Origin: Shouchella miscanthi
GTDB lineage: Bacteria; Bacillota; Bacilli; Bacillales; Bacillaceae_D
Direction: 5' to 3'
DNA length: 64,000 bases
NCBI RefSeq assembly: GCF_007725405.1
Contig: NZ_CP042163.1
Location: forward strand, 3,038,001-3,102,000
The position numbers and the translations under genes were made by a program. The notes beneath the pieces are model-generated. The model did not search any database, was not told where the DNA came from, and was given only the letters and a program-made list of their open reading frames with translations. Each line of letters opens with the position of its first letter. Position 1 is the stretch's first letter. Shown here one piece after another: positions 1 through 64,000 of the stretch.

Positions 1-1
1 A

Positions 2-205
2 GCAAAAAACTTGGATCTCTATGTATTAATTATTACAGACATCTTAGAAAACAATTCCACAGCTTTAGTCATTGGAGAGAAAACGGCTGTTTTTGAAGAA
101 GCCTTTAACACTTCCTTAACTCAACATATAGCGTCACTCCCTGGCGTTGTATCACGAAAAAAACAGGTTGTACCTCCGTTAACTGAAAGCTTTTTAAATA
201 AATAA
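2..205 (+). CDS. ppaC: Manganese-dependent inorganic pyrophosphatase, C-terminal end (partial)
   Basis: Only the last ~67 codons are present; the frame is open to the left window edge, so the gene starts outside. The C-terminal motif SRKKQVVPPLTE is typical of the DHHA2 domain of family II (Mn/Co-dependent) soluble pyrophosphatases, where this Arg-Lys-Lys loop binds pyrophosphate. The enzyme hydrolyses PPi to phosphate in the cytosol. The gene ends at TAA 203-205 and runs straight into a bidirectional terminator shared with the convergent ger operon. The catalytic DHH half cannot be judged. Confidence 0.85.
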   Translation, partial: AKNLDLYVLIITDILENNSTALVIGEKTAVFEEAFNTSLTQHIASLPGVVSRKKQVVPPLTESFLNK

Positions 206-234
206 GAGTAGGCGAATGCCTACTCTTATTTATT
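197..234. terminator. Bidirectional terminator between ppaC and the ger operon
   Basis: A perfect stem (201-213 with 218-230, loop GAAT) flanked by A-rich and T-rich tracts separates two convergent genes. The stop codon of the gerC-like gene lies in the right arm. Confidence 0.8.
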
Positions 235-1414
235 GTTGTTCTGATTTCGGAACACGGTCACGGTAGAATTCATATTCTCCAGTATGCTCAATGACAGCTC
301 TAACGGTAATGTTTCGGAGTGACGCCTCCGTTAATTCAAACGTCTGCTTCATCTGATTATAGCTTCTCACGTCACTTCGATAGAATTGATTTTCTAAGCT
401 ATATACATCCTTCTCATTATTCAGTCCAAGTAAATAGGTGTCTCTTACCTGTTTTTCAATCATCTTTTCCATCAATTGAAGAATCTCTTTTATTGTTCTT
501 GATGCGCCTAGGGTTTCATCTGGTGGAAAATCTAAAAGCGAAGCATGTACATCTATATGAACATCAAAAAAGACTTCTCCATTAATCACTTCTGAATGAA
601 TACGATTTTTAGGACGAATAATATTCAATGCAGCAATGGTTTTACCGTCTTCTTCAATTTGAAGTGGGCTATTTTCAGTCTGGTTATTTAGCCAGCGCAA
701 GCCCGCAAGCTGAAGATCGGTAAACAACTTTGGCTCACTATCGCCTTTTAATAAAATCGCTCCATCAGACGACATGGCATCCTTTTTCTTGTTATTATTG
801 TCCTTTAATTCCTTTTTATTTATCCCTACCCTCGGTAACACAACAATGCGCCCTTTCTCCGCATAGTTTCGCATTAGCTGGTGCAACGTAATGGGTTCAA
901 TGAACGCTCGCTCTTTATAGACCGTATCTGGGTTAAACAGCTCAGTATGAACAATATCGCCATACATATTCGTCAATAGCAAGATTTCCTCTAGGCTCTC
1001 AGCTGTTCCAAAAACCCAAGGTGTTGTTCGGACTTGATGAAAGCGATACAATCCTTCATTAATCTCAATAATTGGTTCATGTTCTAGTGCTTTCATGCTG
1101 TAAACCAATACATTTACATGTCCCCAATGAAGCATTTGATTTGATTTGGAACTGAAGTTTTCGAGCGCCATCAGGATTGTTTCCCCCCGTGCTTCTGCTA
1201 CCCATGCGCCTGAATCTACCTCACTCATTCCTTCTTGACTCACTGACAAATGGCTAAAATCAATGGATTGTGCATAAATGATATACTCATCTTCTTCTGA
1301 ATCATAATCTATCCCTAGAGCTGTTACATACTGGATATCTTGAAGATCGAATGAATCCCAGCAACCACTTAAACCAATTGCTGCTAATGTTAAGACAATC
1401 ATCATTCTTTTCAC
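230..1414 (-). CDS. Ger(x)C family spore germination lipoprotein
   Basis: Third gene of a ger germinant-receptor operon. The 394-residue product begins with a short basic signal peptide and a lipobox ending LSGC (Cys at about residue 18), followed by WDSFDLQDIQYV, which resembles the mature N-terminus of GerAC/GerKC proteins. Family members are anchored to the outer face of the spore inner membrane and are needed for receptor function. GTG start at 1414 has AAGGAGG eight bases upstream and overlaps the end of the A subunit by 4 bp, indicating translational coupling. Which germinant is sensed cannot be told. Confidence 0.9.
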   Translation of the reverse strand: MKRMMIVLTLAAIGLSGCWDSFDLQDIQYVTALGIDYDSEEDEYIIYAQSIDFSHLSVSQEGMSEVDSGAWVAEARGETILMALENFSSKSNQMLHWGHVNVLVYSMKALEHEPIIEINEGLYRFHQVRTTPWVFGTAESLEEILLLTNMYGDIVHTELFNPDTVYKERAFIEPITLHQLMRNYAEKGRIVVLPRVGINKKELKDNNNKKKDAMSSDGAILLKGDSEPKLFTDLQLAGLRWLNNQTENSPLQIEEDGKTIAALNIIRPKNRIHSEVINGEVFFDVHIDVHASLLDFPPDETLGASRTIKEILQLMEKMIEKQVRDTYLLGLNNEKDVYSLENQFYRSDVRSYNQMKQTFELTEASLRNITVRAVIEHTGEYEFYRDRVPKSEQQ

Positions 1415-2868
1415 CGAAATTTCCTCCTTGTAGAGTCAACCGCTTTTAGATTGGCCGGCCTACGTTTCCGCCACTTCCACGGCTTTACAAAGACTCCGGA
1501 AATAAAATCTCTTTTGTTGAAAGGCGATAACGGCGATAAATACGGTAAACCAAATGACTCTAAACTTGCTAAGTAAACAATGATTGAAATCACAGCAATA
1601 CAAAAACCAAACATACCTAAGAAGGCTGACAACATCAAAACATAAATCCGAATGAGTGATACGGTTCCTGACAATACTTGGCTCGTTATTGCAAACGTAG
1701 ATACTACGGTTAATCCTACAACCACCAACATTGTAGGTGATGTCAATCCTGCTCGAATGGCAGCATCTCCAATTATAAGACCACCAACGACAGCTAATGT
1801 TTGACCAACAGATTTTGGTAACGTGGTCCCAGCTTCCCTAAATAATTCAAATAAAGCAATCATGAGAAAAATTTCCAAAACAGAAGATAAAGGTAAGCCT
1901 AATCGAGAGACATAAATTGTAGCTAAAAAAGGGAGAGGGAGTTGATCAACATGAAATGTATTTAATGCAATCCACAGTCCCGGAAGAAAAAGCGCAAGTA
2001 GTAATCCAGTCATTCGTAAAAGCCGCTGAAAACCAACAGAAATGAATGAGTTATGTAAATCCTCGGCTGTCTTCAATAAAAACATTAAATTAACAGGTGC
2101 AATAATTCCACCTGGAGAACCATCGATCAATATAGCCACGCGCCCATTGTCCAAACAGGAAGAAATAAAGTCTGGTCGACTTGAATAGACCGTTAACGGA
2201 AAAAACGTAAATTTTGTGTTCGTTAATCGTTCCTCTACTTCAGCTAAACTTAAAACAGCATCAGTATCAATTGCTTCAATTTGTTTTCTTACTTCATTTA
2301 GTATCTCATCACGCACAATATCTTTCATATAAAGAAGGGATAGTTGCACTTGTCCCCTTTTACCAACTATATAGGATTCGTTAACGAGGGAACTAGTACG
2401 AAGTCGCTTACGAACAAGTGCAATGTTCTCTTCAACATCTTCGGTAAAACCATCTCGTGGGCCTCGAAAAGAAATTTCTGTGTTTGATTCCTCTGGTTTT
2501 CTTTTTGGAAATTGGGGTAATTCAATTTCAATAAACTGTTTATCCTGCTGATCATAAAAAAGAATATAACCTGAAAAAATTCGTTGTATGACGTCTTCTT
2601 CATTCGCATCTGCAGCAACCTTTTTCGCTTGGAGATGATGAATGGCTGAAGCATGTTGAAAAAAATCAGTGTCCGCTTGCTCAAACACCCTATACATAAG
2701 AGGAATTGTTTCAGTGTTCAATGCCTTAACATCCACAATAGAATGACAGTAAATCACCTCAACCTCATAGGGAGGCTGCTCACGAAATACAATTCGTTCT
2801 ACAACAATATCGTCATTAATCGCTAGCTTTTGTTTAATTGAATCAAAGGAAAGTTTAGAAGGATACAT
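1411..2868 (-). CDS. GerA-type spore germination protein, A subunit
   Basis: The 485-residue protein has a soluble N-terminal half (about 1-250) containing the conserved stretch SFRGPRDGFTEDVEENIALVR (residues ~133-153) and a C-terminal half with about five to six membrane helices, the layout of GerAA/GerKA/SpoVAF proteins. A subunits assemble into the germinant-gated channel of the spore inner membrane. AAGGAGG lies about ten bases before ATG 2866-2868. It overlaps the end of the B-subunit gene by 14 bp and the C-subunit gene by 4 bp. B-A-C gene order differs from the usual A-B-C. Confidence 0.92.
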   Translation of the reverse strand: MYPSKLSFDSIKQKLAINDDIVVERIVFREQPPYEVEVIYCHSIVDVKALNTETIPLMYRVFEQADTDFFQHASAIHHLQAKKVAADANEEDVIQRIFSGYILFYDQQDKQFIEIELPQFPKRKPEESNTEISFRGPRDGFTEDVEENIALVRKRLRTSSLVNESYIVGKRGQVQLSLLYMKDIVRDEILNEVRKQIEAIDTDAVLSLAEVEERLTNTKFTFFPLTVYSSRPDFISSCLDNGRVAILIDGSPGGIIAPVNLMFLLKTAEDLHNSFISVGFQRLLRMTGLLLALFLPGLWIALNTFHVDQLPLPFLATIYVSRLGLPLSSVLEIFLMIALFELFREAGTTLPKSVGQTLAVVGGLIIGDAAIRAGLTSPTMLVVVGLTVVSTFAITSQVLSGTVSLIRIYVLMLSAFLGMFGFCIAVISIIVYLASLESFGLPYLSPLSPFNKRDFISGVFVKPWKWRKRRPANLKAVDSTRRKFR

Positions 2869-3958
2869 GATCTTGGTTCCTCCTTTTTTTAGGTTTTTTC
2901 ACCTTTTTAAAACTTACTAACCAGAGCCAGATCAGGACAATAACTGCAAACAAAAGTGAAAATGGCATATAAAAACGGCTCAAGTAAACGGAAAAAACAG
3001 GTTCATCTAAAGGGATGAAAATGGTCAGCCATAGTAAAACACATAGTGTCGCAATCGTTATGAATCGAGCTTTAGGCGATTCCTTCCCTAACAAATCGGC
3101 AGCAATATACAAGGCAACTGCTTGTCTTGTAAAAGCACCGGCTAGCCATTGAAAAATTGAAAAAAAGTCTAGCCTCGTTAAATATTTTCCAAGCTCTAAA
3201 ATTCTCCACTGTGAAAAAGCAGGATACTTCATTCGCTGCGCTTCTTCAATTCCAAAAATCGTAATTGCCCCTACAAGTGGGCCTAACGCAAGACCAAATA
3301 ATAAGAAAGCAACGATATATAAGTGCGATTTTTTTAATTTTGTGCGCGCACGATGTTGAACGAAAAGAAGAAAAATTAGTTCGGCAAAACCACACGCTGC
3401 GAGGAACGCACTTAAAAACGTTTCAGTATAGCCATTTTCAAACAGTGGGACTAAGAGCGAATAATCCTTTTCTTTTAGATTCCCTATCCCTACTAAAAAA
3501 CCGAATGAAACAACGATTGGTAGTAAAATTCCTGCAGTAAACGCTATCGTTCGAATCCCACAATAAGCAGCAACTCCGCAAAGCAATAAATAGGGGAGGG
3601 CTAAAACAGGATTCGGTGTTAAAAGTAAGTATGTACTGGTTGTCCAACTGATGGTTGAATACAAAGTTGTATAACTAAACACGGTTAAATAGAGGAACAG
3701 TAAGAAACCAAAAAGAAATGCGCTCACTTTTGTTGAACGAGCACTAACGAAATCCATAATATGTTCTTGCTTTGTTTTTTTGCTTATAAAGACGATAATG
3801 GGTATCCAAAAAATTAAGAATAATATGGAAACCAATACACCTACCCACGAATCTTTTTCACCAAACTGTAAAAGAATTGGCATCATGATAACGTGATTCA
3901 TTAATCCACTTGAGAGCAATATTAACGGAAACAGTTGAAACATCGTAACAGATCGCAA
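2855..3958 (-). CDS. GerB-type spore germination transporter-like subunit (GerAB/ArcD/ProY family)
   Basis: First gene of the ger operon. The protein (~367 residues) is almost entirely membrane helices (about ten), as in the APC-superfamily GerAB subunits that bind small germinants. The longest frame starts with GTG at 3967, but GAGG sits directly against it; TTG at 3956-3958 has GAGG eight bases upstream and is preferred. The C-terminus is short and basic (KKVKKPKKRR). A sigma-G-like promoter lies 30-60 bp upstream, so the operon is probably transcribed in the forespore. Ligand unknown. Confidence 0.85.
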   Translation of the reverse strand: MRSVTMFQLFPLILLSSGLMNHVIMMPILLQFGEKDSWVGVLVSILFLIFWIPIIVFISKKTKQEHIMDFVSARSTKVSAFLFGFLLFLYLTVFSYTTLYSTISWTTSTYLLLTPNPVLALPYLLLCGVAAYCGIRTIAFTAGILLPIVVSFGFLVGIGNLKEKDYSLLVPLFENGYTETFLSAFLAACGFAELIFLLFVQHRARTKLKKSHLYIVAFLLFGLALGPLVGAITIFGIEEAQRMKYPAFSQWRILELGKYLTRLDFFSIFQWLAGAFTRQAVALYIAADLLGKESPKARFITIATLCVLLWLTIFIPLDEPVFSVYLSRFYMPFSLLFAVIVLIWLWLVSFKKVKKPKKRRNQDHVSF

Positions 3959-3990
3959 TTCTTTCACCTCATTTTAGTGGACTGTACCGT

Positions 3991-4019
3991 TATCATTCCA
4001 GAGTTGAATGAATTTATTC
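3991..4019 (-). promoter_or_regulatory. Putative sigma-G promoter of the ger operon
   Basis: On the minus strand GAATA (4015-4019) is followed after 17 bases by AATGATA (3991-3997). This matches the forespore sigma-G consensus GHATR-N17/18-CATNHTA at all but one position, and places the transcript start just before the B-subunit ribosome-binding site. Confidence 0.6.
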
Positions 4020-4025
4020 AACTAC

Positions 4026-4062
4026 AAAAAAGCTCGCATTCATAAAAGAATGCGAGCTTTTC
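4026..4062 (-). terminator. Terminator after the GntP permease gene
   Basis: A 14-bp stem (4028-4041 with 4048-4061, loop ATAAAA) follows the permease stop codon and ends in a T tract on the minus strand. Confidence 0.85.
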
Positions 4063-4065
4063 CTT

Positions 4066-5433
4066 CTAAAAGAAGAAATCAGCAATGATAAGCATGATTA
4101 GTGAAACAAACCAAGCAATTGTTGTTGGAACCGACCAAACAAGAATTTGTTCTTTTGCTTGTTTTATGCCAATTGTCCGGTTCACAACCCAGAAAAGACT
4201 ATCATTAAAATAAGAGAAAAACAGTGAGCCTAGCGCAGCTGCTTGAGCTGCCAATATCATGTTTACATCCATCCCTGCTAGAATAGGGGCTGTTATCGAT
4301 GCAGCTGTAATCATCGCAACAGTTCCGCTACCTTGAATAAAGCGGACTAGTGTAGCAACAACAAATGGTAATAAAATCGCCGGAATTCCTGTATTTACGA
4401 CAATTTCTGCAATATGGTCGCCAACACCCGTTGAACGAAGGACGAAGCCTAATGCACCACCTGCACCAGTAACAAGTAACACAATACCTGCTTGCTTAAT
4501 CCCTTCCTCCATTCGATCGAGTGCTTCTGAACGCTGAACGTGTCCAAATAGTCCATAAATCGCTAGTAATACACCAATTCCTACTGCAATGACAGGTGAT
4601 CCAAAGAACTGTACATATTCAACCCACATACCACTTACGTCCATAGCGGCAGTCGTCGTGTTTAAAAAGATTAAGAAAACCGGTACAAAAATGGGTAAAG
4701 CTGATCGTAACAATGACGGTAAATCTTTATTCTCTTTTTCTTCAATCCAATCTTCAATTGTCACTTCCTTTTCAGGACGAATCCAATCCATTCCATCTTC
4801 ACTTGGAATTTGGTAAATTCGCTTTCCTAACCATTTCGCATAGAGTACCATCGCAATAACGATCGGAATGGCGAACAGCATACCTGTAATAATCATCCAA
4901 CCAATATCAATATCAAAGATTCCAGCTACGCCTAATGGACCGGGTGTCGGGGGAACCGCACTGTGGATAACAACCGCACCACCAGCTAATGCAACAGCCA
5001 GCGTTACGATAGAGCGCCCTGTTTTCTTTGATAACGCTTTCGCAAGTGGACTTAAAATGATGAATGCCGAGTCAACAAAAATTGGGATAGACACAATATA
5101 GCCAGTGAGAGCCATCGCCCACTCTTCTTTTCGTCTTCCTAGCCACTTTACGACGGTGTAAGCTAACCGTTCAGCTGCTCCTGAAACTTCTAAAATACGT
5201 CCCATCATAACACCGAAACCGATGACAATCGCGATGGAGCCTAACGTATTTCCAAAACCTTGTGTGATGGCGTCTACAACGGCAGTTGGTGTCATACCGC
5301 CAACTAATCCAGTGATCGATGCCGCAATAATTAGTGCTAAAAACACGTGAACCTTTGTTTTCACAACCAAAAAGATTAAAACGATAATTGCAATGACAAG
5401 ACCTAGTATCATTTGTGTACCAGATACGTCCAT
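4066..5433 (-). CDS. GntP family sugar-acid permease
   Basis: The ~455-residue protein has about 12 membrane helices and motifs of the GntP family (gluconate/hydroxy-acid:H+ symporters), including GGAVVIHSAVPPTPGPLGVA near residue 150 and a conserved C-terminal AAQAAALGSLFFSYFNDSLFW segment. It is the fourth gene of a DeoR-kinase-PdxA2-permease cluster, so it most likely imports the acid sugar (D-threonate, erythronate or similar) that the two enzymes process. TTG at 5448 opens the longest frame, but ATG 5431-5433 has GGAGGA at correct spacing. A cre-like site lies just upstream. Confidence 0.88.
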   Translation of the reverse strand: MDVSGTQMILGLVIAIIVLIFLVVKTKVHVFLALIIAASITGLVGGMTPTAVVDAITQGFGNTLGSIAIVIGFGVMMGRILEVSGAAERLAYTVVKWLGRRKEEWAMALTGYIVSIPIFVDSAFIILSPLAKALSKKTGRSIVTLAVALAGGAVVIHSAVPPTPGPLGVAGIFDIDIGWMIITGMLFAIPIVIAMVLYAKWLGKRIYQIPSEDGMDWIRPEKEVTIEDWIEEKENKDLPSLLRSALPIFVPVFLIFLNTTTAAMDVSGMWVEYVQFFGSPVIAVGIGVLLAIYGLFGHVQRSEALDRMEEGIKQAGIVLLVTGAGGALGFVLRSTGVGDHIAEIVVNTGIPAILLPFVVATLVRFIQGSGTVAMITAASITAPILAGMDVNMILAAQAAALGSLFFSYFNDSLFWVVNRTIGIKQAKEQILVWSVPTTIAWFVSLIMLIIADFFF

Positions 5434-5452
5434 TTTTCTGTCCTCCAATACG

Positions 5453-5466
5453 CGTAAGCGCTTTAA
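5453..5466. promoter_or_regulatory. Putative catabolite-responsive element (cre)
   Basis: CGTAAGCGCTTTAA matches the CcpA-binding consensus TGWAANCGNTNWCA at 12 of 14 positions. It sits 20 bp before the permease start codon, between pdxA2 and the permease gene, which would allow glucose repression of transport. Confidence 0.5.
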
Positions 5467-5520
5467 TTGTTACTAATTTGTGTGAAGGGCTCGTTACAGC
5501 CCTTCACGATAACTCTTCTT

Positions 5521-6513
5521 TTATTTCCCTACAAAATGTGGCGCGTATTTTGCAGCTAATTTAATGGATTCTTCCATAGAGACAGAGCTTGCAATACCTT
5601 GCCCAGCAATATCAAAAGCGGTTCCATGATCAACGGATGTTCTAAGGAACGGTAGACCGTTTGTGATGGAAATAGTACGGTGGAAGTCTGTCATTTTTGC
5701 TGCAATATGCCCTTGATCATGATAAAGAGAAAGAACTGCATCATAACGTCCATTTAAGGCTTGGAAGAATACAGAGTCAGCCGGTACCGGACCAACGGCA
5801 TCAATCCCGCTCTCTTTCGCAAGCTCAATGCCAGGTTTAATCTCATCCATTTCTTCCGTACCAAAAAGTCCATTTTCTCCGCTATGTGGGTTCAATCCCG
5901 CTACAGCAAACTTACGATTTTCTACGCCCAACTGTTGCAGCGCAGCGTCGCAACGAACAAGATAATCATGTACGCGCTCTTTTGTCATTTGTCCAATGGC
6001 ATCTTTTAAAGATAAATGACGAGTTAAGAAAAAGATTCGCATGTTGCGCACTTCGAACATCGTTAAAGGATCATCAATGTCGGCAATACCGGCTAACATT
6101 TCAGTATGACCAATGTAAGGAACCTTTGCTGCTTTTAAAGATTCTTTATTTATAGGTGCTGTTGCCATTGCTTGAGCTTCATTGGATTGACACAGTTCAG
6201 CTGCGTGCTTAATGTATTGAAAAGCGGCCTCACCATTCGCTGCATTTACTTGACCGAACTCATATTCTGGTAAATCAGGAAAATCAATGATATCGACAGT
6301 CCCAAACTCACCCTTTGCTTCTCTTGGCTTTTCAATCTTATTTAATGTGAAATTAACTTCTTTTACTGAAAATAAGTTTTCTAATACTCTTGCATTCCCT
6401 ATAACAACTGGTGTGCATAAATCATAAATCTCTTTTTTATTTAAAGAACCTAGAGTAATTTCTGGTCCAATTCCTGCTGGGTCTCCCATTGTAATGGCAA
6501 TAACTGGTTTCAT
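5521..6513 (-). CDS. pdxA2: PdxA2-type 4-phospho-D-threonate/erythronate dehydrogenase
   Basis: 330 residues with the PdxA family start (AITMGDPAGIGPEI), metal-binding histidines in YIGHTEMLAG and SLYHDQGHIAAK, and the C-terminal TSVDHGTAFDIAGQG motif. PdxA enzymes oxidise and decarboxylate 4-phosphohydroxy-L-threonine in B6 synthesis, but PdxA2 paralogues next to a DUF1537 kinase act on 4-phospho-D-threonate or erythronate to give dihydroxyacetone phosphate and CO2. B. subtilis-type bacteria make B6 by PdxST, which also favours the catabolic role. ATG 6511-6513 has AGGAGG nine bases away; the upstream ATG has none. It follows the kinase stop directly. Confidence 0.85.
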   Translation of the reverse strand: MKPVIAITMGDPAGIGPEITLGSLNKKEIYDLCTPVVIGNARVLENLFSVKEVNFTLNKIEKPREAKGEFGTVDIIDFPDLPEYEFGQVNAANGEAAFQYIKHAAELCQSNEAQAMATAPINKESLKAAKVPYIGHTEMLAGIADIDDPLTMFEVRNMRIFFLTRHLSLKDAIGQMTKERVHDYLVRCDAALQQLGVENRKFAVAGLNPHSGENGLFGTEEMDEIKPGIELAKESGIDAVGPVPADSVFFQALNGRYDAVLSLYHDQGHIAAKMTDFHRTISITNGLPFLRTSVDHGTAFDIAGQGIASSVSMEESIKLAAKYAPHFVGK

Positions 6514-6518
6514 TCTCA

Positions 6519-7817
6519 TCATCCTCCTATTTTTGTTGACGCTTGATCAATAAACTTTACACATTCATAAATGGCTTTCTTATCGCCAATTAATCCACCT
6601 TTTGTCACAACAGGTAATCCGTCGAAATAGCCCCCATCAAAGGTGCCATATGCTGCTAACGGCATCACTTCATCCTTTAATGCAATGCCATTTGCCCGTC
6701 CTAAAGCACAAACCGAAGCGGTTACATCTCCGCCACTTGTAAAACAGCCTGCGTATGACATTTGCTCTTGTGTAAGCAGTTTTCGACTAATCGTCGCTAA
6801 CCCATCGGTAATACGCTTGGCAAGGGCATCTGCACTTTTTCCTTCTACAAGTGCCTTTTCTTTTAAAGGAACAAGCTTCTGCCCGCTTTTATGAGTTGTT
6901 ACAATCAGAATTCGGTCTACCTTCGATTGCTCTAGCGCCGCATGTGTTGCACGTTCTACTTCTTCATCCCATGTCTCGGTGTAACTCGCAAGCTTTTCTG
7001 GATCAACATAAACAGGGGTTGATCCTGTTTTGTCGATTAAATAAGACAACTGCTCCCCAGTTAAACTTGTTGCGCTCCCTACAGAAACAAGAATCGTGCC
7101 ATTTTGCTGTTCTTTTTGAACCATTGCCCGCGCGTAATTCGCCGTTAATGGTCCCGGATCTGCACAAAGAATGGTTCTTTTCAATAACGTTAATGCGTTA
7201 GCCACTTTCTCAACCTGCTCGGTCGTCATCGCATCAACAACCATCACTCGTTTACCTTTGTTTATTTCCTGTTGTAAGCTGTTGCAAATGTCTGATTCCG
7301 CTTTCATTACTGTACTCAAGGGCACAAAACCAACTTGATGAATCGTTTGTTCCGCAAGTAAATCTGGTATAAAGGATTCAGTAATCGGAGCAATTGGATC
7401 TTTTGACACATAGGTTTCTTGCAATGGCACACCATCTAATAAAAGATACCCACCTGCCATTGTTCTTCCTGATTCCGGAAATGACGGCATCACGACGCTG
7501 ATGGCGTCTTCTGGCATTAATGCGAGCATTTCATCAATCTCGATGCCAATGTTTCCACGGAATGTACTATCAATTCGCTTCGTGAAAATATCTGCTCCCC
7601 ATGCTAACAACTCATTCATTGCCCGACTGACACGTTGTTTTGCAATTGGTTGATCAATATAACGACTATCCGTATCCATTACCACGGCATCGAAATAACT
7701 ATTAGCTGGTAAGCTTGCACTATGAACAATCGTCGTCGCTTGAAAGCCTTGCTTTACTAGCTTGACACCGGATGCATTAGCGCCAGTTAAATCGTCTGCG
7801 ATTACGCCAACCTTCAT
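6519..7817 (-). CDS. dtnK: Four-carbon acid sugar kinase (DUF1537; DtnK/OtnK type)
   Basis: 432 residues with an N-terminal sugar-binding domain (GVIADDLTGANASGV, TKRIDSTFRGNIG) and a C-terminal nucleotide-binding domain (FTSGGDVTASV near residue 370, then a glycine-rich KGGLIGD end). The family phosphorylates the 4-hydroxyl of D-threonate, D-erythronate or related acids with ATP. With the adjacent PdxA2 gene it makes a two-step route to dihydroxyacetone phosphate. It lies 20 bp after the DeoR regulator and its stop codon overlaps the pdxA2 ribosome-binding site. D-threonate is favoured from the PdxA2 partner, but specificity cannot be fixed by reading. Confidence 0.85.
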   Translation of the reverse strand: MKVGVIADDLTGANASGVKLVKQGFQATTIVHSASLPANSYFDAVVMDTDSRYIDQPIAKQRVSRAMNELLAWGADIFTKRIDSTFRGNIGIEIDEMLALMPEDAISVVMPSFPESGRTMAGGYLLLDGVPLQETYVSKDPIAPITESFIPDLLAEQTIHQVGFVPLSTVMKAESDICNSLQQEINKGKRVMVVDAMTTEQVEKVANALTLLKRTILCADPGPLTANYARAMVQKEQQNGTILVSVGSATSLTGEQLSYLIDKTGSTPVYVDPEKLASYTETWDEEVERATHAALEQSKVDRILIVTTHKSGQKLVPLKEKALVEGKSADALAKRITDGLATISRKLLTQEQMSYAGCFTSGGDVTASVCALGRANGIALKDEVMPLAAYGTFDGGYFDGLPVVTKGGLIGDKKAIYECVKFIDQASTKIGG

Positions 7818-7837
7818 GTCGCTCGAACCCCTTTCTT

Positions 7838-8605
7838 CTACTCTACTAAGTCAACTTGAATAACATTTTCATGATAGTGCTCAAGTCCATTCAACGATTG
7901 ATCTTTATTTGTAATAATGCCTTCTACTTTATTAAGTTCACTCACATGTGCAAATGACTTCTGTTCAAACTTACTTGAATCACAAAGCAACCACGTCTCT
8001 CGTGCCGCTTCAATCATTAATTGCTTCATTCTCGCTTTTTCTAGCGTCGGTGCCATAACGCCTAACGCTGCGTGTACCGCGTGAGCACCAAGTAAAAACA
8101 AATCAACGTGGATGGATTCAATTAGCGCTTGCGCTTGACTACCGTAAAGAGCGCCAACATCTGCTTGTACTTCACCGCCGGTCACAATGCACGTTACGGA
8201 AGAGTGTACGAGTTCAGCCGCAATCTTAATGTCATTTGTCACCACCGTTAAATCAGCTCGGTCTTTAATTAATCGCGCTACTTCAAGTGTCGTCGTACCT
8301 GAATCCAAGAGAATGGTTGAATTTGGTGCAATTAGCGCAATTGCTCTTTGTGCTATTTTTCTTTTTGCTTGCAGTTGTTCTACTTCTTTTCTGGCATAAG
8401 GTGTTTCTCGAATTAACGCTTTTTGTGGTACTGCTCCACCAGGTGTACGAATGACTTGATTTTCAGCCTCTAACTGGCTTAAATCTCTCCGAATCGTCAT
8501 TTGTGACACTTGAAGCTGCTCTGCAAGCTCGTCTATTTCTACTTTTCCTTGTTCATCTACAAATTGTTTTATAAATGCTTTTCTTTCTTTCGCTTTCATG
8601 TTCAT
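7838..8605 (-). CDS. DeoR family transcriptional regulator of the acid-sugar cassette
   Basis: 255 residues: N-terminal DeoR winged helix (about 8-60, with VSQMTIRRDLSQLE) and a C-terminal DeoRC sensor domain (NSTILLDSGTTTLEVA at about 95-110) that binds phosphosugars in this family. It heads the cluster and is likely cotranscribed with the kinase, pdxA2 and permease genes; phosphorylated intermediates of the pathway are the natural effectors. ATG 8603-8605 is preceded by AAAGGTG. An 18-bp direct repeat and a promoter-like sequence upstream suggest autoregulation. Confidence 0.88.
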   Translation of the reverse strand: MNMKAKERKAFIKQFVDEQGKVEIDELAEQLQVSQMTIRRDLSQLEAENQVIRTPGGAVPQKALIRETPYARKEVEQLQAKRKIAQRAIALIAPNSTILLDSGTTTLEVARLIKDRADLTVVTNDIKIAAELVHSSVTCIVTGGEVQADVGALYGSQAQALIESIHVDLFLLGAHAVHAALGVMAPTLEKARMKQLMIEAARETWLLCDSSKFEQKSFAHVSELNKVEGIITNKDQSLNGLEHYHENVIQVDLVE

Positions 8606-8625
8606 TTATAACACCTTTCATTGTT

Positions 8626-8654
8626 AATTTAAAACATATTTCGACATATGTCAA
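8626..8654 (-). promoter_or_regulatory. Putative sigma-A promoter of the DeoR-dtnK-pdxA2 operon
   Basis: Minus strand TTGACA (8649-8654), 17-base spacer, TAAATT (8626-8631). The -35 overlaps a 10-bp palindrome GACATATGTC (8643-8652). Confidence 0.55.
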
Positions 8655-8661
8655 CATAATT

Positions 8662-8730
8662 ATGTTTATTTTTATCAATAACATGTGATTTATTTTCACA
8701 AAAGACGTTAGAATGTTTATTTTTATCAAT
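8662..8730. repeat. Two copies of an 18-bp direct repeat upstream of the DeoR gene (candidate operators)
   Basis: ATGTTTATTTTTATCAAT occurs identically at 8662-8679 and 8713-8730, 51 bp apart, just upstream of the operon promoter. The spacing is close to five helical turns, which would put both copies on the same face of the DNA. This is a plausible operator pair for the DeoR regulator. Confidence 0.6.
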
Positions 8731-8770
8731 TTAAGTATAGCAGAGAACAGAAAGAATATCATAGGTGCAT

Positions 8771-8806
8771 AAAAAAAGTACTTTCTTTAAAGAAAGTACT
8801 TTTTTT
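8771..8806. terminator. Bidirectional terminator next to tRNA-Ala
   Basis: Perfect self-complementary stretch, A-run, AAGTACTTTCTTTAAAGAAAGTACTT, T-run. It ends the tRNA transcript on the minus strand. Confidence 0.85.
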
Positions 8807-8810
8807 AACA

Positions 8811-8883
8811 TGGAGCCTAGGGGGCTCGAACCCCTGACCTCTTCGCTGCCAGCGAAGCGCTCTCCCAGCTGAGCTAAGGCCCC
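8811..8883 (-). tRNA. tRNA-Ala (GGC anticodon)
   Basis: The 73-nt minus-strand sequence folds into a full cloverleaf. The acceptor arm GGGGCCU/AGGCUCC contains the G3:U70 pair that identifies alanine tRNA; the D arm has AGCUCAGCUGGGAGAGC; the anticodon arm CUUCG-CUGGCAG-CGAAG gives anticodon GGC; the T arm contains GGUUCGAGCC. CCA is not encoded (the bases after A73 are TGT). It is a single tRNA gene, not part of an rRNA operon here. Confidence 0.97.
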
Positions 8884-8995
8884 TCATTCATATAAAATTA
8901 CAGTATGTATTGTCTGCATTCAATTGCACTCTCATAATATAGCATATGCGTCACTCAGACGACAAGACGTTTCATTCACTTTTTCTACAAAAAGA

Positions 8996-9157
8996 TTACC
9001 CTAACAATACCCCAATTCCGTACCATAATACACCTGCCACTACGCCGACAAATCCTGCTTGAATGATGACTTCTCCTGTTAATTTCTTTGTTTTAACAAC
9101 ATCCAAAATCAGCCAACCAAAAAAAACAGCCAATGCAAGGACGATAGCATCTACCAT
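8996..9157 (-). CDS. Small two-helix membrane protein, 53 residues
   Basis: A 54-codon frame with ATG at 9155-9157, preceded by GGAGGG at ideal spacing, and stop TAA at 8996-8998. The product starts MVDAIVLALAVFFGWLILDV and has two hydrophobic segments (about 3-20 and 34-52) joined by a short basic linker (KTKKLTGE), so a two-helix hairpin protein is likely. It lies between yugN and tRNA-Ala on the same strand. I do not recognise the family and assign no function. Confidence 0.7.
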   Translation of the reverse strand: MVDAIVLALAVFFGWLILDVVKTKKLTGEVIIQAGFVGVVAGVLWYGIGVLLG

Positions 9158-9218
9158 AGCGATCCCTCCAACTTCTGTTTTTACTTTAGCAAGAAGCTAG
9201 AGGGACTGCAACTAATAA

Positions 9219-9635
9219 CTAGATATGAAAGGTCTGTTCGACTTCTTCAAGTAGATTTTTTGCGGTGCTTACGTACTTTTCGTCCACTTCTCCATCTTTA
9301 TCAATGGGACGTTGAAATTGATTTATGAGTCCGTCTACTGCTGGAGGAACATAGCCACCAATGCCTTCATCTGTATTACCATCTTGATAAACATGATTTA
9401 ACAAATAGGGTTTTCCTAATTTAAAGACCGCGCCACTTGAGCCCACTTCCCCTTCTACGGCAGTAAATGGTAACCGTAAAAACGTATATCCTCCCTCTTC
9501 GGAGAGCTTGTAATCGTAATAGCCATGATCATAATCCCAATTTCCACCTAGATCGTAGCCAAGCGGCGTTAACAGCGATTCTAATTCTTTTGCCTTTACG
9601 ACTTTTCCTTCTATTTTTGATGAAAGCTCGATCAT
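9219..9635 (-). CDS. yugN: YugN-like protein
   Basis: 138 residues, soluble and acidic, matching the YugN-like family found across Bacillaceae (start MIELSSKIEG, middle DYDHGYYDYKL, GYVPPAVDGLINQFQRP). Function unknown. The longest frame begins six codons earlier without a ribosome-binding site; ATG 9633-9635 follows AGGGGCGGT. Next to pgi, as yugN is in B. subtilis, which supports the name. Confidence 0.85.
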   Translation of the reverse strand: MIELSSKIEGKVVKAKELESLLTPLGYDLGGNWDYDHGYYDYKLSEEGGYTFLRLPFTAVEGEVGSSGAVFKLGKPYLLNHVYQDGNTDEGIGGYVPPAVDGLINQFQRPIDKDGEVDEKYVSTAKNLLEEVEQTFHI

Positions 9636-9733
9636 TCTTACCGCCCCTAACATTTTTATTTATTAGTGTGTGAGGCTTCTTGGAACTTATACATAAAAAA
9701 AGTACGGATGACAATTCATCCGTACTTCGCCTT

Positions 9734-11080
9734 CTAGAGACGTTTTTCGAGCTCTTCTTTTTCTTTTTCAAAACCTGGCTTACCAAGTAGTGCAAACATA
9801 TTTTTCTTATATGCTTCCACGCCTGGTTGATCAAATGGGTTTACTCCCATTAAATAGCCACTTACCGCGACTGCTTTTTCAAAGAAGTACACGAGATAAC
9901 CAAACGTATATTCATCAAGTTTTGGTATGGATACGATTAAATTTGGTACTCCACCATCTGTATGAGCGAGCATTGTGCCTTTAAACGCTTGCTTGTTCAC
10001 AAAATCCATCGTTTCACCAGCAAGATAGTTTAAGCCATCCAAGTCTTGATCTGCTTTTTCAATCTCAATATGCTTGTCCACTTGCTCCACATGAAGGACC
10101 GTTTCAAACAAGTCTCTACGTCCATCTTGTACGTATTGACCCATTGAATGAAGATCTGTCGAGAAGTCTACTGATGCAGGATAAATCCCTTTTTGATCTT
10201 TGCCTTCACTTTCGCCGAATAATTGCTTCCACCATTCGGAAACAAAGTGTAGCTGTGGCTCGTAATTCACCATTAGTTCAATGGTTTTTCCTTTATTGTA
10301 AAGAACATTACGAACAGCTGCGTATTGATACGCTTCATTTTCTTCTAATGTCGGTGAGGCATATGCATTTCTAGCTTCTTGAGCACCTTTCATCATTTGC
10401 TCAATATCAAGACCAGACACGGCAATAGGCAATAAGCCAACTGCTGTTAAAACAGAGAAGCGTCCGCCAACATCATCAGGAATAACAAATGACTCGTAGC
10501 CTTCTTCGTTTGCCAGTGTCTTAAGCGCACCTTTTTCTTTATCCGTTGTTGCATAGATACGCGTGCGCGCTTCTTCTTTTCCGTATTTCTTTTCTAAGAA
10601 GTCTCGGAAGATGCGAAAGGCAATGGCTGGCTCCGTCGTTGTTCCTGACTTAGAAATAACATTAACGGAAACATCCTTGCCTTCAAGAAGGTCGAATAAG
10701 TCACGAATATAGGTGGAACTAATATTTTGACCAACAAAAATGACTTGTGGTGCATTTCGTTGTTCATTTGATAAAACATTAAAAAACGAATGGTTTAATG
10801 CTTCAATTGCCGCTCGTGCACCTAAGTAAGAACCGCCGATTCCTGCAACAATGAGCACATCTGAATCTTGACGAATTTTCTTTGCTGCTAACTGTATACG
10901 TGCAAATTCCTCTTTATCATAATCGACCGGTAAGTCAATCCATCCCAAAAAGTCATTCCCTGCTCCCGTTTTTTCGTGAAGGGCTTGATGTGCAGTTGTC
11001 ACTTGGTCTTGCAATTGCTTCATCTCATGCTCTCCGAAAAAGGAAAGTGCCTTACTGTAATCAAATTGAATATGTGCCAT
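9734..11080 (-). CDS. pgi: Glucose-6-phosphate isomerase
   Basis: 448 residues, the usual length of the short Bacillus enzyme. It interconverts glucose-6-P and fructose-6-P in glycolysis. Visible signatures: [28 protein letters not shown] (sugar-phosphate loop), [13 protein letters not shown], and [12 protein letters not shown] near the C-terminus with the active-site lysine. The frame could extend 20 codons upstream, but that stretch runs through a hairpin; ATG 11078-11080 has GAAGGAGG upstream. That ribosome-binding site lies in the 3' arm of a strong hairpin after ddl, described separately. Confidence 0.96.
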
Positions 11081-11088
11081 AAAAAAGA

Positions 11089-11131
11089 GCCTCCTTCTAT
11101 TCGGTACTTCATAAATGTACCGAAAGGAGGC
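11089..11131 (-). promoter_or_regulatory. Terminator-like hairpin that contains the pgi ribosome-binding site
   Basis: In minus-strand RNA GCCUCCUU (11131-11124) pairs with AAGGAGGC (11096-11089), and UCGGUAC (11123-11117) with GUACCGA (11107-11101), with a 9-nt loop and a 4-nt bulge. The descending arm holds the pgi Shine-Dalgarno sequence and is followed by UCUUUUUU directly before the AUG. Confidence 0.7.
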
Positions 11132-11146
11132 CAAAAACACAAGTCA

Positions 11147-12250
11147 TCAGCGCTCAAATACAGAACTCTTGAGTAGTTTGTCTTGCTCGTGTCGTTCAAT
11201 GGCTAAGTCAATTAACGTAGAAATTAAGTCTTGGTATGATAAACCACTTTCTTCCCAAAGCTTTGGATACATACTGATTTTTGTAAATCCTGGTAATGTA
11301 TTAATTTCGTTAATAATCACTTCGTTTTGGTTTGTTAAAAAGACATCCACTCTTGCTAATCCTTCACAATTTAGTGCTTGGTACGCACGTATGGCGATGT
11401 CTTGAATAGTTTTACTTACTTCACCGGTTAAATCAGCTGGGATTGCTAATTTGGCACCGTCTTCGCTAATGTACTTTGCATCGTATGAATAAAAACCATC
11501 TTGAGGTAAAATTTCACCACAAACACTTGCTTTTGGGTGATCGTTTCCTAAAACAGCACATTCAATTTCTCGACCAACAACAGCCGCCTCAATTAAAATT
11601 TTGTGATCATAGGAATAAGCAAATTCAATTGCCTCGTTAAATTCTTTTTCATTCGATGCTTTACTTACACCTACTGAAGAACCTTGATTGGCCGGTTTAA
11701 TAAAAACAGGCATCCCAAGATTTTCTTCAATTGTTTTAAAGTTAATTTGCTCTTTTGTACCACGAGTAAAACTAACCCCTGTTGCAACGTTTAAGCCAGC
11801 TATTTGAAGCAGCTTTTTTGCAACGTCTTTATCCATACTTACAGCCGAGCCTAAAACATTTGAGCCAACAAACGGTAAATTTGCCAAACGCATCATGCCT
11901 TGTAAGGACCCGTCTTCTCCAAGTGTTCCATGAACGATTGGAAAAATTACATCTAGTTGTCCAAGGGCCGTATTTTGATCGACTGGCTGAAGTTGATTGG
12001 ACTCTTTCCCAGGCATAAAGGATACACCTTGATTTGATTTATTAAGCTCGATTAGAGCGGGATTGTGTTCATTTAATAAAAAGTTCGTGGCTTCATTTAA
12101 GTGCCATTGTCCTTGTTTATCAATACCAATGAGTGTTACATCAAAACGATCTTTATCAATGGCGTCTACGATGTTTTTCGCCGACTGTAGCGATACTTCA
12201 TGCTCAGCTGATTTTCCACCGAATATAATTCCTACACGTGTTTTTGCCAA
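11147..12250 (-). CDS. ddl: D-alanine--D-alanine ligase
   Basis: ATP-grasp ligase joining two D-alanines for peptidoglycan. About 367 residues with [16 protein letters not shown] at the N-terminus, [11 protein letters not shown] (ATP lid), SYDAKY (the first Tyr is the residue expected in D-Ala-D-Ala rather than D-Ala-D-Lac enzymes) and EINTLPGFT (metal and substrate binding). GTG at 12259 gives a slightly longer frame but lies only 1-2 bases from AAGGAG; TTG 12248-12250 is better placed. It is followed by pgi on the same strand through a terminator-like hairpin. Confidence 0.95.
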
Positions 12251-12319
12251 ACCCTTCACTCTCCTTCCCGTTTATTATACACGGAAAAGGCTTGTTACAG
12301 AATGAGAAAAACGTAATGA

Positions 12320-12350
12320 AAAAAGACAGTCCCATTTGGACTGTCTTTTC
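12320..12350 (-). terminator. Terminator after the alcohol dehydrogenase gene
   Basis: 12-bp stem AAAAGACAGTCC/GGACTGTCTTTT (12321-12332 with 12338-12349) with flanking A/T runs, 13 bases after the stop codon. Confidence 0.85.
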
Positions 12351-12362
12351 TGCAGACATTCA

Positions 12363-13526
12363 CTAAAGTGCTTGCTTTAAAATTTCTAGTGCTTCTGGGC
12401 GACCTATTTTATGGTAGTTACCGAAAATACCGTTCGCACTTGCAATATCTGCAATTTCATCAAGCTGATCTTCTGTAATAGTGTAATCACTTAGAGCGGT
12501 AGGTGCACCTAAAGCCGTCCAGAATGAAGCAAGTTTATCAATGCCTTCTAAAGCGGCATCTCGATCTTCTTTTCCAGAACGGTCGACTCCAAATACCCGT
12601 TGTGCTAGTTGCGCGCCTCTTTCAGGGTTTACATCAACACTATGTCTCATCCAGTGAGGGAATAAAATAGCAAGACCGCCAGCATGTGGAATATCTGATA
12701 CCGCTGAAACAGCATGCTCTAAGTTATGTGATCCCCAGTCACCGCGAGCCCCCATTTGCGTAATCCCATTTAGTGCCATTGTACCACTGTAAAGAATCGT
12801 TTCTCTTAAATCAACATCGTCTAGGTTGTCCAGTAAATCTGGCGCTGCCTCCATAACAGTTGTAAGAATCGATTCACAGATACGATCTTGTAACGGTGTG
12901 TTTTCTGCAGGGTGAAAATACGCTTCTAAAACGTGAGTCATCATATCGACGATACCGTATACCGTTTGATCTTTTGGAACAGACACTGTGTTTTCCGGAT
13001 CTAAAATAGAGAAGTTCGGGAACGTAAAAATACAACCCCAGCCAATCTTTTGGTGGGTTTCCCAATTTGTTATAACAGAACCAGAGTTCATTTCTGAACC
13101 GGTAGCTGCTAATGTTAAAATCGTTCCGAAAGGCAGGGCATCTTCAGCAAGTTCCTTTTTAGTAATGATGTCCCATATGTCACCATCATATCGAGCACCT
13201 ACTGCAATTGCCTTTGTTGCATCGATAACACTCCCACCGCCTACAGCTAGAATAAAGCCAATGGCGTGTTCTTTGCACAAATCAATTCCTTTTTGCACCG
13301 TTGTTAAACGAGGGTTTGGTTCAACACCTGCAAGCTCTGTCACATTGCAACCTGCATATTCCAACTGCTGTCTTACTTTGTCATACAAGCCATTATTTTT
13401 TATGCTGCCACCACCATAAACAAGTAGCACATTTCGATCATAGACAACAAGCTCATCTGCTAAGCTTTCTGTCTTTCCTTGTCCAAAAATTAATTTTGTT
13501 GGGTTATAAAATGTAAAAGCGTCCAT
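12363..13526 (-). CDS. Iron-containing alcohol dehydrogenase (YugJ/BdhA type)
   Basis: 387 residues of the family III (iron/zinc) alcohol dehydrogenases, close to the NADH-dependent butanol dehydrogenases YugJ and YugK. The dinucleotide loop [18 protein letters not shown] is at about 92-109, and the metal ligands are in [15 protein letters not shown] and in [18 protein letters not shown] (Asp plus three His). The start [15 protein letters not shown] is typical. AAGGAGGCTCC precedes ATG. Its own terminator and position between yuzA and ddl suggest a single-gene unit. Natural substrate is not predictable. Confidence 0.9.
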
Positions 13527-13697
13527 TAAGGAGCCTCCTTTTTAATTTATCCACATCTATCGTAGCGCGTTTTTATTATTTCCGCAAAGACAATGCTTCA
13601 TTATTGGCAGACATCACCTAACATAAACACGCCCATTCTATCCCATTCTAAGAGGAGCACATCATTACTGTGCACAATCATTAGGAGGTGAAATCGA

Positions 13698-13931
13698 ATG
13701 AGCGGAATTCAAAAAACAGCTTTAGTATTAGCCATTATTGGTGCCATCAACTGGGGACTAATTGGATTCTTCCGTTTTGACCTTGTTGCTTTTATTTTCA
13801 ATGGTCAAGCATCAGTCATTTCTCGACTTATTTATGCTTTAGTCGGATTAGCAGGCCTTTACGCTATTTCCATTTTATTGAAGCCTAAAGAAGAATTAGG
13901 CAGAGACCACGAAGTCGAGCCACAACGATAA
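13698..13931 (+). CDS. yuzA: DUF378 small membrane protein (YuzA-like)
   Basis: 77 residues: two transmembrane helices (about 7-27 and 43-61) and a charged tail. The segment ALVLAIIGAINWGLIGFFRF is the DUF378 signature. Function unknown. AGGAGGTG sits eight bases before the ATG. It lies head-to-head with the alcohol dehydrogenase gene and converges on yugI through a shared terminator; a yuzA gene is also found in the yug region of B. subtilis. Confidence 0.85.
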   Translation: MSGIQKTALVLAIIGAINWGLIGFFRFDLVAFIFNGQASVISRLIYALVGLAGLYAISILLKPKEELGRDHEVEPQR

Positions 13932-13962
13932 AAACAGCTAGTTTTCACTAGCTGTTTTTTTT
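13931..13962. terminator. Bidirectional terminator yuzA/yugI
   Basis: AAAACAGCTAG/CTAGCTGTTTT stem with a T8 run on the plus strand, between convergent genes. Confidence 0.85.
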
Positions 13963-14374
13963 ATTTCTTCGCGCGCTTATTCAGATCTGCTTGAATTTCG
14001 TTAGACTGCTTTAACCATTCTTTTAACTTGTCTTCTAATGTATTAAAGCCTTGTTGTTTCTGTTGAGGCGCTTGAGGTTTACGCGCGCCACCGCCCGTAT
14101 TAGCACGTGGCTTCGCTTGTGGACGAGCAGGCGCCTCTTGCGTTGCACGGATTGATAAAGAAATCTTTCCAGATTCTTGATCTACTGACATCACTTTTAC
14201 TTTGACTTCGTCTCCTACTGTTAATACATCTGCAATATCTTTCACATAACCGTGAGCAACTTCAGATATATGAACAAGTCCTTGTTTTTTTTCATCGATC
14301 GCAACAAAGGCACCGAACGGCTTGATTCCCGTTACTTTCCCTTCGATAATGCTACCTTCTTCGTAATTAGACAT
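13961..14374 (-). CDS. yugI: S1-domain RNA-binding general stress protein (YugI/GSP13)
   Basis: 137 residues: an N-terminal S1 OB-fold (about 5-75; EGKVTGIKPFGAFVAI and GLVHISEVAHGYV) followed by a low-complexity Pro/Gln/Arg region and a charged C-terminal tail. B. subtilis YugI (GSP13) is a ribosome-associated general stress protein. The longest frame starts at a TTG lying in the ribosome-binding site; ATG 14372-14374 follows AGGAG at normal spacing. It is the last gene after the alaR-alaT-thiM-helicase group. Confidence 0.88.
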   Translation of the reverse strand: MSNYEEGSIIEGKVTGIKPFGAFVAIDEKKQGLVHISEVAHGYVKDIADVLTVGDEVKVKVMSVDQESGKISLSIRATQEAPARPQAKPRANTGGGARKPQAPQQKQQGFNTLEDKLKEWLKQSNEIQADLNKRAKK

Positions 14375-14453
14375 TAAACACAACTCCTAAACAATGATTT
14401 AACCTTTTAATTTTACCATAGGTTTCGCTATAGCGCAAAGTCTGATCAATTGT

Positions 14454-15587
14454 TTATTGTGTGACCAAGGCCCCATTTTGTAAAATTGCGTTCGTAATCG
14501 TAATTGCTAACCGTTTTTCATATTTATCTTTTAAATACTGTTCTTGCTCATTAAACAAAGAAATCACTTTCCCTGCCTCGTTTACTCTTCCTGTTCGTCC
14601 AGCCCGATGAAGATAGCTTTCCACAGAACGAGTTGCATTTAACTGGATAATATGGGTTACTTTTTCAACATCAATTCCTCTTGCCGCCACATCTGTTGCT
14701 ACTAGAATAGTGGCTGAACCATTTTTAAACTGAGAGATCGCTTGTTCTCGCTCTATTTTTGTCTGTTCAGACGATAACCCTACAGCTTCTATCTTACGGT
14801 ATCGTAACTTATCGACTGTTTCCACTAATCGCTCTAACTGATTCACAAACACAATGCCTTTTGTAATTTGCTCAGCATGAATGATTTTTCGAACCGTATC
14901 AACTCGATCACGCTCTTCAATAGTGAGCGCCACATGTTCGATTTGTTCTGGCAGTGTAGACGTATTCTCTTCAACTTTTTCCACTTGAGGAGAAAATACC
15001 TTCAGTCTATCCTCTAGACCTTTTGGAATCGTTGCCGATGCAAACAATCCCTGCACATTATAGCCAAGACGTTTCCCTAGCTCTTCGACGTCTTTCCACG
15101 ATTCTTGCTCTTCTACTAGTCGATCAACTTCATCAAGCACATACAGACGCACATTAGTTAGTTTCAGTTTCTTTAAACGGACGAGCTCCATTACTCTTCC
15201 TGGTGTTCCAACCGCAATATGCGGCTTGCTTTTCTTTAGTTTTTCAACTTGACGGTTGATATTCGCTCCACCAATAAATGCCATTGACGTTATGTCTGTA
15301 TTAGCTGTGACTTCTTTAATAACCGTTTCAATTTGGACAGCAAGTTCTTGAGATGGAGCGATAATGATTCCTTGTATGGTTTGTTCCTTTGCAGCGATCG
15401 CAGAAAGCAATGGCAATACATAAGCAAGCGTTTTTCCCGACCCAGTTTGTGATCGAAACATTAAGCTTTCGCCTTGAATTGCTCGAGGAATGACAACATC
15501 CTGTATAGGTGTCGGTTCCTCAATTCCTTTCTTTACTAAATTGGCTCCTATTTGTTCTGGTAAATCCATGGTTAATTGTTTAATCAT
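14454..15587 (-). CDS. DEAD-box RNA helicase (YfmL-like, DEVD variant)
   Basis: 377 residues, little more than the two RecA domains. Motifs: Q motif PTPIQ, motif I SQTGSGKT, Ib TPGR, II DEVD in place of DEAD, III SAT, and VI HRAGRTGR. There is no long C-terminal RNA-binding tail, so it resembles the short YfmL-type helicases that act in cold growth and ribosome assembly in B. subtilis. The longest frame starts inside the thiM stop region, but ATG 15585-15587 has GAGGAG and lies 14 bp after thiM, so the two are probably cotranscribed. Confidence 0.85.
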   Translation of the reverse strand: MIKQLTMDLPEQIGANLVKKGIEEPTPIQDVVIPRAIQGESLMFRSQTGSGKTLAYVLPLLSAIAAKEQTIQGIIIAPSQELAVQIETVIKEVTANTDITSMAFIGGANINRQVEKLKKSKPHIAVGTPGRVMELVRLKKLKLTNVRLYVLDEVDRLVEEQESWKDVEELGKRLGYNVQGLFASATIPKGLEDRLKVFSPQVEKVEENTSTLPEQIEHVALTIEERDRVDTVRKIIHAEQITKGIVFVNQLERLVETVDKLRYRKIEAVGLSSEQTKIEREQAISQFKNGSATILVATDVAARGIDVEKVTHIIQLNATRSVESYLHRAGRTGRVNEAGKVISLFNEQEQYLKDKYEKRLAITITNAILQNGALVTQ

Positions 15588-15601
15588 ACTTAACTCCTCT
15601 A

Positions 15602-16381
15602 TTATAGCCATTCCATTCGGTAAAACGGTTCTGCTTCTTCTTCTGATAACGTGCTCAATGCATCTAAAAATTCCAACTGAAAAGAAGCAACGCCTCGATC
15701 ACTTGCTTTTGCAAAGGCACGTTCTGCTGCGACTCCATAATGAGCAAGTCCTTCTGCTGCAGCTTTAATCTTGTCGTCCCTATTAATAGCTAAGTAAGCC
15801 GCTAGGACACCACCTAATAAACATCCTGTGCCGACTACACGTGTTAGCCACTCATGTCCATTTTTTATCGTGACCGTACGGGACCCATCCGTCACAACAT
15901 CTTGCTCACCCGTTACAACGATAAGGGTATTTAATTCCTCTGCTGCACGTTTTGCTAGGACAACCGGGTCTGTTTTAATTTGGGCATCTACCCCTTTTAC
16001 AGTCCCTACTTCTCCTAAAATTGCTGCTATTTCCCCTGCATTTCCCCTAATTAAGGTGATATCAACGTGCTGTAAAATCCGAGCCACCAATTCATTGCGA
16101 AACGATGTCGCTCCTGCACCAACAGGATCAAGAATAACAGGTGTTCCTTTTTTATTCGCTGCTTGACCAGCATGTATCATTGATTCAATAACAGTTTCAG
16201 ACGGAGTTCCAATATTTAACAGAAGCGCATCTGCCGCTTCTGCCATTTCATGTGTCTCTTCTTTTGCGTAAGCCATCACAGGTGAAGCACCAATAGCAAG
16301 AAGTCCATTAGCAGTGAAATTTGTTACAACTAAGTTAGTCATACAATGAATTAATGGATTCTGTTGTCGAAGTGTACTCAT
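15602..16381 (-). CDS. thiM: Hydroxyethylthiazole kinase
   Basis: 259-residue ribokinase-like enzyme that phosphorylates 4-methyl-5-(2-hydroxyethyl)thiazole, a thiamine salvage step. Visible: PLIHCMTNLVVTNFTANGLLA, PVILDPVGAGATSFR, IRGNAGEIAAI, and TRVVGTGCLLGG with the catalytic Cys loop. ATG 16379-16381 follows AAAGGA; the upstream in-frame start has no ribosome-binding site. It stands alone, without thiE or tenA and without a TPP riboswitch in the 28 bp after alaT, so it appears to be carried on the alaRT transcript. Confidence 0.93.
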   Translation of the reverse strand: MSTLRQQNPLIHCMTNLVVTNFTANGLLAIGASPVMAYAKEETHEMAEAADALLLNIGTPSETVIESMIHAGQAANKKGTPVILDPVGAGATSFRNELVARILQHVDITLIRGNAGEIAAILGEVGTVKGVDAQIKTDPVVLAKRAAEELNTLIVVTGEQDVVTDGSRTVTIKNGHEWLTRVVGTGCLLGGVLAAYLAINRDDKIKAAAEGLAHYGVAAERAFAKASDRGVASFQLEFLDALSTLSEEEAEPFYRMEWL

Positions 16382-16409
16382 ACATAACGATCCTTTCTCA
16401 TAAAAAGCT

Positions 16410-17603
16410 TTACGTTTCCTTTTGCCAGTCATGCTTTTTCAAAAACCGCCCGACCCGATGAAGAGCCTCTTCTAAATTCTTTAGAGATGTAGCGTATGAA
16501 CAGCGAATATGCCCTTCGCCCCCTTCACCAAATACGGAACCAGGCACCACAGCAACTCGTTCTTCTATAAGTAGTTTTTCCGCAAACGCCTCAGAAGATA
16601 AGCCTGTATGTTTAATTGATGGAAATGCATAAAATGCACCGCTTGGCTTATGACATGGCAAACCAATCTCATTTGCTGTTTTCACAAAATAGTTTCGTCG
16701 CTGTTGATAGGACAACTTCATTTTTTCTACATCTTCCATACCGTTTACTAATGCCTCTAACGCCCCGTATTGTGCCATCGTCGGCGCGCACATTAAGCTA
16801 TATTGGTGAATTTTGAGCATGGCTTGCAGGAGATCAGGAGGCGCAAGAACAAAGCCAAGTCTCCATCCTGTCATTGCAAATGCTTTTGAAAACCCATTGA
16901 TCACAATCGTTTGCTCTTTCATACCTGGTAATTCTGAAAAGCATGTATGCTCGTCGTCGTATGATAGTTCAGAGTAAATTTCATCTGAAAATACAATTAA
17001 GTTATGCTTCTGAATGATTGCGGCTATTTGTTCTAACTTTCTTCTATTTAAGGAAGCGCCAGTCGGGTTATTCGGGTAACAAATCATAATGGCCTTCGTT
17101 TTTTCAGTGATCACTTTTTCAATATCAGCAGGATTAACTTCAAAATGATTTTCTGCACTTGTTCCAACCGAGATAGGAACTCCACCAGCAAGGGTTACGA
17201 GCGGCGCATAAGAGACAAACGTCGGTTCCACAATAATGACTTCATCACCAGGATCTAAAATGGCTCGCATCCCAATATCAATGGCTTCACTTGCACCAAC
17301 CGTTACAAGAATTTCTTCTTCCGGGTTATAGTGAACGCGATACCGCTGTTCCATATAAAGCGAGATCGCCTGTCGAAGTTCTGGTAAGCCAGCGTTTGCT
17401 GTATAAGCGGTAAACCCTCTTTCTAAAGAAGAGATGCTTGCTTCACGTACATTCCAAGGCGTTACAAAGTCAGGTTCTCCAACGCCTAGGGAAATTATAT
17501 TGTCCATCTTAGATGCCAAATCAAAAAAACGTCGAATGCCTGACGGCTGAATACTTGATACTTTTTGTGATAAGCGCTCTTTTTTAATAACAGTATGTTT
17601 CAT
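16410..17603 (-). CDS. alaT: PLP-dependent aminotransferase (AlaT/YugH type)
   Basis: 397 residues, class I/II aminotransferase. The PLP lysine is in NGFSKAFAMTGWRLGF; other landmarks are YTANAGLPELRQAI, CYPNNPTGASLN and IRCSYATS near the end. Its start codon overlaps the alaR stop by 1 bp. In B. subtilis the same pair (yugG-yugH, now alaR-alaT) makes alanine from pyruvate and glutamate, with AlaR as Lrp-type regulator; the arrangement here supports that role. Sequence alone does not exclude an aromatic or aspartate aminotransferase activity. Confidence 0.85.
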   Translation of the reverse strand: MKHTVIKKERLSQKVSSIQPSGIRRFFDLASKMDNIISLGVGEPDFVTPWNVREASISSLERGFTAYTANAGLPELRQAISLYMEQRYRVHYNPEEEILVTVGASEAIDIGMRAILDPGDEVIIVEPTFVSYAPLVTLAGGVPISVGTSAENHFEVNPADIEKVITEKTKAIMICYPNNPTGASLNRRKLEQIAAIIQKHNLIVFSDEIYSELSYDDEHTCFSELPGMKEQTIVINGFSKAFAMTGWRLGFVLAPPDLLQAMLKIHQYSLMCAPTMAQYGALEALVNGMEDVEKMKLSYQQRRNYFVKTANEIGLPCHKPSGAFYAFPSIKHTGLSSEAFAEKLLIEERVAVVPGSVFGEGGEGHIRCSYATSLKNLEEALHRVGRFLKKHDWQKET

Positions 17604-18100
17604 TACGGTGTCACCACAATTCTACGGTCTTCTTCAGGTTCTTTAAAGATGACGCCATCATGTTTGTAGGTTTTCAACTGAAAGTGCGTCGTTGTTGATA
17701 AAACCGAATCAATTGTAGACAAGCGCTCCGAAACAAAACGAGCCGTTTCTTGCATTGTCCTTCCTTCCACAACGACTGATAGGTCATATGCTCCTGACAT
17801 TAAATAAAGGGCCTTCACTTCTGGAAAGCGATAAATTCGCTCAGCAACTTCGTCAAATCCGACGCCTCGCTTAGGTGCGACTTTCACATCAATCATCGCT
17901 GTGACTGCTTCTTGGACAGGAAGCTTTGCCCAATTTACAACTGCCGAGTAACTTAAAATTACGTTATTGTTTTCTAATTCTTCAATATACGAATCGACTT
18001 CTTTCTCAGTCAAATCAACCATCTTTGCGATTTTCTCTGAATCAATTCGACCATTTGCTTCTATAATTTGCAAAATCTCAATTGATTTTTTATCAAACAT
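17603..18100 (-). CDS. alaR: Lrp/AsnC family regulator (AlaR/YugG type)
   Basis: 165 residues: an N-terminal helix-turn-helix (about 5-50) and a C-terminal RAM ligand-binding domain (VDVKVAPKRGVGFDEVAERI onward). It is translationally coupled to alaT. Lrp-type proteins sense amino acids; the B. subtilis counterpart controls the alanine aminotransferase gene. Of two ATGs two codons apart, 18098-18100 has the better distance from AGGAGA. First gene of a probable alaR-alaT-thiM-helicase transcript. Confidence 0.85.
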   Translation of the reverse strand: MFDKKSIEILQIIEANGRIDSEKIAKMVDLTEKEVDSYIEELENNNVILSYSAVVNWAKLPVQEAVTAMIDVKVAPKRGVGFDEVAERIYRFPEVKALYLMSGAYDLSVVVEGRTMQETARFVSERLSTIDSVLSTTTHFQLKTYKHDGVIFKEPEEDRRIVVTP

Positions 18101-18229
18101 AGCCATCTCTCCTCGCCAAATCCTTCTCCTAAAGAGTAATTATACATTGTTTGTTTATCCTAATCATAACATAGGAATTTCCCAATCTCTTGTTTAAAAT
18201 TAAGGGATCCTTTAGGAGTGTACACAACA

Positions 18230-18778
18230 ATGGATAAACAGACTGCCTTACTTATTATAGATATGATCAATCCGTTATCTTTTGAGCATGGAGAAGATAT
18301 CTATCCACAGACAAAAGAGACCGCTGAAAAGATCGCCTTACTAAAAGATGCAATGAAAGCACGAGGTTGTCCAATACTTTACGTAAATGACAACTACGGT
18401 AAATGGCAATCCGACTTTAACCAACTTGTTTACGACATTAAAACAAGTCATGAGTTGGGCGCCACTATAGCTGCTCGCCTCGAACCAACCGAAAACGATT
18501 ATTCTGTCATTAAGCCGAAGTACTCTGGTTTTTTCAACACACCACTTCACTTGTTATTAGAACATCTTGAGGTACACACCCTTGTCTTAACAGGTATTGT
18601 TGGAAATATGTGTGTACAATTTACAGCGAACGATGCGTACACGCTTGAATACTCGCTCGTTATCCCCCAAGATGGCATTGCTAGCTTTACACAAAAAGAC
18701 ACGGATGTCGCCTTGCATCACTTTAAACACATATTAAAAGCGGACGTCCGACCCATTGAAACCTGGATAAAGAAATAG
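18230..18778 (+). CDS. Isochorismatase-like cysteine hydrolase
   Basis: 182 residues with the isochorismatase-fold triad: Asp in LLIIDMINPL, Lys in IKPKYSGFFNTPL, and the nucleophile Cys in GIVGNMCVQFTANDAY. Close in layout to B. subtilis YrdC/YwoC-type proteins and nicotinamidase-like hydrolases; the substrate is unknown. GTG at 18218 lies inside the ribosome-binding site, so ATG 18230-18232 is used. Monocistronic with its own terminator, divergent from alaR. Confidence 0.82.
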   Translation: MDKQTALLIIDMINPLSFEHGEDIYPQTKETAEKIALLKDAMKARGCPILYVNDNYGKWQSDFNQLVYDIKTSHELGATIAARLEPTENDYSVIKPKYSGFFNTPLHLLLEHLEVHTLVLTGIVGNMCVQFTANDAYTLEYSLVIPQDGIASFTQKDTDVALHHFKHILKADVRPIETWIKK

Positions 18779-18811
18779 AAAAAAAGCGCAACCCAAACGG
18801 TAGCGCTTTTC
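18779..18811. terminator. Terminator hairpin after the cysteine hydrolase gene
   Basis: AAAAGCGC/GCGCTTTT stem (18782-18789 with 18803-18810) two bases past the stop codon, with a short T run. Confidence 0.55.
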
Positions 18812-18842
18812 AAATATGTGCTAAATACTAGGTGAACGATAG

Positions 18843-19313
18843 TTAAAAAACTTGCTTTAACTTTTCTTTATCTTCTGCAAGCCATTTCCGCATTCTTTCT
18901 TTTGTTCCTTCTAAATCATGTAGAATGGCCTGACCGCACTCTTTTTCTGTTGCAGCAGGAACTTGTTCTGTTTGAAGAGAATAAGTCATAGTCTTTTCGA
19001 GAACATCAATAATTTCAGCTACAGTTGGTGTCCCACTCATAATGAGATAGTAACCAGTTTGGCAGCCCATTGGGGAAATATCAATCACATCAAAATGATG
19101 ATACTCCTCAGAGAAACGACGAATGTTAATAGCTAATAAATGTTCCAAAGTATGAATGACGTCAGGTTTAAGCGCGTCTTTGTTTGGCTGACAAAAACGA
19201 ATATCAAACTTATTTACTTCTCCATCCGTTCCGATTTTGTGTGTTCCGCAATGTCGAACGTATGGCGCTTTTACTATTGTATGATCGAGCTCAAAGCTTT
19301 CTACTGATGGCAT
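18843..19313 (-). CDS. luxS: S-ribosylhomocysteine lyase (autoinducer-2 synthase)
   Basis: 156 residues, the full length of LuxS. It cleaves S-ribosylhomocysteine to homocysteine and DPD, the AI-2 precursor, in the activated methyl cycle. The metal ligands are visible as HTLEHLL (two His, about 54 and 58) and ECGQA (Cys, about 126); the N-terminal [20 protein letters not shown] and MGCQTG are also characteristic. Monocistronic, with a good promoter sequence upstream. No lsr-type uptake genes are in the window, so a purely metabolic role is equally possible. Confidence 0.97.
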
Positions 19314-19343
19314 TTGCTACACTCTCCTTTCGTATTCGTTTAT

Positions 19344-19373
19344 AGTATAAAGGATAGAAGTCTGTCCTGTCGA
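19344..19373 (-). promoter_or_regulatory. Putative sigma-A promoter of luxS
   Basis: Minus strand TCGACA (19368-19373), 18-base spacer, TATACT (19344-19349), about 30 bp before the luxS start codon. Confidence 0.55.
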
Positions 19374-19435
19374 AGCTTTGATGGATTTTAACGAATTAAA
19401 TTTAGTAAGAGGGTTTACCTCTTTAGGAGGAACGA

Positions 19436-20260
19436 ATGAATTTCAAGCTTTTTTTCAAACAATTAATAGAACAAATTAAAAAAGACCCGATTCCCGATTT
19501 AGCCGCAACCCTGTCCTTTTATTTCTTGCTCGCTATATTTCCTTTGATGATCTTTGTGCTAGCAGGCGTATCCTTTTTTGATATTGACAATGACCAAGTT
19601 TCAGAGATGATTACCGATTTCTTTCCTGGTGAAATTGGCATTACCTTCAGTGAGATTGTGTTAAATACCATTGGTGAGCCACAAGTTGGTTTGTTTTCCA
19701 TCGGCATCATTGGCACGCTTTGGTCTGCATCGAATGCCATTAATTCTTTTATTCGCTCTGTTAACCGCGCGTACAATATCGAGGAAACGCGTCATTTCTT
19801 GCGACTACGAGGAACTGCTATTGTTCTTACAGTCGCAATGGTCATCGTTATTATTATTACCCTTGCACTACCTGTATTTGGCAGTCTTATTCTTGATTTC
19901 TTAGAGAACTTTTTATCTGTTCCATCTGAATTAATCGCTATCCTTAATAATCTTCGTTGGGTTGTCGCTGTTATTGTCATGATATTTTCACTTATGGTGC
20001 TTTACCGTATTGCGCCGAACAAGAAGTTGCAATTAAAAGATGGTTTCCCAGGAGCTGTTGTTGCTACTATAGCGTGGTTGCTTATCTCGTTTTTCTTTTC
20101 TCTTTATGTAAATGATTTTACCAACTTTGAAAGTACATACGGACCACTAGCTGGTGTGATCATTTTAATGTTTTGGTTCTTCTTAACAGGCGTTATTTTA
20201 ATTATTGGTGCAGAGATTAATGCCACTCTCCATCAAATGAAGAAAAAAAACGACCGATAA
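19436..20260 (+). CDS. YihY/BrkB family inner-membrane protein
   Basis: 274 residues with about six membrane helices and the YihY family signature near the N-terminus (DLAATLSFYFLLAIFPLMIF) and the WSASNAINSFIRSVNRAYNI segment. It resembles B. subtilis YfkH/YihY-type proteins, whose molecular role is unsettled (older 'ribonuclease BN' labels are erroneous). AGGAGG lies seven bases before ATG. Divergent from luxS and upstream of the HU gene, which has its own promoter-like sequence. Confidence 0.85.
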   Translation: MNFKLFFKQLIEQIKKDPIPDLAATLSFYFLLAIFPLMIFVLAGVSFFDIDNDQVSEMITDFFPGEIGITFSEIVLNTIGEPQVGLFSIGIIGTLWSASNAINSFIRSVNRAYNIEETRHFLRLRGTAIVLTVAMVIVIIITLALPVFGSLILDFLENFLSVPSELIAILNNLRWVVAVIVMIFSLMVLYRIAPNKKLQLKDGFPGAVVATIAWLLISFFFSLYVNDFTNFESTYGPLAGVIILMFWFFLTGVILIIGAEINATLHQMKKKNDR

Positions 20261-20271
20261 TGTATAAACTT

Positions 20272-20301
20272 TTGACAGCTGGGCATGATGGTACCAGTAA
20301 T
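20272..20301 (+). promoter_or_regulatory. Putative promoter of the HU gene
   Basis: TTGACA (20272-20277), 18-base spacer, AGTAAT (20296-20301), 30 bp before the HU ATG. The -10 is imperfect. Confidence 0.4.
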
Positions 20302-20330
20302 TAACTTATACGTTTTAAGGAGTGTTCGTT

Positions 20331-20603
20331 ATGAATAAAACAGAATTAATTAATTCACTTGCGGAGCGTGCAGAACTTTCTAAAAAAGATGCAACAACTG
20401 CCGTTAACAGTATGTTCGATTTAATTGCTGAGTCATTAGGAAAAGGCGAAACCGTTCAACTGATTGGATTTGGAAACTTTGAGGTTCGTGAACGTGCCGC
20501 TCGAAAAGGACGTAATCCACAGACAGGTGAAGAAATTGATATCTCTGCAACGAAAACACCTGCTTTTAAAGCAGGTAAACAGCTTAAAGACGCTGTAAAA
20601 TAA
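20331..20603 (+). CDS. HU-family nucleoid DNA-binding protein
   Basis: 90 residues, standard HU length: [20 protein letters not shown] at the N-terminus, the beta-arm [12 protein letters not shown] and the C-terminal [14 protein letters not shown] dimers bend and compact DNA. The first in-frame start is three codons upstream, but ATG 20331-20333 has GGAGTG at the right distance. Monocistronic with terminator. The principal B. subtilis hbs gene lies in another neighbourhood, so this could be a second HU paralogue; that is inference. Confidence 0.93.
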
Positions 20604-20634
20604 AACAAAACGCAGTCGCTGACTGCGTTTTGTT
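20604..20634. terminator. Bidirectional terminator HU/yuiF
   Basis: ACAAAACGCAGTC/GACTGCGTTTTGT stem with a 3-nt loop between convergent stop codons. Confidence 0.85.
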
Positions 20635-20637
20635 TTT

Positions 20638-21963
20638 CTATAAAATTAAAGCTGCAATCCAGCCTACGAAGAATAGAGGAACCGTTAAATGAAGAAAAGT
20701 AGGCACACAAGTATCCCATATATGGTCATGTTGCCCGTCTGCATTTAACCCTGCTGTCGGTCCTAACGTGGAGTCGGAAGCAGGCGCACCTGCATCGCCA
20801 ATTGCTCCAGCTGATCCGATAATTGAAATAATGGCCAGTGTCGACAATCCAACCTCTAAACCGAGAGGCACAAAAAGCGTCGTAATAATGGGGATGGTCG
20901 AAAAGGAAGAACCAATTCCTAACGTAATGATTAAGCCTACCACCATCATAAGAAGAACAGCAATGACTTGGTTCCCGTCGATCATATCCGATACATTTGT
21001 AACTAAACTTTCCACGTGCCCGGTTTCACGAATAACAGCTGCGAAGCCGGCAGCAGCTAGCATGACAAACCCAATAAAACCCATCATTTTAATTCCTTCA
21101 GACATCACTTCATCGGTTTTTTTCACTTTAACAGCACCTGAAACAAATAATACGAGTAAGCCTGCTAAAGCAGCTGGAATCATTGAATCGCGGTAAAAGC
21201 TCTGAACGACGACCGTTACAACAACAGCAAAAACGGCTAATGATAATGACGTTACACTATAAGTTTTTGTTTCATCATTGTTTTCTTCCGATAACGGCAC
21301 ATTTTTATAAATACGGCGCTGACGATACGTAATAAATACAGCAACCAGTAAACCAATGAATGTACTAATTGTTGGTAGAAGCATTGCCTCTGGAATTAAA
21401 TCAATATTAATTGAAAGTCCGCTTGCTTCCATATTATCTGCTATCGTCTTATGAAAAATCTGCCCAAATCCATAAGGCAATAACATATATGGCGCTGTTA
21501 AACCAAAGGTTAAGATGCAAGCAATTAACCGTCGATCCACTTCTAACCGATTGAGAATAAGTAAAATAGGTGGAATTAATATAGGAATAAATGCGATGTG
21601 TACTGGCACAGCGTTTTGGGACATACACGCCACTGCAAGCAGCATTAAAAACAATAACATTCTCGTTAGCGTATCACGGTCACGATCCCCTTTACGCTTC
21701 ATCCAAATTTGCAAACGATCAACTAAAAAGTCTGGTAAACCTGTTCTAGATAATCCAATTGCGAATGCCCCAAGTAGCACATAGCTAAAGGCAATCTCAG
21801 CATTTCCGCCAAGTCCACTTCCATAAATTTCAACCGTATCTGAAAATCCTAATCCGCCTATAAGCCCTCCAATTAAAGCCGAAAGCGTAATGGCTAGGAC
21901 AACATGCACCCGAGCCAAACTGAGTATAATCATTAAAACTACTGCAATAATAACTGCATTCAT
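20638..21963 (-). CDS. yuiF: YuiF family transporter (Na+/H+-antiporter-like; putative amino-acid carrier)
   Basis: 441 residues, about 11 membrane helices, with the family motif GAIGDAGAPASDSTLGPTAGLN near the C-terminus. B. subtilis YuiF, next to pepA (yuiE) and yuiD, is annotated as a putative amino-acid transporter in the Na+/H+ antiporter superfamily; the same neighbours occur here. Pairing with a leucyl aminopeptidase fits amino-acid or peptide handling, but antiport cannot be excluded. Start ATG 21961-21963 has AAAGGA eight bases upstream; two earlier ATGs are too close to it. Confidence 0.8.
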   Translation of the reverse strand: MNAVIIAVVLMIILSLARVHVVLAITLSALIGGLIGGLGFSDTVEIYGSGLGGNAEIAFSYVLLGAFAIGLSRTGLPDFLVDRLQIWMKRKGDRDRDTLTRMLLFLMLLAVACMSQNAVPVHIAFIPILIPPILLILNRLEVDRRLIACILTFGLTAPYMLLPYGFGQIFHKTIADNMEASGLSINIDLIPEAMLLPTISTFIGLLVAVFITYRQRRIYKNVPLSEENNDETKTYSVTSLSLAVFAVVVTVVVQSFYRDSMIPAALAGLLVLFVSGAVKVKKTDEVMSEGIKMMGFIGFVMLAAAGFAAVIRETGHVESLVTNVSDMIDGNQVIAVLLMMVVGLIITLGIGSSFSTIPIITTLFVPLGLEVGLSTLAIISIIGSAGAIGDAGAPASDSTLGPTAGLNADGQHDHIWDTCVPTFLHLTVPLFFVGWIAALIL

Positions 21964-22040
21964 AACCATCATCCTTTAGTCTGATAAATCACTAAAACAT
22001 TTGTCTAACTTATCACCCTTTCCTTACTTTTGTCAAGACG

Positions 22041-22074
22041 AAAAAAACCGAAAGGCTTTTAGCCTCTCGGTTTT
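22041..22074 (-). terminator. Terminator after the 93-residue unknown gene
   Basis: AAAACCGAAAGGCT/AGCCTCTCGGTTTT stem with one mismatch and a T7 run on the minus strand. Confidence 0.8.
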
Positions 22075-22083
22075 CTATACAGT

Positions 22084-22365
22084 TTATATTGCTAGGATTT
22101 TTGTAAAAGATAGTGATTTATCGCGACACCCTTTTAGCTGATAAGAGACTTTATCGCCTTCTTGAATCGATAATTCAACGGTCTCCGTAAAAGAAGCGTC
22201 ATTTGTTGCGAAAAGTTTATGGGTTCCTGCCGGTACTTCAATCGTCATTTTTTGCCTACGTTTTAACGATCCTACAAAGTGATCATTAATAAACACTCGA
22301 TATTTTCGATTTGCGGCATAAAGCTCACGTGCACACTTTATCTCCACATAAGCAGTATCAATCAT
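22084..22365 (-). CDS. Small protein of unknown function, possibly PEGA-like
   Basis: 93 residues, no signal peptide or membrane helix. It looks like a small beta-sandwich: alternating hydrophobic strands and the stretch VFINDHFVGSLKRRQKMTIEVPAGTHKLFATND resemble PEGA-type domains (a short N-D-x-x-V-G followed by a P-x-G-x-H/Y turn), but I do not firmly recognise a family. ATG 22363-22365 follows GGAAGGGG; the longer frame lacks a ribosome-binding site. Lies between yuiF and pepA on the same strand, with its own terminator. Confidence 0.65.
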   Translation of the reverse strand: MIDTAYVEIKCARELYAANRKYRVFINDHFVGSLKRRQKMTIEVPAGTHKLFATNDASFTETVELSIQEGDKVSYQLKGCRDKSLSFTKILAI

Positions 22366-22500
22366 TTTGTTCCCCTTCCTCTTACAGAAACGTTCTGCTT
22401 GAATAGGTTCCACTCATTAATACCCTTCATTATAACGATATGCTTCTTACGGTACAAGTATTAATATCTATTTATCTGTTTACGATTTGTTAATCGCTTT

Positions 22501-23985
22501 TTAGGAATGAGCCACGAACCATGCAAGCGTTCGCGCCATGATACCTGTTGCTCCAGCTGGTCCAAGAGACGAACCTTTGTCTTTAGAAGCTGTTCCAGCA
22601 ACATCTAAATGTACCCAAGGTGTAGAACCGACAAACTCTCCGATAAATAAGCCTGCTGTAATGCTTCCACCTGCTCGGCCAGGAGCATTATTCAAGTCTG
22701 CTACATCACTTGTCTTAAGCATATCCTTGTAAGGTTGGCTATTTGGGAACGCCCATACAGGTTCACCCGTTTCTTCACCAGCGCGTCTTACACGTTCCAT
22801 TAGCTCATTATCATTTGTTACCGCTCCTGTTGTATCATGTCCGAGAGCCACCACGCATGCTCCTGTCAATGTTGCAACATCAATGAGACGTGTCGCACCA
22901 AGTTGGACAGCATATGCCACACCATCGGCGAGAATGAGTCGACCTTCTGCATCTGTATTTCGTACTTCTATTGTTTTCCCATTCATTGCTCTTAATACAT
23001 CGCCAGGCTTCATTGCCGAACCATTTATTAGGTTCTCACTAGAAGGGATGACACAAAGAACATTTTGCTTCGGCTTTGTTTGACCAATGATATCCATTGC
23101 ACCAAGAACTGCTCCAGCTCCGCCCATATCTGTTTTCATGGTATGCATATTGGCAGCAGGTTTAAGAGAATACCCACCCGCATCAAAGGTTAATCCTTTT
23201 CCAACGAGTGCCGTCACTTCTTTACTTTCTTTATTCCCGTTATAGCGCATAACGATCATTTTTGCTTTTTGATCACTTCCTTGCGAAACAGCGAGAAGCG
23301 CGCCCATGCCAAGAGATTCCATCTCATCTTCTTCGAGCACATCATAGTCGAATCCATGTTTTTCAGCAAGTACTTTCGCTTCATAGGCAAGGTCTGTTGG
23401 CGTTAATAAGTTACCAGGAATATTAACTAATCGGCGAGCAGTGTTAGCGCCCTCCCCATATGTATATCCAAGCTCTGCCTGTTTTGTGAAACCTTCTTCG
23501 TCTACGTAAAAACTAACGGCCGAAAGGTTTTTCTTCACTTCATTACTTTTTTCTTTATAAGTCACTTTATCGTAAGAACTTAAAGCAAGAGCTTCTCCAA
23601 ACGTAAAGGCAACCTCGTCAGATGATATACTTCCTTGTAAAAAGCTATCGACGATAAATCCAACTTGTTCTACTTTTTCTTTCTTTAGTTTCAGTCCAAC
23701 GTTTCCAAGAGCATTACGCAATTCGTCTTTGTGTAGCTCTCCTTGAACCCCTAAATAAACCGCATAAATTTTTTTTACCCCTAACGTCCCAAGAGTAAAA
23801 AAGTCTATACATTCTCCTTTTTTTACAGGAAACGATTTCTGCTTTGACAATTCGGTTAACTGATGATTCATTTCACGATCAATTGCTTGAACCCCTGGTG
23901 TAAACTCACCTTTACTCCAAACGGCTAATACGAGCACATCCTCGTCTAATTGCCCTACATTCCATTGTGCTTTTTCCTTAAACAT
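22501..23985 (-). CDS. pepA: Leucyl aminopeptidase (M17)
   Basis: 494 residues. The N-terminal macro-like domain (about 1-160) is followed by the M17 catalytic domain with VGKGLTFDAGGYSLKP, KTDMGGAGAVLGA and the signature NTDAEGRLILADG containing di-metal ligands. It is a cytosolic aminopeptidase in peptide turnover. GAGGAG precedes ATG 23983-23985. Equivalent to B. subtilis yuiE by neighbourhood. No terminator seen right after the stop codon. Confidence 0.95.
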   Translation of the reverse strand: MFKEKAQWNVGQLDEDVLVLAVWSKGEFTPGVQAIDREMNHQLTELSKQKSFPVKKGECIDFFTLGTLGVKKIYAVYLGVQGELHKDELRNALGNVGLKLKKEKVEQVGFIVDSFLQGSISSDEVAFTFGEALALSSYDKVTYKEKSNEVKKNLSAVSFYVDEEGFTKQAELGYTYGEGANTARRLVNIPGNLLTPTDLAYEAKVLAEKHGFDYDVLEEDEMESLGMGALLAVSQGSDQKAKMIVMRYNGNKESKEVTALVGKGLTFDAGGYSLKPAANMHTMKTDMGGAGAVLGAMDIIGQTKPKQNVLCVIPSSENLINGSAMKPGDVLRAMNGKTIEVRNTDAEGRLILADGVAYAVQLGATRLIDVATLTGACVVALGHDTTGAVTNDNELMERVRRAGEETGEPVWAFPNSQPYKDMLKTSDVADLNNAPGRAGGSITAGLFIGEFVGSTPWVHLDVAGTASKDKGSSLGPAGATGIMARTLAWFVAHS

Positions 23986-24074
23986 CCTTACAACTCCTCT
24001 CTTTAAAAACTAGTATAGCATGTAAAAAAAATGTCTCAAACAAATCGAACTGCAGGGCAATCACCGTTTTGGTA

Positions 24075-24083
24075 TGATATAAT
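24075..24083 (+). promoter_or_regulatory. Extended -10 promoter element before yuiD
   Basis: TGATATAAT fits TGNTATAAT; no convincing -35. About 40 bp before the yuiD start, divergent from pepA. Confidence 0.45.
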
Positions 24084-24124
24084 ATCCTCATTATCATTAA
24101 CGAGAAGAGCGAAAGGAAGACATT

Positions 24125-24598
24125 ATGGAAATCTTTCAGAACTACCCGCTTTGGACAGCATTAATTGCGATCGTGTTAGCTCAAGCGATTAAAATTCCTC
24201 TCGCTTTTATTGCTACCCGTAAGCTAGACTTATCGCTTCTAACGAGTACAGGCGGTATGCCGAGTTCCCATTCCGCTGCAGTAACAGGTGTTTCAACAGC
24301 TATCGCAATTGAACATGGTTTAGACTCTTCTCTCTTTGCCATTTCAGCTATTTTTGCTGTTATTGTTATGTTTGATGCCACCGGAGTAAGAAGACACGCT
24401 GGCTATCATGCAACCGTGTTGAATCAACTCGTATTAGATTTTAATCGACTTGTAGAAGAAGTAAAAACATGGCCGAAAAAAGAAAACGAACAAAAACTGA
24501 AAGAACTACTTGGGCACCAGCCAATTGAAGTTTTCTTTGGCGCAGTACTTGGAGTGATTCTCGCCTTTGTTCTTTATCCACTTCTAGGCTCAATATAA
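24125..24598 (+). CDS. yuiD: Divergent PAP2 family protein (YuiD, DUF212)
   Basis: 157 residues with four or five membrane helices and the DUF212 motifs GGMPSSHSAAVTG (about 39-51) and ATGVRRHAGYHA. These are diverged forms of the PAP2 acid-phosphatase motifs, so a membrane lipid-phosphate phosphatase activity is possible but unproven. Divergent from pepA, convergent with yuiC through a shared terminator, as in B. subtilis. Confidence 0.9.
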   Translation: MEIFQNYPLWTALIAIVLAQAIKIPLAFIATRKLDLSLLTSTGGMPSSHSAAVTGVSTAIAIEHGLDSSLFAISAIFAVIVMFDATGVRRHAGYHATVLNQLVLDFNRLVEEVKTWPKKENEQKLKELLGHQPIEVFFGAVLGVILAFVLYPLLGSI

Positions 24599-24638
24599 AA
24601 AAACAAGCTCACCTCTTGTAAGTGAGCTTGTTTTTTTA
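24597..24638. terminator. Bidirectional terminator yuiD/yuiC
   Basis: AAACAAGCTCAC/GTGAGCTTGTTT stem with 9-nt loop, A and T runs on either side. Confidence 0.9.
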
Positions 24639-25265
24639 GGTTTCTCGTGTACGCTTGAAGTCATGAATACTCGTCCGCTCATTTAATTGGTTTAATTCCT
24701 CTTGCGTAATAGTCCCAGTTCCTTCTTTTATCACAAACACATCTAAATCTTTCTTCCCCCACTCATTAAACACATCTTCAATTGAATCATAATATAAATC
24801 AATTTTTGTTCCTTTTATGGCCGATCCTGTATCAGCTACAACGCCATACCCATATCCAGGAATAAACAATACCGTTCCTAAAGGGAATACCGTCGGATCC
24901 GCTGCCACTGTTGAATAAGCATCTCTTAAAACAGGCAATCCAGAATACGTAATGCCGTATGCTGGGTCTCCTGGATTTTTTCCAGTCGATTCTTCACCAG
25001 CTGTATAACCTGTTGCTGTAACGTGAACTCGATGATAGTCATTTGTCTCTAATTCTTGTTCCATTAACGTATAAGTAGGAACAGTCAACCCTGGTATAGA
25101 TCGATCATGTTCATGAAACGGCTTTTCTCCCACATCTTGCACGTACAGTTTAGAAAAAGGTAAATTAGTAAAAACAGAAATAGTCATAAATACTGCACCT
25201 ATAAACAAAGCACTCATAAATAAGCGAAACGCCCATTTAAACGTTGAATTATTATACATATTCAA
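24636..25265 (-). CDS. yuiC: 3D-domain (RlpA/MltA-like) protein YuiC
   Basis: About 209 residues: an N-terminal membrane anchor (about 12-35) and a C-terminal 3D domain with the three aspartates (near [21 protein letters not shown] and the C-terminal DVFVI). B. subtilis YuiC is a Sps-type muralytic protein of this fold, acting outside the membrane on peptidoglycan. Start is uncertain: GTG 25271 abuts GGAG, TTG 25263-25265 has seven-base spacing and is chosen, ATG 25259 is further off. Confidence 0.85.
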
Positions 25266-25344
25266 TGTCACACTCCTCTACTACAGCTTTTCCAGTAGAG
25301 AGAACATTATGCAAAAAAAAACAGACCATACGCGTTAGTCTGTT

Positions 25345-25671
25345 TTAAAACATCTGATAACCTGCTTTTCTTAGTAATTTCATAATAATTCCAGCGGCAA
25401 TAGCACCTAGAAAGCCACTTGTTAACACAATGATATCTGCAACATATAAAGACGTTAACCGGTCAAATAGCTGCGTAAATGCCGCCCCCGGCTGTTGAAT
25501 AAATGTTCCATAAGGCGCTCTGTTTACAATGAGCAATACAACAATTGGGTAAACAAATGCCATGATCCACGTTAATCGTAATACCATATTTAATAGAAAG
25601 CCAATTCCGGCAAATAAAATAAAAAACAATATAATCGATACAATTAATTGTAATATATGTAACCCTTCCAT
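25345..25671 (-). CDS. yuiB: YuiB-like membrane protein
   Basis: About 108 residues with three hydrophobic segments (about 6-26, 31-49, 75-97) and a basic C-terminus. Matches YuiB by position between yuiC and the NDH-2 gene and by the MEGLHILQLIVSIILFFILF start. Function unknown. GGGGAGG precedes two adjacent ATGs; 25669-25671 has the better spacing. The longer frame reads through that site. Confidence 0.8.
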   Translation of the reverse strand: MEGLHILQLIVSIILFFILFAGIGFLLNMVLRLTWIMAFVYPIVVLLIVNRAPYGTFIQQPGAAFTQLFDRLTSLYVADIIVLTSGFLGAIAAGIIMKLLRKAGYQMF

Positions 25672-25737
25672 CATCCATCCTCCCCTCTCAGTGTACGAAA
25701 AAGCGCTTCCGAAAGTCAATACGAATCTACACTCATG

Positions 25738-25775
25738 AAAAAACAGTAAGGCACATTCGCCCTACTGTTTATTTT
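25738..25775 (-). terminator. Terminator after the NDH-2 gene
   Basis: AAACAGTA...TACTGTTT stem around 25742-25771 with flanking A/T runs, 17 bases past the stop codon. Confidence 0.7.
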
Positions 25776-25792
25776 ATAACCTCACATTCATT

Positions 25793-26995
25793 TTATAGAG
25801 GAAACTTCCCTTTTTTAAGAGTAAGCATCGGTCCACCAAGAATAAATAAGGCACGGTTATCAATCATTTTTTTCATGAAGTTTGCTGTTCCACCGTAAAT
25901 TTTCTTCGAACCAACAACACCAATTGCTTCTTTTCCACCAAGAGAAGCTACAGTCCCTTTAATGTCTGGCTTAAAGCTCTCAAGACTTGAACCACCTTTG
26001 TTAAGTGTTACGATGTTATTTGCACATGTTTTAGCCATTTGCATCGCAATCTGTGCTGTCGGCGGATAAGGACGGTTTATTTCTTCATTAATAATCAGCG
26101 CACAGTCACCGATAACAAACACATCATCAAAGCCTGGTGCACGTAAATCCGGCTCCACTTTAATACGTCCACGATTTGCTTCAAAACCTGATTGATCAAT
26201 AACTGGATTCCCACGAACCCCTGTCGCCCATACGATTGTCTCAGATTTAATCTCTTCGCCTTCTCCAACAATAACACCTGAAGCCGTAACCTCTTTAATA
26301 GGTGTGTTAATTTTGAACTCAACGCCACGACTTTCAAGCAAGTTCATTCCGTATTCAACAAGCTCTGGGTCGAATCCAGGAAGCGCGCTTGGAGCTGCTT
26401 CCACTACGAATAAACGAACTTTTTCACGTGGTACATCGTATTTTTTACATAGCTCTGGAATACGCTCAGATAATTCACCGATAAATTCAATACCTGTAAA
26501 GCCAGCGCCAGCTACTACGAATGTTAACATCCCCTCATGAGGATCAGCTGTGTTGTTGTAATTAGCAAACTGGGCATCAATGTGATCTTTTACTTGACGC
26601 GCGCCGTTTAACGTCCACTTTGTGAATGCATGTTCATGAACACCTGGGATGCCAAATGTTTCTGATACAGCACCTAACGATACAACTAAATAGTCGTAAT
26701 CTAGCTCACCATCTTTAAGCATCACTTTTTTGTCGTCTGTTTTAATTTCTAGCACTTCATCTTGAACGAAATTCACTTTGTTTGTATTTAAGACATCGGA
26801 AATCTTAACTCGAGTACGATCTGGGTCCATCGTTCCCGCTGCTGGTTCATGTAACCACGTTGTTTGGTAATGGTAGTCGTGCTTATTAACAAGTGTAATG
26901 GATGCTTCGTTGTGCCCTAATTTTTTTGACAACGCTACAGCGGTATTCATTCCACCATATCCAGCACCTGCGATAACGATCTTTGCTTTGTTCAC
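25793..26995 (-). CDS. yumB: Type II NADH dehydrogenase (YumB/Ndh type)
   Basis: 400 residues. FAD-binding [16 protein letters not shown] at the N-terminus, NAD-binding [16 protein letters not shown] at about 162-177, and the FAD-contacting DVFVIGDCA near 300. It oxidises NADH and passes electrons to menaquinone at the membrane face without pumping protons. Neighbours yuiB and divergent yumC match B. subtilis yumB. A Rex-like operator lies 48 bp upstream, suggesting control by the NADH/NAD ratio. Confidence 0.93.
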
Positions 26996-27042
26996 TTCAA
27001 ATCACTTCCAATTTAGTATTTTAATTCTTATGGCGTTAATGT

Positions 27043-27060
27043 TTGTGAGAAATTTCACGT
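27043..27060. promoter_or_regulatory. Putative Rex operator
   Basis: TTGTGAGAAATTTCACGT agrees with the Gram-positive Rex consensus TTGTGAAATATTTCACAA at 14 of 18 positions. It lies 48 bp before the NDH-2 start codon. Confidence 0.5.
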
Positions 27061-27180
27061 TCTTATTCACAACAAAGGAATTTCATAGAATCGTCATATA
27101 ATCCAACACTCTAATAATATTCGTTTTTTCTTCAAAATTCAACTCCATTATACAAAAAAATTATCTTTCATTCCTGCCCT

Positions 27181-27209
27181 TTGTATTTGTTTCTTCCTCC
27201 ATGTATAAT
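27181..27209 (+). promoter_or_regulatory. Putative yumC promoter
   Basis: TATAAT (27204-27209) preceded after 17 bases by a weak -35 TTGTAT (27181-27186), 36 bp before the yumC start. Confidence 0.45.
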
Positions 27210-27245
27210 GAGAAAGGATCTCAATTCAGTCGGGGGTGTAACACA

Positions 27246-28241
27246 TTGGAAGAAAGAGAAGATTTGTATGATTTAACGATTATCGGCGGTGGTCCAGCCG
27301 GACTATTTGCAGCCTTCTACGCAGGTATGCGTCAAATGAAAGTAAAAGTAGTTGAAAGTATGCCTCAATTAGGTGGTCAACTTTCAGCACTGTATCCTGA
27401 TAAATATATTTATGATGTTGCTGGTTTTCCAAATGTAAAAGCGCAAGATCTAGTTGATCAGTTGACTGCTCAAGCGCAGCAATTTAATCCTACACTTGCA
27501 TTAGAGGAAGCTGTTCAAACATTGGTAAAGGAAAATGATGATACGTTTACATTAACCACAAATAAGCAATCTCATGCAACAAAAGCTGTTTTAATTACAG
27601 CTGGTGCTGGTGCTTTTGCTCCAAGAAAACTAAAAGTAGCAGATGCTGAACAATATGAAGATAAAAATATTCATTATTTCATTCGCGATTTAAGTGCGTT
27701 TACCGGAAAACGCGTTGTTGTTATAGGCGGCGGTGATTCTGCTGTGGACTGGGCATTAATGCTTGAGCCTATCGCAAAAGAAGTAACCCTCGTTCACCGT
27801 CGTGATGAGTTTCGCGCTCACGAACATAGCGTAGAATTGCTGAAGAAGTCTAAGGTGCGTTTATTGACACCATTTGAAACAACAGAGCTTCATGGCAACG
27901 GTGAGCTCGTTGAATCACTTACATTCACAAAAGTAAAAGGTGAAGAAACTGAGACGATTCATGTAGACGATGTTGTTGTCACATTTGGCTTTGTTTCTAG
28001 TCTAGGACCAATTAAAGAATGGGGATTAGACATTCATAAAAATGCGATTAAAGTGAACTCCAAAATGGAAACGAATATTGAAGGGGTTTACGCCGCTGGT
28101 GATGTGAGTACGTATGACGGAAAAGTAAAACTGATTGCTACCGGCTTTGGTGAAGCACCAACTGCTGTAAACAATGCAAAAGTATATATCGATCCAAAAG
28201 CCCGCGTCTTCCCTGGTCACTCAACAAGTCTTTTTGAATAA
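27246..28241 (+). CDS. yumC: Ferredoxin/flavodoxin--NADP+ reductase (thioredoxin-reductase-like, YumC)
   Basis: 331 residues. FAD motif [21 protein letters not shown] motif [15 protein letters not shown] with HRRDEFRAH, and FAD-binding [13 protein letters not shown]. It lacks the redox CxxC of thioredoxin reductases, as YumC does. YumC reduces ferredoxin with NADPH and supplies electrons to Fe-S and desaturase enzymes. The C-terminal HSTSLFE matches. ATG 27201 starts the longest frame, but TTG 27246-27248 has GGGGGTG at seven bases and matches the family N-terminus. Confidence 0.95.
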
Positions 28242-28243
28242 GA

Positions 28244-28277
28244 AGGAGCTCGCTACTAACGTAGCGAGCTTTCTTTC
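28244..28277. terminator. Bidirectional terminator yumC/mtlD
   Basis: GAGCTCGCTAC/GTAGCGAGCT stem, loop TAAC, with a T-rich tail. Confidence 0.8.
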
Positions 28278-28280
28278 TTT

Positions 28281-29411
28281 TTATTCATGTCGTTTCCGTA
28301 GTAATTCAACAAGAGGGTGTGATTCTTCAATCCCAGTAATACTTGTAAACGCCCCGATTTTTCCTTTTTCTTCAATGAGCTGTTTAAGCTTTATACTTTC
28401 TTCATCTGTTTCATCATAAAAATGTAGGGCATCATCAATCGTTTCCACAAGTGATTCAGGATGCAAGCCTTTTTCAGCTAATGCTTTTGCTGGTTTTACT
28501 AAGCGATCCTTTACTCCTAATTTACGGATAGGGCCTCGACCAACACGTTGAACTTTATCCTCTAAATAAGGATTCTCAAATCGCGTAATAATTTTATCAA
28601 TATAAGCTTCCTGTTCATCTGGATCAAATCCATGATCGTCAACTAGAATGGCTTTTGTTTCATTTAAAGCTCCGCGTACACGATGTTTAATATAATCACT
28701 CGCTAACGCCTCTTTGATCGTCTCAATCCCTGCTCGAAAGCCTGCATAAGAGGCTACAGCATGTCCAGTATTGACCGTAAACAGTTTACGCTCAATAAAA
28801 GGAGCTAAATCCTGTACTAGTTTCGCTTCACCTAGCGCTACGGTATCACCTATTAAGGACGGCTCCTCCACAACCCATTCAAAAAATGGTTCCACTGTGA
28901 CAGCTAAAAGGTCTTCAGACTGCACATTCGGTACGATACGGTCAACGGCAGCATCTGCAAAGCCTGTGTATCCTTGGATCGTTTCCCATTCACTTTGACT
29001 TAGTTTTTCGATAACCGCTTCTTTCAGTTGTGATGTAGCGCGTATTGCATTTTCACAAGCAATAATATTAACCGGCTTTACCCCTTTACGCGCAAGCAAC
29101 CCTTTGGCAATTGTGCTCGCAAGCATTGGCAAAATATGCGGTCCTACAGCCGTTGTAATCACATCAGCATCTTGAATCGCTTCTATTACAGCACCTTCGT
29201 TTTCTTTACTGTTGATTCCGGACACATTGTCCACAGTAAACGTCGTATGCTCTTCTCCAACAACATGAACTGTGTAGTTTCCACGCTCATTTAATGCTTG
29301 AATAACGGTATCGTTCACATCTACGAATTGTACGTGGTAGCCTGCATCAGCTAACAAAGCACCAATAAAGCCTCTCCCAATGTTTCCTGCCCCAAAATGA
29401 ACAGCCTTCAT
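28281..29411 (-). CDS. mtlD: Mannitol-1-phosphate 5-dehydrogenase
   Basis: 376 residues; NAD-binding VHFGAGNIGRGFIGALLADAG at the N-terminus and the family segment GLARKGVKPVNIIACENAIRA-type region at about 105-125. It oxidises mannitol-1-phosphate to fructose-6-phosphate. Last gene of mtlA-mtlR-mtlF-mtlD; its ATG overlaps the mtlF stop by 1 bp. Terminated by the hairpin shared with yumC. Confidence 0.96.
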   Translation of the reverse strand: MKAVHFGAGNIGRGFIGALLADAGYHVQFVDVNDTVIQALNERGNYTVHVVGEEHTTFTVDNVSGINSKENEGAVIEAIQDADVITTAVGPHILPMLASTIAKGLLARKGVKPVNIIACENAIRATSQLKEAVIEKLSQSEWETIQGYTGFADAAVDRIVPNVQSEDLLAVTVEPFFEWVVEEPSLIGDTVALGEAKLVQDLAPFIERKLFTVNTGHAVASYAGFRAGIETIKEALASDYIKHRVRGALNETKAILVDDHGFDPDEQEAYIDKIITRFENPYLEDKVQRVGRGPIRKLGVKDRLVKPAKALAEKGLHPESLVETIDDALHFYDETDEESIKLKQLIEEKGKIGAFTSITGIEESHPLVELLRKRHE

Positions 29412-29845
29412 TATTCAGCAACCTCAGAGAAAAAATCGAGTACGTCTTTTTCGGACTTCGCTTTAAGTAGTTCACGAACATTTTCTTCTTCAGAGCAAGC
29501 AATGGCAATCTGTGAAAGAATAGCTAAATGCTCGTCTCCTTTCCCAGCTATACCGATTACAAGCTGTACAGGGTTTCCGTTCCAATCCATTTCTTCCTCC
29601 AGTAATTGAATGGATAAACCAGAAGAACGTACTTCATCTCGTGCATCTTCTGTACCGTGTGGTATAGCAAGTAAATTGCCCATGTACGTGGACGTTACTT
29701 CTTCTCGTTCAAACATTTTATCAATGTACGTTTCGCTAATGTAACCTTGTTCAGCTAAAATTTCACCTGCTTGACGAATGGCTTCTTCTTTAGAGCTTAC
29801 GTTCACATGTAAACGGATGTTTTCTTCTTTTAAAATACTCATCAT
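29411..29845 (-). CDS. mtlF: Mannitol-specific PTS enzyme IIA
   Basis: 144 residues of the fructose/mannitol EIIA family, with the phospho-accepting His in LLAIPHGTEDARDEV (about residue 63-64). It takes the phosphoryl group from HPr and passes it to the EIIB domain(s) of MtlA. Overlaps mtlR by 4 bp and mtlD by 1 bp, so the three are translationally coupled. Confidence 0.95.
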   Translation of the reverse strand: MMSILKEENIRLHVNVSSKEEAIRQAGEILAEQGYISETYIDKMFEREEVTSTYMGNLLAIPHGTEDARDEVRSSGLSIQLLEEEMDWNGNPVQLVIGIAGKGDEHLAILSQIAIACSEEENVRELLKAKSEKDVLDFFSEVAE

Positions 29846-31905
29846 GTATCGACTCCTTCGTTAATAAATCGCATTAAAAATGTTTTACTTTTTTCTTCAA
29901 GCAACGATTGGATGCTTGAAATGGTTTCTTCTTTAAAAACTTTCGTTTGTTCCTCCGATTCAATCAACAGGATACTTAAGTAACTCATATAAGCAAGCTG
30001 TTGCTCTGTTAAATCAAGAGGAGCTAGCATTAAGATAACCCTAGCAATGTCTTCTTTTTCTCCTGCCATCGATAACACAGGAGTAGATCGGCTTAATGTT
30101 AGTATCCCAAAAACAGGCGCAAGTATATCTTCTGTACGTGTATGATATAAAGCCATACCCGCATTTGGAATTGCTAACCCTCCAAGTTCTTCCCGCTCTT
30201 TTAAAGCCCTAAGAACCTGGTCGTGTTTTTTTACTTTACCCTTTTTTTCAAGATCCTCAACAACATTATCTAGATCGTTTTCTACGGTATCAATACGACA
30301 ATGAAACACAGAATCAAGGACTTGTTCCATAAACAAGCTCATTGTTGTAATGTCCTTCATTGTTATAGGTGTCTGCAGCTCTCTAACTGAAGGAACGGTT
30401 ACCATTGGTGGCTGTTCATTTTGACGATCTAGATACGTTTGAATCATCTTCACTTCATTGTCTGTTAAAACAGGACTAACATGGATTGCTTGACGCTTTC
30501 GCTCATTAATACGAACAGTAGACAAAAATAAATCAAAAGAATGAGGATCATATTGATTTAAATCTAATAGTGAGGCTAACGTAATCGATTGAACTTCAGG
30601 AAATTCATCTCGAATCCGACTAGACAGCATTCGAGCTGATCCGATCCCACTCGAACATACAACAAGCGCACGAATGGGTCCACGGTTACGATTTCTTGTA
30701 ATGACCGCACCAAAGTGTAACGTTAAAAAACCAATTTCTTCATCTGGTAGTTCAATTGGCGAAAACACTTTTCCTGCTTTTTCTTTTGTAACATTGAATA
30801 GCGAACCGTAGTCTGCTTTAATTTTGTCGAGAAGCGGATTGTGTATTTTCATATGTTGCTCAACTCGATAAATCGTAGGTCGCAAGTGTGCAAGTAGTCC
30901 TTGAAAAAAGGAAGGATCGCTAAAAGAAATACGCAATGCCTCTTCCATTTCTCTTATAAGCGCTTTTACCCGATAAGACAGTTCAGGGTTCCCTTTTATA
31001 AACGTTTCTTCAAAAGGTTGAGACGTTCTCGTCCCTCGTAAATGCATGACTAAATAGCCGACTTCTTCTTTTGGAATATGAATATGAAACGTCTTCTCTA
31101 GCGCTTTTGCCAAGCTCTGCGCTAATGGCAACACATCTTTTTCCCGTTCTAGCACTTCTAGCTGCATAGCATCCATTTGAATCTTTTCACCTTGGCGAAT
31201 TCGCTCGACTGCCAATGTAATATGAACGACGAGGGCTATATACGACTGGTCGGTTAATCGCTCCAAAGCCTCAGCATGAAGTTGAGCTAATGTTTTCTGA
31301 ACGTTTCGTATTGTCACTAGATCAACGAAATGAAGCAAACGATTCGCTACTTCTTGTTGTAAATCCTCAGAAAAAACCGCATGATAAAACGTCTCTTCTG
31401 TTAAATGCTCTGAAAGAACAGCCGACATCGCTCGTCGTATAGACGTTTCGGTTCCAATTGCTTCAACCCCAAACCCTCTTTTTCGAACAAGTTCAATGCC
31501 AAAACGTTCAAGCCACTCACTCGCCTTATATAAGTCAGAACTAACGGTTGCTACTGCGACGTCTAACTCTTTTGCAAGGGCATAAAGTTTTACTGGCCCT
31601 TTCGCATCTAATAAGGTAGCAAGCAGTAGACTCACTCGTTCTTCTGCCGTTAAATGCTCTTGTTTGTTATCCGCTAATTTGGTTGCAAGCTTCTGCTTCG
31701 CTTCGATTGTGCCAAGAACTCTAACACGCGGTTTTCGCTGTAGCGTTAATTCATTCGTTTTAAGCGTCTTTTCTACATCTTTTAAATCGCGTTGAACAGT
31801 ACGGAGACTAACCGAGGCCATTTCCGCTAGTTCTTTTATGCTCAATCCCATTTCATGATCCAGCAGCGTTTTAATGAGTATACGCTCTCTCGCCGTTAAG
31901 AACAC
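29842..31905 (-). CDS. mtlR: Mannitol operon activator MtlR (PRD-containing, BglG/DeoR-like)
   Basis: 687 residues. N-terminal HTH (ELAEMASVSLRTVQRDL) and a second HTH, then PRD1 and PRD2 (about 180-390, with conserved His such as in YLVMHLRGTR and GFLTLHFGA), an EIIB-Gat-like domain (ALVVCSSGIGSARM with regulatory Cys) and an EIIA-like C-terminal domain (NAGMALYHTRTED with His). Activity in Bacillus is set by PTS phosphorylation of these residues. GTG 31903-31905 has GGAGG at eight bases; the TTG of the longest frame overlaps that site. Confidence 0.93.
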   Translation of the reverse strand: MFLTARERILIKTLLDHEMGLSIKELAEMASVSLRTVQRDLKDVEKTLKTNELTLQRKPRVRVLGTIEAKQKLATKLADNKQEHLTAEERVSLLLATLLDAKGPVKLYALAKELDVAVATVSSDLYKASEWLERFGIELVRKRGFGVEAIGTETSIRRAMSAVLSEHLTEETFYHAVFSEDLQQEVANRLLHFVDLVTIRNVQKTLAQLHAEALERLTDQSYIALVVHITLAVERIRQGEKIQMDAMQLEVLEREKDVLPLAQSLAKALEKTFHIHIPKEEVGYLVMHLRGTRTSQPFEETFIKGNPELSYRVKALIREMEEALRISFSDPSFFQGLLAHLRPTIYRVEQHMKIHNPLLDKIKADYGSLFNVTKEKAGKVFSPIELPDEEIGFLTLHFGAVITRNRNRGPIRALVVCSSGIGSARMLSSRIRDEFPEVQSITLASLLDLNQYDPHSFDLFLSTVRINERKRQAIHVSPVLTDNEVKMIQTYLDRQNEQPPMVTVPSVRELQTPITMKDITTMSLFMEQVLDSVFHCRIDTVENDLDNVVEDLEKKGKVKKHDQVLRALKEREELGGLAIPNAGMALYHTRTEDILAPVFGILTLSRSTPVLSMAGEKEDIARVILMLAPLDLTEQQLAYMSYLSILLIESEEQTKVFKEETISSIQSLLEEKSKTFLMRFINEGVDT

Positions 31906-31931
31906 AATAAAAACCTCCAATTACAGCAGGA

Positions 31932-31955
31932 AGCACCCCTAGAGTTAGGGATGCT
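31932..31955 (-). promoter_or_regulatory. Intercistronic hairpin mtlA/mtlR
   Basis: In minus-strand RNA AGCAUCCCUA pairs with UAGGGGUGCU (ten pairs including one G-U), loop ACUC. There is no U tract after it, so it is more likely an mRNA-stabilising or processing hairpin after mtlA than a terminator. Confidence 0.5.
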
Positions 31956-31960
31956 ATTTT

Positions 31961-33682
31961 TTATTTCAAGCGTTCAATTAACTCATCATACTTCGGACTG
32001 TTCATGAAGTTTTCCACGGAAATGTGTTCAGCGTTTGGCTGTTTTTGTTTTGCACGCTCCGTTAAGTCTTTATGGGTAATCACAATGTCAGCATCCGACG
32101 GAATAGAATTAATTGCTGTATTCGATATATGGATACCCTCAATGTTTGCCTTCTTAAACTTATTTTTTAATAAAGAGGCACCCATTGCACTTGACCCCAT
32201 TCCGGCATCACACGCAAAGATAATTTTATCAACTTCTTCTTTTGTCGCTTCTGATGAAACAGGTTGCTCTATCGATTGACCACCTTTTAAATCTTCAATA
32301 ATTTCATTATAGCGTGGGCTATTCATAAAATTATCCACAGATACGTGTATAGCAGATGGATTCTTTTGCTTAGCACGCTCGGTAAGATCCTTATGGGTAA
32401 TCACAAGATCGGCACTGTCTGGAATATTGCTAATGGACGTATTCGAAACCGACACGCCTTCAATTCCTGCTTTCTTCACGCGATCTTTCATAATGGACGC
32501 ACCCATTGCACTCGAACCCATACCAGCATCACATGCGAAGATGATGGATGAAACGTTTTCGTACCCATTTCCTGTTTTTGAACCGCTTGTTGAAACAACA
32601 GAAGATTTCTTACCTTTCATATCTTGCATCTTTGCTTGTGCTTCTTCAATATTGTCTTCCTCGCCTTTTTTGTCGAAGCGGAGGATAAGAGAAGCAATTA
32701 CAAAGGAAACAACCGTCGCCACTAAGACCCCTAAAATAACACCTAGATAATCTCCCTGTGCTGTTAAAGCCATGATTGGAATAATACTTCCTGGTGAAGC
32801 TGGAGCAACTAAACCAACTTGGAAGAGGTTAAATACAAATACTCCAGATGCACCACCAAAGATAACGGCAAGAAACATTAATGGTTTCATTAATACATAA
32901 GGGAAGTAAATTTCATGAATACCACCAATAAAATGAATGATACCAGCTCCATATGCAGAGCCTCGAGCAACACCTTTACCAAATATCATAAACGCTAGTA
33001 AAATACCTAAACCTGGACCAGGGTTAGCTTCTAATAAGTAAAAGATTGATTTACCGAGAGTGTCAAATTGTGTTGCTGCTAAAGGTACGAGCACGCCATG
33101 ATTGATGGCATTGTTTAAGAACAAGATTTTTGCTGGCTCAATAATAATACTTACAAGCGGTAATAAGCCAGTAGAGATAAGAAAATCTGCCCCTGCTCCT
33201 AGCGCACTTGTCAGTCCTTTTACAATTGGTGCTACAAGGAGTGATCCTATTACGGCTAAAGCAGCACCAATTAATCCAGCCGAGAAGTTGTTAACAAGCA
33301 TTTCAAACCCTTGTCTAATCTTCCCATCAACCAATTGGTCAAACTTTTTAATGGCATAACCACCAAGTGGCCCCATAATCATTGCTCCAATAAACATTGG
33401 TGCGTCTGGTACAGCGGCAATGACACCCATTACTGCTGTTGCCCCTACTACACCCCCGCGCATATCATGGACTAGCTTACCACCTGTATAAGCAATTAGT
33501 AGTGGTAGCAAGTAGTAGATCATTGGTACAACCATGTTATCTAAAATTTGTATAAAGAAAAATGCATTAATAGCTGTGATAGTACCAAAAGCAATAAACG
33601 CGCCAATGTTTGGCATGATCATGCTACTTAAATTACTTCCGAATCGTTGTACACGGGATCGGATGCTTTTTTTCTCGGTCAT
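31961..33682 (-). CDS. mtlA: Mannitol-specific PTS enzyme IICBB (tandem EIIB domains)
   Basis: 573 residues; usual Bacillus MtlA is about 475. EIIC membrane domain about 1-340 (INHGVLVPLA, GGIHEIYFPYVLMKP motifs), a linker, then two EIIB domains: about 375-466 with FACDAGMGSS (Cys384) and about 483-573 with the same motif (Cys491). The two B domains agree at about 63 of 87 aligned residues. The protein imports and phosphorylates mannitol using MtlF-P. AGGAGG precedes ATG 33680-33682. The extra EIIB is intact and keeps its phospho-cysteine, so it is not a relic by sequence. Confidence 0.95.
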   Translation of the reverse strand: MTEKKSIRSRVQRFGSNLSSMIMPNIGAFIAFGTITAINAFFFIQILDNMVVPMIYYLLPLLIAYTGGKLVHDMRGGVVGATAVMGVIAAVPDAPMFIGAMIMGPLGGYAIKKFDQLVDGKIRQGFEMLVNNFSAGLIGAALAVIGSLLVAPIVKGLTSALGAGADFLISTGLLPLVSIIIEPAKILFLNNAINHGVLVPLAATQFDTLGKSIFYLLEANPGPGLGILLAFMIFGKGVARGSAYGAGIIHFIGGIHEIYFPYVLMKPLMFLAVIFGGASGVFVFNLFQVGLVAPASPGSIIPIMALTAQGDYLGVILGVLVATVVSFVIASLILRFDKKGEEDNIEEAQAKMQDMKGKKSSVVSTSGSKTGNGYENVSSIIFACDAGMGSSAMGASIMKDRVKKAGIEGVSVSNTSISNIPDSADLVITHKDLTERAKQKNPSAIHVSVDNFMNSPRYNEIIEDLKGGQSIEQPVSSEATKEEVDKIIFACDAGMGSSAMGASLLKNKFKKANIEGIHISNTAINSIPSDADIVITHKDLTERAKQKQPNAEHISVENFMNSPKYDELIERLK

Positions 33683-33698
33683 ATTCGTTCCTCCTATT

Positions 33699-33717
33699 CA
33701 AGTAAGTACTTTACTTG
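33699..33717. promoter_or_regulatory. Inverted repeat just upstream of mtlA
   Basis: CAAGTAA-GTACT-TTACTTG, perfect 7-bp arms, 17 bases before the mtlA start codon and adjacent to its ribosome-binding site. Could be an operator or a leader hairpin. Confidence 0.4.
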
Positions 33718-33767
33718 CATTTTATCCATCAATAGCTTGCCCTTCAAGAAAAGGAAAATACAATTTC

Positions 33768-33784
33768 GTCGCATTGGTTGCGAC
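33768..33784. promoter_or_regulatory. Inverted repeat in the mtlA upstream region
   Basis: GTCGCA-TTGGT-TGCGAC, perfect 6-bp arms, about 85 bp upstream of mtlA and about 110 bp upstream of the divergent binding-protein gene. Candidate MtlR or other regulator site. Confidence 0.35.
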
Positions 33785-33893
33785 AAAACTGTTAAAAGTG
33801 CTTTCTTTTATAATAGAAGAAACTGTTTTCAACTTGATTGTTTTATACTTTCGTTGCATACTTACAAAGTACATAGAATTAGGGGGAATTACG

Positions 33894-34721
33894 ATGATTA
33901 ACAAACTTATTTTTCCTTCTTTGATCGCGACGGTTTTCCTTGCCGCTTGTGGATCAAACGAAGACAATATAGCATCTGGAAACACAGCTTGGAATGCCAT
34001 TCAAGAATCTGGAACGATGACGGTCGCTACGGCTGGCACTTTGTTTCCTACTTCTTACCATTCGGAAGACGATCAATTGACTGGTTATGAAGTGGAACTT
34101 GTTAGGGAAATTGCTGCCATTCTTGATGTTGAAGTTGAATTTGAGGAAATTGGCGTAGATACAATGACACAGGCCTTAAACAGTGGTCGTGTTCATATTG
34201 CTGCCAATAGTCTGACAAAAACGGAGGAGCGGGAACAAAACTTTGATTTTTCTACTCCATATAAATACTCGTTCGGAAGTGCCATCGTTCGAGAGGAAGA
34301 TTTATCTGGCATTGAAACGTTAGAAGACTTAGATGGAAAGATTGCGCTAGGAGCCATGAATACGACTTATATGCAAAAAGCAGAAGAATACGGCGCAACG
34401 CCAAAATTCTTTGATAATGTCACAAATGACGTCTATTTAAGAGCAGTCGAAAATGGTCAAGGAGACGTTATTCTAAACGATTATTACCTTCAATCCATTA
34501 CAGTCAATCATTTAACGGATATTGATGTTCAAGTACATCCGACACTCTTTTACGATCCAAGCGAGCAAGGTATTATGCTTGCTAAAGACGAGCCTCTTTT
34601 ACTTGAAGCGATAAATGAAGCCATTACACAACTATTAGAAGATGGAACAGCCGCATCGCTGTCTGAAGAATTTTTTGACGGCTATGATGTCACTCAGCTT
34701 CCTGATATTGATTTTGAATAA
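33894..34721 (+). CDS. Amino-acid ABC transporter substrate-binding lipoprotein
   Basis: 275 residues. Signal peptide with lipobox FLAAC (Cys at about 19), then a type 3 extracellular solute-binding fold (SBP_bac_3): GTMTVATAGTLFPTSYH, LTGYEVELVREIAAIL, ALNSGRVHIAANSLTKTEER-type and EEDLSGIETLEDLDGKIALGA segments. It binds a polar amino acid or similar ligand outside the membrane. ATG 33894-33896 has AGGGGG upstream; the open frame continues 120 codons upstream but antisense to mtlA. The permease gene follows by 18 bp. Confidence 0.9.
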   Translation: MINKLIFPSLIATVFLAACGSNEDNIASGNTAWNAIQESGTMTVATAGTLFPTSYHSEDDQLTGYEVELVREIAAILDVEVEFEEIGVDTMTQALNSGRVHIAANSLTKTEEREQNFDFSTPYKYSFGSAIVREEDLSGIETLEDLDGKIALGAMNTTYMQKAEEYGATPKFFDNVTNDVYLRAVENGQGDVILNDYYLQSITVNHLTDIDVQVHPTLFYDPSEQGIMLAKDEPLLLEAINEAITQLLEDGTAASLSEEFFDGYDVTQLPDIDFE

Positions 34722-34739
34722 CATAAAGGGTGTTTAAGA

Positions 34740-35414
34740 ATGAGTTCTTTTGATCTGACACTTGCCATTGAATCGTTCCCCTATATTTTAAAAGGGCTTC
34801 AATATACTATGCTCGTTGCGGTTGTAAGCATGATCATTGCTTTAGTTCTTGGCTTTTTTCTAGCTTTAGGTAGGATGTCCAAGCATATTTATTTTCGCTG
34901 GCCAAGTATGCTTTTCATTTCCTTTAATCGCGGTGTACCGATCCTTGTTCTACTTTTTCTTCTTTACGCTGCACTACCAGAACTTGGGTTTAGTTTAAGC
35001 ACAGTCGCTGCGGCTATCGTCGCCTTCAGTTTAAATACTTCCGCCTACATCGCGGAAGTAAACCGTTCGGCACTTTCTTCCGTGCCTTTGGGGCAACATG
35101 AAGCTGGCTCTGTATTAGGGTTAAATAAATGGCAGACGATGCGCTACGTTATTTTGCCACAAGCGATTCGTATTGCGTTACCTCCGTTAAGCAACGTCTT
35201 TTTAACACTCATTAAATCCACTTCAATTGCCTCTACGATTGCGTTACCAGAATTAATGTATCAAGCACGCATAATCGGTGGTCGTGAATTCAATTACTTA
35301 ACCGTCATTATTGTAGCAGCATTAATCTATTGGGTTGTTTGCTCTTTACTATCCTGGCTACAACGGTATTTAGAAAAACGCTACAATCACTACTTAGAAC
35401 CAGAACAAAAATAA
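34740..35414 (+). CDS. Amino-acid ABC transporter permease
   Basis: 224 residues, five membrane helices, of the His/Glu/Gln/Arg/opine permease family; the EAA loop EAGSVLGLNKWQTMRYVILPQAIRIALPPL (about 118-147) is clear. It forms the channel with the upstream binding protein. A strong terminator follows, and no ATP-binding subunit gene is present, so the system must borrow an ATPase encoded elsewhere. Confidence 0.92.
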   Translation: MSSFDLTLAIESFPYILKGLQYTMLVAVVSMIIALVLGFFLALGRMSKHIYFRWPSMLFISFNRGVPILVLLFLLYAALPELGFSLSTVAAAIVAFSLNTSAYIAEVNRSALSSVPLGQHEAGSVLGLNKWQTMRYVILPQAIRIALPPLSNVFLTLIKSTSIASTIALPELMYQARIIGGREFNYLTVIIVAALIYWVVCSLLSWLQRYLEKRYNHYLEPEQK

Positions 35415-35447
35415 GAAGAACCGAAGCAAACGCTTCGGTTCTTTGTT
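35414..35447. terminator. Bidirectional terminator ABC permease/yutM
   Basis: AAGAACCGAAGC/GCTTCGGTTCTT stem (35416-35427 with 35432-35443), loop AAAC. Confidence 0.88.
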
Positions 35448-35801
35448 TTAACAGTTTTCTGGTGTACCGGCATTTGTTGCGGTTCTGAATGAAGAGCCAC
35501 ACCCACAATTGGCGATCGCGTTAGGATTATCAATCGTAAAGCCGCCACCCATCATATTTTGTTTATAGTCAATGACTAGTCCTTTAATAATTGGTTCACT
35601 TTCCTGGTCAACAATAACGTCAATTCCATTTACTTGGAATGCTGTATCGTCCTCTGTCTTCTCATCATCAAAGCCCATGCCATAGGAAAGACCAGAACAG
35701 CCTCCGCCTTGTACACCGATTCGGAGCTTTAGTGACTCGTCACCTTCCTCTTTCTTCATGGAAAGAATTTGCGCTGCCGCTGCATCTGTAAGAGTAATCA
35801 T
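35448..35801 (-). CDS. yutM: A-type Fe-S carrier (HesB/IscA family, YutM)
   Basis: 117 residues, with the three conserved cysteines of A-type carriers: GGGCSG (Cys35) and NCGCGSSF (Cys99, Cys101). These proteins carry Fe or Fe-S clusters from the Suf system, also in this window, to target enzymes. GGGAGGCACG precedes ATG. The five residues ending in PENC extend slightly beyond the usual C-terminus and add a fourth Cys. Confidence 0.93.
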   Translation of the reverse strand: MITLTDAAAAQILSMKKEEGDESLKLRIGVQGGGCSGLSYGMGFDDEKTEDDTAFQVNGIDVIVDQESEPIIKGLVIDYKQNMMGGGFTIDNPNAIANCGCGSSFRTATNAGTPENC

Positions 35802-35864
35802 GTTCGTGCCTCCCTTTTTTCTTTCCTATAGTATAGACCTTTTTGTTTTTATACTCAAGTTTTT

Positions 35865-36035
35865 CTACTCTAAGGGTGATTGGTCTTTACGCATTAATCG
35901 ATTATGTATATCGTCAATTTGTTCGCTGTATGTCAATACAAGAGGATGATTTAAACCATGACGCTTAGCCGCTTGCAGCATTTCATAGCGCAACAGCTCC
36001 AGCCTTTCCAAACATAGGTCATTCCGTACGTTCAT
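35865..36035 (-). CDS. Spo0E-like sporulation regulatory protein (aspartyl phosphatase), 56 residues
   Basis: A 57-codon frame with ATG 36033-36035 preceded by GAGGTGTGAGG and stop TAG at 35865-35867. The product is a two-helix hairpin: LERLELLRYEMLQAAKRHG, then a turn, then LVLTYSEQIDDIHNRLMR. The second helix carries the S-x-x-[LI]-D signature of Spo0E-family phosphatases, which dephosphorylate Spo0A-P and delay sporulation. Short length is normal for the family. It lies between yutM and mqnE, so it would be missed by length-limited gene calling. Confidence 0.75.
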   Translation of the reverse strand: MNVRNDLCLERLELLRYEMLQAAKRHGLNHPLVLTYSEQIDDIHNRLMRKDQSPLE

Positions 36036-36248
36036 TTTACCTCACACCTCAATTTTATAAGTATTCACCAACCTGTATATTACATCGTACACCTACCGTG
36101 TTTCAATAAGTCATTCTACTTATTTTCTTCCTTGTGTCTGTTTCACGTTTCTTTCTTTCTTAAAAGTGTAGTAGTATAATAGAATGTGAAATCAACAAAA
36201 AGACTTCGTTATGTGCATCAAGCGATGTTTTAAAGGAGGATTCCGAAG

Positions 36249-37343
36249 ATGAGTGTGCTTTTGACAGACACAAACCTTCAAAACGTAAAAGAGAAAGTTT
36301 TGAACGGTGAACGCTTATCCATAGAAGATGGTCTAACATTATACGAAACACCAGATTTACTGGGTGTTGCTCAATTAGCTAATCTTGTAAACGAAAGAAA
36401 GAATGGTCAAAACGTTTATTTTATTGAAAACCTCTATATTAATCCGACAAATGTATGTGAGGCAAATTGTGGCTTTTGCGGGTTTAAACGGAAGCCAGGT
36501 GAAGAAGGTGCCTACACAATGGACGAAGAAGCGTTGTTAAAATACGTTTCTGACCGTTGGAACGATAATATTCGAGAGTTTCATATTGTTGGTGGTCACA
36601 ACAATGAAGTCGGCTTTGACTATTACGTCAATATCGTTAAAACATTGAAGAAACATTATCCACAGGTAACAGTAAAAGCATATACTGGCGCCGAGATTGA
36701 ATTCTTCTCCCGTCTCGCTGGCATTTCTATGAAAGAAGTGATTCAAACGTTAATGGATGCTGGCCTATCAACACTTACAGGTGGTGGTGCTGAGATATTA
36801 ACGGAGCGCTACCGTGCCATTATGAGCCCTGAAAAAGCTTCTACTGACCAATGGCTTGAAGCACACGAAACGGCGCACAACCTTGGTTTACGCACGCATT
36901 CAACGATGCTCTATGGCTCAGTTGAATCAAAAGAAGAACGTTTGATTCATATGCAACGAGTACGTGAGCTACAGGACCGTACAAATGGGTTTATGGTATT
37001 TATTCCACTAGCGATGCAGCCAAGAAACGTGAAAGCTGGGTTAAATAGACGAACGTCTGCTTACGACGATATGAGAACCATTGCAGTTAGTCGCTTAATG
37101 CTTGATAACTTCCCTCATATTAAAGCCTACTGGATTAATATTGGCGTTCAACTTACACAAATGGCATTAACATTTGGATCAAGCGATATCCATGGTACAT
37201 TAATTGAAGAACGGATTTCTCATTCTGTCGGCGCCTTAACGTCTGCCGGTATTACGAGAAAAGAATTAATTCATATGATTAAGAGTGCAGGAAAAAATCC
37301 GGTTGAGCGAGATACGTTCTACAACATTATTAAAGAATACTAA
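36249..37343 (+). CDS. mqnE: Aminofutalosine synthase (radical SAM, menaquinone)
   Basis: 364 residues. Radical SAM cluster motif INPTNVCEANCGFCGF (Cys70, Cys74, Cys77), followed by KPGEEGAYTM and a C-terminal half of the CofH/MqnE/MqnC group. MqnE adds a SAM-derived adenosyl radical to 3-[(1-carboxyvinyl)oxy]benzoate in the futalosine route to menaquinone. Distinguished from MqnC by the NPTNxC lead-in. AAGGAGG precedes ATG; a TATAAT lies at 36175-36180. No other mqn gene is in the window. Confidence 0.85.
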   Translation: MSVLLTDTNLQNVKEKVLNGERLSIEDGLTLYETPDLLGVAQLANLVNERKNGQNVYFIENLYINPTNVCEANCGFCGFKRKPGEEGAYTMDEEALLKYVSDRWNDNIREFHIVGGHNNEVGFDYYVNIVKTLKKHYPQVTVKAYTGAEIEFFSRLAGISMKEVIQTLMDAGLSTLTGGGAEILTERYRAIMSPEKASTDQWLEAHETAHNLGLRTHSTMLYGSVESKEERLIHMQRVRELQDRTNGFMVFIPLAMQPRNVKAGLNRRTSAYDDMRTIAVSRLMLDNFPHIKAYWINIGVQLTQMALTFGSSDIHGTLIEERISHSVGALTSAGITRKELIHMIKSAGKNPVERDTFYNIIKEY

Positions 37344-37383
37344 ACAAAAAAGCTTGGGGCTTATTCGCCCCAAGCTTTTTTTA
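37344..37383. terminator. Bidirectional terminator mqnE/dapF
   Basis: AAAAAGCTTGGGG...CCCCAAGCTTTTT stem between convergent stop codons. Confidence 0.92.
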
Positions 37384-38232
37384 CAAGCACACATCCCCAC
37401 TGCATATATATTCAGCAGGGCCTTTCATCCACACATCTCCATCATCTTTCCACGTGATCTGTAAATCCCCACCTAATAAGTGCACAGTAACCTCTGATTC
37501 TTTCTCTAAGTGACCATTCAAAACACCTGCTACTACTGCTGCGCAAGCACCCGTTCCACAAGCCTGTGTTATACCGGAACCTCTCTCCCACACGCGGAAG
37601 TGAATTTCCTTTGGGCTCACAACTTCAACCCATTCGACGTTTACCCACTCAGGAAACCGGTCATGTTTTTCAATTAAAGGGCCAATTTCTTTAACTGGCG
37701 CCTTCTCAATTGAGTCGATAAATTGAACAGCATGTGGATTCCCCATAGAGACGGCGGTTACTCTAATGTCTTGATGGTACACAGGGATCGCTTCGTTAAC
37801 GATCATTGCCTCACTATGCTCGTTTTTCATAGGAATTTCTTTTGCTAACAAACGTGGTTGTCCCATATTAACCGTTACAGATTGAACACAATTTTCATGG
37901 TCAACTGAAACGGTTGCTTCAACATTTCCACCTAACGTTTCAATTGTAAAAGAAGTTGTTGTTACAAGTCCATGCTCATAGCTATATTTTGCTACACAGC
38001 GCAAACCGTTGCCACAGTTCTTCGCTTCTGATCCATCATTGTTAAACACTCTCATTTTGACTGCTGCAGTTTGCGATGGATAGATCAAAATCATCCCATC
38101 GCTTCCGATACCTTTATTCTTATCTGCTAATCGTACAGCGGTTTCACTTAATTGCTTTTCGGGTAAGTTCTCATTAAACATATTGACATACACATAGCTA
38201 TTCCCTAAACCATGCATTTTTGTAAATTTCAT
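37381..38232 (-). CDS. dapF: Diaminopimelate epimerase
   Basis: 283 residues. Catalytic cysteines in [12 protein letters not shown] (about 73) and [15 protein letters not shown] (about 226); N-terminal [16 protein letters not shown]. It converts LL- to meso-diaminopimelate for lysine and peptidoglycan. Same neighbourhood (yutM, dapF, yuzB, yutJ) as in B. subtilis. A small zinc-ribbon-like gene lies 6 bp upstream and is probably cotranscribed. Confidence 0.96.
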
Positions 38233-38238
38233 CTTGTT

Positions 38239-38478
38239 TCACCCTCTTAATGGTTGGTCTGCCCAGAAGTAATCATCATCTGCCTCTATTATTGTCATAA
38301 CCGTATGACAGCAAGGCATATTTAAACGAACTTTAAACTGTTCTTTTGCGCGTTTTACGTCTTTTGGCTTCATGTTCGTTAACACATGTTCTTGCTTACA
38401 AAAAGGACATTCTTCAATATAGATATCTTTACCTTGTACTTCATATGGCCAAGTGTGACTAAATGGTAAAGGGTGCAC
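38239..38478 (-). CDS. Small cysteine-rich (zinc-ribbon-like) protein
   Basis: 79 residues with CPFC (about 24-27) and a later CC pair in NMPCCHTVMTI, which could form a zinc site. No signal peptide or membrane segment. Function unknown, family not firmly recognised. GTG 38476-38478 has GAGGAGGAG at ideal distance. Six bases before dapF, so translational coupling is likely. Confidence 0.75.
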   Translation of the reverse strand: MHPLPFSHTWPYEVQGKDIYIEECPFCKQEHVLTNMKPKDVKRAKEQFKVRLNMPCCHTVMTIIEADDDYFWADQPLRG

Positions 38479-38521
38479 AGTTCTCCTCCTCTATTGCTTG
38501 TTCAATACTCACTCAAACACG

Positions 38522-38752
38522 TTATGTTAAAGTAAAACATATCTTATTTATCTTTTCTAGTAATTGAGCTGGTGTCTCACCAGCAACATACGTATCATTA
38601 ATGAACAGAAAATGCTCTTGGTTACACACTCCACACTGTGTTAAACAGCCATATTCTACTATTTCAACGTGTGGAAGTGACAGTAAGGAGTTAATGACTT
38701 CATCTGTCCCATTATGTACATTGTTCATGCAGCACTCAATCAACATCTTCAC
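38522..38752 (-). CDS. yuzB: DUF1450 protein YuzB
   Basis: 76 residues with a thioredoxin-like/2Fe-2S-like cysteine layout: IECCMNN at the N-terminus and EYGCLTQCGVC in the middle, then VAGETPAQLLEKI, which is the YuzB/DUF1450 pattern. Function unknown. GTG 38750-38752 has GAGG at eight bases; earlier and later starts fit less well. Lies beside yutJ as in B. subtilis. Confidence 0.88.
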   Translation of the reverse strand: MKMLIECCMNNVHNGTDEVINSLLSLPHVEIVEYGCLTQCGVCNQEHFLFINDTYVAGETPAQLLEKINKICFTLT

Positions 38753-38916
38753 TTCGTTCACCTCTTTTTTATGCTACTTTGTCACTACTGTAAAGTCAAT
38801 CTGAATCAAACGTATTGGTAAAAGAAGAAAGTGTAAATTTTGGGTTGTCGAATGAAAGCACAATCGGTATAATCAAAACTGACCAGAGTCATTTTTAGTT
38901 CCAATCACTCGTAACC

Positions 38917-38959
38917 GAGGTGAAAAAACAAACCGTATTCTTTGAACGGTTTTTAAAAA
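38917..38959 (+). promoter_or_regulatory. Leader with distant Shine-Dalgarno and intervening hairpin before the TetR-YutJ gene
   Basis: GAGGTG at 38917-38922 is the only good ribosome-binding site but is ~39 bases from ATG 38960. Between them AAACCGT (38930-38936) and ACGGTTT (38946-38952) form a 7-bp hairpin; folding it would bring the site to about 16 bases from the start. Confidence 0.5.
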
Positions 38960-40585
38960 ATGAATCAATCGAAAAAAAACCGAACACGATCTGCCATACT
39001 TCAATCTGCACATACCTTATTTTATGAAAAAGGGTTTGAAGAAACAACGGTTGCAGAAATTACAAAAGGAGCACATGTAGCGAAAGGTACATTCTTTAAC
39101 CACTTCCCTACAAAAGAATCCATTTTACACGCTCTATTTGAGAAACAATTGTTAGAGCTATTAAATCAACAGCAAGAGAACCTTTCTTCAGAAACAATCT
39201 TAACGCAAATTCGTTCAAGCTTACTTTATTTACTAAAGGATTATGATATTCATCCTAGCCTAACGATTCAAACTTGGAAACATGTAATTGAAAATGAAAA
39301 GCGCTTGCACACATATTGGGTTGAGCTGTTAGAAAAAGCTTACGAAACACTTTCGTTAGCAGAGAGAGAGCATTACGCTCATATTATTAACAGCCATATT
39401 GCCTATACGATGAGTGCTTTCCATCAAGAATCCACAAGAATAGGACTTGTTCATCGAGCGATGTCCTTAATTGAAACTAGTTTTAACGCAATTTCGCTTA
39501 AAAGGAGATCTCTACTTATGAAGAAACTCGTTGTACTTGGAGCAGGTTATGGTGGTATGCGCGTCTTACAAAGACTGCTACCAAATGACTTACCAAAAGA
39601 CTGGGAAATTATTCTCGTTGATGAAATGCCTTATCACTGTCTAAAAACTGAATACTATGCACTTGCAGCTGGAACCGCATCAGATCACCATTTACGAGTT
39701 ACCTTCCCAGAAGATGCTCGTCTACAAATTAAATACGCAACTGTCACTGCTATCCACGCTGAAGACCACTCTATCCAGTTGAACAACGGTGAAACCCTTG
39801 CCTTCGATAAACTTGTTATCGGTTTAGGCTGTACAGACAAATATCACGGCGTACCTGGTGCGGATACATATACGTATAGCATCCAAACGATGAGTGCGAC
39901 TCGCCGCACGTATGAAGCGCTAAATAATGTTAGACCAGAAGGCGTCGTCTCCATTGTAGGTGCTGGCTTGAGTGGCGTTGAATTAGCAAGTGAGCTACGC
40001 GAAAGTCGACCTGACCTTTCAATTAAACTATTTGATCGCGGCGAATCTGTTATGAGTCAGTTCCCTAAGAAATTAAGCGCATATGTTCAAAATTGGTTTG
40101 TAGAGCACGGAGTTGATGTCAGCAACAATTCAAACATTACGAAAGTAGAACCCGGCGCACTTTACAATCATGATGAACGAATTGAAAGTGATGCAGTCAT
40201 TTGGACTGCTGGTGTCCAGCCTGTTCGTGTCGTACGCGATCTAGATGTAGAAAAAGATCGATCTGGACGTATCATTTTAACACCACAACATTTTATCCCC
40301 AATCATCCGGATATCTTTGTCGTTGGTGATTGTGCGAGCTTACCTCACGCACCAAGCGCACAGCTTGCGGAAGGGCAAGCAGAACAAATCGTTACCATCT
40401 TAAAACATCAATGGAAAGAGGAACCTCTTCCTGAAGAAATGCCTCGCATTAAGCTAAAAGGGGTTTTGGGCTCACTAGGAAAGAAACATGGTTTTGGTAT
40501 GATGGGCGAACGTCCACTAACAGGCCGTGTAGCGCGAATCTTAAAAAGTGGAGTGCTTTGGATGTATAAGTACCACAGTGGCTGA
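38960..40585 (+). CDS. yutJ: TetR-family regulator fused in frame to NADH dehydrogenase-like protein YutJ
   Basis: 541 residues without a stop. Residues 1-~180 are a TetR regulator (HTH TTVAEITKGAHVAKGTFFNHFPTKESI at about 29-55, helical ligand domain after). Residues 187-541 are a complete type II NADH dehydrogenase-like flavoprotein of YutJ length (355): GAGYGGMRVLQRL, SIVGAGLSGVELASEL, DIFVVGDCA. An internal AAAGGAG (39501-39507) lies ten bases before ATG 39518-39520, so YutJ could also be made alone. A TAA at 39499-39501 in another frame marks where a TetR stop would fall if one base differed. Either a true fusion or a frameshifted bicistron. Confidence 0.85.
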   Translation: MNQSKKNRTRSAILQSAHTLFYEKGFEETTVAEITKGAHVAKGTFFNHFPTKESILHALFEKQLLELLNQQQENLSSETILTQIRSSLLYLLKDYDIHPSLTIQTWKHVIENEKRLHTYWVELLEKAYETLSLAEREHYAHIINSHIAYTMSAFHQESTRIGLVHRAMSLIETSFNAISLKRRSLLMKKLVVLGAGYGGMRVLQRLLPNDLPKDWEIILVDEMPYHCLKTEYYALAAGTASDHHLRVTFPEDARLQIKYATVTAIHAEDHSIQLNNGETLAFDKLVIGLGCTDKYHGVPGADTYTYSIQTMSATRRTYEALNNVRPEGVVSIVGAGLSGVELASELRESRPDLSIKLFDRGESVMSQFPKKLSAYVQNWFVEHGVDVSNNSNITKVEPGALYNHDERIESDAVIWTAGVQPVRVVRDLDVEKDRSGRIILTPQHFIPNHPDIFVVGDCASLPHAPSAQLAEGQAEQIVTILKHQWKEEPLPEEMPRIKLKGVLGSLGKKHGFGMMGERPLTGRVARILKSGVLWMYKYHSG

Positions 40586-40586
40586 T

Positions 40587-40629
40587 AGTAAAAAGCGTTA
40601 AAGGAGTAGGTTCCTTTAACGCTTTTACT
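40587..40629. terminator. Bidirectional terminator yutJ/yuzD
   Basis: AGTAAAAAGCGTTAAAGGA pairs with TCCTTTAACGCTTTTACT (one bulge), loop GTAGGT. Confidence 0.9.
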
Positions 40630-40948
40630 TGTAGAAAGAGGCAGAAAGAATGGCTTCTACTCGTTGTGTAACCACTTTCAAACTAGGATTTCCTTCCGCA
40701 AGAATTTCTCCGTTTACTACCAATAATGGATAGAAATACTCTTCATTTAAAATGGCTTCTGCTAGCTCTTTTTCTCGTTCGGTATTTGGGGACTCTATAT
40801 CGACATAGTGAAAAGATAAATTTTCGTGAGGGAATTTCCGGGTTAATGCTGCTTCTAACCAATCTTTTGTCTCTAATGCGCTTGGCAAATGTACACAAGA
40901 AGCGCACTTTTGCTCTGCTCCATAAACCGTAAACTCAATTTTTTGCAC
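40625..40948 (-). CDS. yuzD: YuzD (DUF1462) thioredoxin-like protein
   Basis: About 107 residues, with VYGAEQKCASCVHLPSALET (a CxxC in a thioredoxin-like fold) and YPLLVVNGEILAEGNP, both typical of YuzD/DUF1462. Role unknown; its place between yutJ and the Fe-S scaffold yutI suggests redox or Fe-S work. GTG 40946-40948 has AAAGGA at eight bases; ATG 40957 touches the site. Confidence 0.87.
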   Translation of the reverse strand: MQKIEFTVYGAEQKCASCVHLPSALETKDWLEAALTRKFPHENLSFHYVDIESPNTEREKELAEAILNEEYFYPLLVVNGEILAEGNPSLKVVTQRVEAILSASFYK

Positions 40949-41243
40949 CCACCTCATCCTTTCAATGCTCTTTCCTATTAGCTTACATGAGAACCGTGCT
41001 AGAAGCTATAAAAAAGATGCTTCCTTCTTTCTTCTCCTTCTCTCTCCATTCCTAATAAACCCTGTGAAACACCTTCAGAAGTCATTTTAATTAGAACGAT
41101 GCATTAGTTAAACAAGGAGAATGGCCATTGTTCGCTTAATGCACGTCTTATCATCTGAACGAATCTAAAATAATTGAGCAGATGCATGGATTTTTTTCAT
41201 CTAGGCGATTATAATGAGAGTATGATGAAAGGAGTGATTCCTA
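40949..41243. other. 295-bp intergenic stretch between yuzD and yutI
   Basis: No convincing gene or structured RNA seen. A TATAAT at 41211-41216, without a good -35, probably belongs to the yutI promoter. A 15-codon frame at 41124 has its ribosome-binding site against the ATG and is not believed. Confidence 0.5.
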
Positions 41244-41483
41244 ATGGAAACAAGCACAGATATGATGGAGCAAGTGCAAGAGGTATTGGATAAGCTTCGT
41301 CCGTTTTTGCTACGTGATGGCGGAGACGTTGAACTTGTTGATGTGGAAGACGGGATCGTAAAAGTACGCTTACTAGGTGCTTGCGGATCTTGCCCAAGCT
41401 CTACAATTACGTTAAAAGCTGGGATTGAGCGTGCCCTTTTAGAGGAAGTACCAGGGGTAGTTGAAATCGAGCAAGTATTCTAA
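41244..41483 (+). CDS. yutI: NifU-like Fe-S scaffold (YutI)
   Basis: 79 residues, the NifU C-terminal (Nfu) domain alone: [24 protein letters not shown] and the cluster-binding CxxC in [19 protein letters not shown]. It assembles or transfers 4Fe-4S clusters, complementing SufU-SufBCD in the same window. AAAGGAGTG precedes ATG. Monocistronic with its own terminator. Confidence 0.94.
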
Positions 41484-41497
41484 TCACCAGTCTATTC

Positions 41498-41528
41498 AGC
41501 AGTAAAGCATTGGCTTTACTGCTTTTTT
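41498..41528 (+). terminator. Terminator after yutI
   Basis: GCAGTAAAGC/GCTTTACTGC stem, loop ATTG, followed by T6. Confidence 0.9.
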
Positions 41529-41582
41529 GTGTACATAGTTTTCTTCTTTTGTAGAACACTTCTACTAAAGGAGGGTGACAAC

Positions 41583-41804
41583 ATGATGGCGAATGACGAT
41601 AACCGTAGCGACAACGCAAGACAGATTCAATCCATTATTGAAGACACGAAGAAACGAATGCACGAGGCTGAAAGGTATAAGACTGAGCATGCTGCAGAAT
41701 TGCATCCTGACGAAAAGCGAGCGCTGATTGAAAAGAAGCGTAACCGAGAAATGAGTCTCAACGCGCTTGAAAAGGAAAAAGAGGAAGAAAAGAAAGAGCG
41801 TTAA
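41583..41804 (+). CDS. tlp: Small acid-soluble spore protein Tlp
   Basis: 73 residues, highly charged and helical. NDDNRSDNARQIQSIIEDTKKRM matches the conserved N-terminal region of Tlp (thioredoxin-like protein, so named, a spore-core SASP), followed by a Lys/Glu-rich coiled tail (EKEKEEEKKER). Made in the forespore; role in spore resistance or outgrowth. The longer frame is discarded because AAGGAGG lies eight bases before ATG 41583-41585. Confidence 0.85.
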   Translation: MMANDDNRSDNARQIQSIIEDTKKRMHEAERYKTEHAAELHPDEKRALIEKKRNREMSLNALEKEKEEEKKER

Positions 41805-41810
41805 TACTTT

Positions 41811-41846
41811 AGAAGGAGAAGGGTTGCTCAGACCCTTCTCCTTTTC
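41811..41846. terminator. Bidirectional terminator tlp/SplA-like gene
   Basis: AAGGAGAAGGGT/ACCCTTCTCCTT stem (41813-41824 with 41832-41843) with T-rich flank. Confidence 0.85.
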
Positions 41847-41849
41847 TCT

Positions 41850-42071
41850 CTACATCATGTATTGGTTATACACTTGCTCTGCATCCTCATAAGAAGCAAA
41901 AACCGCATCATCTTCTTCTAATGTATGATAATAATCGTATACAACAACCGACGTTCCGAGTGCGTCAACCGATATATATCCTTCCTGTATTGTTGCAACA
42001 GTGGGTGTGTGGGGATTACTATAAATAACAAAAACCGACTGACCATCTTTCAATTCATTTACTTGTAGCAT
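41850..42071 (-). CDS. SplA-like regulatory protein
   Basis: 73 residues. VFVIYSNPHTPTVATIQEG and YYHTLEEDDAVFASYEDAE match the SplA domain, known from B. subtilis SplA, the negative regulator of the spore photoproduct lyase operon splAB and proposed to be a TRAP-like RNA-binding protein. GGAGGCG precedes ATG 42069-42071. No splB is adjacent, so its target is unclear. It shares a terminator with tlp, another spore gene. Confidence 0.8.
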   Translation of the reverse strand: MLQVNELKDGQSVFVIYSNPHTPTVATIQEGYISVDALGTSVVVYDYYHTLEEDDAVFASYEDAEQVYNQYMM

Positions 42072-42116
42072 AGCATTCGCCTCCTTTTCACAGTAGTATG
42101 CCTACTGTTACAAAAG

Positions 42117-43007
42117 CTATGCTTGCACTACGGATAGTGCTGTTCCAACTGTAGCTGGTCTTACAACTTCAGCTTGATAATATGGAAAACGACGTTGAAT
42201 CTCTTTTGCGAAGCGTTTGCCGCTACCTTGCTCCACAAAACACAATACCGTTGGACCCGCGCCACTTAAAGCAGCGCCATAAGAAAAGCGATGCTCATTT
42301 ACAAAGTTCATGACGTCAGACCAATGCGGGATAAGGTGTTTGCGGTACGGTTGGTGGTACAAGTCTTCCATCATTAATTCACCGGCAAGACTCCAATTAT
42401 CCGCTAGTATAGCAGCTGTCATAACATTTGAAACAGCGCTTGTCTGGATAGCTTGTTTGAATTGAAGCTGCTTTGGTAAAATACCTCTTGCTTTTTTCGT
42501 TTCCAAAATTTCTGGCGGAATAAGTGCGACTAACTCTACTTTTGGCTCTGAAACGTGAATAATGTCCGTACGATGATCTCGATGAGCCCCTACAATCAAA
42601 CCACCATATATTGAAGGGGCAACATTATCTGGGTGCCCTTCAAAAAGGGATCCAATTCGCACTTTTTCTTTTTGAGACACGTTACGATCGGCACAATAGC
42701 AGGCAATTTCAATTCCAGCAACGATTGCTGCCGCACTTGATCCAAACCCCTTTGAGAGCGGGATATCATTTTTCATCGAAACACGACAAGGAAAAAGCGT
42801 CGTCTCCAAATGGTTTGCTGTAAATGCTGCCGCTTGATAAATTAAATTGTTCGGTCCTAAGTTTTCAAGTCCAGGGCTATCACAGTGAAAGGACCATGAG
42901 TCGCTTCGCTCTACATCTACGTGAAGATAGCGGTCTAACGCCATGCCAATTGAATCAAAGCCTGGTCCTAAGTTTGCTGTACTCGCTGGGATTGTCATTG
43001 CTAACAT
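42117..43007 (-). CDS. thrB: Homoserine kinase
   Basis: 296-residue GHMP kinase: PASTANLGPGFDSIGMALD at the N-terminus, PLSKGFGSSAAAIVAG (ATP loop, about 85-100) and SYGAALSGAGPTVLCF at the C-terminal motif. It phosphorylates homoserine with ATP. It starts 2 bp after thrC and ends the thrC-thrB operon. Confidence 0.96.
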   Translation of the reverse strand: MLAMTIPASTANLGPGFDSIGMALDRYLHVDVERSDSWSFHCDSPGLENLGPNNLIYQAAAFTANHLETTLFPCRVSMKNDIPLSKGFGSSAAAIVAGIEIACYCADRNVSQKEKVRIGSLFEGHPDNVAPSIYGGLIVGAHRDHRTDIIHVSEPKVELVALIPPEILETKKARGILPKQLQFKQAIQTSAVSNVMTAAILADNWSLAGELMMEDLYHQPYRKHLIPHWSDVMNFVNEHRFSYGAALSGAGPTVLCFVEQGSGKRFAKEIQRRFPYYQAEVVRPATVGTALSVVQA

Positions 43008-43009
43008 TG

Positions 43010-44071
43010 TTACACCACCATTTCTTTTCCATGCAGATACGCTTTAAACGCTTCATTTGTTTGATCTAATACCACTCGCTCTGATGGTGATACATCCATA
43101 GCCGTGATAGGATCTTTTAACCCATTTCCAGTTAAAACAGCAACCACTTTTGATCCTTTAGAAAGTTGACCATTTGCAACAGCCTTTTTAATTCCTGCGA
43201 TCGAAGCACATGATCCTGGTTCAGCAAAAATACCTTCGTTTTTCGCCAGTTCTTGGTATGCTTCTATAATTTCTTCATCCGACACCATATCAATCAACCC
43301 TAGTGACTCTCTCGCTGCAAGGGTTGCTGTTGACCAACTTGCAGGGTTACCGATGCGAATGGCTGTCGCAATTGTCTCAGGATTGTCGACGACTTTATTT
43401 CGAACAATTGGCGCTGCCCCTTCTGCTTGAAAGCCAAATAGTTTAGGTAAGCCGGTTTGAAATCTTTGATGGTATTCTTTAAAGCCTAACCAGTATGCAG
43501 AAATATTCCCTGCATTTCCTACTGGAATAGCCAGCACATCTGGGGCAGAACCTAATTGATCACAGATTTCAAATGCGCTTGTTTTTTGACCTTGCAATCG
43601 ATATGGATTAACAGAGTTTACAAGTTCAATGGACGAATCCTCAGTCACTTCTCGTACAGTTTTTAATGCTTGATCAAAGTTCCCTTCCACTTCAATCACT
43701 TCAGCACCTAACATCACCGCTTGAGCCAGTTTCCCTTGAGCAATTTTCCCTTTAGGAATAACAACAAATACCTTTAGTCCTGCTTTCGCCCCATATGCTG
43801 CAGCCGATGCAGCTGTATTTCCTGTTGAAGCACACATAATGGCGGATTTCCCTTTTTCAACGGCTTTTGCTACTGCCATGACCATGCCTCTATCTTTAAA
43901 CGAGCCTGTTGGATTAACCCCCTCATGTTTTCCGTATAACTCGATGCCCAACCGTTCAGATAAACGCTCAAAATGAACGAGTGGTGTATTCCCTTCTCCA
44001 AGAGAAAGCTTAGGTGTTTGATCTTGCACAGGTAAATAAGCCTTATATTCTTGCAATAATCCCTTCCACAT
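43010..44071 (-). CDS. thrC: Threonine synthase
   Basis: 353 residues, PLP enzyme converting O-phosphohomoserine to threonine. PLP lysine in [33 protein letters not shown] and [13 protein letters not shown] phosphate-binding loops; GSCASIAG near the end. ATG 44069-44071 matches the family start MWKGLL; two upstream TTG codons are closer to AAGGAG, so the exact start is open. A near-consensus promoter lies ~90 bp upstream. Homoserine dehydrogenase (hom), first gene of the B. subtilis operon, is missing here. Confidence 0.95.
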
Positions 44072-44158
44072 CAACAACTACCCCACTCCTTATCCCCCTG
44101 GTCTTGGCTCAAACCAATAAGTCTTTCCCAGAAGAACTAATGTCTTTATATAATGGAC

Positions 44159-44187
44159 ATTATATCGTCAGTTGCGATGGTTTTCAA
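44159..44187 (-). promoter_or_regulatory. Sigma-A promoter of thrC-thrB
   Basis: Minus strand TTGAAA (44182-44187), 17-base spacer, TATAAT (44159-44164). It lies just past the yutH stop codon. An inverted repeat AATGTC...GACATT (44139-44161) overlaps the -10 and start region and could be an operator. Confidence 0.75.
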
Positions 44188-44196
44188 GAGAAAAAA

Positions 44197-45243
44197 TTAA
44201 ATTTTTTGACCAATAATCCAATCTAATTCTGGAATAGACTGGTAGCGATGAAGTTTGGCTTCTTCTGCCAGCTCATTTAAGAAAGCACCATTTTCTTTTT
44301 CTTTGTCGAGAAACGACTCAATTTTGGAAGCAAATTGAAGCTGCTCCTGCGGCATTTGCGCTCTGTAATATTGTTCTACTAGTTCAAAATAATAAAGCGG
44401 GAAGAGCAATCGAGCATACATGAGCTGCCAAGAGTAGCGTGACAAAACTTGTGTTTCTTCATAACCTCTTAAAAAAAGGGAAATCTCTTGTTTCATTTGT
44501 CGATGTCTTTCCTCTGGCTGGACACGCCGATCGCGGATCCACTCAGCTAAGTCACGGGCTGGATGGTCAAACAAAAACGTTGTTGGCAGCTTAATAATTT
44601 GACCACTCTCTGATACTTTTAACCACGATGTGTCTTTAAAACGACTATGACAAATCGTACCACTATCCCGTGGCTCCATTGGGATATCTAGCTCTGTATC
44701 TACAGCGTACTGAATGGCATTTTCTGTTACGCCCATAAAGTAAGGATACGTATATAAAAACACTTCATCCGTTATCGTTGTCGGCCCCGTTGCTCGTTTT
44801 TGCGCATACCAATTTTCAAGTTGTTCTAAACGCTGTTCCCAAATAGTTGGCCAACGCCCAGCTGTCAGCGCCGTCCAGTTCGCAGCCCCTTGTTGGCCTT
44901 TTACATGCCAGTCTCGTAGTTGCCCTCCTAAATCTTGAGTAGAACGAATGCGTACACTGCGATCTTCTCGTACAGTTGGAATTTTAAATATATACACCTC
45001 GGAACCATCGATAAGAGTCGATGGTTGGTTTGAACGGTTTTGAACAAGCTCAAGGACAGAATAATCGCCAACACTTCTCATATAATCAGAGAAGGCAAGC
45101 ATTTGCGACTCCTCCATCTGCAGTTCATCCTTTGGAATGATCAAATACGATTCTTGGTTAGCCTGAAACCCTTCAAAGTCTCCAATTGAAAACCGTTCCG
45201 TACAGTACAATTTATAATGATCGTACAAATTGCGTTCAAGCAT
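44197..45243 (-). CDS. yutH: Spore coat-associated kinase-like protein YutH
   Basis: About 348 residues, diverged aminoglycoside-phosphotransferase/CotS-like fold. DSGTICHSRFKDTSW (about 197-211) sits where the kinase catalytic loop would be, and PTTFLFDHPARDLAEWIR corresponds to the metal-binding loop; the canonical HGDLxxxN is not kept, so activity is doubtful. B. subtilis YutH is a spore coat-related protein, same place next to thr genes. ATG 45241-45243 is seven bases from AGGAGG. Confidence 0.85.
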   Translation of the reverse strand: MLERNLYDHYKLYCTERFSIGDFEGFQANQESYLIIPKDELQMEESQMLAFSDYMRSVGDYSVLELVQNRSNQPSTLIDGSEVYIFKIPTVREDRSVRIRSTQDLGGQLRDWHVKGQQGAANWTALTAGRWPTIWEQRLEQLENWYAQKRATGPTTITDEVFLYTYPYFMGVTENAIQYAVDTELDIPMEPRDSGTICHSRFKDTSWLKVSESGQIIKLPTTFLFDHPARDLAEWIRDRRVQPEERHRQMKQEISLFLRGYEETQVLSRYSWQLMYARLLFPLYYFELVEQYYRAQMPQEQLQFASKIESFLDKEKENGAFLNELAEEAKLHRYQSIPELDWIIGQKI

Positions 45244-45360
45244 GAACATGCCTCCTTCTCTTATGTAGTCTTACTAGTCTATGACCTAATCGCATAAAAT
45301 GTGTATGGCAACGTAAACTATAAGGAACGATTTATTCACGCAAGAGAGATGGGGGATCAT

Positions 45361-45843
45361 ATGGATTCTGTCGAAAGAACAGCTCGGGATCTTTTAGTAG
45401 AACGAGGAGTTCCAATAGAGGAAATCGCAGAACTTGTTTATGAGCTACAAAGCCATTACCATCCTGCTTTAACGATTGAAGCATGTATTGAAAATATTGA
45501 TCGGGTTTTATCAAAAAGGGAGGTTCAGAATGCCATTATCACTGGTATTCAACTTGATAAATTAACGGAGAAGAAACTGCTCGATGAACCACTTCAATCG
45601 ATTTTAGCAAGAGATGAAGGTTTATACGGAATTGATGAAATCATTGCCCTATCCATTGTAAATGTTTATGGATCAATCGGCTTTACTAACTATGGTTACG
45701 TGGATAAAATGAAACCTGGCATTATTAAAAAGTTAAATGATAAGCATTCACCCTTATGTCACACCTTTTTAGATGATATTGTTGGTGCTATAGCCGCAGC
45801 AGCATCTAGCCGTTTAGCCCATCGAAAGGCAAACACGGAATAA
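45361..45843 (+). CDS. yutG: Phosphatidylglycerophosphatase A-like protein YutG
   Basis: About 160 residues of the PgpA family: LLVERGVPIEEIAELVYELQ, KREVQNAIITGIQLDKL, ARDEGLYGIDEIIALSIVN and FLDDIVGAIAAAASSRLAH. Family members dephosphorylate phosphatidylglycerophosphate, but this short Bacillus form lacks obvious membrane helices other than one hydrophobic stretch. The longest frame starts 20 codons earlier without a site; ATG 45361 follows GGGGGAT. Divergent from yutH. Confidence 0.87.
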   Translation: MDSVERTARDLLVERGVPIEEIAELVYELQSHYHPALTIEACIENIDRVLSKREVQNAIITGIQLDKLTEKKLLDEPLQSILARDEGLYGIDEIIALSIVNVYGSIGFTNYGYVDKMKPGIIKKLNDKHSPLCHTFLDDIVGAIAAAASSRLAHRKANTE

Positions 45844-45880
45844 AAGAAACGACGCATACGTCCCGGAGTATTCAATGCAA

Positions 45881-45923
45881 AAAAAAGACGATTCCTCAAC
45901 TCGTAGAGCGAATCGTCTTTTCC
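45881..45923. terminator. Bidirectional terminator yutG/yutF
   Basis: AAAAGACGATTC/GAATCGTCTTTT stem (45883-45894 with 45910-45921), 15-nt loop, A and T runs. Confidence 0.88.
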
Positions 45924-45943
45924 TCATGTCTTATACATTTTGT

Positions 45944-46708
45944 TTAAACCTCTTCCAATTGCCAGCGATCTAAAGAGGAAATTGAAAAGGTTGGTTGGTT
46001 TTCATAGCTAGAACAATCGAGGGTGACACCTGTCTTTACGTGCAAGGTGGACATACCAGCGTCAATACCTGTCCTAATATCTGTTTCATAATTGTCGCCA
46101 ACTAAAATGGTTTTGTCTTTTCGAAACTGGAGTTGCTCTAATGCCATTGTGATGATTTCTTTATTTGGCTTTCCAATTGTTACTGGCTCTTTCTGCGCAG
46201 CATATGAAATGGCAGCAACAATTGCGCCATTTCCACACACAAGCCCATTTGAAGATGGCAACATGCGATCTGGATTCGTGGCAATAAAAAGAGCTCCCTC
46301 TTTTACTAAACGCGCGGCTTGGCTCATCTTCTCATATGTGATGTGTCGATCAAGGCCAACAATGACTGCATCCGGCTGCGTTTCATCTTTAACAAACGTT
46401 GAAAAAGCCGTTTCTAACCCTTCTTCTCCAACGATAAACACGCGAGCTTTTTTTATCTTTTTTTTAACATATAGTGCTGTTGCTAAAGCAGATGTTACAA
46501 TTTGATTTGTTTCAACATAAAGTCCAAATTTGCGAAGCTTATCCGCTACCTGTTCTGGTGTTTTTGTTGAATTATTTGTAATAAATCCATACGGAATGCC
46601 CTGCTGATTCAGTTTAGTAATAAACGAAATGGCACTATCAATTGGTTTTTCTCCATTGTAAACAGTGCCATCCAAATCAAATAAATAACTTTCATATTGA
46701 CTGAGCAT
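45944..46708 (-). CDS. yutF: HAD-superfamily phosphatase YutF (NagD-like)
   Basis: 254 residues. HAD motif I YLFDLDGTVYNG (about 8-19), motif II ITNNSTKT, Lys in IGKPNKEI, motif III/IV VGDNYETDI. It belongs to the p-nitrophenylphosphatase/NagD group that acts on nucleotide or sugar phosphates. It starts 2 bp after yutE, so the two are cotranscribed. Confidence 0.93.
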   Translation of the reverse strand: MLSQYESYLFDLDGTVYNGEKPIDSAISFITKLNQQGIPYGFITNNSTKTPEQVADKLRKFGLYVETNQIVTSALATALYVKKKIKKARVFIVGEEGLETAFSTFVKDETQPDAVIVGLDRHITYEKMSQAARLVKEGALFIATNPDRMLPSSNGLVCGNGAIVAAISYAAQKEPVTIGKPNKEIITMALEQLQFRKDKTILVGDNYETDIRTGIDAGMSTLHVKTGVTLDCSSYENQPTFSISSLDRWQLEEV

Positions 46709-46710
46709 CT

Positions 46711-47157
46711 TTATTGTTCCTCCGGGATAAAGGCCGTAATGACACCTAGTTCATTTTTTAAATACGCGCGTACAGCAATTGGAAAGCGTTTTACTCCAGT
46801 TAGCTGTTCTGTTATCGTTTGATAAAGATGCTGATGATCAATTGTCGTATATTCGTACGCCAGTGTTTTTCGTAATTGGACGATTTTTTTCAATTCATCA
46901 CATTCTTGGACAGTAATAACGTTTTCATCCTCGAGTATATCAATAATATCTTCATACCCTCCAGGATCACGCATAATAAAGCCATCAATGAGCTGATTCC
47001 CTACATCAATGATGGATTCAATTAAAACGGCTACGGCACGCTCAAGAGCAAGTCCACTTTTTTTATCTGTTTGTAAAGGTTCGACCTCTAAAAATTGCGT
47101 TACCTCTTCCATGTATGTAAGAACTTGTTCAATCCGTTTTCTGTCAACAAAATACAC
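46711..47157 (-). CDS. yutE: YutE, HepT-like DUF86 protein
   Basis: 148 residues of the DUF86/HepT helical family (ALERAVAVLIESIIDVGNQLIDGF, DPGGYEDIIDIL). HepT toxins carry Rx4-6HxY; here the segment is RKTLAYEY (about 96-103), with Tyr where His is expected. No MntA-type nucleotidyltransferase partner is beside it. It is therefore unlikely to be an active toxin. GTG 47155-47157 has AGGAGG at seven bases; ATG 47163 is too close. Operon with yutF. Confidence 0.85.
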   Translation of the reverse strand: MYFVDRKRIEQVLTYMEEVTQFLEVEPLQTDKKSGLALERAVAVLIESIIDVGNQLIDGFIMRDPGGYEDIIDILEDENVITVQECDELKKIVQLRKTLAYEYTTIDHQHLYQTITEQLTGVKRFPIAVRAYLKNELGVITAFIPEEQ

Positions 47158-47227
47158 AATCATTCCTCCTGATCGTTTTATGTTTTCTTTCGCTTCTGGG
47201 CATAATGTTCTTAAAGGAGGAGATCGA

Positions 47228-47473
47228 ATGGCAAAAAAAGACGACTACCATGACTTCAAAAATGTAGAAGCTTCTCATCAATATATTGTTCCAGAAGCAA
47301 CCCCTGAAGGGCCTTACGGTTCACCCATTCATAAAGATACTCCAGTTGAAAATAAATCAACACCGTGGGAAAAGGATCAGCGAGAATACAGTGCTTTTAA
47401 CTACAATGACAAAGACCAACACGCTCATCAGCCACGAAAATATCCAAGCCATCACCCAACCCATGATGAATAA
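47228..47473 (+). CDS. Small hydrophilic protein, possibly DUF3905-like
   Basis: 81 residues, no membrane segment, rich in His, Tyr, Asp and Pro. EGPYGSPIHKDTPVENKSTP followed by W-E-K-D-Q-R-x-Y-S-A-F-N-Y and the C-terminal HPTHDE resemble a small cytosolic protein found in spore-forming Bacillaceae, which I recall as DUF3905; that label is not certain. GGAGGAG precedes ATG 47228-47230; the longer frame is antisense to yutE. Divergent from yutE. Confidence 0.7.
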   Translation: MAKKDDYHDFKNVEASHQYIVPEATPEGPYGSPIHKDTPVENKSTPWEKDQREYSAFNYNDKDQHAHQPRKYPSHHPTHDE

Positions 47474-47512
47474 AATGTACAAGCTTGTCGGCTAAGTCGA
47501 TGAGCTTATTTC

Positions 47513-47788
47513 TTAATTATTTACTCGTTTTACAACAAAATAGGCACAGCCAAAATTACAGTATTCATACAAATAATCCGGTAGCGTACTTATTTTTTTA
47601 TCAAACGTTGATTTTTTATTTTTGTCTTCGAAAAAACCACGAAGACGAAGTTGATTGTAACCCCAATCACCGACAATGTAATCGTATTTAGTTAAGACAT
47701 CACTATAACGCGCTTTAAAAGCTTCTTCGTCCCAGCCTTCTTTTTCGTCTTGAACAACTTCATAATGTTGCCCACAAATGGTTAACAT
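47513..47788 (-). CDS. yutD: YutD (DUF1027) protein
   Basis: 91 residues with the YutD signature YDYIVGDWGYNQLRLRGFF and a C-terminal YLYEYCNFGCAYFVVKR carrying two cysteines. Function unknown; conserved in low-GC Gram-positives. Lies between yutE and yutC as in B. subtilis. Confidence 0.92.
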   Translation of the reverse strand: MLTICGQHYEVVQDEKEGWDEEAFKARYSDVLTKYDYIVGDWGYNQLRLRGFFEDKNKKSTFDKKISTLPDYLYEYCNFGCAYFVVKRVNN

Positions 47789-47958
47789 CTAAACCACCTC
47801 AATTCACTTCTTCAAAAAGTTATAGCCTTAGTTTAACATATTTGCTCACATTTCTCTGTAGTCTTTCCTCTTTCTCAACCCATTATTTGTTACCACTAGT
47901 TTAACGACCCATGTGGAATAGTAAAAGAGCAAGACTATTTATCAAATGGGGGATGATC

Positions 47959-48564
47959 ATGAGAATTATCATGACGCTACTTGTTGCCGTCAGTATGTTA
48001 ACGGCATGTAATCAAACGTCACAACAAGGCATGTACCAGACAAATGAAGCACAGCAAACCGCACGTGGGACAGAATATGATTCAAATCTAATGGAGCGTG
48101 GCTACGGTTTTTCTCGCCACACTTACGAAGAGATGCAGCATAATAACGACCAAGCAGGCGCTTTAGTCGTGAACCGTGATATGTTAGCGGAAGGCATCTC
48201 ACGAATGATTGTTGACAACCCTGCCATTGAGGAAGCAGCCGTACTTGTTACTGATAAATACGTGCTTGCAGTGTATGAGCAGCAAAATAACCAAAAAGAT
48301 AACATGGTTGCGGATCAGGTGAAACGTACTGCGCTATCCGTCGTGCCTAGCTTTTACGATGTGTATGTGTCTAATGATCCTACGCATATAAAGGATATTG
48401 AACGTTATCAGAATATGACTGCAGGCAATGCGGATTATGCATCCTTATTAGAAGATACGATTGAAGAACTTAAGCAAGACCCTCAAGGTGATGTTGATCT
48501 AGGCATGGATGAAGATATGGATATTATGCGGGACAAGCAAAAAGCCTTACGCGAACAACATTAA
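47959..48564 (+). CDS. yutC: YhcN/YlaJ family sporulation lipoprotein (YutC)
   Basis: 201 residues: signal peptide and lipobox SMLTAC (Cys at about 17), an acidic linker, then a YhcN/YlaJ domain with MIVDNPAIEEAAVLVTDKYVLA and SVVPSFYDVYVSNDP. Members sit in the spore inner membrane or cortex and influence germination. ATG 47959-47961 has GGGGGAT upstream; earlier starts do not. Own terminator. Confidence 0.88.
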   Translation: MRIIMTLLVAVSMLTACNQTSQQGMYQTNEAQQTARGTEYDSNLMERGYGFSRHTYEEMQHNNDQAGALVVNRDMLAEGISRMIVDNPAIEEAAVLVTDKYVLAVYEQQNNQKDNMVADQVKRTALSVVPSFYDVYVSNDPTHIKDIERYQNMTAGNADYASLLEDTIEELKQDPQGDVDLGMDEDMDIMRDKQKALREQH

Positions 48565-48596
48565 GAAAGAACCATGCTTTCCGCATGGTTCTTTGT
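48563..48596. terminator. Bidirectional terminator yutC/lipA
   Basis: AAAGAACCATGC/GCATGGTTCTTT stem with 5-nt loop. Confidence 0.9.
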
Positions 48597-48603
48597 TAGC
48601 AAT

Positions 48604-49530
48604 TTAATTGTGAATGTGTGTTTCATTTTGAACTTTTTTTGCTTCCATGTTAACTTGCGCTTGGTTTACTTGCTCATCGGCATGATAAGAAGAACGCACT
48701 AGCGGGCCAGCTTCACAATGACTAAATCCCTTACTTAACGCAATCTCTTTTAATTCAGCAAACTCATCAGGATGGTAATATTTAATTACGTTAAGGTGTT
48801 TTTTGGTTGGTTGTAAGTATTGACCAATTGTTACTATATCAACATCATTTGCACGCAAATCATCCATCGTTTCAATGATTTCTTCTTTTGTTTCACCAAG
48901 ACCAATCATAAGGCTTGACTTCGTAGGAATATCTGCATGCATCGCTTTTGCTCGACTTAAAAATTCTAATGTGCGATCATACTTTGCTCGAGCACGTACT
49001 TTTGGTGTTAGGCGGCGAACTGTTTCTATATTATGATTCATAATGTTTGGTCTAGCGTCCATTAACGTTTGTAAACTTTGTTCATTTCCAAGCATATCCG
49101 ACGGTAACACTTCTATTGTGCAGAAAGGATTTTTGCGACGAATCGCTCGAACTGTCTCCGCAAATACAAATGCTCCACCATCCTTTAGGTCATCACGAGC
49201 AACTGCAGTGATGACGACATGCTTAAGACCCATTGTTTCCACTGAATCTGCTACACGTTCCGGCTCTTCTAGGTCTAATTCTGTCGGTAGGCCCGTTTTA
49301 ACCGCACAAAAACGACAACCTCGTGTGCAAATATCTCCTAATATCATAAATGTCGCTGTTTTTCGTACAGCCCAACACTCATGAATATTGGGACAACGCG
49401 CTTCTTCACAAACCGTATGTAGCTTCTTTTCTCGCATCATCTTTTTTAAACCTGTATACGATTCATTGGTATTGAGTTTAATTTTTAACCAATCTGGTTT
49501 ACGGACATGCGTATCGTTTTTTTCTGCCAT
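48604..49530 (-). CDS. lipA: Lipoyl synthase
   Basis: 308 residues. Auxiliary cluster motif [12 protein letters not shown] (three Cys) and radical SAM motif CTRGCRFC, plus the C-terminal [12 protein letters not shown]. It inserts two sulfurs into octanoyl groups on lipoyl domains, consuming its auxiliary Fe-S cluster, so it depends on the suf genes in this window. Corresponds to B. subtilis lipA (yutB). AAGAAGGG precedes ATG. Divergent from the lytH-like gene. Confidence 0.97.
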
Positions 49531-49703
49531 TCAAAAACGTCCCTTCTTTGGGAAAATTCTTTTTTTCTAATTAATCGTAACATGATTTTCCATCATTGAC
49601 CAATGGCGATTAGCAAAATTTCTACACAAAATGGCAAGTTTTTGTTGTAATTTTTTTCTTCGACAGTAGGAAACTAAGCAAAAGCCTACGAAGGAGGATA
49701 CAA

Positions 49704-50699
49704 ATGGCTACTTTTCGATCCACAATAAGTATCGTACTTGTGCTTGTCTTTTGTTTTCATACGATAAGTAGTGAAGCTCATGCGGAAGAAACAGTCAATC
49801 CATACACGGAACGCGAAGCGTTATATCATAAAATGGAAACCATCACAAATGTACCTTGGTATTATTTAGCTGCAGTTGATTCATATGAACGAGGATTACG
49901 AAAAGCAAGGCGAGACCGAGCAGATGCAGATGGCTTTATCTCTATTTATTATGCTAAAGAAGATTGGGTTGGTCCTTTAAACCCTAATCAAGATGACGAA
50001 AGTCCAGACACAATTAGCCTATTTGAAGGCATCGGCTTAGATGGAAACGGTGATGGCAAGGCACTTTTGACAGACGACGAAGATGTTCTATACACACTTG
50101 CTCGTTATTTAGAATCGTATGGTTTAACGGAAGAAGATTTCCGAATAGCATTATGGCATTTTTATCAACGAGAACAGAGCGTTAATATTGTAGCTGGTCA
50201 TGCAAAAGTATACCAGCATTATCAAACGTTAGACCTTCATAAACATGCGTTCGTTATGCCTCTCCATCACAATTATAGTTACCGGAGTACTTGGGGAGAT
50301 AGACGAGGTTGGGGTGGTAGACGTATCCATGAAGGAACGGACATTTTTGCTAATTACCAAGTCCCAATTCAGTCTTCATCTTATGGCATTGTTGAAACGA
50401 TTGGCTGGAACCCTTATGGCGGTTGGCGTGTCGGTATTCGCGATTTAGATAATATTTATCATTATTACGCTCATTTAAGTGGATTTGAAAAAGGAATCGA
50501 AAAAGGTACCATTATAGAGGCTGGTCAACTAATCGGTTATTGCGGTTCATCTGGTTATGGAAAACCCGGTACACAAGGGAAATTTCCACCACACTTGCAT
50601 TATGGTATGTATCGAGATAATGGTATTACAGAATGGTCGTTTGACCCATTTCCATCATTAAAACAATGGGAGCGAGCAGCTAAACAAGCAAAAAAATAA
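49704..50699 (+). CDS. lytH: LytH-type L-Ala-D-Glu endopeptidase (YunA, M23)
   Basis: 331 residues: signal peptide (about 1-27), a middle domain (about 40-180) and a C-terminal M23 zinc peptidase with HEGTDIFA (His and Asp ligands) and PPHLHYGMY. B. subtilis LytH (YunA) trims peptides to single L-alanine side chains in the spore cortex and is made in the mother cell. AAGGAGG precedes ATG 49704. Own terminator after the stop. Confidence 0.92.
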   Translation: MATFRSTISIVLVLVFCFHTISSEAHAEETVNPYTEREALYHKMETITNVPWYYLAAVDSYERGLRKARRDRADADGFISIYYAKEDWVGPLNPNQDDESPDTISLFEGIGLDGNGDGKALLTDDEDVLYTLARYLESYGLTEEDFRIALWHFYQREQSVNIVAGHAKVYQHYQTLDLHKHAFVMPLHHNYSYRSTWGDRRGWGGRRIHEGTDIFANYQVPIQSSSYGIVETIGWNPYGGWRVGIRDLDNIYHYYAHLSGFEKGIEKGTIIEAGQLIGYCGSSGYGKPGTQGKFPPHLHYGMYRDNGITEWSFDPFPSLKQWERAAKQAKK

Positions 50700-50700
50700 A

Positions 50701-50727
50701 AGCAAAGCGCATGCGCTTTGCTTTTTT
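50701..50727. terminator. Bidirectional terminator lytH/lysine transporter
   Basis: Perfect palindrome AGCAAAGCGC-AT-GCGCTTTGCT (50701-50722) running into T6. Confidence 0.92.
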
Positions 50728-52342
50728 ATGAGGTCGCTGTTTCTTTTTTACTTATGCGTTGTAAAATAAAGACGGTAACAGCAAGCAGTATACCAACTAC
50801 TATCCAGGCAACAACTGCTCCAAGAAAACCAAGGATAAAGAAGGCAATTGTTGCAAGAACAGCTGTAAGAATAGCATAAGGCAGCTGAGTGATGACGTGA
50901 TCCATATGATGAGCACCTGAACCTGCCGCTGATAGAATCGTCGTGTCGGAAATAGGTGAAATATGGTCTCCAAAAATGGAACCAGCTAATACCGCCGCAA
51001 GCATAGGAATGAGCATAGTTGGCTCAACAACAACCGCAATTTGAGCTGCAATTGGAAGCAGCATCCCAAATGTTCCCCATGAAGTACCTGTGGCTAATCC
51101 CGAAAAGGCAGCAACTAAGAATAGTAAAACAGGTAAAAATCCTGGATGAATCGATTGATCAATTAAGGAAGCTAGGTAATTTCCTGTGCCTAATAAGCCA
51201 ATCATTTCAATCGTTGTCCAGGCAAGCACTAAAATGCCAACTGCAGGTAACATCGATTGAATACCTGCCATTACAGCTTTACCGAAATCACTCTTTTTCG
51301 GTCGCGCCATAACGGTCATTCCGATGGTTACAGCCAGTCCAATGACACTTCCAATTAATAATGATAAGCCAATATCCGTATACTCCATGACTGTTAAGAT
51401 TGTAACATCTAAACCATCACTACTTGCTCCTTGAGCTCCTGTATAAAGCATCATCCCAATCGTTGCTATAACGAGTACAAGAATAGGAATAAACAGCTGA
51501 GAGACACGACCGTTAGCCATTGCTAAATCGGCTGATAAGCTACCAGGAACCTCTCCTTTAGTTGGATCTGTTAACTGATTTTCTTTTTTGGCTCGGTCTT
51601 CATGTTTTTTCATTGCGCCAACATCAATATTAAAGACAATAACAAGTATGATAAAAATAAGAGCAATTAACGCATAAAAATTGATAGGGATCGTGTAAAT
51701 AAATGCTTGTAAAGGACTAAATTCTATAATTTGATTCGCCGCAAAAATGGAAGCGAAAATCCCAATAATATACGCTCCCCAGCTTGACATTGGTGCAATG
51801 ACACAAATTGGAGCTGAAGTGGAGTCAACAATATAGGACAATTTTGCTCGAGAAACACGGTAACGATCGGTTAAAGGTCGACTTGTGTTTCCTACTGTTA
51901 ATGCATTAAAATAGTCATCAATAAAAATAACAAGGCCTAAAACAAATGGTAGGAACAACGAACCTTTTCTCGTTGTAATTCGCTTTTCTGCCCAGTGGCT
52001 AAAGGCTTGTCCACCACCAGAAAAGGTAATAAGACTTGCAACAATACCTAAAAAGACGAGAAACAGCATAATATACAGTTCCCAATCATTAATGGAAACG
52101 CCATTTTCCGCCATTGATTCAATAACCCCAGCAAAGCTTGGTTGATCGAGTGTCTCAAACGAAACAAAGAACGAAACAACCGTTTGGAAGATACCTGCGA
52201 ATGCTTGCATGATGCCCTCATACGCAATAAAAGCACCTATTAAGATGGCAATCCCTAAGGATATAAACACCTTCCTTGTTAAAATCACTAGCGTTAACGC
52301 CACAATCGGCGGGACAAGTGATAACCAACCTATATGTTCCAT
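50726..52342 (-). CDS. NhaC-family transporter under lysine riboswitch control (LysW-type lysine carrier)
   Basis: 538 residues, 12-13 membrane helices, of the NhaC ion-transporter family (FIDDYFNALTVGNTSRPLTD and FGDHISPISDTTILSAAGSG are the clear motifs). Plain homology says Na+/H+ antiporter, but the leader carries a lysine (L-box) riboswitch with terminator, so expression is shut off by lysine. NhaC-type proteins under LYS elements were predicted as lysine transporters (LysW) in comparative genomics, and I favour that. GGAGAGG precedes ATG 52340-52342. Confidence 0.88.
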   Translation of the reverse strand: MEHIGWLSLVPPIVALTLVILTRKVFISLGIAILIGAFIAYEGIMQAFAGIFQTVVSFFVSFETLDQPSFAGVIESMAENGVSINDWELYIMLFLVFLGIVASLITFSGGGQAFSHWAEKRITTRKGSLFLPFVLGLVIFIDDYFNALTVGNTSRPLTDRYRVSRAKLSYIVDSTSAPICVIAPMSSWGAYIIGIFASIFAANQIIEFSPLQAFIYTIPINFYALIALIFIILVIVFNIDVGAMKKHEDRAKKENQLTDPTKGEVPGSLSADLAMANGRVSQLFIPILVLVIATIGMMLYTGAQGASSDGLDVTILTVMEYTDIGLSLLIGSVIGLAVTIGMTVMARPKKSDFGKAVMAGIQSMLPAVGILVLAWTTIEMIGLLGTGNYLASLIDQSIHPGFLPVLLFLVAAFSGLATGTSWGTFGMLLPIAAQIAVVVEPTMLIPMLAAVLAGSIFGDHISPISDTTILSAAGSGAHHMDHVITQLPYAILTAVLATIAFFILGFLGAVVAWIVVGILLAVTVFILQRISKKETATS

Positions 52343-52373
52343 AACTAACCTCTCCTTAAGAGACTGTTTTCAA

Positions 52374-52615
52374 CAAAAAAAGACAATCATGGTATACATC
52401 CATTATTGTCTCAAACAATTAACAGTCCCATCCATAGTAGTCCTCCACAGTTACCTGTGACAGTCCGCCATTTATTCAATGACGACCCAGCTAAAAAGAA
52501 CTGAACATTTCTTTTCGCTTCGGCAAAAAAGCCTTTCCACACCGTTCATTGCTGTTCTAGCTCCAAATGTGTACTGATTTTTTTTGCGCCTCTACCTCAT
52601 CAAGCAGATGAGGTG
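52374..52615 (-). ncRNA. Lysine riboswitch (L-box) with terminator
   Basis: Minus-strand leader with the conserved L-box pieces in order: GATGAGGTAGAGGCGC (about 52612-52585), AGTA, GGAAAGGC...GCCGAAGCG, AGCTGGGTCG, ATTGAATAAATGG, CTGTCACAG...CTGTGGAGGACTACTAT ending near 52431. This is followed by a terminator stem (52381-52392 with 52400-52411) and a U7 run (52375-52381). Lysine binding should favour termination before the NhaC-type transporter gene. Fills the 343-bp gap to yunB. Confidence 0.92.
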
Positions 52616-52685
52616 TTCTATTCAATTCGTACTCTATCTTACCACACGATTCTTTAACAAACAATGACAAATTACGACATTTTTA

Positions 52686-53432
52686 CTAATCCTGCTTTAT
52701 TTCTTCTTCTCCAATAACAGGATAACCAAAACCACCCTGACCGCCGTAAAATTGAGGCACTGGTCCAGCTACATAAGCAAAACCAGCCGGTAGTTCGACC
52801 GAAATCGTCTCTGATACCTCTGAAAACGGCAAGATGACATCCATATTAACATCAATGTTGACATAAAAAGATAAACGCGTGTTGTTTATACCAAGCGTCT
52901 CTGCCTCGTCCCGCATCTGTACTTTCGCATCGCCCATTAAAGCAAACCGGATTGGAATACCGGGTCCTACATCGGTTAAAAGCGCATTATTTAGCGCTCT
53001 ACCTAAAGGAATAGTTGCAACGATCGGGTTATCATCGCCATAGCTATTCACTTCCCCACGCTGTACTTGATTAATGACCTCATGAACACGGGTTTGTACT
53101 CTTCCCATTAACTCATTATACTTTTGAGTGTTGACATCAAGAAAAACGACAAGTCCATCATTATTCGTTTCTTTAATAAAAATCTCACTCATATCCATTT
53201 GGGATAGCTCTTCTGCCATCGCTTGTTCAATCGTATACGTAGCGACTCGCTCCATTTCACGCTGGGCAATTTGTGAAATAATTGGTCTTAATTGAGAATC
53301 AACAAACCAAAGCCCTTGTATTGAAAGAATTGCAAATAAGACGAATGACAACAGGAGCACATAGCGAAAAGGTAACGGAGCTTGTGATTGCTTAGAGCCT
53401 TTAATTGGTTGAAATCGATAACGTTTACGCAA
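52686..53432 (-). CDS. yunB: Sporulation protein YunB
   Basis: 248 residues: a basic N-terminus, one membrane helix (about 24-45), and an extracytoplasmic domain with SQIAQREMERVATYTIEQAM and NPIVATIPLGRALNNALLTDVGPGIPIRF, matching YunB, a mother-cell sporulation protein. Rises after dfrA by 61 bp on the same strand. Function at the molecular level is not known. Confidence 0.93.
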   Translation of the reverse strand: MRKRYRFQPIKGSKQSQAPLPFRYVLLLSFVLFAILSIQGLWFVDSQLRPIISQIAQREMERVATYTIEQAMAEELSQMDMSEIFIKETNNDGLVVFLDVNTQKYNELMGRVQTRVHEVINQVQRGEVNSYGDDNPIVATIPLGRALNNALLTDVGPGIPIRFALMGDAKVQMRDEAETLGINNTRLSFYVNIDVNMDVILPFSEVSETISVELPAGFAYVAGPVPQFYGGQGGFGYPVIGEEEIKQD

Positions 53433-53493
53433 AAATAGCCCACCCCCTCTTATAGATTTCTATGCAAGAGGGACTAGGCTTCGAACTAAAAGT

Positions 53494-53976
53494 TTATCTC
53501 TTTCTTACGTACGTACGGTATTCATGGGGGTAACGATTTTTTTCGTCCATTGTTCCAGCAATGGCTTCTACGAGCTCCCACTCATCCTCTTCCAATGCAG
53601 GAACGAACGTGTCTGCATCAAATGTATCCTCAATAACGGTAACAATTTGTTTATCACAATGATTCCAAAACAATTTAAAGATTTCTGTACCACCGATGAC
53701 GAAAATCTCTTGTTCTTTACTGAGCGCTAATACGTCATCCACCGAATACACAACATCTGTATCTGGTGCAGCAAAGGAGTGATTTCTCGTCAAAACGATG
53801 TTGCGACGATTTGGCAAAGGTCCATTCATGGAATCAAATGTCTTTCTTCCCATCACAATCGTCTTACCCGTTGTCGTTTGTTTGAAATGTTTTAAATCGG
53901 CAGGAAGATGCCAAGGCATGTCATTGTTCTTTCCAATGCCATGCGCTTTATCACGAGCATATACGAATGTAATCAT
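53494..53976 (-). CDS. dfrA: Dihydrofolate reductase
   Basis: 160 residues. Start [30 protein letters not shown] contains the active-site WHLPxDLxxF; [15 protein letters not shown] and [11 protein letters not shown] complete the NADPH and folate sites. It regenerates tetrahydrofolate used up by thymidylate synthase, whose gene overlaps it by 4 bp. Confidence 0.97.
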
Positions 53977-54767
53977 ACAGACACCTCTGCTTTTATATGC
54001 GGATGCGCTTCATACCCAACAAGTTCGAAATCATCAAATGTAAACGAGAAGATATCGTTCACTTCTGGGTTCATTTTCATTGTTGGCAATGGATGTGGCT
54101 CTCTTGAAAGTTGCAATTTTGCTTGTTCAATATGATTGGAGTAAAGGTGTGCATCACCAAACGTATGAACAAATTCACCCGGCTCTAAATCACATACTTG
54201 CGCAATCATCATTGTTAATAACGCGTAAGAGGCAATATTAAACGGCACCCCTAAAAAGACATCGGCGCTCCGTTGATAAAGCTGGCAGGAAAGCTTTCCA
54301 TCTTGAACATAGAATTGAAAGAGACAGTGGCATGGCGCCAGTGCCATATCATCAATTTCTGCAACGTTCCATGCATTTACAACGAGGCGTCGCGAATCAG
54401 GGTTCGTTTTTATTTGCTCCACCACTTCTTTTATTTGATCAACTGTTCTTCCGTTTGCTCCTTCCCACGAACGCCACTGTTTTCCGTAAACAGGTCCTAG
54501 ATCACCAGTTTCATCTGCCCATTCATTCCAAATGCGCACACCATTATCTTGTAAATACTTTATATTCGTATCACCTTGTAAAAACCACAGGAGCTCATGG
54601 ATAATTGAGCGCAGATGCACTTTTTTTGTTGTTACAACTGGAAAACCTTCTTGTAGATTAAATCTCATTTGATATCCAAACGTACTAATTGTTCCAGTGC
54701 CTGTCCGATCTGATTTTTGCGAGCCGTGTGTTAGCACATGCTCGCATAGCTGTAAATACTGCTTCAT
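53973..54767 (-). CDS. thyA: Thymidylate synthase (ThyA type)
   Basis: 264 residues from ATG 54765-54767, exactly the common ThyA length; a further ATG four codons upstream abuts the ribosome-binding site. Active-site Cys in [14 protein letters not shown]; other motifs [47 protein letters not shown]. It methylates dUMP with methylene-THF. Coupled to dfrA. In B. subtilis thyB-dfrA lies elsewhere; here the pair is set between yunC and yunB. Confidence 0.97.
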
Positions 54768-54783
54768 TGTTTGCTTCATCCCT

Positions 54784-55095
54784 TCACTCTGCTTGTTTCA
54801 TTTTTAAAAGCGCTTCTTTACCAATTGTCCCTTTTGTTATGCCTAATTCTTCGCATTTAAACGTGACAGATTCAAGTGGCGCATCTAATAACTGTTCAAT
54901 CGTACGGACACCTACTGCTCTAGCAGCAAGAATCCCACGTTCTTTTAACTTTTCATTTAACAGTGCGACGTCTAATGCTCCGCACATAATATAGCCTGCA
55001 TCACATGTTACTGCCATAAAGTTGGTCTTTGGCAACTTAACGGTAATCGCCAAGAACGTTTCTCCTTCAATGCTAATAGGATCAACATTAATCAT
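54784..55095 (-). CDS. yunC: YunC (DUF1805) protein
   Basis: 103 residues, with [21 protein letters not shown] and [15 protein letters not shown] typical of YunC/DUF1805. Function unknown. AAAGGAG precedes ATG 55093-55095. Sits between yunD and thyA, all on the minus strand with short gaps. Confidence 0.9.
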
Positions 55096-55133
55096 GGAAC
55101 AATCGCTCCTTTTTCAATTCATTTCTTCACACA

Positions 55134-56489
55134 TTATGAAAAAGTAAGCTTGTTTGTTCCTGTCTGCAATAATTTTGCCAGAATATCACGTAAAAACTCT
55201 GGTAGTAAATAGTGCTTCATTTCCGCATTGGCAATATGGGGAAACAAAAAACCAAACGTGTACATATCAAGTGTTGCCAACCGATAAAGCTTCGTTTCAG
55301 CAATGGTTTGTCCGTTTACAAGGATCCCTGTCGGTGTAATGGTAATACCAGTAAACAGCATTAGACCTAACACTTTGCCACGAAATCCAAAGCCTTTTAG
55401 CTCTAGCTTTACAATATCATCTGTCTGTGCCCGACGTATAGTCTCGATTAGCTGCTTCCCTGTTAACTCAACGATGCAAGGATTGATCGGGTGTGGACAA
55501 ATACGATGAATATCACCATATGTCACATCCCCCATTGGTAAACTCTCCATTAATACACCAGCATTCATCATTCCAATTTCTTCTTCACACCATTCTGTTA
55601 AGGCATCACATAAGGCTTGTGTTGCAACCGATGGCTCGAACCATTTTACTTCAAAAGGTTTAACAAGCGAAACGATTGGTTGTGATAGTGCCTCCACAGC
55701 CTCTTGATTTAATGATTCTAAAAGCTGTTTACTCCCTTTGTCTTCTTTACAACTTGTCGGGTCAATTAATGTTGGCTGAACGCTTATAACATCCTTGTTA
55801 TCAAATACTAACGTTAGCTCCCCTAAAAAAATCCCATGTTTCCCTGCTTGGGTTATCCATGTATCTTTCACTTTTAACCCATTTTGTAAACTATGGTGTG
55901 TGTGTGCGCCAATGATCGCTGTAATCCCTTCGACTTCATTGGCAATTTGTTCGTCTTTAGGAAGCCCTAAATGAGACAGAAGAATTACTGCATCTACTTT
56001 ATCTTTCAATTGATTTACATGTGCTTGAATTCCCTCAATGGAATAAGACACATCCCAACCAAGCTGTTCATAAAAATGCGTCATCGCGGATGTATAGCCA
56101 ATATACGCTATTTGTAACCCTGCAATTGTATCGATTTGGTGTGGAACTGCCCAGCTCGGACGCAAACCAGTTTTCCGGTCAAACAAGTTTGCAACAATAA
56201 CGTTAAAGTCTGCTTCACTGTACATATCATCTAACATTTTTTGCGAGAACGTAACCCCTTCATTATTACCAATGGTAGCAAAGTCTACATTCGCTTCATT
56301 TAGTAACTGAATGTTTCCAATACCTCCTGTTGCTTCTGTCATTGGGTTTGCTCGATCCGCATGGTCTCCTAAATCCACGTAACGGACGTTCTCGTTTTGG
56401 TTACGTTTTATATGCCCAACGATATTTGCCCAATGTTGAAAACCACTGTGAATATCGTTTGTATGATAAATGGTTATAGTCGTTGTAAT
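55134..56489 (-). CDS. yunD: Bifunctional metallophosphatase/5'-nucleotidase-like protein YunD (non-canonical start)
   Basis: About 451 residues: N-terminal metallophosphoesterase domain (TIYHTNDIHSGF with the DxH ligands, then DLGDHADR, IGNNE, GAHTHHSL) and a C-terminal 5'-nucleotidase domain (ELTGKQLIETIRRAQ). The conserved N-terminus lies upstream of the first GTG (56376-56378), and no ATG, GTG or TTG exists in frame before the upstream stop at 56538-56540. AAGGAGG at 56498-56504 is placed for initiation at ATT (56487-56489, eight bases) or ATC (56490-56492). Starting at the GTG would delete the metal-binding DxH. Confidence 0.85.
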   Translation of the reverse strand: MTTTITIYHTNDIHSGFQHWANIVGHIKRNQNENVRYVDLGDHADRANPMTEATGGIGNIQLLNEANVDFATIGNNEGVTFSQKMLDDMYSEADFNVIVANLFDRKTGLRPSWAVPHQIDTIAGLQIAYIGYTSAMTHFYEQLGWDVSYSIEGIQAHVNQLKDKVDAVILLSHLGLPKDEQIANEVEGITAIIGAHTHHSLQNGLKVKDTWITQAGKHGIFLGELTLVFDNKDVISVQPTLIDPTSCKEDKGSKQLLESLNQEAVEALSQPIVSLVKPFEVKWFEPSVATQALCDALTEWCEEEIGMMNAGVLMESLPMGDVTYGDIHRICPHPINPCIVELTGKQLIETIRRAQTDDIVKLELKGFGFRGKVLGLMLFTGITITPTGILVNGQTIAETKLYRLATLDMYTFGFLFPHIANAEMKHYLLPEFLRDILAKLLQTGTNKLTFS

Positions 56490-56517
56490 GATGGTTTCCT
56501 CCTTGAAGCAAGCTGGT

Positions 56518-57335
56518 TTACATGATGCCTTGAATGATTAGTTGAATGGCAAGAGCAATAAAGACAATTCTCATTACAATGATAAGTATGTTTGATTGTA
56601 AACGGCGGTTAAGCCAAGCACCACATTTTGCCCCGAAATAGGCGCCTGGAATAAGGGCCAGAACAAGTAACCATTCAACATGCCCCCCAAAGCATAAGCA
56701 CCCGTTCCAACAATCGCTGAGAATAAGACAAGTAACATAGCAGTGGCAGTAGCAATCTTTATTGGAAAACCGAATAAAAGCATCATAACAGGAACCATGA
56801 TCGCCCCACCACCAACACCAAATAAACTCGATAAGAAACCGACAACAACGCTAATGATAATGGCAGTTGGGTAAGAAAATCCATAAGCATACGGCTTTCC
56901 TGTGTCATCAATACCTGTACGCCAGTAAGCTTTCTCTACCTCTTTTTCTTTATGCTGCTGAGGTCGAAAAAACAAGCTTAACGCAATAAGCAGCATAAAA
57001 AAGCCGAAATAAATAAGGAATGCATCAGTGGGTAGGAGTCGACTTACAAAAGTCCCTAGTATCGCTCCAGGCGCTATACCAATGAGAAAGATAAACCCAC
57101 TTTTCACATCCATTGTTCGCTGTTTCCCATAAGCGATTACGGAAGAAATGCCAGTAACAATCATTGTCGCGAGAGACGTTCCCGCCGCCGCTTGCGACGT
57201 TAGGCTAGGTACATCAGCTAACACCATTGGCAATAGTAATAAAGCGGGAACGACAATAACGCCACCACCAAGGCCGAGCAGACTTCCAAAAGCGCCTGCT
57301 ATAAAACCTACAATAAGAAAAAGGATAATAAACAC
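56518..57335 (-). pseudogene. yunE: YunE, TauE/SafE sulfite-exporter-like permease with a frameshift
   Basis: The intact frame gives 253 residues ending in a non-membrane tail. Shifting by one base at the C6 run (56683-56688; G6 on the coding strand) restores HVEWLLVLALIPGAYFGAK...RLQSNILIIVMRIVF...QLIIQGIM and a stop at 56518-56520, for a total of about 272 residues, the normal YunE length. The first six or seven helices and GLGGGVIVVP/GVGGGAIMVP family repeats are intact. One G seems missing: sequencing error, phase-variable tract or true mutation. Ends 29 bp upstream of the yunD start. Confidence 0.85.
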
Positions 57336-57353
57336 AAATCATTCTCCTAGCTT

Positions 57354-58199
57354 TTAAAATAAATCAAGCTGTCGCGATGCTAAGTCTTTGTATGTGATAT
57401 TCATATTTCCGATTAGCGACCGGGCGTTGCTAGCCGCATGACCACCAGAATTGTTATTGAATACAACAAACACATCATCCACTTTCTGCGACAAGCGTTG
57501 CAAGTTTGCTTCCCATTCCTTTAATTCTTGCTGATTGTAATCGTAGAGATAACGAACATCACGCCAGTTCTCACCGTTTCGAGGACCATTCCAACCGTGA
57601 CGATTGCGCCCGTGAAATCGCACAAGCGTTTTTTCTTTTGTAGTCGGTTCTAAAATGGTAGGGACGGAGCCCGGACCAGCTTGAGGTTCATCACAAATAC
57701 TATGTATCCAATCATCTTCTCGCATATACTGTAACGTCTTCTCTTTATACGGAGCATCAAACCATGAATGATGACGAAACTCAAGGGCTGTCGGAAAATC
57801 TCTAAGCTTTTCACGAACAAATCGTAACGCATGGACATGTTTTGTTGTAACATCAAACCACGGTGGAAATTGACATAAAACCATTGCTAATTTATTCGCC
57901 TGTATTAATGGCTCTAACGAATCTTTAAACGCTTCATACATTTGATCTCTAGATGAAAAAGGCGATTCACCACGTTGGTGCCCCGTAATGTCTTGATAAG
58001 CTTTCACAATAAATTTAAACGAATTGGGTGTTTCCCGAATCCATTTCTCCATTGATGCTCTCGATTGCACAGCATAAAAGCTAGAATCCAATTCAACAAT
58101 AGGAAAATAACCAGCATAAGTCTCTAGTTTCTGATGAGGTTTAACCCCTTCATATAATGAATAATGGTCGCCCCACCCGGTTAAACCAATGTATATCAC
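57354..58199 (-). CDS. yunF: DUF72 family protein YunF
   Basis: 281 residues, predicted TIM-barrel of the DUF72/YecE family: IYIGLTGWGD, VELDSSFYAVQ, FRHHSWF and the C-terminal VFVVFNNNSGGHAASNA. Function unknown. It starts 19 bp upstream of yunE on the same strand and follows a 185-bp gap with two inverted repeats. Matches yunF by neighbourhood. Confidence 0.92.
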   Translation of the reverse strand: MIYIGLTGWGDHYSLYEGVKPHQKLETYAGYFPIVELDSSFYAVQSRASMEKWIRETPNSFKFIVKAYQDITGHQRGESPFSSRDQMYEAFKDSLEPLIQANKLAMVLCQFPPWFDVTTKHVHALRFVREKLRDFPTALEFRHHSWFDAPYKEKTLQYMREDDWIHSICDEPQAGPGSVPTILEPTTKEKTLVRFHGRNRHGWNGPRNGENWRDVRYLYDYNQQELKEWEANLQRLSQKVDDVFVVFNNNSGGHAASNARSLIGNMNITYKDLASRQLDLF

Positions 58200-58244
58200 A
58201 TTCTGTTCCTCCAGAGATGTTTTTTTCTATTTTAACGTAAAAAA

Positions 58245-58297
58245 GAGAGAAATGCGATTCTCTCGTCTAGCTAAAACTAGAACCCTTCTAACTAGCT
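58245..58297. repeat. Two inverted repeats upstream of yunF
   Basis: GAGAGAA-ATGCGA-TTCTCTC (58246-58265) and a longer imperfect hairpin AGCTA...TTCTAACTAGCT around 58269-58297. Role unknown; both lie in the yunF 5' region. Confidence 0.4.
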
Positions 58298-58332
58298 CTA
58301 TTGGCAAAAGCTGATCAAACATCTTTTCCCAT

Positions 58333-58367
58333 AAAAAAGAGAAGAACGGCATTCGCTCTTCTCTTTC
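58333..58367 (-). terminator. Terminator of the suf operon
   Basis: AAAGAGAAGA...TCTTCTCTTT stem starting 18 bases after the sufB stop codon, with a T run on the minus strand. Confidence 0.8.
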
Positions 58368-58384
58368 TATCAAAAGGTTTTAGA

Positions 58385-59782
58385 TTACCCAATTGAACCT
58401 TCCATCTCAAACTTGATTAAACGATTCATTTCAACGGCATATTCCATTGGAAGTTCTTTCGTAAATGGCTCAATGAAGCCCATAACGATCATTTCTGTTG
58501 CTTCTTCTTCACCAAGACCACGGCTCATAAGATAGAACAATTGATCCTCAGATACTTTTGATACCGTTGCTTCATGCTCAAGTGTAATGTTGTTATTGAG
58601 AATTTCGTTATAAGGAATCGTATCAGACGTAGACTCATTATCCATGATGAGCGTATCACACTCAATCTTAGATTTTGACCCATCTGATTTACGTCCGAAG
58701 TGGCAAATTCCACGGTATGTTACTTTTCCACCTTGTTTTGAAATGGATTTCGATACAATGGTAGACGAACAGTTTGGTGCAAGATGCGTTACTTTTGCAC
58801 CAGCATCTTGATGTTGGCCTTTTCCTGCAATCGCAATGGAAAGAACTGTACCTTTCGCGCCTTCTCCACGCATAATAACGGCTGGGTATTTCATTGTTAA
58901 TTTAGAACCGATGTTTCCATCTACCCATTCCATAGTTGCGCCTTTGTCAGCAACCGCACGCTTTGTTACAAGATTAAATACGTTTGGCGCCCAGTTTTGA
59001 ATCGTTGTATAACGGCAATATGCGTTATCCTTTACGATGATTTCAACAACTGCACTGTGAAGTGAGTTTGTTGTATAAACTGGGGCTGTACAACCCTCAA
59101 CGTAATGTACGGAACTGTCTTCATCCGCAATAATTAGTGTTCGCTCGAACTGCCCCATATTCTCTGAGTTAATTCGGAAATATGCTTGAAGTGGCGTTTC
59201 CACTTTTACGCCTTTAGGCACATAGATAAATGAGCCACCAGACCATACAGCTGAATTTAATGCAGAGAACTTATTGTCAGCTGCAGGAATGACAGAAGCA
59301 AAATGTTCTCTAAAGATGTCTTCGTTTTCTTTTAAAGCAGAATCTGTATCTTTAAAGACAACACCAAGCTTTTCTAGATCTTCCTGCATGTTGTGATAAA
59401 CGACTTCGGATTCATACTGAGCCGACACACCTGCAAGATACTTTTGCTCTGCTTCAGGAATCCCAAGCTTATCAAACGTATTTTTAATTTCTTCCGGAAC
59501 TTCATCCCAAGAACGCTCTGTTTTATCTGAGGCTTTAACGTAATACGTAATGTCATCAAAGTTTAACTCTGAAAGGTCGCCACCCCACTGAGGCATTGGC
59601 ATTTTATAAAATTGTTCAAGTGATTTTAAACGGAAGTCTAACATCCACTTAGGTTCGCTCTTCATACGCGAGATTTCTTCAACGATCTCTTTTGTTAATC
59701 CACGTCCAGAACGGAAAATGGATACGTCACGATCCGAAAACCCGTATTTGTATTCACCGATATCAGGCATTTTTTTTGCCAT
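58385..59782 (-). CDS. sufB: Fe-S cluster assembly scaffold SufB
   Basis: 465 residues, the standard Gram-positive SufB. Landmarks: [47 protein letters not shown] and the C-terminal [25 protein letters not shown]. SufB receives sulfur from SufS-SufU and forms a BC2D complex on which clusters are built. GGGAGG precedes ATG. Last gene of sufC-D-S-U-B. Confidence 0.97.
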
Positions 59783-59801
59783 TCGGAATCCCTCCTAATA
59801 G

Positions 59802-62762
<2,961 letters not shown>

Positions 62763-62813
62763 ACAATACCATCCTTTGCTGTTTTATCGTTAAAAGCAGT
62801 TTTGTTAACTGAA

Positions 62814-63605
62814 TTACGCTTCTTGACCAGCGTCAACTCGCTCATCTTCAATTCCAAGCTCTTCTTTAATCCAGTCATATCCTTCTGCCTCAAGACGCTC
62901 AGCAAGCTCTGCTCCACCAGATTTTACAATACGACCTTGCATCATAACGTGTACTTTATCTGGCGTGATGTAGTCAAGCAAACGTTGATAGTGAGTAATA
63001 ATTAAGCAACCGAAGTTTTCACCACGCATTTGGTTTACACCTTCAGATACAACTTTTAACGCATCAATATCTAAACCAGAATCAATCTCATCCAGGATCG
63101 CGATGCGCGGCTCTAGCATAAGCAATTGCAGAATTTCATTACGCTTTTTCTCACCGCCTGAGAAACCTTCGTTTAAGTAACGCTGCGCAAAAGATTGATC
63201 CATGTCAAGAACATCCATTTTTTCGTCCATTTTACGGATGAATTTCATCAAAGATAGCTCGTCGCCTTCCTCACGGTTTGCATTAATGGCTGAACGCATG
63301 AAGTCCGCATTCGTAATACCACTAATCTCACTTGGATATTGCATCGCTAAAAACATACCAGCGCGAGCACGCTCGTCCACTTCCATTTCAAGTACATCTT
63401 CGCCATCCATTGTGACAGAACCGCTCGTAATTTCGTATTTAGGATGACCCATAATGGCAGAAGCAAGTGTTGATTTACCTGTTCCGTTAGGTCCCATAAT
63501 GGCGTGGATTTCTCCACCGTTAATTTCTAGATTAAAATCCTTTAAGATTTCCTTATCGTCAATAGAGACGTGTAAATTCTCAATCTTTAAGTTAGGTACA
63601 GACAT
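62814..63605 (-). CDS. sufC: Fe-S assembly ATPase SufC
   Basis: 263-residue ABC-type ATPase. Walker [10 protein letters not shown], signature [14 protein letters not shown], Walker [13 protein letters not shown]. It drives conformational change in SufBC2D. ATG 63603-63605 is preceded by GGAGGG; the longest frame starts at that site. First gene of the operon; a promoter with an overlapping Fur-like box and a leader hairpin lie upstream. Confidence 0.97.
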
Positions 63606-63627
63606 GTGTATTCCCTCCATGAATTAA

Positions 63628-63655
63628 GCAAGCCTGCTTATTCAAACAGACTTGC
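63628..63655 (-). promoter_or_regulatory. Leader hairpin before sufC
   Basis: GCAAGCCTG (63628-63636) pairs with CAGACTTGC (63647-63655) with one mismatch, in the 5' leader 10 bases before the sufC ribosome-binding site. No terminator-type U run on the minus strand. Confidence 0.45.
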
Positions 63656-63663
63656 ATGCTTTT

Positions 63664-63682
63664 TTTAATGATTATCAATCTA
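63664..63682. promoter_or_regulatory. Putative Fur-like box at the suf promoter
   Basis: On the minus strand TAGATTGATAATCATTAAA agrees with the 19-bp Fur consensus GATAATGATAATCATTATC at 14 positions. It overlaps the -10 of the suf promoter. Confidence 0.45.
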
Positions 63683-63705
63683 TTCTCATTCTAATTTTAT
63701 AACAA
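63677..63705 (-). promoter_or_regulatory. Putative sigma-A promoter of sufCDSUB
   Basis: Minus strand TTGTTA (63700-63705), 17-base spacer, TAGATT (63677-63682); about 70 bp before the sufC ATG. Confidence 0.5.
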
Positions 63706-63751
63706 ATACTCCTATACTTCAAGAAGACCGAGTTAGAAATATCAACCTCAT

Positions 63752-63788
63752 TTAAAACAGAGCCTTACGCGGAAAGCATAAGGCTCTT
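63752..63788 (-). terminator. Terminator between the terminal small gene and the suf operon
   Basis: AGAGCCTTA/TAAGGCTCT stem (63759-63767 with 63779-63787) downstream of the small minus-strand ORF. Confidence 0.65.
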
Positions 63789-63807
63789 TAAATTCGTGTT
63801 ATGGCTA

Positions 63808-63981
63808 TTAACTTGTGTGTGACTGGATAGACTGAACAAGCTGATTACACGCATCATGTTCTTTTGTTCGCTCTCGTTCGATTTGCAGGCGTTTGTCTAA
63901 GCTGCTTTCATACTCGGCGTAGCTAACACCATGTCTTTGTTGTAATCCTTTTTCCATTTCACTTGTGTAGGAAAGTCGCAT
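63808..63981 (-). CDS. Small hypothetical protein, 57 residues
   Basis: ATG 63979-63981 to TAA 63808-63810. The product MRLSYTSEMEKGLQQRHGVS... is strongly charged and helical (SLDKRLQIERERTKEHDACN), without membrane segments. An in-frame stop lies at 63997-63999, so the frame is closed within the window and starts at this ATG if real. The ribosome-binding site is weak (GAGAGA 11-16 bases off). A terminator follows. Not recognised. Confidence 0.5.
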   Translation of the reverse strand: MRLSYTSEMEKGLQQRHGVSYAEYESSLDKRLQIERERTKEHDACNQLVQSIQSHTS

Positions 63982-64000
63982 GTTCGAAATTGTCTCTCAT

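Follow-up and report, generated by a model that had tools for sequence, protein, structure and literature searches.

The window analysed here, a stretch of 64,000 nucleotides that is part of the 4.25 Mb genome of Shouchella miscanthi (G000), carries a single open frame of 541 codons, tetR-yutJ (38960-40585, plus strand), which runs from the ATG at 38960 to the TGA at 40583-40585 with no internal stop. Its first part (38960-39502, residues 1-181) encodes a complete TetR domain of nine predicted helices, with a helix-turn-helix (HTH) at residues 31-48 and a last helix at 161-181. The second part (39518-40585, residues 187-541), which has an ATG of its own at 39518, encodes YutJ, an NDH-2-like, FAD/NAD(P)H-binding flavoprotein assigned by its match to 9a5s_A. 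When the whole protein was searched against Pfam, TetR_N was found at residues 13-59 (5.6e-15) and Pyr_redox_2 at residues 189-468 (2.2e-34); searched separately, the TetR half returned PF00440 (TetR_N; 1.4e-15) and the YutJ half PF07992 (Pyr_redox_2; 7.1e-35). In the AlphaFold model of the fused protein (mean pLDDT 75) nine TetR helices, the last again at 161-181, are followed by a short linker and a first YutJ strand at residue 188. Given these Pfam matches and the modelled helices and strand, both halves look whole, in agreement with the preliminary description of this DNA, which placed a TetR regulator and an entire YutJ in one stop-free frame. Downstream, a perfect inverted repeat, AAAAGCGTTAAAGGA/TCCTTTAACGCTTTT (40591-40626), lies in the gap between yutJ and its convergent neighbour and is a possible two-way terminator for the two genes; it was absent from the output of a terminator scan. 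A search of 38500-40800 with Rfam at gathering thresholds gave no matches. The neighbours of yutJ are, by the names we presume for them, yuzB before and yuzD and yutI after, and frames of the right kind adjoin it in the window.

In order to establish how widely the joined architecture occurs, relatives were searched, and it was recovered in 61 genomes belonging to seven families. A second genome of the same species encodes an identical fused protein, and the closest named relative in the scan, Shouchella oshimensis DSM 18940, is 97 % identical over the protein. Joined frames were present in 11 of 13 genomes of the genus and in 37 of 41 genomes of the family, where all seven genera are represented. 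Across the order, among the matches listed by E-value, in which joined genes rank first, at least 39 of 397 genomes have the joined frame (15 within the family, and 24 spread over six further families). Outside the family, identity of the fused protein falls to ∼55-62 %, and occurrence is patchy within three families (12 of 15 genomes in f35, two of 15 in f46 and one of two in f7). The 61 joined coding sequences specify 58 distinct proteins and, because they share ancestry, counts drawn from them are not independent; the 91 unfused loci used for comparison specify 88 distinct YutJ proteins, with L117 and L213 probably being one genome entered twice. This TetR was not found within the 1.5-3 kb upstream of yutJ in 23 unfused loci (20 from elsewhere in the order, plus G003, G028 and G034), nor within the locus itself in 59 further unfused loci (nine Fictibacillus and 50 mostly named Paenibacillus). 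A search of 398 genomes of the class with the TetR half (E ≤ 1e-15, a threshold that would miss distant versions, with the best eight candidates per genome scored) yielded two joined loci together with a 206-codon frame whose similarity was confined to the HTH. Joined frames were thus not seen outside the order in this limited look at the 59 unfused loci and the 398 class genomes at E 1e-15. As the joined frame is common to seven families and the protein is identical in a second conspecific genome, the arrangement is, by comparison of genomes, old, selected and not a sequencing error. The preliminary description had allowed for a real and recent fusion: its reality is upheld by the 37 family genomes and the 24 from other families, but its recency is contradicted by the sharing of the join among seven families and by several unfused genes that are nested within joined clades.

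Four family genomes lack the joined frame. In three of these (G003, G028 and G034) yutJ is present but this TetR is not, and the fourth, the draft genome of Bacillus sp. JCM 19041 (G008), has both halves, but with a frame change that leads to a stop between them. This is the sole split copy seen (L061/L019), in which the TGA of the TetR frame overlaps the YutJ ATG; as the genome is a draft, a real change and a sequencing error are indistinguishable there. L019, L021 and L061 are one locus, which was excluded from the 61-row alignment on account of its split frame and counted once in the set of 62 loci described below. In a midpoint-rooted YutJ protein tree, some nodes of which are weak, the unfused G003, G028/G034 and g41/g126 genes sit inside joined clades; this nesting argues that the TetR part was probably lost, with yutJ retained, at least three times, and such repeated loss indicates that the fusion is not essential. 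G003 has a small genome (2.6 Mb) in which the TetR half is absent and the promoter is retained (L020). In genus g16, where the region before yutJ resembles the junction, no TetR remnant was found in the three forward frames of ∼900 nt upstream. In genus g41 a TetR gene does lie next to an unfused yutJ (L216:349-988 and L217:385-1015), but it is a different TetR in divergent orientation and is not accompanied by the palindrome.

We then considered the junction, where an internal Shine-Dalgarno sequence, AAAAGGAGA (39500-39508, plus strand), is read in frame as Lys-Arg-Arg (residues 181-183). Its AAAGGAG core (39501-39507) ends ten bases ahead of the ATG at 39518, and a TAA at 39499-39501 falls in a different frame, both exactly as first described. 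In the 61 joined genes the residues preceding the inner ATG follow the pattern K/Q/R-R/G-G/R/S-x-x-x-M, and the commonest underlying DNA is AAA-AGG-GGA or AAA-AGG-AGA, which constitutes a strong Shine-Dalgarno sequence. The codon for Arg182 is AGG in 58 of 58 cases, as opposed to 70 of 1586 arginine codons (4.4 %) elsewhere in the same genes, and Lys181 is always encoded by AAA (46 of 46); where Arg182 is missing, in three loci, the codon is GGG, such that the residue is changed and the ribosome site kept. The YutJ start, ATG187, is invariant (61/61), residues 184-186 between it and the site vary freely, and the distance from site core to ATG is 15 nt in every joined gene, compared with 11-16 nt in 33 non-joined loci. 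The AGG bias, the invariant ATG and the fixed 15 nt together argue for selection on an RNA signal. No stop occurs in any of the 61 linkers, whilst neutral simulation on the YutJ tree with five free linker codons gave stop-free outcomes in three of 1000 runs in the version based on all sites and in none of 1000 in that based on third positions, with means of 10.5 and 14.3 of 61 tips, respectively, acquiring a stop (transition/transversion ratio of 2, branches limited to 3, base composition taken from the stop-free linkers). As uninterrupted linkers are this rare in simulation, selection acts on the frame too. Judging from the alignment, selection maintains the inner start at the RNA level without closing the frame, and the gene is a clear natural example in which the same stretch is under selection both for its protein reading frame and for internal ribosome binding. 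The suggestion in the preliminary description that such a site would allow free YutJ is strengthened by its conservation in all 61 joined genes.

Beyond that description, we observed a conserved palindrome at the gene's own promoter and, in Shouchella, a hairpin in the leader. A promoter scan of 38700-40800, in which eight promoter-like sites were found against 4.6 expected, gave its top score (10 of 12) to a sigma-A type promoter at 38845-38873 on the plus strand, comprising a −35 box TTGTCG (38845-38850), 17 nt, and a −10 box TATAAT (38868-38873). Six nucleotides past the −10 box, and overlying the expected transcription start, is a probable TetR operator, TGACCAGAGTCA (38880-38891; TGACC-AG-AGTCA), which has one mismatch to TGACCnnGGTCA. 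When 350 nt ahead of each gene were searched, TGACCnnGGTCA was found with at most one mismatch in all 62 loci that have this TetR (61 joined and one split), 52 copies being perfect and 10 having one mismatch. A −10-like box precedes the palindrome in each of the 62, with the palindrome beginning 5-7 nt past it in 60 and 12-13 nt past it in two. At the same stringency the palindrome was found in none of 91 loci without this TetR (0/23, 0/9 and 0/59, the last in 1-kb windows). In G003, which is among the genomes without this TetR, TGACTAGGGTAA, with two mismatches, occupies the same promoter position and is evidently a decayed copy of the palindrome. TGACCnnGGTCA is therefore probably the binding site of the TetR half, and its conservation at this promoter links the TetR part to the gene that encodes it.

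A clear regulon was not seen, either among perfect sites in 21 genomes or among one-mismatch sites in G000. The latter number 81 per strand, compared with 95 for a control pattern, and perfect copies of TGACCnnGGTCA total 52 in the 21 genomes, 10 of them being the tetR-yutJ promoter, whereas the reversed control pattern gave 37. In most genomes the count does not rise above the control (G000, 1 versus 1; three S. clausii-type genomes, 2 versus 3), the two exceptions being G012 (7 versus 1) and G044 (4 versus 0), in each of which one site besides the tetR-yutJ promoter was examined and found to lie inside a gene. Of 14 perfect sites examined, one is the tetR-yutJ promoter, 10 are within frames of at least 119 codons and three represent a recurring intergenic TGACCTAGGTCA. 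With copies elsewhere near control numbers and 10 of 14 inside frames, the counts point to local control, and a local loop fits them best, although there may be a small regulon in some species and a wider one in G012 and G044. The second, intergenic TGACCTAGGTCA, which occurs in three S. clausii-type genomes (L196, L200 and L201, near base 1501), is a possible extra target.

The long product in the window is preceded by a Shine-Dalgarno sequence, GAGGTGA (38917-38923, plus strand), located 36 nt ahead of the ATG at 38960. GAGGTGA or GGGGTGA is found in all 12 Shouchella leaders compared, at 27-36 nt from the start codon, and most long-product starts in other genera seem ordinarily spaced by eye (uncounted). 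Between the two elements in the window lies a predicted hairpin, AAACCGT-9 nt-ACGGTTT (38930-38952, plus strand). A stem is found at the same place in eight of eight Shouchella spacers, representing the 12 loci, and its sequence differs among them (AAACCGT/ACGGTTT, TAGCCGT/ACGGTTA, GCCAC/GTGGC and GTTGGC/GCCAAC). Spacer folding energies, compared with base-shuffled controls, gave p values from 0.002 to 0.17, falling below 0.05 in five of the eight. Counting against the hairpin, the folding of longer leaders gave different preferred structures for L012, L018 and L019, and the ribosome site of L014-L017 was itself paired with the start of the coding region. A hairpin-bridged translation start is possible in Shouchella. 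In phage T4 genes 38 and 25, according to the accessible part of PMC3014915, structure brings a distant Shine-Dalgarno sequence to the AUG; the likeness is that RNA structure would shorten an over-long Shine-Dalgarno-AUG distance, and the differences are that tetR-yutJ is a chromosomal regulatory gene and that its hairpin is predicted.

With respect to the TetR half, conservation is concentrated in the DNA-binding region, where conservation reaches 90 % or more at 13 of the 15 residues in positions 40-54 and entropy averages 0.96 bits over the HTH, compared with 2.05 bits for the TetR core. Trp106 and Trp120 are conserved within that core, which is modelled as all-helical with C-terminal dimerisation helices, as is characteristic of the TetR family (pLDDT of 74 for the model used in the structural comparison, and of 54-75 in blocks of the core in the full-length model). 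Acyl-CoA repressors of the FadR type are among its best matches by structure and by sequence, albeit weak ones (TM about 0.5; sequence match to residues 4-74 only). With such TetR one-component repressors it shares the TetR_N HTH, nine predicted helices and a palindrome at its own promoter. Ordinary members of the TetR family end after their last helices, however, whereas TetR-YutJ continues into an enzyme.

For the YutJ half, the best structural match was 9a5s_A (355 columns, 64 % identity), from an entry entitled 'Integrative model of YUTJ-FER by crosslinking MS and deep learning'. We take its YutJ to be that of Bacillus subtilis and FER to be, presumably, ferredoxin; the pairing hints that YutJ may exchange electrons between NAD(P)H and ferredoxin. 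The FAD/NAD(P)H glycine motifs are kept, residues 194/196 varying hardly at all and 334/336/339 not at all across 35 sequences, and the C-terminal region (about 500-541) was modelled at low confidence. The half aligns over its full length with that YutJ, and unfused relatives likewise have yutJ with a ribosome site of its own; in those examined, neither this TetR half nor the palindrome is present, and the spacing is not fixed in frame. Between joined and unfused YutJ proteins few positions differ, the substitutions are modest, and the comparison revealed no fusion-specific cysteine. Type II NADH dehydrogenases were matched by sequence (E 7.8e-31 to 3e-22) and by fold (22-27 % identity for the first bacterial entries). 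Those of C. thermarum (4nwz) and S. aureus (5na1), and YjlD (9pxk), resemble YutJ, by sequence and fold, as two-dinucleotide-domain flavoproteins, although YutJ, at 355 residues, falls short of their roughly 390-410 and, unlike them, has its closest model (9a5s) built with a partner called FER.

The best explanation of these observations, which we consider likely, is that a single gene makes a self-repressing enzyme, as TetR-YutJ and free YutJ. Translation from the upstream start would yield TetR-YutJ (∼60 kDa), the TetR half of which would dimerise and bind TGACCnnGGTCA over its own transcription start to turn the gene off, whilst the internal ribosome site would yield free YutJ (∼39 kDa). 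With no stop between TetR and YutJ, the TetR half would never arise on its own, and every repressor molecule would carry the flavoenzyme whose amount it controls. DNA binding would in turn depend on the state of that flavoenzyme (FAD/NAD(P)H, or a partner in electron transfer, for instance ferredoxin or quinone), giving a local redox-responsive feedback loop. Conservation supports the joined frame, the internal site and the palindrome; the production of both proteins, the binding of the TetR half to the palindrome and autorepression by the long protein are inferred. A switch in DNA binding driven by the redox state of the YutJ half, in line with the redox-sensing regulator proposed in the preliminary description, is plausible; the structure output included no domain-interface measure between the halves. 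We put forward only tentatively, as something that may well not hold, a single-chain redox sensor-repressor in which the electron state of the flavoenzyme (NAD(P)H/FAD, perhaps via ferredoxin) would decide palindrome occupancy and the two starts, one of them hairpin-bridged in Shouchella, would set the ratio of bound sensor to free enzyme. Against the best explanation, the comparisons suggest repeated loss of the TetR half and show a split copy in JCM 19041 and no fusion-specific cysteine.

Of the alternatives, a real contender, even if we lean against it, is control of dose without redox sensing, in which a TetR-YutJ autorepressor would hold the amount of YutJ constant, the YutJ half being no switch and the fusion making repressor and enzyme levels track each other. 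The presence of the palindrome at the gene's own promoter, with copies elsewhere little above control, the modest fusion-specific substitutions in YutJ with no such cysteine, and the freedom of spacer residues 184-186 to vary are all consistent with this, but control of dose needs no fusion, as an ordinary tetR-yutJ operon would suffice. We regard as unlikely that the TetR half keeps a small-molecule pocket of its own (e.g. for a hydrophobic or acyl ligand), with YutJ acting on that compound and the fusion merely linking the two. The completeness of the nine-helix core, its conserved tryptophans and the FadR-type proteins among its best, if weak, neighbours favour such a pocket, whilst the rapid divergence of the core and the low quality of the matches count against it and, moreover, mean that no ligand can be named. 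Less probable again is that the locus behaves as an operon of tetR and yutJ in which yutJ is initiated internally, the missing stop being incidental and the tail of YutJ on TetR without function. A strong, selected internal ribosome site, the probable repeated loss of the TetR half with YutJ staying, and the one split genome would suit that arrangement, but it sits poorly with stop-free linkers in 61 of 61 genes over seven families despite varying residues, a result reached in at most three of 1000 simulations, and with a spacing that remains a multiple of three. Finally, a sequencing slip or very recent fusion in this strain, as raised in the preliminary description on the ground that a single base change would part the genes (a frame change does so in JCM 19041), has a negligible probability, the slip being ruled out by the same joined frame in conspecific, genus, family and order genomes, down to about 55 % identity.

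Enzyme-regulator fusions are already known, PutA among them. Like PutA and BzdR, TetR-YutJ has a metabolic-enzyme fold attached to a DNA-binding domain. In BzdR the DNA-binding domain is joined to a shikimate kinase-like domain and the ancestral enzyme activity has been lost, as stated in the accessible part of PMC3602430; TetR-YutJ, by contrast, keeps its cofactor motifs, and its inner start would also give free enzyme. Genes with internal in-frame starts are described, in the portion available of PMC11005335, as giving N-terminal proteoforms, and tetR-yutJ resembles these in having a second start within a frame, differing in that its inner start parts a DNA-binding half from a whole enzyme. 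The TetR-YutJ version appears to be new, as no description of a TetR-YutJ, TetR-NADH dehydrogenase, TetR-oxidoreductase or TetR-enzyme fusion was found in the available portions of open-licence PubMed Central texts. It would be a TetR repressor with an entire flavoenzyme attached, retained in several bacterial families, and offers a clean system for asking whether and how the redox state of an enzyme passes to DNA.

Furthermore, the fusion provides a handle on YutJ, the function of which looks unsettled in the accessible parts of the literature examined. In those parts, yutJ serves merely as a ChIP control locus in PMC4466434, and in spores YumB alone was detected, the yutJ and ndh products not being so (PMC12772218); YutJ is not named in the main text of PMC11383924, nor in PMC10090944 or PMC13047044. 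The window also contains a second NADH dehydrogenase-like gene (25868-27004, minus strand), which is 33 % identical to the YutJ half and lies ∼12 kb from it, and a similar pair, 11-13 kb apart, is present in several other genomes of the genus.
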